A DNA stretch of 38,942 bases from Burkholderiales bacterium (lineage in GTDB: Bacteria; Pseudomonadota; Gammaproteobacteria; Burkholderiales; SG8-41). The position numbers were made by a program, and so were the translations under genes. Shown piece by piece: positions 1 to 38,942 of the stretch (positions are counted from its first letter, which is position 1; every line of letters begins with the position of its first letter). Below the pieces are notes generated by a model, which did not search any database, was not told where the DNA came from, and saw only the letters and a program-made list of their open reading frames with translations. Location: the NCBI GenBank assembly GCA_919902235.1, contig CAKKQX010000368.1, positions 1 to 38,942 on the forward strand. The letters are read 5' to 3'.

Positions 1-305
1 ACCTTGGATGCCGGCAAATAGCATGTTACCTGATCATTGTTGCGTATCACTTCACGCGCGGGACCGTCCAGAGTTTCCAGTTTTTCGAATTCCCCGCCCG
101 CGGAGTTCACATAATGGACAATACGTGAAGTTTCGGACTGGTTGCCATGCTGATAAACGAAGGTACCGGAATAATTGAGCTGGCGTGAAGCCCCCGCCAT
201 TTTTTTCAGCCAGCTTATCCCCTCCTGGGAATCGTCACTGCCCGCCTGCGCGGTATTTGCAGCCGCGACTCCAAGCACAATGGCCGCCCAAACAGCTTTC
301 TTCAT
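1..305 (-). CDS. rseB: Sigma-E regulatory protein RseB/MucB, N-terminal part (runs off the left edge)
   Basis: Reverse-strand reading from ATG at 305: MKKAVWAAIVLGVAAANTAQAGSDDSQEGISWLKKMAGASRQLNYSGTFVYQHGNQSETSRIVHYVN...; signal peptide plus MucB/RseB-like start, directly downstream of rseA. Confidence 0.85.
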   Translation of the reverse strand, partial: MKKAVWAAIVLGVAAANTAQAGSDDSQEGISWLKKMAGASRQLNYSGTFVYQHGNQSETSRIVHYVNSAGGEFEKLETLDGPAREVIRNNDQVTCYLPASK

Positions 306-314
306 ATCACGTGC

Positions 315-836
315 TCAACGGCTTTGGGCCGGCTGCTTGGCTGAAACGCTGCGGATGTACGGCGCAACTCCCTGTATAGCGGTGCTGGGGGAAAAGCCCT
401 GGTGTGCCAGCAGGTACCCGTTCATATTTCCCTCGCTGGGAGTACTGACAAGCTGAGCGACCGGCGCGGAAACTATCGCGGGCTGCACTTGCGCAACCTG
501 AGGCTGCGGCGCAACCGGATCGCCGGTGGTGGACAATGCTGTCCAGGCCACCAACGCCACCGCAGACAACGACGCAGCGGCAGACAAGGCGTAGGCCGTC
601 ATGCGTTTTGCGGCATAGCGGCGCGGCGCGAGGATGGTAGGCTCCTGCGCCAGCCGGTCCGCAAGACGTCCGCTGAAATCCGCAGAAAGACGGCAATCGC
701 CGCGCAGCGTGTCGCCGATCAGATGGAATGTGTCCCAGTGGTCACGCAAATCGCCCTTCTGCCTGATGCCTGCAATGATCTGGCGCGCCTGGTGCTCGTC
801 CAGTTCGCCATCCATTAAAGCCGATACCCTGTCCAT
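315..836 (-). CDS. rseA: Anti-sigma-E factor RseA/MucA
   Basis: MDRVSALMDGELDEHQARQII...DHWDTFHLIGDTLRGD, RseA N-terminal motif, single TM segment, adjacent to rpoE. Confidence 0.88.
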   Translation of the reverse strand: MDRVSALMDGELDEHQARQIIAGIRQKGDLRDHWDTFHLIGDTLRGDCRLSADFSGRLADRLAQEPTILAPRRYAAKRMTAYALSAAASLSAVALVAWTALSTTGDPVAPQPQVAQVQPAIVSAPVAQLVSTPSEGNMNGYLLAHQGFSPSTAIQGVAPYIRSVSAKQPAQSR

Positions 837-837
837 C

Positions 838-1437
838 TCACCATCTCCTGTCTTTTTGCGTGCCGATCATTGGTTTTAACTTCTCGGCTATTGCTTCCCG
901 CGCCCTGAAAATCCGCGACCGGACCGTGCCGATCGGACAATTCATGATATTCGCGATATCTTCGTAACTCAGACCCTCGATCTCGCGCAGCGTGATCGCC
1001 GTCCGTAACTCTTCTGGCAGTTCAGCCAGCGTTTGGTTCACCGTTTCAGCCACCTGCTTGCTCATCAGCAGGTTTTCCGGGGTATTCAGGTCCCGCAGCT
1101 GGTCTCCATCCTCGAAACTCTCCGCTTCCTCGCTGTCAAATCCCGTGGTGGTCGGTGCCCGCCGCCCCATCGCCACCAGATAGTTTTTGGCGGTATTGAT
1201 TCCGATGCGGTACAGCCATGTGTAAAACGCGCTGTCGCCCCGAAAACTCGGCAGCGCACGGTAAGCCTTGATAAAAGCTTCCTGCGTCACGTCTTCAACC
1301 TCGGTTGGATCGCGGATAAACCGCGATAACAACCGAGCAAGCTTGCGCTGGTATTTGCTGACCAGCAGCTCAAATGCATGCTTCTCTCCGCGCTGCGCGC
1401 GTTCGACCAATTGCTGATCGATTTCGCGATCGCCCAT
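838..1437 (-). CDS. rpoE: RNA polymerase ECF sigma factor RpoE/AlgU
   Basis: MGDREIDQQLVERAQRGEKHAFELLVSKYQRKLARLLSRFIRDPTEVEDVTQEAFIKAYRALPSFRGDSAFYTWLYRIGINTAKNYL; likely start ATG at 1437 rather than ORF start 1545. Confidence 0.95.
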   Translation of the reverse strand: MGDREIDQQLVERAQRGEKHAFELLVSKYQRKLARLLSRFIRDPTEVEDVTQEAFIKAYRALPSFRGDSAFYTWLYRIGINTAKNYLVAMGRRAPTTTGFDSEEAESFEDGDQLRDLNTPENLLMSKQVAETVNQTLAELPEELRTAITLREIEGLSYEDIANIMNCPIGTVRSRIFRAREAIAEKLKPMIGTQKDRRW

Positions 1438-1616
1438 TAATTCCGTCCCTGAACTTTGAATTATTATCCAAGTCGAGCATATTACCGGCTGGACAAAGCG
1501 CACAGTATACTCGCCCGGCCTGCTGCCGTGGAACGCGAAAACCAATCGTTATTGCATTGACAGAGCAGGAATAATTTAGTTCACCCGCCGCTCCATGCCG
1601 GCGCCAGCCCGCCGAA

Positions 1617-3152
1617 TCAGCGCCGGGGAGCAGCGGACGATGGGCGGATGCCTCGCGCAACCACGACCCGGTCCAGCCCCGCGGATCCCCATTCCAGGAC
1701 AAGCGCCAGTGCCGCCGCCGGAATGGCCCCCGCCAGCAGCAGGCGATGGTCATTGACGGCAAGCCCGGCCACGATGCGCTCGCCGTAGCCGCCGGCGCCG
1801 ATGAAGGCCGCGATAGTCGCAGTACCGACATTGATCACCGCCGAGGTCCTGATTCCCGCAAGAATGGCCGGCAGCGCCAGCGGCAATTCGATCAGCCACA
1901 AGCGGGGGCCGTCCCGTAATCCCAGAGCCGTCGCGGACTGTTTGAGCGATGACGAAATCCCCGCCAGGCCGGTCTCGGTATTGCGCACGATGGGCAGCAG
2001 CGCATAAAGAAACAGCGCCAGCACCGCCGGCAGCGTGCCGATGCGGTCAAGCGCAGCAATCAGGAAGGCCAGCAGGGCCAGTGCAGGCACAGTTTGCAGT
2101 ACCCCGGCCGCGCCGACAATCCAGAATCCGGCACGCGGCATGCGTGCCGCCCATATTCCCAGCGGCACCCCCGTGATGACGCTCATGGCGAGCGAGGCAA
2201 ACACCAGCAGGCAATGCTGCCATGTCAGACGCCAGAAATCCGCGCCGAACAGCAAGTCCACAAAGTCGCGACGCCCGTCCTGCCGCCTGACAGCCGACGC
2301 CGTCGCGGACGCGGACAGGAATTCCCCCGCCACTGTGGAAAACGGGACGCCTGAAAGCTCGGCGGCGCCATTCATGGCGATCATTTGCGATGCCGCTATC
2401 CGCCCTTGCAGCCGCTGCACCGCCTGCCATGACCGCGGGAAACGCCCGGGCAGATCAAGCCGGTAAACCAGCACCGCGTCGTATGCCGGAAAAAACCGGG
2501 CGTCGTCTGCCAGCACCCGCAAGCGGTAGCGCCCGATCTTGGCATCGGTCGAATAGACATCGATAACATCCACCTGCCCCGCCGCCAGCGCTTCGTAAGC
2601 CAATCCGTGATCCAGGCCGCGCGGATCGGCATGCGGCAACCCATAAGCCCGGCTGAGCGCCGGCCAGCCGTCTTTACGATTAAGAAATTCCTGCGACAGC
2701 CCCAGCCTGAGGCCGCCATGGCGCTTCAGCTCCGAAATGCTGGAAACGCCGAGCGCGGCCGCCTGATCTTCCCGCATCGCCAGTGCATAAGTATTGCCGA
2801 ATCCCAGCGGGATGCCGGCGGCCAGCCCGTGACGGGCCAGTGCACGGTTGAGCCCATCCAGGTCCGGCACATGCTGCAGCCCGAGCAGTTCGAGGGCAAC
2901 GGTGCCGGTGTATTCGGGGTAAATATCGATGGCGCCGCTTTTCAGCGCCGTGAACAGAATTGCGGTGTTGCCCAGTCCCTGCCGGTGCGCCAGACGTGCT
3001 TCGCCTTCCGCCTGCGCGACCTGGGTGACGATTTCCCCCAGGATATAAGCTTCGGTAAAACGCTTGGACCCGACATTGAGAGGTTCCAGCGCCGCGGCCG
3101 GCGCAGAAAAAGGCAGCAGCGCGAAGCACAGCAGTGCCGCGGCGCCATGCAA
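1617..3152 (-). CDS. Osmoprotectant/quaternary-amine-type ABC transporter, fused substrate-binding protein (N-term) and permease (C-term)
   Basis: N-term LNVGSKRFTEAYILGEIVTQ...LGNTAILFTALKSGAIDIYPEYTGT (OpuAC/ProX-like), C-term multi-TM BPD_transp_1 with LQTVPALALLAFL and ALGLRDGPRLWLIELPLALPAILAGIRTSAVINVGTATIAAFIGAGG. Confidence 0.85.
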   Translation of the reverse strand: MHGAAALLCFALLPFSAPAAALEPLNVGSKRFTEAYILGEIVTQVAQAEGEARLAHRQGLGNTAILFTALKSGAIDIYPEYTGTVALELLGLQHVPDLDGLNRALARHGLAAGIPLGFGNTYALAMREDQAAALGVSSISELKRHGGLRLGLSQEFLNRKDGWPALSRAYGLPHADPRGLDHGLAYEALAAGQVDVIDVYSTDAKIGRYRLRVLADDARFFPAYDAVLVYRLDLPGRFPRSWQAVQRLQGRIAASQMIAMNGAAELSGVPFSTVAGEFLSASATASAVRRQDGRRDFVDLLFGADFWRLTWQHCLLVFASLAMSVITGVPLGIWAARMPRAGFWIVGAAGVLQTVPALALLAFLIAALDRIGTLPAVLALFLYALLPIVRNTETGLAGISSSLKQSATALGLRDGPRLWLIELPLALPAILAGIRTSAVINVGTATIAAFIGAGGYGERIVAGLAVNDHRLLLAGAIPAAALALVLEWGSAGLDRVVVARGIRPSSAAPRR

Positions 3153-3156
3153 AAAA

Positions 3157-3999
3157 CTACTTCCCGAAGGGCAGGCGCTGATCGTATTCCGCAGCGGCGT
3201 CTTCCAGTTTCATGAACACGGCGCCGTTGTCCCTGAGTGCACGGATCAGCTTTTCGAGCGCCATCATGCGATGACCGCGGCCGATCACGAATGGATGAAA
3301 AGTATAGCTGATGACACCCCATTCCAGGTGGTCCCGTAGATACAGAAAATCGTCAATCCAGTTGGAAATCACGTTATTTGCGTTGGCGAGCCCCTGCAGT
3401 ATCCAGGTCGGGGTGCGTATGAATTCGAACTGCGGATAATCGTCCAGCGTCCAGCTGACCGGCATCTCGATCAACCGTGTCGGCTTGCCGAACACCGCAG
3501 GTTTTTCGAGTTCGATGACATCGCCCTGGCGCACGCGATACGGCGTGTAATCGTCGCCCATCATGCTGCTATCGTACAGGAAACCGTGTTTGATCAACAA
3601 TTCGACGGAATGCGTGCTCAGGTCCCACGACGGCGAGCGGTAGCCCCGCGCGCAGCGGCCGGTAAGCTTGCGGATCAGTTCATTGGCGCTGACGAGTTCT
3701 TCTTCCTCCTGCTCGCGCGTGAGGCCGGCCGGCGGCCGGTGGGTCCAGCCGTGATGGCCGATTTCGTGCCCGGCATCGAACACCCGGCGACACTGCTCAG
3801 GATAAGTCGCAAGCGTGTGCCCCGGCACGTACCAACTGCTGGGAATGGCGTATTTTTCGAGCAAGGACAAAATACGCGGCACGCCGACGTGGGGGCCGAA
3901 TTCGCCGCGCGAAACAGGGGTGGGAGATGTCATGTCGCGCGCAATCCAGCCCGAGATCGCGTCGAAGTCAAAGGTCAGGCAGACGATGGGCTTTGCCAT
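3157..3999 (-). CDS. Polysaccharide deacetylase family protein (PuuE/NodB-like)
   Basis: CLTFDFDAISGW, HEIGHHGWTHR, GYRSPSWDLS motifs. Confidence 0.85.
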   Translation of the reverse strand: MAKPIVCLTFDFDAISGWIARDMTSPTPVSRGEFGPHVGVPRILSLLEKYAIPSSWYVPGHTLATYPEQCRRVFDAGHEIGHHGWTHRPPAGLTREQEEEELVSANELIRKLTGRCARGYRSPSWDLSTHSVELLIKHGFLYDSSMMGDDYTPYRVRQGDVIELEKPAVFGKPTRLIEMPVSWTLDDYPQFEFIRTPTWILQGLANANNVISNWIDDFLYLRDHLEWGVISYTFHPFVIGRGHRMMALEKLIRALRDNGAVFMKLEDAAAEYDQRLPFGK

Positions 4000-4169
4000 G
4001 GCAACGAAATATTAACACGCAGCCTGCGGCCGCGACGCCACGTGATGAACGCGAAAAGTGACTGCCGACGCGAGATGCTGGCAAAATCACGTCTGTCTTC
4101 CCGCATTTATACAACCGCCCCTGGAAAGCTCATCTGGACCCCGGAGATTACAAGCTCGACGCTTACTGG

Positions 4170-5462
4170 ATGCCGTTTACGGCGAACCGCGCCTTCAAGG
4201 CCGCGCCACGCATGTTCGTCGGCGCCAAGGACATGCACTACCTTACCGAAGACGGCCGTCAGGTGCTCGACGGCACCTCGGGCCTGTGGTGCGTCAATGC
4301 CGGGCATTGCCGCCCGAAAATCGTCGCAGCCATCCAGAAACAGGCGGCGGCCATGGATTACAGTCCCGCCTTCCAGATGGGGCACCCGAGCGCCTTCCGC
4401 GTCGCCGAGCGCCTCGCGAACATGGCGCCTGGCGATATCGACCACGTGTTCTACACCAACTCCGGCTCGGAGGCAGTCGACACCGCATTGAAAATCGCGC
4501 TGGCTTATCATCGCGCCCGGGGCGAAGGCCACCGTAACGTGTTTGTGGGCCGTGAGCGCGGCTATCACGGCGCCGGATTCGGCGGCATCTCGGTCGGCGG
4601 CATCCCCGCCAACCGCAAGGCCTTCGGCAGCCTGTTGCCGCGCGTCGACCATTTGCAGCAGACCTGCAATCTCAGGGAAGCGGCATTCAGCCGCGGCCAA
4701 CCCGCATGGGGCGCGCACCTCGCCGACGAGCTCGAAACGCGCATCATCCCCCTGCATGATGCCTCCAACATCGCTGCCGTAATCGTCGAACCGCTGGCGG
4801 GCTCCGCCGGCGTGCTGGTGCCGCCCAAAGGCTATCTCGAGCGTCTGCGTAAAATCTGCGACACATACGGCCTGCTGCTGATTTTCGACGAAGTCATCAC
4901 CGGCTTCGGGCGCACCGGTCCCTGCTTTGCGGCCGACGCCGTGGGCGTAGTGCCGGACATGATCACCATCGCCAAGGGCATCACCAACGGCACGGTGCCG
5001 ATGGGCGCAGTGCTGGTACGCCGCGGCATTTATGACGCGGTGGTCAACTCGGCGCCGCCCGGCATGGTCGAACTCTTTCACGGCTACACCTACTCCGGGC
5101 ACCCGCTCGCCACTGCCGCAGCGGAAGCGAGTCTGGACACGTTCGAAGAAGAAGAACTCTTCAAGCGCAGCCAGGAACTTGCGCCCTACTTCGAGCAGGC
5201 GATACACAGTCTGCGTGAAATGCCGCACGTGATCGACATCCGCAACATGGGTCTCGTTGCCGGCATCGAACTCGAATCCAAACCCGGCAAACCGTCCGAA
5301 CGCGCGTTCAGGACGTTTCTCAAGTGCTACGACAAAGGCGTGCTCATACGCACTACCGGCGACATCATCGCGCTCTCCCCGCCCCTCATCATCAGCAAGG
5401 CGCAGATCGATGAACTGGTCGGTGCACTGGGCGACGCGCTGCGCGAGCTCGGCCGCGATTAA
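4170..5462 (+). CDS. PLP-dependent class III aminotransferase (beta-alanine/omega-amino acid:pyruvate type); start uncertain, homology extends upstream of 4170
   Basis: WMPFTANRAFKAAPRMF, GTSGLWCVNAGHCRP, FYTNSGSEAVDTALKIA, LLIFDEVITGFGRTG, DMITIAKGITNG (PLP Lys). Confidence 0.9.
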   Translation: MPFTANRAFKAAPRMFVGAKDMHYLTEDGRQVLDGTSGLWCVNAGHCRPKIVAAIQKQAAAMDYSPAFQMGHPSAFRVAERLANMAPGDIDHVFYTNSGSEAVDTALKIALAYHRARGEGHRNVFVGRERGYHGAGFGGISVGGIPANRKAFGSLLPRVDHLQQTCNLREAAFSRGQPAWGAHLADELETRIIPLHDASNIAAVIVEPLAGSAGVLVPPKGYLERLRKICDTYGLLLIFDEVITGFGRTGPCFAADAVGVVPDMITIAKGITNGTVPMGAVLVRRGIYDAVVNSAPPGMVELFHGYTYSGHPLATAAAEASLDTFEEEELFKRSQELAPYFEQAIHSLREMPHVIDIRNMGLVAGIELESKPGKPSERAFRTFLKCYDKGVLIRTTGDIIALSPPLIISKAQIDELVGALGDALRELGRD

Positions 5463-5597
5463 TATCCGCTTTCCAGCCAACGGGAGGAGCCGCTACGGAT
5501 CGGGGATTTGCGTGCGCGTGAAGCACGCTGAGTCAAACCGCAATTCGCTGCTGATGTGCGCTGCCGGCGAACAAAGGCAAGCTATGCAGCTGAATAT

Positions 5598-7109
5598 TTA
5601 CAGGTTCTGTACCCGCTGCAGCCGTGCCCGCAACTGGCCAGTATCCGGATGGTCGGGGCCCAATGTTTTTTCCATGATCGCGAGCGCCCGCCGGATCAGC
5701 GGCACGGCCTCCGCATAGCGGCCGCGCGCCTGCAGCAGGGCTGCAAGATTGCTCAGGCTCGCCGCGGTGTCCGCGTGTTCCCGTTCCAGCCTTTTTTCAC
5801 GGATGGCCAATGCCCGCCGGTACAGCGGTTCGGCCTCTGCCAATTTGTCTTGCCAGTGCAGCAGGACCGCCAGCCGGTTGAGGCTGGCCGCCGTGTCCAG
5901 GTGCTCCGGCCCCAGCGCTTTCTCCCTGATCGCCAGGGCTCGCCGGATCAGCGGTTCGGCCTGCCACTGCCGCTCGGTCGACTGCAACAGCACTGCAAGA
6001 TTACTGAGGCTTGCCGCGGTGTCCGGGTGGTCCGGACCCAGTGATTTTTCGCTGATCGCCAGCGCCCGCCGGATCAGCGGCTCGGCTTCCACGTAACGGC
6101 GGTTGGCCTGCATCACCACGGCAAGATTGTTTAGACTGGATGCCGTGTCACGATGGTTCGCTCCCAGGGTGCGCTCCCGAATTTCCAGAACCTGCCGGTA
6201 AAGTGTCTCGGCCTCTGCGTAACGCCGCTGCAGTTGAAATACCGCCGCCAGACTGTCCAGGCTGGAAATCGTATCTGCATGCTCGGGGCCAAGCGCTTTT
6301 TGGCGTGTCGCCAGCGCCCGGCGATAAAGCGCCTCCGCCTCCGGGTAGCGGCCCTGTGCCCGCACCAGCGCCGCAAGGTTGCTGAAACCGGTCGCAGTGT
6401 CCGCATGATCCAGCCCCGCTGTTTTGATCGTCACCACCAGCGCCCGGCGGTACAGGGGCTCTGCTTGCACGAACTGCCCCTGCGCCCGCAGCAACACTGC
6501 AAGCCTGACCAAGGTCGCAACCGTATCGGCATGCTCTGGACCGAGTGCTTTGTCGCGGATGGCGAGTGCACGCCGGTACAGCGGCACTGCCGCTTCGGGT
6601 CTGGATTGTAATTCAAGCACTTCAGCCAGATTGCCGAGCCCGGCAACCGTATCCGCATGCTCAGGCCCGGCCGTTTTTTCCACGAGCGCCAGCAGGCGCC
6701 TGTACAGCAGTTCCGCTTCGGCGTACCGCTGCTGCATGCGCAGCAGCAACGCAACGCGGCTAAGGGTAATCAGCGTGTCCGGATGCTCCGCTCCCAGCAC
6801 GCGCTCCCGTATGGCAAGCGCCCGCTGATACAGGGGCAACGCATCCGCAGGGCGGGACTGCGACTCGAGCAACGCCGCGAGCGCATTGAGACTGGATGCC
6901 GTGTAGGCATGCTCTTCGCCATACGAATCCAGGGCTTCCTGCAGCGCCAGTCGCGTAAACGCCTCGGCTTCTGCCGGCTGTCCCAGGCGGGCGCTGTCGA
7001 TGGCTTTTTCGGTAAGGCTGCGCCACTCAACTTCACCGGCCGCAGCCGGTACGGCCGCACAGGAGGCGGCGATTACCAGGGAAACAAGCAGCCGGATCCG
7101 CGATCGCAT
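5598..7109 (-). CDS. Exported kinesin-light-chain-type TPR repeat protein, about 11 repeats of about 42 aa
   Basis: MRSRIRLLVSLVIAASCAAVPAAAGE signal peptide at 7109, then repeats of the form LAALL..QGRYAEAEPLYRRALAIREKALGPEHADTA. The listed ORF start at 7259 adds 50 aa of unrelated sequence (see findings). Confidence 0.88.
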   Translation of the reverse strand: MRSRIRLLVSLVIAASCAAVPAAAGEVEWRSLTEKAIDSARLGQPAEAEAFTRLALQEALDSYGEEHAYTASSLNALAALLESQSRPADALPLYQRALAIRERVLGAEHPDTLITLSRVALLLRMQQRYAEAELLYRRLLALVEKTAGPEHADTVAGLGNLAEVLELQSRPEAAVPLYRRALAIRDKALGPEHADTVATLVRLAVLLRAQGQFVQAEPLYRRALVVTIKTAGLDHADTATGFSNLAALVRAQGRYPEAEALYRRALATRQKALGPEHADTISSLDSLAAVFQLQRRYAEAETLYRQVLEIRERTLGANHRDTASSLNNLAVVMQANRRYVEAEPLIRRALAISEKSLGPDHPDTAASLSNLAVLLQSTERQWQAEPLIRRALAIREKALGPEHLDTAASLNRLAVLLHWQDKLAEAEPLYRRALAIREKRLEREHADTAASLSNLAALLQARGRYAEAVPLIRRALAIMEKTLGPDHPDTGQLRARLQRVQNL

Positions 7110-7153
7110 CGGGCTATCATAAATGAAACGCCCGCATGGCTGCCCGCCAGCCG

Positions 7154-7306
7154 CGACGACGTCGGCTACGACCTCGATTTCGGCGATCTTCTGACAACCC
7201 GACATTTTTTTGTAACCGGCGAAATAAAGCACCCTGCTGCCCGTTTTGCGCATTGCCACCCCGCCCCCACCAGCGCCAGGGTTTGCTCACCGCATTCTCA
7301 GTCGGG
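7154..7306 (-). pseudogene. Decayed duplicate fragment of the oxidoreductase gene at 11857-15396 (ferredoxin-reductase-like part)
   Basis: 41 bp identical (7203-7243 = 12400-12440) inside a longer diverged match to 12351-12535 with an internal deletion of about 30 bp; protein AMRKTGSRVLYFAGYKKM vs AMRKAGSRVLYFAGYKKM. Confidence 0.85.
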
Positions 7307-7765
7307 ATGCACGCCCGCGGCTGAAGAAACACAGTCCATTGTTTTAATTTGTATTTCTGTAATTCTTCAGAAAGCGCTTCAGCCTCCAAGCCCGGCACAA
7401 ACACGCAGCATCGCTACGCCGGCGCGGCAGGAATCTGCGCCGCGGTGACAGGCTTGCCCGCGCACGTATCATCCGTAAATATATAAATGATACGGAGATA
7501 CAGAATGAGTTAGTTCTATGCCGCGCTCGCTGGCGGGGTGAAGTTCAGCCCGAATAAATGCGCCATTGCGCCATTCCACTCCGAACCGGGCTGAGAGAAC
7601 TTTCAAGTGTATGATTAACCGGAAAGCGAGCACTGTGCTCCCGGGATAAATCCCGCTTTGGTCGGCGCTCCCTCCCGAGGCGCATGAGAAGTTTTGGCAG
7701 TCGCTCTTCGGAAAATCAGAACGACCGGCGTCTGATCATCAACTAACAAAAGCAGGAGGAGTTCG

Positions 7766-8737
7766 ATGAGGATCACATCCCACGCAGCGGTATTGCTATT
7801 GAGTTTCATCGCCATGCAATCCGCCTGGTCACAGACAGGTTCTTACCCCGACCGCCCCATCCGCATGATTGCGCCTGCCTCGGCCGGAGGACCAACCGAT
7901 GTCATTGCACGTGCCGTGAGTTCGCCCCTGTCCGAAATACTCGGTCGCCAGATCGTTATTGACAACCGTGCCGGCGCCGCCGGCCTGATTGGCACCGATA
8001 TCGTCGCCAAAGCGACGCCCGACGGGTATACGCTGCTGTTCGGCTTCTCCGGCCCGATGTCGATCGTCCCGCATATCGTCAAGTCGATTCCCTATGATCC
8101 GGTGAATGACTTTGCGCATGTATCGCTGGTGGCTTCGGCGCCCTATGTATTGATTGCCAATCCGGCGCTGCAGGTGAAATCGGTCAGGGAATTGATCGAT
8201 CTCGCCAAGAGCCAGCCGGGAAAGCTGAATTTCGCTTCGGGCGGCAACGGCACCGGCATCCACATGGCCGGCGAACTGCTGAATCATGCTGCGGGCCTTC
8301 GTATCGTGCATGTGCCCTACAAGGGGGCCGGACCCGGCATGAGCGCGCTGATCGCGGGAGAGGTGAACATTATGTTCAACGGCCTTTCGTCGGCATTGCC
8401 GCATATTAAGGCCAACCGCCTGCGCGCGCTGGCGGTGGGCGGAGATAAGCGTTCGTCCCTGTTGCCGGATTTGCCGACGGTCGCGGAAAGCGGCCTGAAA
8501 TTCAACGTCGACGGCTGGTACAACCTGTCGGCACCAAAGGGCACCCCGCGGCCGATTATTGCGAAGCTGCACCAGGATCTGGTGCGCGCGCTGGGCAATC
8601 CGGAGACCAAGGCCCGGCTCGACGCGCTTGCGGTGGAGCCCATCGGTTCCAGGGGCGACGAGTTCGTCACCATGCTCAAGGCCGAACTCGCGAAGTGGGA
8701 GCAGGTGGTCAGGGTGGCCGGTATCAAGGCCCAATAG
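7766..8737 (+). CDS. Tripartite tricarboxylate transporter substrate-binding protein (TctC/Bug family)
   Basis: Signal peptide; YPDRPIRMIAPASAGGPTDVIARAV, IVIDNRAGAAGLIGTDIVAKATPDGYTLL, VPYKGAGPG. Confidence 0.93.
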   Translation: MRITSHAAVLLLSFIAMQSAWSQTGSYPDRPIRMIAPASAGGPTDVIARAVSSPLSEILGRQIVIDNRAGAAGLIGTDIVAKATPDGYTLLFGFSGPMSIVPHIVKSIPYDPVNDFAHVSLVASAPYVLIANPALQVKSVRELIDLAKSQPGKLNFASGGNGTGIHMAGELLNHAAGLRIVHVPYKGAGPGMSALIAGEVNIMFNGLSSALPHIKANRLRALAVGGDKRSSLLPDLPTVAESGLKFNVDGWYNLSAPKGTPRPIIAKLHQDLVRALGNPETKARLDALAVEPIGSRGDEFVTMLKAELAKWEQVVRVAGIKAQ

Positions 8738-8748
8738 GACAACCAGGC

Positions 8749-9450
8749 ATGCAAACACGCAACATCACCATACCGCTGCGCGATGGTGCCATGGGCGGGT
8801 ATCTGGCCGTTCCGGACCGCACTCCGGTCGCCACCGTCGTGGCCATCATGGAGATCTGGGGCGTCAACGATACCATGCGGCGTCATGCGCACGAGTTCGC
8901 GGAAGCGGGGTTTGCCTGCTTCGTCCCCGACCTCTTCTGGTGTCAGGAGCCGGGCGTGGAGCTGTCGGATGACGATTCCGAGCAGGTGAAAAGGGCGTTC
9001 GACCTGTATTACGATTTTGACTACGATCTTGGCGTTCGCGACATGGAAGACACCGTGAAGCACCTCGCAGCGCTGCCGTGGTGCAACGGCAAGGTGGGCG
9101 CGGTCGGCTACTGCCTCGGCGGCAAGCTGTGCTACCTGATGTGCTGCCGCACCGACATCGACTGCGCGGTGGCGTATTACGGCACCTACATCGAGCACAA
9201 CATCCGCGAGGTCGGCAATCTGCATCGGCCGTTCATGCTGCATATGGCGATGCAGGATCGCTGGGTGCAAGCGGAAGTCAACGAGCTGCTGGAACGGCGA
9301 TTGTCGCCCAACCCGCTGGTGACGATACACAAGTATCCGGGCGCGGATCATGCGTTCGCGCGGCATGGCGGCCGAACCTACAGCAAGCCCGAAGCCGACC
9401 GCGCGCTGGAACTGACCGTTGAATTCTTCAACCGCAACCTGGGGACATGA
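8749..9450 (+). CDS. Dienelactone hydrolase family protein
   Basis: MQTRNITIPLRDGAMGGYLAVPD...IWGVNDTMRRHAHEFAEAGF...VGAVGYCLGGKLCYL (nucleophile Cys), YPGADHAFAR. Confidence 0.9.
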   Translation: MQTRNITIPLRDGAMGGYLAVPDRTPVATVVAIMEIWGVNDTMRRHAHEFAEAGFACFVPDLFWCQEPGVELSDDDSEQVKRAFDLYYDFDYDLGVRDMEDTVKHLAALPWCNGKVGAVGYCLGGKLCYLMCCRTDIDCAVAYYGTYIEHNIREVGNLHRPFMLHMAMQDRWVQAEVNELLERRLSPNPLVTIHKYPGADHAFARHGGRTYSKPEADRALELTVEFFNRNLGT

Positions 9451-9462
9451 AAGGATGATGGC

Positions 9463-10452
9463 ATGAACTACGGCAATACTCTAAAGCAGATTGCAATTAC
9501 CTGTGTTGTCGCGGCGGCGCTGGTTCCCGCGGGCGACGCGCAAGCTCAGACGACAAACTTTCCCACCCGCGCGATCCGCATCATTGCGCCGTTCCCCGCA
9601 GGCGGAGGATACGACTTCATGGCCCGCAACATCGGTCAGCGTCTCAGTGAGGCCTGGGGCCAGCCGGCGCTGATTGAAAACCGCTCGGGCGCCAATGGCA
9701 ATATCGGATCGGATGCCGTCGCGAAAGCGCCGCCCGACGGCTACACGCTGTTGCTGGGCGGCATCGGGCCGCAGGCGCTGAGCGTGCCGCTCTATCTGAA
9801 ACTGCCTTACGACCCGCTGAAGGATTTCGAGGCGGTCTCCCTGGTCGCCGCGCAGCCGAATTTGCTGGTGGTTCACCCCTCGCTGCCGGTGAAGAATGTC
9901 AAAGAGCTGATCGCCCTGGCCAAGGCGAAACCGGGTGAAGTGACATTCGGTTCGCCCAGCAACGGCAGCGGCCAGCATTTCGGCCTCGAGCAGTTGAAGA
10001 TCATGACCGGCGTCAGCATGGTGCATGTGCCGTACAAGGGCGCCGCGCCTTTGCATAGCGCGTTGCTCTCGGGAGAGGTTTCAGTGGGATTCAACATCAT
10101 CCAGCTGCCGCTGCCTTACGTGAAGACCGGCAGGTTGCGTGCGCTGGCCACTGCGAGCACCAAGCGCGCCGCGCTCGCGCCGGACATCCCGACCATGGCC
10201 GAACTCGGTTATCCAATCGACTTTGATACCTGGTATGGGCTTTATGCGCCGGCGGGCACGCCGAAAGACGTTGTGGCGAAGATCAGCGCCGAGGTCATGC
10301 GCATCCTGGCCTTGCAGGAATTCAAGGATCGCGCCGCCGTACTGGGCGTGGAATTGCTCGGCACGCCGCCGGATCGGTTATCCGCGCACATGCGCAACGA
10401 GATTACGCGGTGGACAAAGGTGGCGCGCGCGGCGAATATCAAAGTGGAATGA
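9463..10452 (+). CDS. Tripartite tricarboxylate transporter substrate-binding protein (TctC/Bug family), second copy
   Basis: Signal peptide; FPTRAIRIIAPFPAGGGYDFMARNIGQRL, NRSGANGNIGSDAVAKAPPDGYTLL, VPYKGAAPL. Confidence 0.93.
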   Translation: MNYGNTLKQIAITCVVAAALVPAGDAQAQTTNFPTRAIRIIAPFPAGGGYDFMARNIGQRLSEAWGQPALIENRSGANGNIGSDAVAKAPPDGYTLLLGGIGPQALSVPLYLKLPYDPLKDFEAVSLVAAQPNLLVVHPSLPVKNVKELIALAKAKPGEVTFGSPSNGSGQHFGLEQLKIMTGVSMVHVPYKGAAPLHSALLSGEVSVGFNIIQLPLPYVKTGRLRALATASTKRAALAPDIPTMAELGYPIDFDTWYGLYAPAGTPKDVVAKISAEVMRILALQEFKDRAAVLGVELLGTPPDRLSAHMRNEITRWTKVARAANIKVE

Positions 10453-10505
10453 GCGTTCCGGGGCGCCCCCATTTGGCGTACCCGGCAGCTGCGCGCGATT
10501 CGCGG

Positions 10506-11504
10506 CTATAACTTCAGCAGTTTTGCCGCGTTACTCCACAGTATTTGCTGTTTCTGCTCGCCGGTCAGCGATTTGACGCCGTGCACGAATTTGACCGGCT
10601 CCTCGTAGGCAATGTCAAAACAATAGTCGCTGCCCACCATGATACGGTCGGCGCCGACCAGTTTGACCAGGTCCCCGAGTAGTTCTTCGTCATAGCTGAT
10701 CGTGTCATAAGTGAAGCGCTTGAGGTATGAACTCGGCGGCTTGGAAATGGTCTTGCATTCGGCGCGGGTGTAAAAACCGCGGTCGAGGCGACCGCGCAGG
10801 ATAGGCAGCACGCCGCCCGCATGCGGCAGGCTGATCTCCAGCGCCGGGAAGGCATCGAGCACGCCGCCATAAATCAGGTGCGACGCGGCGATCGCAGTGT
10901 CGAACGGGTTGCCGCACAGATTGATCAGGTAATACTGTTTCAGCCGCTCGTTGTTGATCATCATCGGGTGCAGGAAAATCGGCAGCCCGAGGTCGGCGAT
11001 GCGCTCATACACCGGGAAAAAGCTGCGATCTGAAAGTTCCCGGTCGCGCACGGCCGTAGCCATGTAGACGCCGCGTATGCCCGGGAGCTTCGCGGCCCGC
11101 TCCAACTCCGCCAGCGCGAGCGTGGGGTTCTGGAAAGGCAGGCAGGCAAAACCGATCAAACGCTCCGGATGCGCCAGGTGTGCGGCGCTGACGGCATCAT
11201 TGAACGCCATGCACAATTGCACGCCAAGATCATCGTCCGCCCAGTACACCATCGGCTGCGTCAGCGACAGCGCGTGCATGCCCACGCCCTGCCGGTCCAT
11301 CAGCCTGAGGCGTTCGTCGAGGTCGATGAATGCGCGCACGATCGGCCCGGTGCGCAGCAGCAGTCCCACCTGGATGAACGTCACGCCGTTCGCATCGGTC
11401 GTGACCGTGGTACCGCAGCGTTTGCCGTACTTCGCGATCAGATCGATGTATGACTGCGGAAAGTAATGCGTGTGGGTGTCTATGGTCTTAATCGGCGGTG
11501 CCAC
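10506..11504 (-). CDS. Amidohydrolase family protein (ACMSD-like metal-dependent hydrolase)
   Basis: IDTHTHYFP N-terminal metal motif, IFLHPMMIN, LPHAGG, IMVGSDYCFD; likely GTG start at 11504 preceded by a GGAGG. Confidence 0.85.
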   Translation of the reverse strand: MAPPIKTIDTHTHYFPQSYIDLIAKYGKRCGTTVTTDANGVTFIQVGLLLRTGPIVRAFIDLDERLRLMDRQGVGMHALSLTQPMVYWADDDLGVQLCMAFNDAVSAAHLAHPERLIGFACLPFQNPTLALAELERAAKLPGIRGVYMATAVRDRELSDRSFFPVYERIADLGLPIFLHPMMINNERLKQYYLINLCGNPFDTAIAASHLIYGGVLDAFPALEISLPHAGGVLPILRGRLDRGFYTRAECKTISKPPSSYLKRFTYDTISYDEELLGDLVKLVGADRIMVGSDYCFDIAYEEPVKFVHGVKSLTGEQKQQILWSNAAKLLKL

Positions 11505-11856
11505 GGAACGTCCTCCAGCTATGGTTGATATTTTCTTCGGTGGTCTGCGCCGGCAATCTTTTGATTGTCCACATCGGCGTGTAGTCAAATCCCGGCCTAA
11601 GTCAGCCGGGACCGGTCATATTGTCCCATTTAACGCCGCTTTTTCCTTCTTTGCTAAACGAGTCTACAAGCCTGCGTGATGTTGGATTCTGTTAAAGACA
11701 CGTCTAGATTCCAGAGTGAAATTTATCACGTTTTGCTGTGCCGTTTGGCCGGAAACCGTGATCTCGTGAGACGCAAGAATTCCGCTTCGCCCACCCGCCC
11801 TCACGTTATTTCTTGTTTTTCTTGGCGGGCTTGGCGTCTTGGCGGCTACCCCGGTT

Positions 11857-14800
11857 TTAAACCCGCTGCATCTCCCGCAAGCCCAGCCTGATCAGACAAT
11901 GATCAAGCCACTCGGCGGTGAGCTTTTCCTGCGTCGAGTTCTGCTTCAGGCGCTGGTCGAGCGCTTTCCAGTCCACGCAGTCGAGCGGCTGGTCCTGGTT
12001 GAAGCAGGAGAACACGTAGCTCGTCTTTCCGGTCAGCGGATCGACCTGCGGCTGCAGGCATTGCGCGCAGATTTCCTTCATCATGCACTGCATCGGCGAG
12101 TTGATCGAGCCGATGGCGAAATGGTGTTGCTTGAGGAAAGGCTTCAGCACCCCGTGCCGCGCCCGCGCCACCGCTGCCATCATGCGGTCGGAGCCAATGG
12201 CGATGATGCGATCGGTGTCCGTGAATGCAATCGCCTGCGCGCCCAGCGTGCCGCCGGCATAAGCGTGCATGGCCTGCACGATATTGCCGGCGAACGTCCG
12301 GTCCTGCGGGCGCTCGGGCGTGAAACCCGGCTCTTCGTCGCAACACCATACGACGACGTCGGCTGCGGCCTCGATTTCGGAAATCTTGTAACGGTCCATC
12401 ATTTTTTTGTAACCGGCGAAATAAAGCACCCTGCTGCCCGCCTTGCGCATCGCCTGGCCAATCGAAAACAACACCGCATTGCCCAGCCCGCCACCCACCA
12501 GCGTCACGGTTTCATCCGCTGGAATCTCGGTCGGGCTGCCCGTCGGCCCCATCAGCACCACGGGCTCGCCCGGCTTCAGTTCCACGCACAGGTCGCTTGA
12601 CCCGCCCATCTCGAGCACGATGGTGGAAATCAAACCCCGGGCCGCATCGACCCAGGCCCCGGTCAGCGCGAGGCCTTCCATGGCAAGCCGCGTGCCATCG
12701 GTGCGCGGCGCAATCGATTCATAATTTTGCAGCCGGTAGAACTGTCCCGGCCGGAAGCGGCGCGCCGCCAGCGGCGCACGCACCACGACCTCGACGATCA
12801 TCGGCGTCAGGCGCTTCACTTCGTGCACGGTTGCGCGCAATTCGCCGCTGCAATGCGCAAGAAATGCTTCATTGCTCATTGTGGCGGCAGGCGCAACGCG
12901 TCCCAACGCCTGGCTCACCACCGGATAACCCTGCTTGGCGCTGCCTATGGCCTTGACCACGTTGCCAAAGAAGGACGGGTGCACGTCGCCGAAATAGCTC
13001 ATGCAACGTCCATCCTCACGTTTCGACAGTAAGACATTGATTTTACTTGGTTTTGATATGGCTTTCTCGGCAGTCACCGGATTGCCGGCGGTGTCATAGG
13101 CCTGGAAATAACGCCCATCCAGCGCGAAATGCGCCGCGTCCTCGCGCGCCAGCACCGTGTTCGGTTGCGTGCCGGCTGCAATCAGGATGGCGCGCGCCGG
13201 CAATACGCTGTGCGCCGTTTCCACCCATTTTCCATCTTCCCCCCGGCTTTGCACCGCGACCTTGAGCGCGCGCGCATGCGCGTACTGGTCGAGTTCGACC
13301 CCGACCGGCGTCAGTCCCTCGGCGAAATATATCCCCTCTTCCAGCGCCTTGTGTACCTCCTCATGGTTGAGCGTGTATGACGGACTGTCGATCAACCGCC
13401 GGCGGTAGGCAATGGTCGCGCCGCCCCAGGATTGCAACAATTCAATGATGCGTGGCGCGCGACTTTCGGTTGCAGCAGCTTTGCGTTCTTCGCGAATGGC
13501 GCGCGCATGCGCCAGAAACTCATCGGCGATCTGCCGCTCTTCCTCGTTCCACGCAATGCGCGCGGCCGCTTCGCCATGATCGCGCGCCAGCGCTTCATAG
13601 CGGCTGAGAAATTTTTCGACCTGCAGCGGATAATAGGCGAGCGACTCAGTGGCGGTGTCGATGGCAGTCAGGCCGCCACCCACCACCACCACCGGCAGCC
13701 GCAGCTGCATATTGGCAATGGAATCCGCCTTGGCGGCACCGGTGAGTTGCAGGCCCATCAGAAAATCGGATGCGGTTCGCACGCCGCGCGCCAGTCCATG
13801 CGGCATGTCGAGTATGGTCGGCCGTCCCGCGCCGATGGCGAGTGCAATGTGATCGAAGCCGAGTTTGAATGCCTCGTCCGCAGTCAGCGTGCCGCCAAAA
13901 CGAACGCCGCCGAAAAGCGCGAACTCGCTGCGACGCTCCAACAATAACCTTATGATTTTTAAGAAATTTTTATCCCAGCGCACAGTGATGCCATACTCCG
14001 CGACGCCACCGAATCCGGCCATCGCGCGCTCGTCGAGCGCTTCGTATAATTCGCGCACATCACGGATGGGCTGGAAAGCCACGCGCCTGCCCTGCGCATC
14101 AATGCCGGAAAGTGCGCTCGGCAGCGGCTCGATCTTCAGCCCGTCTATGCCGACCACGGTGTGGCCATCGTTCATCAGGAAATGCGACAGCGAGAATCCG
14201 GCCGGCCCCAGGCCCGCCACCAGCACGCGCTTGCCGCTGTCCGCCCTGGGATGGGGATGGCGCAGGTTGAGCGGGTTCCAGCGCGTGAGCAGGCTGTAGA
14301 TTTCAAAACCCCACGGCAATTCGAGCACGTCCTTGAGCGTGCGTGTTTCCGCTTCCGGAATGTTGACCGGTTCCTGCTTCTGATAGATGCAGGCCTTCAT
14401 GCAGTCGTTGCAAATGCGCTGGCCGGTTGCCGCCACCATCGGATTGTCGACAGCAATGATGGCGAGTGCACCAATGGCATGGCCTTCGGTCTTGACTTTG
14501 TGGAACTCGGAAATTTTTTCCTCGAGCGGGCAGCCGGCGAGGGTCACGCCGAACGCGCTTTTCTTGAACGAAGCCGCGCCGCGTCCGCTTGCACCCTTCT
14601 CCATCAAACCCTTGGAGCACGAATCCTTGCCTTGCTCGTGGCACCAGATGCAGTAATTCGCCTGGTCAAGCGCGCCGGCGAGGTCGGTGCCAGGATCGGT
14701 CAGCTTGAAGCCTTCGCGACGGCGCAGTTGCTCCGTTTTAAAGCGGTACAGGGTATAGCCCCTGGCAGCATCGGCTGCAGCCGGCACCAGATGCTGCAGG

Positions 14801-15396
14801 TCAAGCTTGTGCGGCGCTTTGAACAGCACGCCGTCATGGTGTTTTAGCCTGCCGGCGGCGCTGGATGCCGCCCACGCTGCATAAGCCAGTGCCGTTGCAA
14901 GTTTGTCCGCGTTGGCGGCTTCATCTTTTTGCCACTCGGTGACGTGCTTTGCGAACGCAAGTTCGCTCAAACGCTCGCCGAAAAGGGATTCGAGCTGTGC
15001 CGCCAGCGTCGCGCCATCCAGCTTATCCGCATCAGCCGCCTTGAATTTGTGCATGGCCTTGCGCTGCACGAACAGGCGTTTCACACTGTACAGCGGAGCT
15101 AGTGCATGATGGCGTGCGGCGAGCGCCTGCACTTGCGTGCCGATACCGAACAGCCAGCCGATGAAGTCATCGACGTGCGGCGCCAGCGCAATCAGCAATT
15201 CAGATTCCTGTTTTGGAGCCAGTGCGGCAGGATCGGCACGCGCTGCCACCAGATGCGCATGCAACGCGGCGTCGCTGCGCTGCAGATGCGCAAGAAAGCG
15301 CAGGTCCAGCCGCAACAGGCCGTCGCGACGGTAGAGATCGTCGAACAACAGGCTGGATTCGGGAATCGGGATGGTTGACACGGACAGAATTCGCAA
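11857..15396 (-). CDS. 1179-aa FAD-dependent oxidoreductase: Cys-rich Fe-S region + GltD-like pyridine nucleotide module + ferredoxin-reductase/PyrK-like C-terminus
   Basis: CIWCHEQGKDSC / CPLEEK / CNDCMKACIYQ; VAGLGPAGFSLSHFLMNDGHTVVGID and VVVGGGLTAIDTATE (dinucleotide folds); FRPGQFYRLQNY, VTLVGGGLGNAVLFSIGQAM; C-terminal CAQCLQ...CFNQDQPLDC. Confidence 0.85.
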   Translation of the reverse strand: MRILSVSTIPIPESSLLFDDLYRRDGLLRLDLRFLAHLQRSDAALHAHLVAARADPAALAPKQESELLIALAPHVDDFIGWLFGIGTQVQALAARHHALAPLYSVKRLFVQRKAMHKFKAADADKLDGATLAAQLESLFGERLSELAFAKHVTEWQKDEAANADKLATALAYAAWAASSAAGRLKHHDGVLFKAPHKLDLQHLVPAAADAARGYTLYRFKTEQLRRREGFKLTDPGTDLAGALDQANYCIWCHEQGKDSCSKGLMEKGASGRGAASFKKSAFGVTLAGCPLEEKISEFHKVKTEGHAIGALAIIAVDNPMVAATGQRICNDCMKACIYQKQEPVNIPEAETRTLKDVLELPWGFEIYSLLTRWNPLNLRHPHPRADSGKRVLVAGLGPAGFSLSHFLMNDGHTVVGIDGLKIEPLPSALSGIDAQGRRVAFQPIRDVRELYEALDERAMAGFGGVAEYGITVRWDKNFLKIIRLLLERRSEFALFGGVRFGGTLTADEAFKLGFDHIALAIGAGRPTILDMPHGLARGVRTASDFLMGLQLTGAAKADSIANMQLRLPVVVVGGGLTAIDTATESLAYYPLQVEKFLSRYEALARDHGEAAARIAWNEEERQIADEFLAHARAIREERKAAATESRAPRIIELLQSWGGATIAYRRRLIDSPSYTLNHEEVHKALEEGIYFAEGLTPVGVELDQYAHARALKVAVQSRGEDGKWVETAHSVLPARAILIAAGTQPNTVLAREDAAHFALDGRYFQAYDTAGNPVTAEKAISKPSKINVLLSKREDGRCMSYFGDVHPSFFGNVVKAIGSAKQGYPVVSQALGRVAPAATMSNEAFLAHCSGELRATVHEVKRLTPMIVEVVVRAPLAARRFRPGQFYRLQNYESIAPRTDGTRLAMEGLALTGAWVDAARGLISTIVLEMGGSSDLCVELKPGEPVVLMGPTGSPTEIPADETVTLVGGGLGNAVLFSIGQAMRKAGSRVLYFAGYKKMMDRYKISEIEAAADVVVWCCDEEPGFTPERPQDRTFAGNIVQAMHAYAGGTLGAQAIAFTDTDRIIAIGSDRMMAAVARARHGVLKPFLKQHHFAIGSINSPMQCMMKEICAQCLQPQVDPLTGKTSYVFSCFNQDQPLDCVDWKALDQRLKQNSTQEKLTAEWLDHCLIRLGLREMQRV

Positions 15397-15600
15397 TCGG
15401 GATGCAGTTAAAGCGCAAGATTATACCAAGCGGTACATGCGGGACTCATACCGGCGCCTTCTAAGTTTATGCACCGTTGGCTGCGACCGCCCGGTTATCC
15501 AGTGCCGGCCGCCGCGCCGCGCAATAAGCCGGTCGATTTGTGCCATAATTCATGACGCTACCGGTGCCGACGGCACCCAGGAGCGAGGATCCATAAAACC

Positions 15601-16812
15601 ATGAACGTCACGAACTGGCGCACACCGACTGTAGTGCTTGCGTGCGGCAGCGTTATTCTTATGCTGTCGCTCGGCACCCGGCAGAGCTTCGGCTTGTTCC
15701 TGCAGCCGATGAGTGCGGATTTGGGCTGGGGGCGCGAAACCTTCGCCTTCGCGCTTGCACTGCAAAATCTGGTGTGGGGTCTGGCGCAACCGTTCGCCGG
15801 CATGATTGCCGACAAGTTCGGCGCCGCGCGCATTATTGTCGTTGCCGGCATGCTGTACGCGATCGGACTCGTCCTGATGGCATATTCCGAGTCCGGTCTT
15901 GCTTTTAACATGAGCGCCGGCATCCTGGTCGGCCTCGGACTTTCCGGTTCGGCTTTCGGTGTCGTCATGGGCGTCGTGGGCCGCGCATTCCCCCCCGAAA
16001 AACGCAGCATGGCGCTCGGCATTGTCGGCGCCGGCGGCTCATTCGGCCAGTTCATCATGTTACCGTATGGCCAGTTGCTGATTTCGCAGTTCGGCTGGTT
16101 GAGCGCATTGCTGGTTCTCGCTGTATCGTCATTTCTCATCGTGCCGCTGGCCGCCGCGCTTGCGGGAAGCCATCGCGCAACCGGGAGAAGCGAGCAGAGC
16201 ATGACCGCGGCGCTACGCGAAGCCGCGACTCATCGCGGATTCTGGTATCTGACGGCCGCATTTCTGGTATGCGGCTTCCAGACCATTTTCATCATGGTGC
16301 ACCTGCCCGCCTATCTCGTCGACAAAGGCATGGCCCCGCTGCAGGGCATGATCGCGCTCGCTCTGGTCGGATTTTTCAATATCGTCGGATCCTATCTGTG
16401 CGGTTTTCTCGGCGGTCACTACAGCAAAAAATATCTGCTGTCATGGATCTACGGCATCCGTTCGGTGGCAATCCTGATCTTCATCGCCCTGCCACTCAGC
16501 CAGTGGTCGACGTGGATTTTCGCCGCGGTGATGGGCATCACCTGGCTCGGCACGGTACCGCTGACCAACGGACTGGTGGCGCAGATTTTCGGCGTCAAAT
16601 ACCTATCAACGCTGTTCAGCATTTCTTTCCTTGGCCACCAAATCGGCAGTTTTTTCGGCGCCTGGTACGGCGGTTACATGTTCGATGCGACGGGCTCTTA
16701 CATGACTGTGTGGATGATCGCAGTCGCGCTCGGTGTGCTGGCGTGCGTGCTTTGCCTGCCGATCGACGAACGCGAGATGGCCGGCATGCCCGTCAAGAAA
16801 GCGGCGACGTGA
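15601..16812 (+). CDS. MFS transporter
   Basis: 12-TM hydrophobic pattern, GMIADKFGAARIIVVAG MFS loop motif. Confidence 0.9.
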   Translation: MNVTNWRTPTVVLACGSVILMLSLGTRQSFGLFLQPMSADLGWGRETFAFALALQNLVWGLAQPFAGMIADKFGAARIIVVAGMLYAIGLVLMAYSESGLAFNMSAGILVGLGLSGSAFGVVMGVVGRAFPPEKRSMALGIVGAGGSFGQFIMLPYGQLLISQFGWLSALLVLAVSSFLIVPLAAALAGSHRATGRSEQSMTAALREAATHRGFWYLTAAFLVCGFQTIFIMVHLPAYLVDKGMAPLQGMIALALVGFFNIVGSYLCGFLGGHYSKKYLLSWIYGIRSVAILIFIALPLSQWSTWIFAAVMGITWLGTVPLTNGLVAQIFGVKYLSTLFSISFLGHQIGSFFGAWYGGYMFDATGSYMTVWMIAVALGVLACVLCLPIDEREMAGMPVKKAAT

Positions 16813-16940
16813 GCCAGCCCCGCAGAATACTGATATGGCTGCTGCTTGCCGCAATGGCGGCGATGGTCAGCTATATCGGTTTTCGCGGCTATCTCAATCC
16901 GGATTTTCTGATCAATTTCTCCAACTCGTTTTATTGCTGA
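16809..16940 (+). CDS. Putative 43-aa single-TM small protein overlapping the MFS stop codon
   Basis: GTG at 16809 overlaps the MFS TGA (GTGA); reads MSQPRRILIWLLLAAMAAMVSYIGFRGYLNPDFLINFSNSFYC*. Confidence 0.55.
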   Translation: MSQPRRILIWLLLAAMAAMVSYIGFRGYLNPDFLINFSNSFYC

Positions 16941-16955
16941 TCTGTTACCTGCCAG

Positions 16956-17987
16956 ATGAACCCCTTTTCCGACATCAGTGAAATTCTCACCTCGTTTCTT
17001 GACAGCCTGCCGTGGCCGGCGCTGCTGGTCAACGAACAGGGCGAGGTTACTTTCATCAACAAGGAATTGCGCCAGCGCAAACGCGTCCGGGGCATCATCG
17101 CCGATATCCGTCTTGCGCAGCTTTTCCCCGACTACTACGACGCACTTCAAGGCGCACAGCCCTGGCTCACTTCCCAGGACGCCGATCTGGTCAATCCGCA
17201 CACCGGCACACGCGAACAGTTATGCCTGCGGCGGCTGCCCCTTGGTGCCTGCCTCATCATTTCGGAGTACCCGCACGCGCGCGAGTTCGATCTTGGCAGC
17301 GCGCAGACGGCGAGGCTTGCCTCGCTTGGCTTCATGGTAGCCGGCGTGTGCCATGAAGTCGCCAATCCGCTGACCGCCATTCACTCCATGGTGCAGCTGC
17401 TGCAGTCGAGCACGCCGCTGGCGCCGGAAACGCTGGAGCGCGGCCTCGAAAACATAGCCGCCAATGTGCGGCGTCTGCTCAACATCTCGAAAAAACTCAA
17501 TGATTTCTCCCGCTCCGGCAGTGAAGATATATCGCTGCTGCGCCTGGACCAGCCGCTCGCGGAGGCGCTGCAAAATGCACGGCAGGACGCGCTTTTCCGC
17601 GATATCCAGGTCGAGCATCACGCGGCACCGGAACTGTGGATCATGGGCAACGGCGACCAGCTCGAGCAGGTATTTGCCAATATTTTCCTTAACGCCGCTC
17701 AGGCCATGAACGGCCAGGGCGTGCTGCGCGTCATATCGCACAAACCCAATCCGCTACAGGTCGAGGTGGCTATTCACGACAGCGGACCCGGGATTGCCCC
17801 CGGACATCTTGCACGCCTGTTCGAGCCATTCTTTACCACCAAGCCGGCGGGCCAGGGTACGGGGCTGGGACTTGCCATCTGTAACGAAATTATTATCGAG
17901 CACGGCGGCAGCGTGCGCGCCGAAAACCACCCGCAGGGCGGCGCCTGTTTCAATATCACCCTGCCCCTGCATCAATACCGCTCATGA
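16956..17987 (+). CDS. PAS-domain sensor histidine kinase (NtrB-like, no evident TM segment)
   Basis: N-term PAS-like LPWPALLVNEQGEVTFINKEL; H-box AGVCHEVANPLTAIHSMVQLL; N/G boxes NIFLNAAQAM, DSGPGIAPGHLARLFEPFFTTKPAGQGTGLGLAICNEII. Confidence 0.93.
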   Translation: MNPFSDISEILTSFLDSLPWPALLVNEQGEVTFINKELRQRKRVRGIIADIRLAQLFPDYYDALQGAQPWLTSQDADLVNPHTGTREQLCLRRLPLGACLIISEYPHAREFDLGSAQTARLASLGFMVAGVCHEVANPLTAIHSMVQLLQSSTPLAPETLERGLENIAANVRRLLNISKKLNDFSRSGSEDISLLRLDQPLAEALQNARQDALFRDIQVEHHAAPELWIMGNGDQLEQVFANIFLNAAQAMNGQGVLRVISHKPNPLQVEVAIHDSGPGIAPGHLARLFEPFFTTKPAGQGTGLGLAICNEIIIEHGGSVRAENHPQGGACFNITLPLHQYRS

Positions 17988-19447
17988 ACGAAGCACGCTC
18001 TGCCCGCAATGAACGCGTTCTTGTCGTCGACGACGATCCGGGCGTCGGCGAATCGGTGTCCCTGCTGCTGGAAAGCATAGGCTGCCAGGTTGAACTGGTG
18101 ACGCGTGGCACAGAGGGTCTTGCGCGCGCGCAATCCGGCGAATTCGACCTGCTGATTACCGATCTGCGGCTGCCGGACCGCGACGGCCTGTCGATCATCC
18201 GCAGCGTCAAGCAAGCCGGCATCGATCTGCCGATGATCCTGATGACCAGCTTTTCCTCGATCGATACCGCGATCGAGGCACTGCGCGGCGGCGCGCTCGA
18301 CTACATCATCAAACCCTTCAGCAATGCCGATTTCCGCCACGCCGTAGAGCGCGCACTCGATGAGCGGCGCATGCGCCGCGAGAATGCGATGCTCAAGCGT
18401 AATCTGAAGAAGGCATTTTCCAGCAACAAGATCATCGGCGAATCCGCCGGCATCAAACGCGTGTTTTCGCTGATTACGAAGGTCGCAAATTCCGATGCCA
18501 ACGTGCTGATACAGGGCGCGAGCGGCACCGGCAAAGAACTGGTGGCGCAGGCCATCCATTACGCCGGTCCGCGCGCCGAGGGGCCGTTCGTGCCCCTCAA
18601 CTGCGGGGCTATTCCCGCCGATCTTCTCGAGTCGGAGCTGTTTGGCCACACCAGGGGCGCCTATACCGGCGCGGTTGCGGCAAGTGAAGGTCTGATTCGC
18701 GAAGCACACGGCGGCACATTATTTCTCGACGAGATATCCGAATTGGCGCCCGCCCTGCAGGTCAAATTGCTGCGCGTGATCCAGGAAAAACAGGTGCGCC
18801 CGCTCGGCTCCAAGCACGTTTACAACACCGATGTGCGCTTTCTTGCCGCCAGCAATCGCGATCTCAAGGAAGCCATGGAGAAGAACCTTTTCCGCGCCGA
18901 TCTTTTTTACCGCCTGAACGTCATCAATATCGTAGTGCCGCCGCTGAAGGAGCGCGATGGCGACGTTGAAATCCTCGCCCGGCATTTCGTCGATCTGCAC
19001 AGCCGGCGGCTGGGTAAGCGCATCACCGGCATGACCGAAGACCTGCGCCACTTCCTGCATACCTATCACTGGCCGGGAAACGTGCGCGAACTTGAAAACC
19101 TGATTGAGCGTGCGGTGATACTTGCCGATGGCGATTTGCTGTCGTGCATGGACTTTGCCGAGATCGCACCGGCGGGCCACCAAGCCATGCCGATCGGGCA
19201 ATTCACTGACGATGCGATAAGCCAGACGCTGTCGATCGAAGGCTATATCGAGGAATTCGTACGGCGTTATCAACATCTTTACAGCGAATCCGAGCTGGCT
19301 GCCATGCTGGGGATAGGCAGAAAGGCCTTGTGGGTGCGGCGCAACCGCTGGGGGCTGCGCCGCGGAGGCGCCCGTGCCTCACGCGGCCCCGCTGTCGTGC
19401 CGTCACAGCCTGGCCCCGGTCACGCGTCCGATCGTTCAGATTCGTAA
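17984..19447 (+). CDS. Sigma54-dependent NtrC-family response regulator
   Basis: Receiver VLVVDDDPG...LLITDLRLPDRDG...KPF; AAA+ GASGTGKELVAQAIH, GAYTGA loop, GGTLFLDEISEL; C-terminal HTH YSESELAAMLGIGRKALWVRRNRWGL; ATGA overlap with the kinase. Confidence 0.95.
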   Translation: MNEARSARNERVLVVDDDPGVGESVSLLLESIGCQVELVTRGTEGLARAQSGEFDLLITDLRLPDRDGLSIIRSVKQAGIDLPMILMTSFSSIDTAIEALRGGALDYIIKPFSNADFRHAVERALDERRMRRENAMLKRNLKKAFSSNKIIGESAGIKRVFSLITKVANSDANVLIQGASGTGKELVAQAIHYAGPRAEGPFVPLNCGAIPADLLESELFGHTRGAYTGAVAASEGLIREAHGGTLFLDEISELAPALQVKLLRVIQEKQVRPLGSKHVYNTDVRFLAASNRDLKEAMEKNLFRADLFYRLNVINIVVPPLKERDGDVEILARHFVDLHSRRLGKRITGMTEDLRHFLHTYHWPGNVRELENLIERAVILADGDLLSCMDFAEIAPAGHQAMPIGQFTDDAISQTLSIEGYIEEFVRRYQHLYSESELAAMLGIGRKALWVRRNRWGLRRGGARASRGPAVVPSQPGPGHASDRSDS

Positions 19448-19476
19448 CGAAACATAAAAACGTTTCATTAGGAAAC
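19439..19476 (+). promoter_or_regulatory. Putative activator binding region: GATTC-GTAAC-GAAAC (19439-19453) and GTTTC-ATTAG-GAAAC (19462-19476)
   Basis: Perfect GTTTC-N5-GAAAC palindrome at 19462; a second site with one mismatch, centre 23 bp upstream; same palindrome upstream of the - strand operon. Confidence 0.65.
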
Positions 19477-19545
19477 TCCGTCTCTGCAGACCGTAATCCG
19501 GGCTGACAATCTGCTTTAAAACTAAGCGCTTGGTTTAACAGCGAA

Positions 19546-19562
19546 TTGGCATACGGCTTGCT
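19546..19562 (+). promoter_or_regulatory. Sigma54 (-24/-12) promoter of the PanB-like operon
   Basis: TTGGCATACGGCTTGCT: GG and GC dinucleotides separated by 10 nt, good match to TTGGCAC-N5-TTGCW; AGGAGG at 19595-19600 before ATG 19606. Confidence 0.8.
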
Positions 19563-19605
19563 TACTTTTATTAATTTTCGGATAAAACCATTTCAGGAGG
19601 ATGCC

Positions 19606-20481
19606 ATGGCAGAACAAGCTGCTCAGAAGCGCAAAAAAGTCACGATACCCATGCTGGTCGAAAAAATGAAAAAGGGCGATCCCATCGTGCAGCTCGCCGT
19701 CTACGATTATGAAACCGCCATTATCGCCGACCGTGTGGGCATAGACATTCTGTGCGTTTCCGATACCGGCGGCATGGTGCTGTTCGGCCACGAATCCACG
19801 ACTTCCGTTTCCTTTGAAGAAGTCATGTACATGGCGCAAGCGGTCAAGCGCGGCTCGCAATACGGTCTGCGCATGGTCGACATGCCCTACATGAGCTTCC
19901 ACCTGTCCGCCCAGCAGGCGGTCGATAATGCCGCCAAATACGTGGCGCAAGGCGGCGCCGAAGTGATGAAATGCGAAGGCAATCAGCACCACGCAAAATA
20001 CATCGAAGCCATCGTCAAGGCCGGCATCCCGGTGCAGGGACACATCGGCATCACGCCCATGCGCATGCCGCAACTCGGCGGCTTCACCGCGCAGGGCAAG
20101 ACGGCGGAACGCGCCAAGGAACTGATCGATGACGCATGGGCCATGGTCGACGCCGGCTGCTTTTCCATCATGTGCGAAGTAACCACCTCGGAAGTTTGCG
20201 AATACCTGGCCGAAACGCTGCCGGTGCCGGTGATCAGCCTGGGTGCGGGCAACCTCGCGCACGGCGTGCATATCATCGGCTCCGACCTGTTCCACCTGTA
20301 CGAGAAACACGTGCCGCGGCATTCCAAGATCTACGTCGATCTCGTGCCCATCATTGAAAAAGGCCTGTGCGATTACCGCGACGAGGTCAGACAGCGCATT
20401 TATCCGGGCAAGGAGCACACCGTCTTCATGAAGGAAGATGAACTGAAACGATTCAAAGAGATGGTCGGCTGGAAGAAGTAA
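19606..20481 (+). CDS. PanB-like ketopantoate hydroxymethyltransferase family protein (divergent paralog)
   Basis: LAVYDYETA, VSDTGGMVLFGHEST, MVDMPYMSF, MKCEGN, GHIGITPMRMPQLGGF, CEVTTSEV, SLGAG; aligns with E. coli PanB with metal-binding Asp residues and catalytic Glu kept. ORF start at 19546 lies inside the promoter. Confidence 0.85.
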   Translation: MAEQAAQKRKKVTIPMLVEKMKKGDPIVQLAVYDYETAIIADRVGIDILCVSDTGGMVLFGHESTTSVSFEEVMYMAQAVKRGSQYGLRMVDMPYMSFHLSAQQAVDNAAKYVAQGGAEVMKCEGNQHHAKYIEAIVKAGIPVQGHIGITPMRMPQLGGFTAQGKTAERAKELIDDAWAMVDAGCFSIMCEVTTSEVCEYLAETLPVPVISLGAGNLAHGVHIIGSDLFHLYEKHVPRHSKIYVDLVPIIEKGLCDYRDEVRQRIYPGKEHTVFMKEDELKRFKEMVGWKK

Positions 20482-20521
20482 AGTAGAATGCCGGCATGAT
20501 TTCTCATCCAGAACAGCTGAC

Positions 20522-20986
20522 GTGAATCTCACCGGATCAGCTGCGGCCGAACCCGGGTGCGCCGATATCCTCGCGCACACCGGTTTCTTTTCTGATCTGT
20601 CGCAGCAGCAGCTGCGGCAGGTGTCGCAGCTCGCGCGGATCGAGGAATATCCGCAGGCAAGCCGCATTTACAGCCTGAGCGAGCCGGCCAGCGATCTTTA
20701 TGTACTGGTCGACGGCATGGTGCGATTTACCATCGGACTGGGCAACCGCCAGACCCACGCCGGCCAGATTCTTAAACGCGGGGAAGTGTTCGGCTGGGCA
20801 GCGCTGGTCGAGACCGCACCGAAGCGCATTGCCACCGCACTTGCCATCACGCCGTGCACAGCGCTCGCGATCAACGGCGACCAGCTGCTGATTCTGATGG
20901 ACCAGGATCACACGCTGGGCTATCGCATCATGACCCAGCTTAACGCACTGATTACCGGCAATCTGACCGCGTTCGCATCCGGGTGA
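20522..20986 (+). CDS. Stand-alone cyclic-nucleotide-binding-like (cNMP/CRP effector fold) protein, no HTH
   Basis: FFSDLSQQQLRQVSQLARIEEYPQASRIYSLSEPASDLYVLVDGMVRF...KRGEVFGWAALVETAPKRIATA; ends without a DNA-binding domain; GTG start. Confidence 0.82.
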   Translation: MNLTGSAAAEPGCADILAHTGFFSDLSQQQLRQVSQLARIEEYPQASRIYSLSEPASDLYVLVDGMVRFTIGLGNRQTHAGQILKRGEVFGWAALVETAPKRIATALAITPCTALAINGDQLLILMDQDHTLGYRIMTQLNALITGNLTAFASG

Positions 20987-21053
20987 CAAACCAAGGCGGC
21001 AAAATGTTTTTCGGTTTTGGCTTTGCACCTGGCGTTCCCCGTATCAATCGTTG

Positions 21054-21815
21054 ATGATGCCGGAGTTCCTCTGGCTCATCCCCATCGCGTTCGGCGTCGG
21101 CGTACTGATCGGCGCAGTCGGCATCGGCGGCATACTGCTGATCCCGGCCCTGAGCGCATTTGCCGGCCTCGGCATACACGAGGCGATGGCAACTGCGCTG
21201 TTCACCTTCATCTTCACCGGCATTACCGGAACCGTCATGTTTCAGCGCCGTGGCAGCATAGACTGGCGAGTAACGACGCCGGTATGCATAGGCGCTGTGC
21301 TGTTCGCTTTTCTGGGCGCCTGGATGAATTCACTCACCAAGCCCGCCGCACTCGCGCTCATTCTCGCCGGCATCATTGTTTTCGCCGGCGTTTACACGCT
21401 CGCCACCTGGCGCGGCTTGCGCAGCCCCGCCTTTGACGGTACCCAACGGCAGCAGCAAGTGCTGCTCGGCGCCATTGGCTCGGTTGCCGGTTTCGGCTCC
21501 GGGCTGACCGGCGTCGGCGGGCCCGCACTGTCGGTGCCGCTGATGGTGCTGTTCGGCTTCCCGGCACTGGTCTCGATCGGCGCGAGCCAGGTCATACAGA
21601 TCATCGCCGCCGTTTCCGGCACTCTGGGTAATCTCCAATTCGGCACCATCAACTTCAAGATCGCTGCAGTGGTCACGCTGCTCGAAATCGCGGGGGTATT
21701 TGTCGGCGCGCGCATCGTGCATGCCGTCAATGCCGAATTGCTCAAAAACTTTGTCGCCGCACTGTGCATCGCAGTCGGTGTATTCCTGATTGTCCGCGTG
21801 CTCGGCTGGCTATGA
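21054..21815 (+). CDS. TauE/SafE family (sulfite exporter-like) membrane protein
   Basis: GVGVLIGAVGIGGILLIPAL...FTGITGTVMFQRRGSIDW...GAIGSVAGFGSGLTGVGGPALSVPLMVLFGFP; repeated G-rich TauE motifs. Confidence 0.88.
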   Translation: MMPEFLWLIPIAFGVGVLIGAVGIGGILLIPALSAFAGLGIHEAMATALFTFIFTGITGTVMFQRRGSIDWRVTTPVCIGAVLFAFLGAWMNSLTKPAALALILAGIIVFAGVYTLATWRGLRSPAFDGTQRQQQVLLGAIGSVAGFGSGLTGVGGPALSVPLMVLFGFPALVSIGASQVIQIIAAVSGTLGNLQFGTINFKIAAVVTLLEIAGVFVGARIVHAVNAELLKNFVAALCIAVGVFLIVRVLGWL

Positions 21816-22936
21816 GCGCCACTGCATTCTCCCCGCTCGAGCGCTACTTCGCCCGGCGCGGCGTGAGCCGGATCGAAGTTACACACGGCATCGCGACGCC
21901 GAAACTCTTTACCGACCCGGCGGCCGAGCATATGGCGACCCGCCGTGCTGCAGGCCTGTTTGACTTCTCGTTCATGACTTGCATCGGGATCGAGGGCCGT
22001 GACAGCCTCGCCTTGCTGCACCGGCTGCAAACGCGCAACCTTGCCAGTCTGCAGGACCAGCGGCTTGCTTATAGCCTGCTGCTGCGCGAAAACGGCACCG
22101 TCATCAATGACGTCACCATATGGCGCATCGCAGCCGATCGCTACCTGCTCTTCACCGGCCGTCACGATGACCTCCAGCACCTTGCGCCACTCGCCGACGG
22201 ACTCGCCGTCAGTATCGACGACCGTTCACGCGAGCAGTCGGTGCTGGCGGTGCAGGGGAAACAGGCATGGGCGATCATCAAGCGCTGCTTTAGCGCCCAT
22301 GCGCCCGGCTTGCCGCAGCAGCTGCCCTACTATGGATTCGTCGCACTTACCTTCGACGGCAACGCATGCCTGCTGGCGCGCATCGGTTACAGCGGCGAAA
22401 CCGGTTATGAACTGGTTATCGCTGCCGACGCCGCCCCTGGGCTATGGGACGCCCTGCTGCGGGCCGGCGCAGATCGCGGCATTGCCGAATGCGGCTTCAG
22501 CGCGATCGATACCCTGCGCATCGAAGCCGGCCACATCCTGTTTGCGCGCGAACTGGCGCTGCCGGTCACGCCGTTCGAAATCGGGCTGGCGCGGCTGGTG
22601 GATTTCTACAATGCAGAATGCGCCGGCATTGCGGCGCTGCGCCGCACGCGATGGCAGGCGCCGGCGCGCGCACTCGCCGGGCTGATGATTGACGAGCGCG
22701 CGGCTGAGCTTACCCGGCGGGCGGACGCGGATTTGTCTGCCGTGGCGAAAGGCAGCGCACTGCTCACCAGTGTATGCCTGTCGCCTGTCCTCAGGCGGCG
22801 CATCGGACTCGGTTTCGTCGCCGCAACCGACCGCCGCCCCGGCACACGCGTTCGCCTCGAACCCGGCGTCAGCGCCAGAGTTGCGCGCCTGCCTTTTTAT
22901 GATCCCGGACGCTTCCTGGCGCGGCGTACCCGCTAG
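21812..22936 (+). CDS. GcvT-like aminomethyltransferase / folate-binding protein
   Basis: AGLFDFSFMTCIGIEGRDSLALLHRLQTRNLASL, LLLRENGTVINDVTIWR, RIGYSGETGYELVI, GFSAIDTLRIEAGH; ATGA overlap with the previous stop. Confidence 0.85.
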   Translation: MSATAFSPLERYFARRGVSRIEVTHGIATPKLFTDPAAEHMATRRAAGLFDFSFMTCIGIEGRDSLALLHRLQTRNLASLQDQRLAYSLLLRENGTVINDVTIWRIAADRYLLFTGRHDDLQHLAPLADGLAVSIDDRSREQSVLAVQGKQAWAIIKRCFSAHAPGLPQQLPYYGFVALTFDGNACLLARIGYSGETGYELVIAADAAPGLWDALLRAGADRGIAECGFSAIDTLRIEAGHILFARELALPVTPFEIGLARLVDFYNAECAGIAALRRTRWQAPARALAGLMIDERAAELTRRADADLSAVAKGSALLTSVCLSPVLRRRIGLGFVAATDRRPGTRVRLEPGVSARVARLPFYDPGRFLARRTR

Positions 22937-23814
22937 CTGGCCGGCGCAGCCGCAAGCAATTGCGCGGCAGCACAACGTTCTGCTGCGGTTACCGTGTTGT
23001 CGACCAGCATCGCCACCGTCATCGGCCCGACACCACCGGGCACCGGCGTGATATAAGCCGCCCTCTGCTGCGCTCCCTCGAAATCCACATCTCCGACCAG
23101 CTTGCCGTTGGGCAGGCGGTTAATGCCGACGTCAATCACCGTTGCGCCCGGCTTTACCATCTCGCCGCTGACCAGTCCGGGCCTTCCCGCCGCCACCACC
23201 AGAATGTCCGCCTGTCGGGTGATATGCGCGAGATTCGGTGTTTTGGAATTGCAGACTGTTACGGTGGCACCACGCCCGATCAGCAGCAGCGCCATCGGCT
23301 TGCCAACGATGCCGCTGCGGCCGATAACGACTGCATGGCGTCCTTCAACCGGAATACCCGTGCGATCAAGCAGAGTCATGACGCCCTGCGGAGTACAGGG
23401 CACGAACAGAGGATGGCCGTCGACCAGGGCCCCCAGGTTGCGCCAGTTGAAGCCGTCGACATCCTTATCCACGGCGATTGACTGCACGATGCGCGCGGTG
23501 TCCAGGTGGCGCGGCAGTGGCAGCTGCACAATGATGCCGTGTATGCGCGAATTGAGATTGAGCTTGTCGAGTGCCGTCAGCAGCACGCGCTCGGGGCAAT
23601 CGGCGTCCAGGCGGTGAACCTCCGAATACAGCCCGACCTCGGCGCATACCCGAACTTTGTTGTGTACATAAATTCTCGCAGCCGGATTGTCACCCAGTTG
23701 CACTGCCGCCAGCCCGGGTTGCACACCACGCTTGGAAAGTTTTGTAACCCTTTGTTTTAATTCAGAATTTATATGACGGGCGACAGCCGCTCCGTCAAGC
23801 AGAATAGCCGCCAT
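22933..23814 (-). CDS. folD: Methylenetetrahydrofolate dehydrogenase/cyclohydrolase FolD, copy 1
   Basis: YVHNKVRVC, GIIVQLPLPRHL, DKDVDGFNWRNLG, PCTPQGVMTLL, GRSGIVGKPMA, YITPVPGGVGPMTVAML. Confidence 0.95.
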   Translation of the reverse strand: MAAILLDGAAVARHINSELKQRVTKLSKRGVQPGLAAVQLGDNPAARIYVHNKVRVCAEVGLYSEVHRLDADCPERVLLTALDKLNLNSRIHGIIVQLPLPRHLDTARIVQSIAVDKDVDGFNWRNLGALVDGHPLFVPCTPQGVMTLLDRTGIPVEGRHAVVIGRSGIVGKPMALLLIGRGATVTVCNSKTPNLAHITRQADILVVAAGRPGLVSGEMVKPGATVIDVGINRLPNGKLVGDVDFEGAQQRAAYITPVPGGVGPMTVAMLVDNTVTAAERCAAAQLLAAAPAS

Positions 23815-23830
23815 TGATCAGGCGGGGAGG

Positions 23831-24718
23831 TTAAGCGGGAACGGGATTTCTGCTTTCGGCATTTTTCGCGGCGCTACGTTCTGCGGCCGCGACAGTATTA
23901 CATATCAGCATGGTCACTGTCATCGGGCCGACGCCTCCCGGCACCGGCGTGATGTGTGAGGCCTTCTTTCTTACGCTTTCAAAGTCTACATCACCCGCCA
24001 GCCGTCCGTCGGGAAGGCGGTTGATGCCGACGTCGATGACCACCGCGCCGCGTTTGACCATGGGTGCCGTAATCAGGCCGGGGCAGCCCGCCGCGACAAT
24101 CAGGATATCGGCGAGGATGGTGTACTGTGCCAGATCGCGCGTCTTGATATGACAGATCGAAACCGTCGCGTCCTTGGCCATCAGCATCAGCGCCATCGGC
24201 TTGCCGACGATGTTGCTGGCGCCGACCACCACCACGTTTTGTCCCTCAATCGGAATGTTTTCGTATTCCAGAATACGCTGCACGCCGTATGGCGTGCATG
24301 GCGGGAAAACGTTGTTCTCGCCCACCACCAGGCCGCCGACGTTGTAGAGATGAAACCCGTCGACGTCCTTTTCGACTGAAATTTCCCCCAGCAGCCTGCG
24401 CGGCTCAAGATGTGCAGGTAGCGGCAATTGAACCAGGACGCCATGAATCGCAGGATTCTGGTTGAGCTCCCGGATGCGGCGGATCAAAATATCCGGTGCG
24501 ACATCGGCCGCAAACTCGTGAACCTCGGAATGCAGGCCGACTTCGGCGCAGGCCTTGACCTTGTTGCGCACATAGACCCTCGAAGCCGGATTGTCGCCGA
24601 CGATGATTACCGCCAAACCGGGCGTTACGCGCTTTGCCTTGAGCGCCTCGACGCGCTTTTTCCACTCCGAGCGCACATGCCGGGCAACGGCATTGCCATC
24701 AATGATTTTTGCGGTCAT
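23831..24718 (-). CDS. folD: Methylenetetrahydrofolate dehydrogenase/cyclohydrolase FolD, copy 2
   Basis: YVRNKVKAC, GVLVQLPLPAHL, EKDVDGFHLYNVGG, PCTPYGVQRIL, GASNIVGKPMA, HITPVPGGVGPMTVTML. Confidence 0.95.
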   Translation of the reverse strand: MTAKIIDGNAVARHVRSEWKKRVEALKAKRVTPGLAVIIVGDNPASRVYVRNKVKACAEVGLHSEVHEFAADVAPDILIRRIRELNQNPAIHGVLVQLPLPAHLEPRRLLGEISVEKDVDGFHLYNVGGLVVGENNVFPPCTPYGVQRILEYENIPIEGQNVVVVGASNIVGKPMALMLMAKDATVSICHIKTRDLAQYTILADILIVAAGCPGLITAPMVKRGAVVIDVGINRLPDGRLAGDVDFESVRKKASHITPVPGGVGPMTVTMLICNTVAAAERSAAKNAESRNPVPA

Positions 24719-24764
24719 ATATACACCTTGATTCTGAAAATAGCGGGAAGAATATCCGCGTCGA

Positions 24765-24950
24765 TCACGAGCGGAAGCCGATCACGATGAACAGCAGCAT
24801 GCTCGCCCCCATCAAACCGTAACCGGCGAAGTTGATCTGGCGCGCGCGTTGCACGCTCAGCCTGGATTGCAAAAAGGACACAGCGACCGACGGCACCGCG
24901 CCGAGGATGGCGAGCCCGATGACCACTTCCCTGGTAAAAAGCCAATCCAT
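24765..24950 (-). CDS. Small (61-aa) two-TM protein of unknown function
   Basis: MDWLFTREVVIGLAILGAVPSVAVSFLQSRLSVQRARQINFAGYGLMGASMLLFIVIGFRS; fits the operon spacing between the ATPase and folD genes. Confidence 0.6.
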   Translation of the reverse strand: MDWLFTREVVIGLAILGAVPSVAVSFLQSRLSVQRARQINFAGYGLMGASMLLFIVIGFRS

Positions 24951-24986
24951 GCCGTCCCCGTTTCTGTAGCGGCGTCTCGTTGCAAG

Positions 24987-25859
24987 TCAGGTTTTCGCGA
25001 CACGCTTTGAATATGCCTCGACGAAATCGGCAGCGGCTTTGCTGCCGCGCGAAAACGATTTCATCGCTTCTTCGTGCAGGATGGACAGTGCTTCCATCTT
25101 GATTTCATTGGAGCGGTCGTTTTCCACGATATCCAGCAGCCTGCGCGGACGCGGCACGTCGACTTCGAGCACCGCGCGCACCCGGGTCGGAATATTCGAC
25201 ATGATGAACAGGCGGTCGGCGAGGAAAATCGCCTCGTCGATATCCGTGGTGACGAAGAAGTTGGTACGGCGGTTTTCCTCGTAGAGCGCCGAGTAGTACT
25301 CCCACATCAGTTCCTTGGTCATCGCGTCCAGGCCACGAAACGGTTCGTCGAGTATCATCACTTCCGGATTGTTGATCATGGCGCGCGCCAGTTCCGCGCG
25401 CCGCTGCATGCCACCCGAAAGCTGCGTGGGGTATTTCTTGCGGAATTCCTGCAACCCGACTTTTGACAACAGAAATTCAGCCAACTCCAGCGTCTCTTTG
25501 GTCACTTCGCCGCGCGCGCGGGGGCCGTAGAGAATATTGTCGTATGTCGTCATCCACGGGAACAGCGCCGTCTCCTGGAACAGTACCAGACGGTCTCGAG
25601 CCGGGCCGGTCACCGGCTTTCCATTGATGCTGATCGTGCCGGCCGTCGGGTGCTCAAAACCCGCCAGCAGGCGGATCAACGTGCTCTTGCCGCAGCCGGA
25701 CGGACCGATCATCACCGTCAGCTTGCCGCGCTCTATGGTAAACGAGCAGTCCTTCACTACTTCCTTGGCGAACTGGTTCGCTCCGTATTCTTTGCTGACG
25801 CCGGATACGACGATCTCGCCGGCCTGGATCTTGGATTTGAGCTTGTCTTCCTGACTCAT
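24987..25859 (-). CDS. ABC transporter ATPase, nitrate/sulfonate/taurine type (ATPase 1; degenerate H-loop)
   Basis: GPSGCGKSTLIRLLAG Walker A, LSGGMQRRAELARAM signature, VMILDEPFRGLD Walker B, H-loop region FFVTTDIDEAIFLAD. Confidence 0.92.
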   Translation of the reverse strand: MSQEDKLKSKIQAGEIVVSGVSKEYGANQFAKEVVKDCSFTIERGKLTVMIGPSGCGKSTLIRLLAGFEHPTAGTISINGKPVTGPARDRLVLFQETALFPWMTTYDNILYGPRARGEVTKETLELAEFLLSKVGLQEFRKKYPTQLSGGMQRRAELARAMINNPEVMILDEPFRGLDAMTKELMWEYYSALYEENRRTNFFVTTDIDEAIFLADRLFIMSNIPTRVRAVLEVDVPRPRRLLDIVENDRSNEIKMEALSILHEEAMKSFSRGSKAAADFVEAYSKRVAKT

Positions 25860-25878
25860 GATTTTTTCAGTCCCGTAC

Positions 25879-26754
25879 CTATCTCAAGCGCAGCCATGGA
25901 GTGACGTACTTGCCGAGCGACCTGAGCAGCTCGCTCGAGATGAAGCCGGCGATGCCTATGCTGATCATGCCGACCACGATCTGCTCGTAGGAACCGCCGA
26001 CATAGGAATTCCAGATGAAAAACCCAAGGCCGCCGCCGGCGGTGCCCCCAATCTGGCTGCCGCCGCCTGAAATCATTTCAGCCGCCACCACGACCTCCCA
26101 GGTGATCCCCATGCCGACCGCCGAACCGACCATGATGGAGGGTAAGGTCCCGGGCAGAATAATGCGGCGGAAAATATCCCAGCTCGACGAGCCCATGCTT
26201 TGCGCAGCCTGGAAGTAGCGCAGGTCGATCGACTTGGCGCCCCCGACGACGTTGATGACGATGGTGTAAAAGGCGCCGAGGAAAGTCACGAAGGTGATCG
26301 ACAGCTCCTGGGTAGGCCAGAAAATAATCGAAGCCGGCACCCAGGCCAGCGGCGGTATCGGACGCAGCACCTCGAACACCGGGAAGCCGATGCCGAACGC
26401 AGTACGGCTTACTGCCAGCAACAGGCCGAACGGGATACCGATGATCATCGCGGCAATGAAACCGCCCGCAACCCGGGAAAAACTCTTGTACCAGCTGTGC
26501 CAGTAACCGATATCTCCAATTACGCCCCCCCACGCCTTGAGTACTTCGCTGGGTGCGGGTATCGGGCCTATCCACGGCAGGTATTTTTTTTCCCATCCGG
26601 CCATGGCAAGCAGATTGCGCATCCATTCGAACTCCTCCTGAATCAACCAATGCCTGGAACGCGATCCAAGCTCCCATAAAACAAGGAACAGCAGGATCGA
26701 CAAAACACCGCGCCAGAGCGCCGTGCTGATCAGTGATTTTTTCGCTAGCGCCAT
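25879..26754 (-). CDS. ABC transporter permease, nitrate/sulfonate/taurine type (SsuC/TauC-like)
   Basis: Six-TM pattern, FEVLRPIPPLAWVPASIIFW, AAQSMGSSSWDIFRRIILPGTLPSIMVGSAVGMGITW (EAA loop). Confidence 0.92.
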   Translation of the reverse strand: MALAKKSLISTALWRGVLSILLFLVLWELGSRSRHWLIQEEFEWMRNLLAMAGWEKKYLPWIGPIPAPSEVLKAWGGVIGDIGYWHSWYKSFSRVAGGFIAAMIIGIPFGLLLAVSRTAFGIGFPVFEVLRPIPPLAWVPASIIFWPTQELSITFVTFLGAFYTIVINVVGGAKSIDLRYFQAAQSMGSSSWDIFRRIILPGTLPSIMVGSAVGMGITWEVVVAAEMISGGGSQIGGTAGGGLGFFIWNSYVGGSYEQIVVGMISIGIAGFISSELLRSLGKYVTPWLRLR

Positions 26755-26758
26755 GGCA

Positions 26759-27619
26759 TCAACCTTCCTTCTCGCCGGCGGCAAACGCCTTCAGCGCTTC
26801 TTCATGCACCGCCTCGTTGGTTTCCTCGATTAACTCGCGGAAGCGCCTGGAAGTCAGCACGCTGTAGTCACGGGGATGCGGAATGTCGACCTCCAGTATC
26901 TTCTTGGGTTTGCACGGGCGCGTAGTCATGATGGCGACCTTGTGGCCCAGAAAAATCGCCTCTTCCAGATCGTGGGTGATGAAGAAAATCGTCACCTTGT
27001 TCTTGTAGTAGATTTCCAGCAGCGCCTCGTGCATGACCGATTTGGTAAGCGAGTCGAGCGCGCGATACGGCTCGTCAAGCAGCAGCACCTTGGGATCGTT
27101 CATCAGCGCGCGCACGATTTCGACCCTGCGGCGCATGCCTGAAGAAATCTCTCCGGGATAATTGTGCTCCACCCCGGACAACCCCGCATCCGCCATCATG
27201 CTGAGCGCCTTCTCCTTGGCTTCGGCAGGCCTCAGCTTGCCCTGCATGATGGGTCCGAAGGCGACATTATCGAGATTGGTCTTCCACGGAAACAGCGCGC
27301 CATTCTGAAACACCACGATGCGGTCGGAGCCGGGCTCGGCTTTGGGCTTGTCGGCACCGCACAACAACTCACCGTCCAGGAGTATCCGGCCGGAAGTAAT
27401 GTCGTGGAAGCCGGCAATGGCGTTGAGCAGCGTGGTCTTGCCGCAGCCGGACGGGCCAACGATCATGCAGATTTCGCCAGCCTTGATGTCGAGAGAGCAA
27501 TGGTCGACCGCCATCACCGCTGCTCCGCCGGGATCGTAAATTTTGACGACATCCTCGATGCGGATCGCGCCGCGCGCCGCAGTCCCCGCAGGTACAGCTT
27601 GCTGCATAATCGCCGACAT
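26759..27619 (-). CDS. ABC transporter ATPase, nitrate/sulfonate/taurine type (ATPase 2; degenerate signature motif)
   Basis: GPSGCGKTTLLNAIAG Walker A, EISSGMRRRVEIVRAL signature position, VLLLDEPYRALD Walker B, FFITHDLEEAIFLG H-loop. Confidence 0.92.
   Translation of the reverse strand: MSAIMQQAVPAGTAARGAIRIEDVVKIYDPGGAAVMAVDHCSLDIKAGEICMIVGPSGCGKTTLLNAIAGFHDITSGRILLDGELLCGADKPKAEPGSDRIVVFQNGALFPWKTNLDNVAFGPIMQGKLRPAEAKEKALSMMADAGLSGVEHNYPGEISSGMRRRVEIVRALMNDPKVLLLDEPYRALDSLTKSVMHEALLEIYYKNKVTIFFITHDLEEAIFLGHKVAIMTTRPCKPKKILEVDIPHPRDYSVLTSRRFRELIEETNEAVHEEALKAFAAGEKEG

Positions 27620-38942: not shown

Follow-up and report, generated by a model that had tools for sequence, protein, structure and literature searches.

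The 38,942-nucleotide stretch of a Burkholderiales genome analysed here (the window; contig CAKKQX010000368.1) encodes a binding-protein-dependent transporter whose two ATPases carry complementary motif changes. The best explanation overall, to which we give a probability of about 0.7, is an importer of the NitT/TauT type with a duplicated cassette, in which the two ATPases would pair as an obligate heterodimer, one of its ATP sites being canonical and the other slow or non-hydrolysing. Whether one or two ATP molecules are hydrolysed per substrate in this importer fold has usually been probed with engineered mutants of symmetric ATPases, while the pair described here would offer a natural experiment with separable subunits, a canonical site next to an altered one, and one-cassette relatives with canonical motifs to compare it with.

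The five transporter genes, with reading frames intact according to the list of open reading frames, are arranged on the minus strand in the order binding protein, permease 2, ATPase 2, permease 1 and ATPase 1 (Table 1), and this five-gene set is conserved across related clusters. Kinship with NitT/TauT-type importers is evident from the ABC_tran ATPases, whose best NCBIfam matches (ntrCD, TauB and SaoA) stay below the curated cut-offs, and from the BPD_transp_1 permeases and the NMT1/SsuA-type binding protein, which lie in the same gene run in conserved order. The scores do not reach those of NrtABCD proper (ntrCD 205 and 185 versus a cut-off of 292; ntrB 124 and 137 versus 209), and the TauA/TauB/TauC and SsuB/SsuC equivalogs all remain far below their cut-offs, so that a taurine or aliphatic sulfonate transporter in the strict sense is not indicated either. 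A structure prediction (mean pLDDT 80) gives ATPase 1 the fold of an ordinary nucleotide-binding domain (NBD), closest to CmpD and NrtD.

Table 1. Transporter genes, neighbouring oxygenase genes and ATP-site motifs in the window.
Feature	Position	Strand	Evidence
ATPase 1, NitT/TauT-type ABC ATP-binding subunit, Thr at switch-His position	24987..25859	-	ORF; PF00005 9.4e-36; nearest solved chains CmpD/NrtD; model fold matches CmpD/NrtD
Thr205, codon ACG, replacing switch histidine of ATPase 1	25245..25247	-	Thr 19/26, Ser 7/26 related clusters
Walker B VMILDEP of ATPase 1, catalytic Glu172 intact	25341..25361	-	motif reading
Signature LSGGMQRR of ATPase 1, intact, residues 147-154	25398..25421	-	motif reading
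Walker A GPSGCGKS of ATPase 1, intact	25683..25706	-	motif reading
Permease 1 (BPD_transp_1)	25879..26757	-	PF00528 2e-17; own clade P1
ATPase 2, NitT/TauT-type ABC ATP-binding subunit, degenerate signature	26759..27619	-	ORF; PF00005 1.2e-31
Switch His216 of ATPase 2, intact	26972..26974	-	motif reading
Walker B VLLLDEP of ATPase 2, catalytic Glu183 intact	27068..27088	-	motif reading
Degenerate signature ISSGMRRR of ATPase 2, residues 158-165; Ser160 at 27140-27142	27125..27148	-	first Gly of LSGG replaced by Ser in 26/26
Walker A GPSGCGKT of ATPase 2, intact	27434..27457	-	motif reading
Permease 2, N-terminal cyclic-nucleotide-binding domain (cNMP_binding + BPD_transp_1)	27620..28963	-	PF00027 1.8e-15, PF00528 5.7e-27; own clade P2
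Substrate-binding protein, NMT1/SsuA-like	29054..30187	-	PF13379 9.7e-10; weak PDB match to taurine-binding protein
Rieske ferredoxin fused to cNMP-binding domain	30299..31009	-	domain match; same-strand neighbour, synteny with transporter in Burkholderiales
Ferredoxin-NAD(P) reductase of Rieske oxygenase	31035..32081	-	domain match; synteny
Ring-hydroxylating oxygenase beta subunit	32098..32550	-	domain match
Rieske oxygenase alpha subunit	32633..33850	-	domain match; nearest solved relative terephthalate dioxygenase

A sequence-only reading of the window had attributed to ATPase 1 a normal signature together with threonine in place of the switch histidine, which holds down to the codon. Its description of ATPase 2, a degenerate signature beside an intact H-loop, was right about the motifs and about six bases off in position, as it placed the signature around 27131-27155. 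The H-loops read FFVTTDIDEA in ATPase 1 and FFITHDLEEA in ATPase 2, while the remaining ATP-site motifs, namely Walker A, the Q-loop (FQE and FQN, respectively), the Walker B glutamate and the D-loop, are intact in both proteins. The Walker B glutamates E172 and E183, which the same reading did not mention, are intact in every copy.

For comparison, 26 clusters with two permeases and two ATPases were assembled from the window, a paralogue in the same genome, 17 within-phylum whole-genome matches and seven loci found by scanning named genomes, among them Polynucleobacter, Stutzerimonas azotifigens, a Nitrospirae MAG, a MAG labelled planctomycete and Mycobacterium colombiense; asymmetric clusters thus occur in Proteobacteria, Nitrospirota, Actinomycetota and the MAG labelled planctomycete. 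At the switch position ATPase 1 has threonine in 19 and serine in seven of the 26 clusters and never histidine, and the first glycine of the LSGG signature of ATPase 2 is serine in all 26. Conversely, all 102 outgroup ABC ATPases recovered by these searches, most of them belonging to one-ATPase NitT/TauT-type systems, have the switch histidine and the signature glycine. Part of this outgroup had been recovered by peptide patterns including FITHD or VGPSGCGK; 27 of 27 background ATPases recovered with an ATPase 1 profile, which has no bias towards histidine, are canonical as well. Canonical orthologs, which would have spoken against the original proposal, were not seen among the 26 clusters, and chance co-occurrence of the two substitutions is ruled out by their presence in 26/26 clusters versus 0/102 other ABC ATPases. 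No pair in which one change occurs without the other was encountered among the pairs from approximately 1,490 genomes covered by overlapping searches and a contig scan of the named genomes, low-scoring singletons having been inspected in part, and a plasmid search for further copies gave only one distant match of 43%.

The codons add to this picture, as position 205 of ATPase 1 is encoded by ACC, ACT, ACA or ACG for threonine or by TCN for serine, and the signature serine of ATPase 2 by TCN as well as AGC across clusters. Since codons turn over synonymously while the residues hold, both changes look selected, which suggests purifying selection on a hydroxyl residue at both altered positions. 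The source genome is a fragmented draft (390 contigs, 87% complete), and a sequencing or assembly error, or the decay of a single copy, might be considered on that ground; this explanation has a negligible probability, because the same residue classes recur with varied codons in 25 other clusters and the reading frames of the window are intact, and sequencing error as such is refuted by the related clusters that carry both changes. An asymmetric importer family, as predicted from these pairs, is rare, yet spread over several phyla.

The paralogue in the same genome (contig C33; locus L025, 6372-11010) is located beside a histidine kinase and without oxygenase genes; its ATPases are 57-64% identical to those of the window and keep both motif changes, with serine rather than threonine at the switch position. 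Two further peculiarities characterize the clade as a whole. The glutamine located two residues beyond the signature core (LSGGM-x-Q-R; residue 153 in ATPase 1, 164 in ATPase 2) is arginine in 52 of 52 subunits but glutamine in 102 of 102 outgroup members, and an arginine directly before the D-loop (DEP-x-R) is found in all 52.

In ABC proteins one domain contributes the Walker A and B motifs and the Q- and H-loops to each ATP site, and its partner contributes the signature (PMC7756269), so that a heterodimer would bring T205 (ATPase 1) and S160 (ATPase 2) together in one site and leave the other canonical. The sequence-only reading had paired the two degenerate motifs in the same way, and its geometry agrees with the composite-site rule. 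Assuming a heterodimer, an altered signature in one NBD thus faces an altered catalytic motif of its partner in the same composite site in 26 of 26 pairs. Alternatively, the two ATPases might form separate homodimers or different assemblies, each tolerating its motif change independently, as the relatives usually have a single ATPase, which must act as a homodimer. We regard this as highly improbable, as each homodimer would contain two damaged sites and only the heterodimer has a canonical one, both ATPase and both permease genes are constantly paired in one gene run in every cluster, and the C and D ATPases of CmpBCD and NrtBCD have been solved together in one complex, which indicates that NitT/TauT-type heterodimers exist. 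An obligate heterodimer is consequently the best reading of the complementary loss in 26/26 pairs, and the importer is most likely a heterotetramer in which one site is canonical and the other impaired.

These cyanobacterial nitrate and bicarbonate importers (PDB 8w9m, 8wm7, 8wm8, 9u9z, 9ua0 and 9ua1) are likewise of the NitT/TauT type with two different ATPases and represent the nearest solved relatives by sequence and, for ATPase 1, by fold. Unlike the pair in the window, however, the aligned chains of NrtCD and CmpCD are canonical in both the SGG signature and the switch histidine and form no degenerate site, and the two complexes, judged from their names, contain a single kind of permease (NrtB or CmpB) instead of two. 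DppBCDF of Escherichia coli is, like the predicted complex, an importer heterotetramer of two permeases and two ATPases; the passages of its report considered here place two nucleotides at the DppD/DppF interface in the closed state and do not describe complementary degeneration of this kind (PMC12136057).

One canonical and one degenerate composite site, with the degenerate signature facing altered catalytic residues, is also the arrangement of CFTR, TAP1/2, MRP1, BmrCD and TM287/288, which are exporters or channels with a membrane fold different from that of the importer in the window. In human degenerate sites the signature is always altered, usually together with the Walker B glutamate and sometimes the H-loop, whereas ABCG5/G8 is affected in Walker A (PMC7756269). 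The combination in the window, an altered signature and switch histidine with an invariant glutamate, is absent from the human degenerate sites of that survey, and asymmetric sites in this importer lineage would have arisen by a route unlike that of most exporters. The logic of asymmetric exporters invoked for the window by the earlier reading is borne out at the level of sequence; RbsA and NupO of Bacillus subtilis, fused importer ATPases with one predicted degenerate site each (PMC11466899), show that asymmetric importers as such are not new. Those proteins differ in belonging to another importer family, in having both NBDs in one chain and in having lost the Walker A lysine, NupO also Walker B residues. 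No description of a NitT/TauT-type importer with a degenerate site was found in the open-access literature; such a site adds to the known asymmetric transporters, with asymmetry in importers already known.

Loss of the Walker B catalytic glutamate, termed a hallmark of degenerate sites in the abstract of PMC7544095, is not observed, the glutamate being kept in 52 of 52 subunits of the 26 pairs. To call the altered site dead, as had been proposed, is for that reason too strong; with both catalytic glutamates retained, unlike in most known degenerate sites, impaired or slow is the fairer description. Indeed, as the Walker B glutamate, the Walker A lysine and the Q-loop glutamine are intact at both sites, the altered site may still hydrolyse ATP, and the effect of the glycine-to-serine change in the signature may be limited to weaker binding or a lower rate. 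It has consequently to be weighed whether both sites hydrolyse ATP, with the threonine or serine at the switch and the retained glutamate keeping the altered site competent and the asymmetry merely tuning the rate. Besides the intact motifs, such an explanation could draw on the Gln-to-Arg change after the signature, which could be compensatory, and on MRP1, whose site 2 stays active with some H-loop substitutions (Gln, Asn; PMC7756269). We nevertheless consider it rather unlikely, because every pair shows changes in two independent motifs of one composite site and none in the other site, and because a changed signature is common to all degenerate human sites (PMC7756269).

In the preferred reading, the core of the importer would be built from both permeases and both ATPases, and the two ATP sites of the obligate ATPase heterodimer would be unequal. 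The first, built from the Walker motifs and His216 of ATPase 2 and the LSGG of ATPase 1, would be canonical and perform most or all of the hydrolysis. The second, in which the Walker motifs of ATPase 1 and its threonine or serine at the switch face the SSG of ATPase 2, would bind ATP with slow or absent hydrolysis and serve as a structural or regulatory clamp, from which a consumption of approximately one ATP per transport cycle would follow. What the sequences show directly is the motifs and their fixation, one origin for each subunit, the duplicated permeases and the constant gene order; heterodimer assembly, ATP binding at the second site without fast turnover and the one-ATP stoichiometry are what we infer. 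That the whole family consists of importers with a single hydrolysing site, made asymmetric through the switch histidine and the signature with the glutamates kept, with the second ATP held as a clamp and about one ATP spent per cycle, has in our estimate an even chance of being correct.

The origin of the pair can be traced in the phylogenies. In a maximum-likelihood tree of 119 ATPases, covering 22 of the 26 clusters and 75 other sequences, ATPase 1 sequences form one clade (support 100/99) and ATPase 2 sequences another (100/98), and the two are sisters with respect to the sampled relatives (100/95). A quicker tree places the permeases P1 and P2 each in one clade (99 and 99) inside a common group (100), with the loci L079 and L124, whose ATPases are canonical, as nearest one-cassette relatives. 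Sister clades, a parallel duplication of the permeases and the gene order permease-ATPase-permease-ATPase together point to tandem duplication, and the history reads as that of a single permease-ATPase cassette which was duplicated in tandem before one composite ATP site degenerated. On the evidence of the trees, the asymmetry is already present in the predicted common ancestor of the sampled pairs, and its distribution over several phyla may be due to either inheritance or transfer.

In Burkholderiales the transporter follows the genes of a multicomponent Rieske oxygenase, and genes for TauE/SafE, GcvT-like, PanB-like and FolD proteins are found nearby, some of which recur in distant clusters. 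Other clusters are devoid of the oxygenase, so the asymmetric ATPases do not go with one particular pathway. PDB and family searches with the binding protein, the oxygenase and the GcvT-like and PanB-like neighbours yielded broad kinship only and no substrate-pointing relatives, no enzyme beside the transporter was shared by the neighbourhoods of four other clusters, and nothing relevant to the gene combination was found in open-access papers; a small methylated or sulfonated organic anion as substrate is our guess.

Three cyclic-nucleotide-binding domains are encoded at the locus, one at the N-terminus of permease 2, one fused to the Rieske ferredoxin and one free-standing (20522-20986). The presence of such a domain on the permease of an importer suggests that a ligand controls transport directly. 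In several distant relatives the match to permease 2 is confined to its permease part, and in one cluster (L035, 10780-11334) a second, partial cNMP/permease-2 N-terminal region lies directly upstream of permease 2. Tandem FolD paralogs (methylene-THF dehydrogenase/cyclohydrolase; 22933-23814 and 23831-24718) adjoin the transporter and constitute, with the close GcvT-like and PanB-like genes, a C1-folate cluster which recurs with the transporter in relatives. The PanB-like ketopantoate hydroxymethyltransferase homologue (19546-20481) is also found near the transporter in distant genomes (L039, L041, L149 and L161), which hints at a role in connection with the transported compound and not in pantothenate synthesis.
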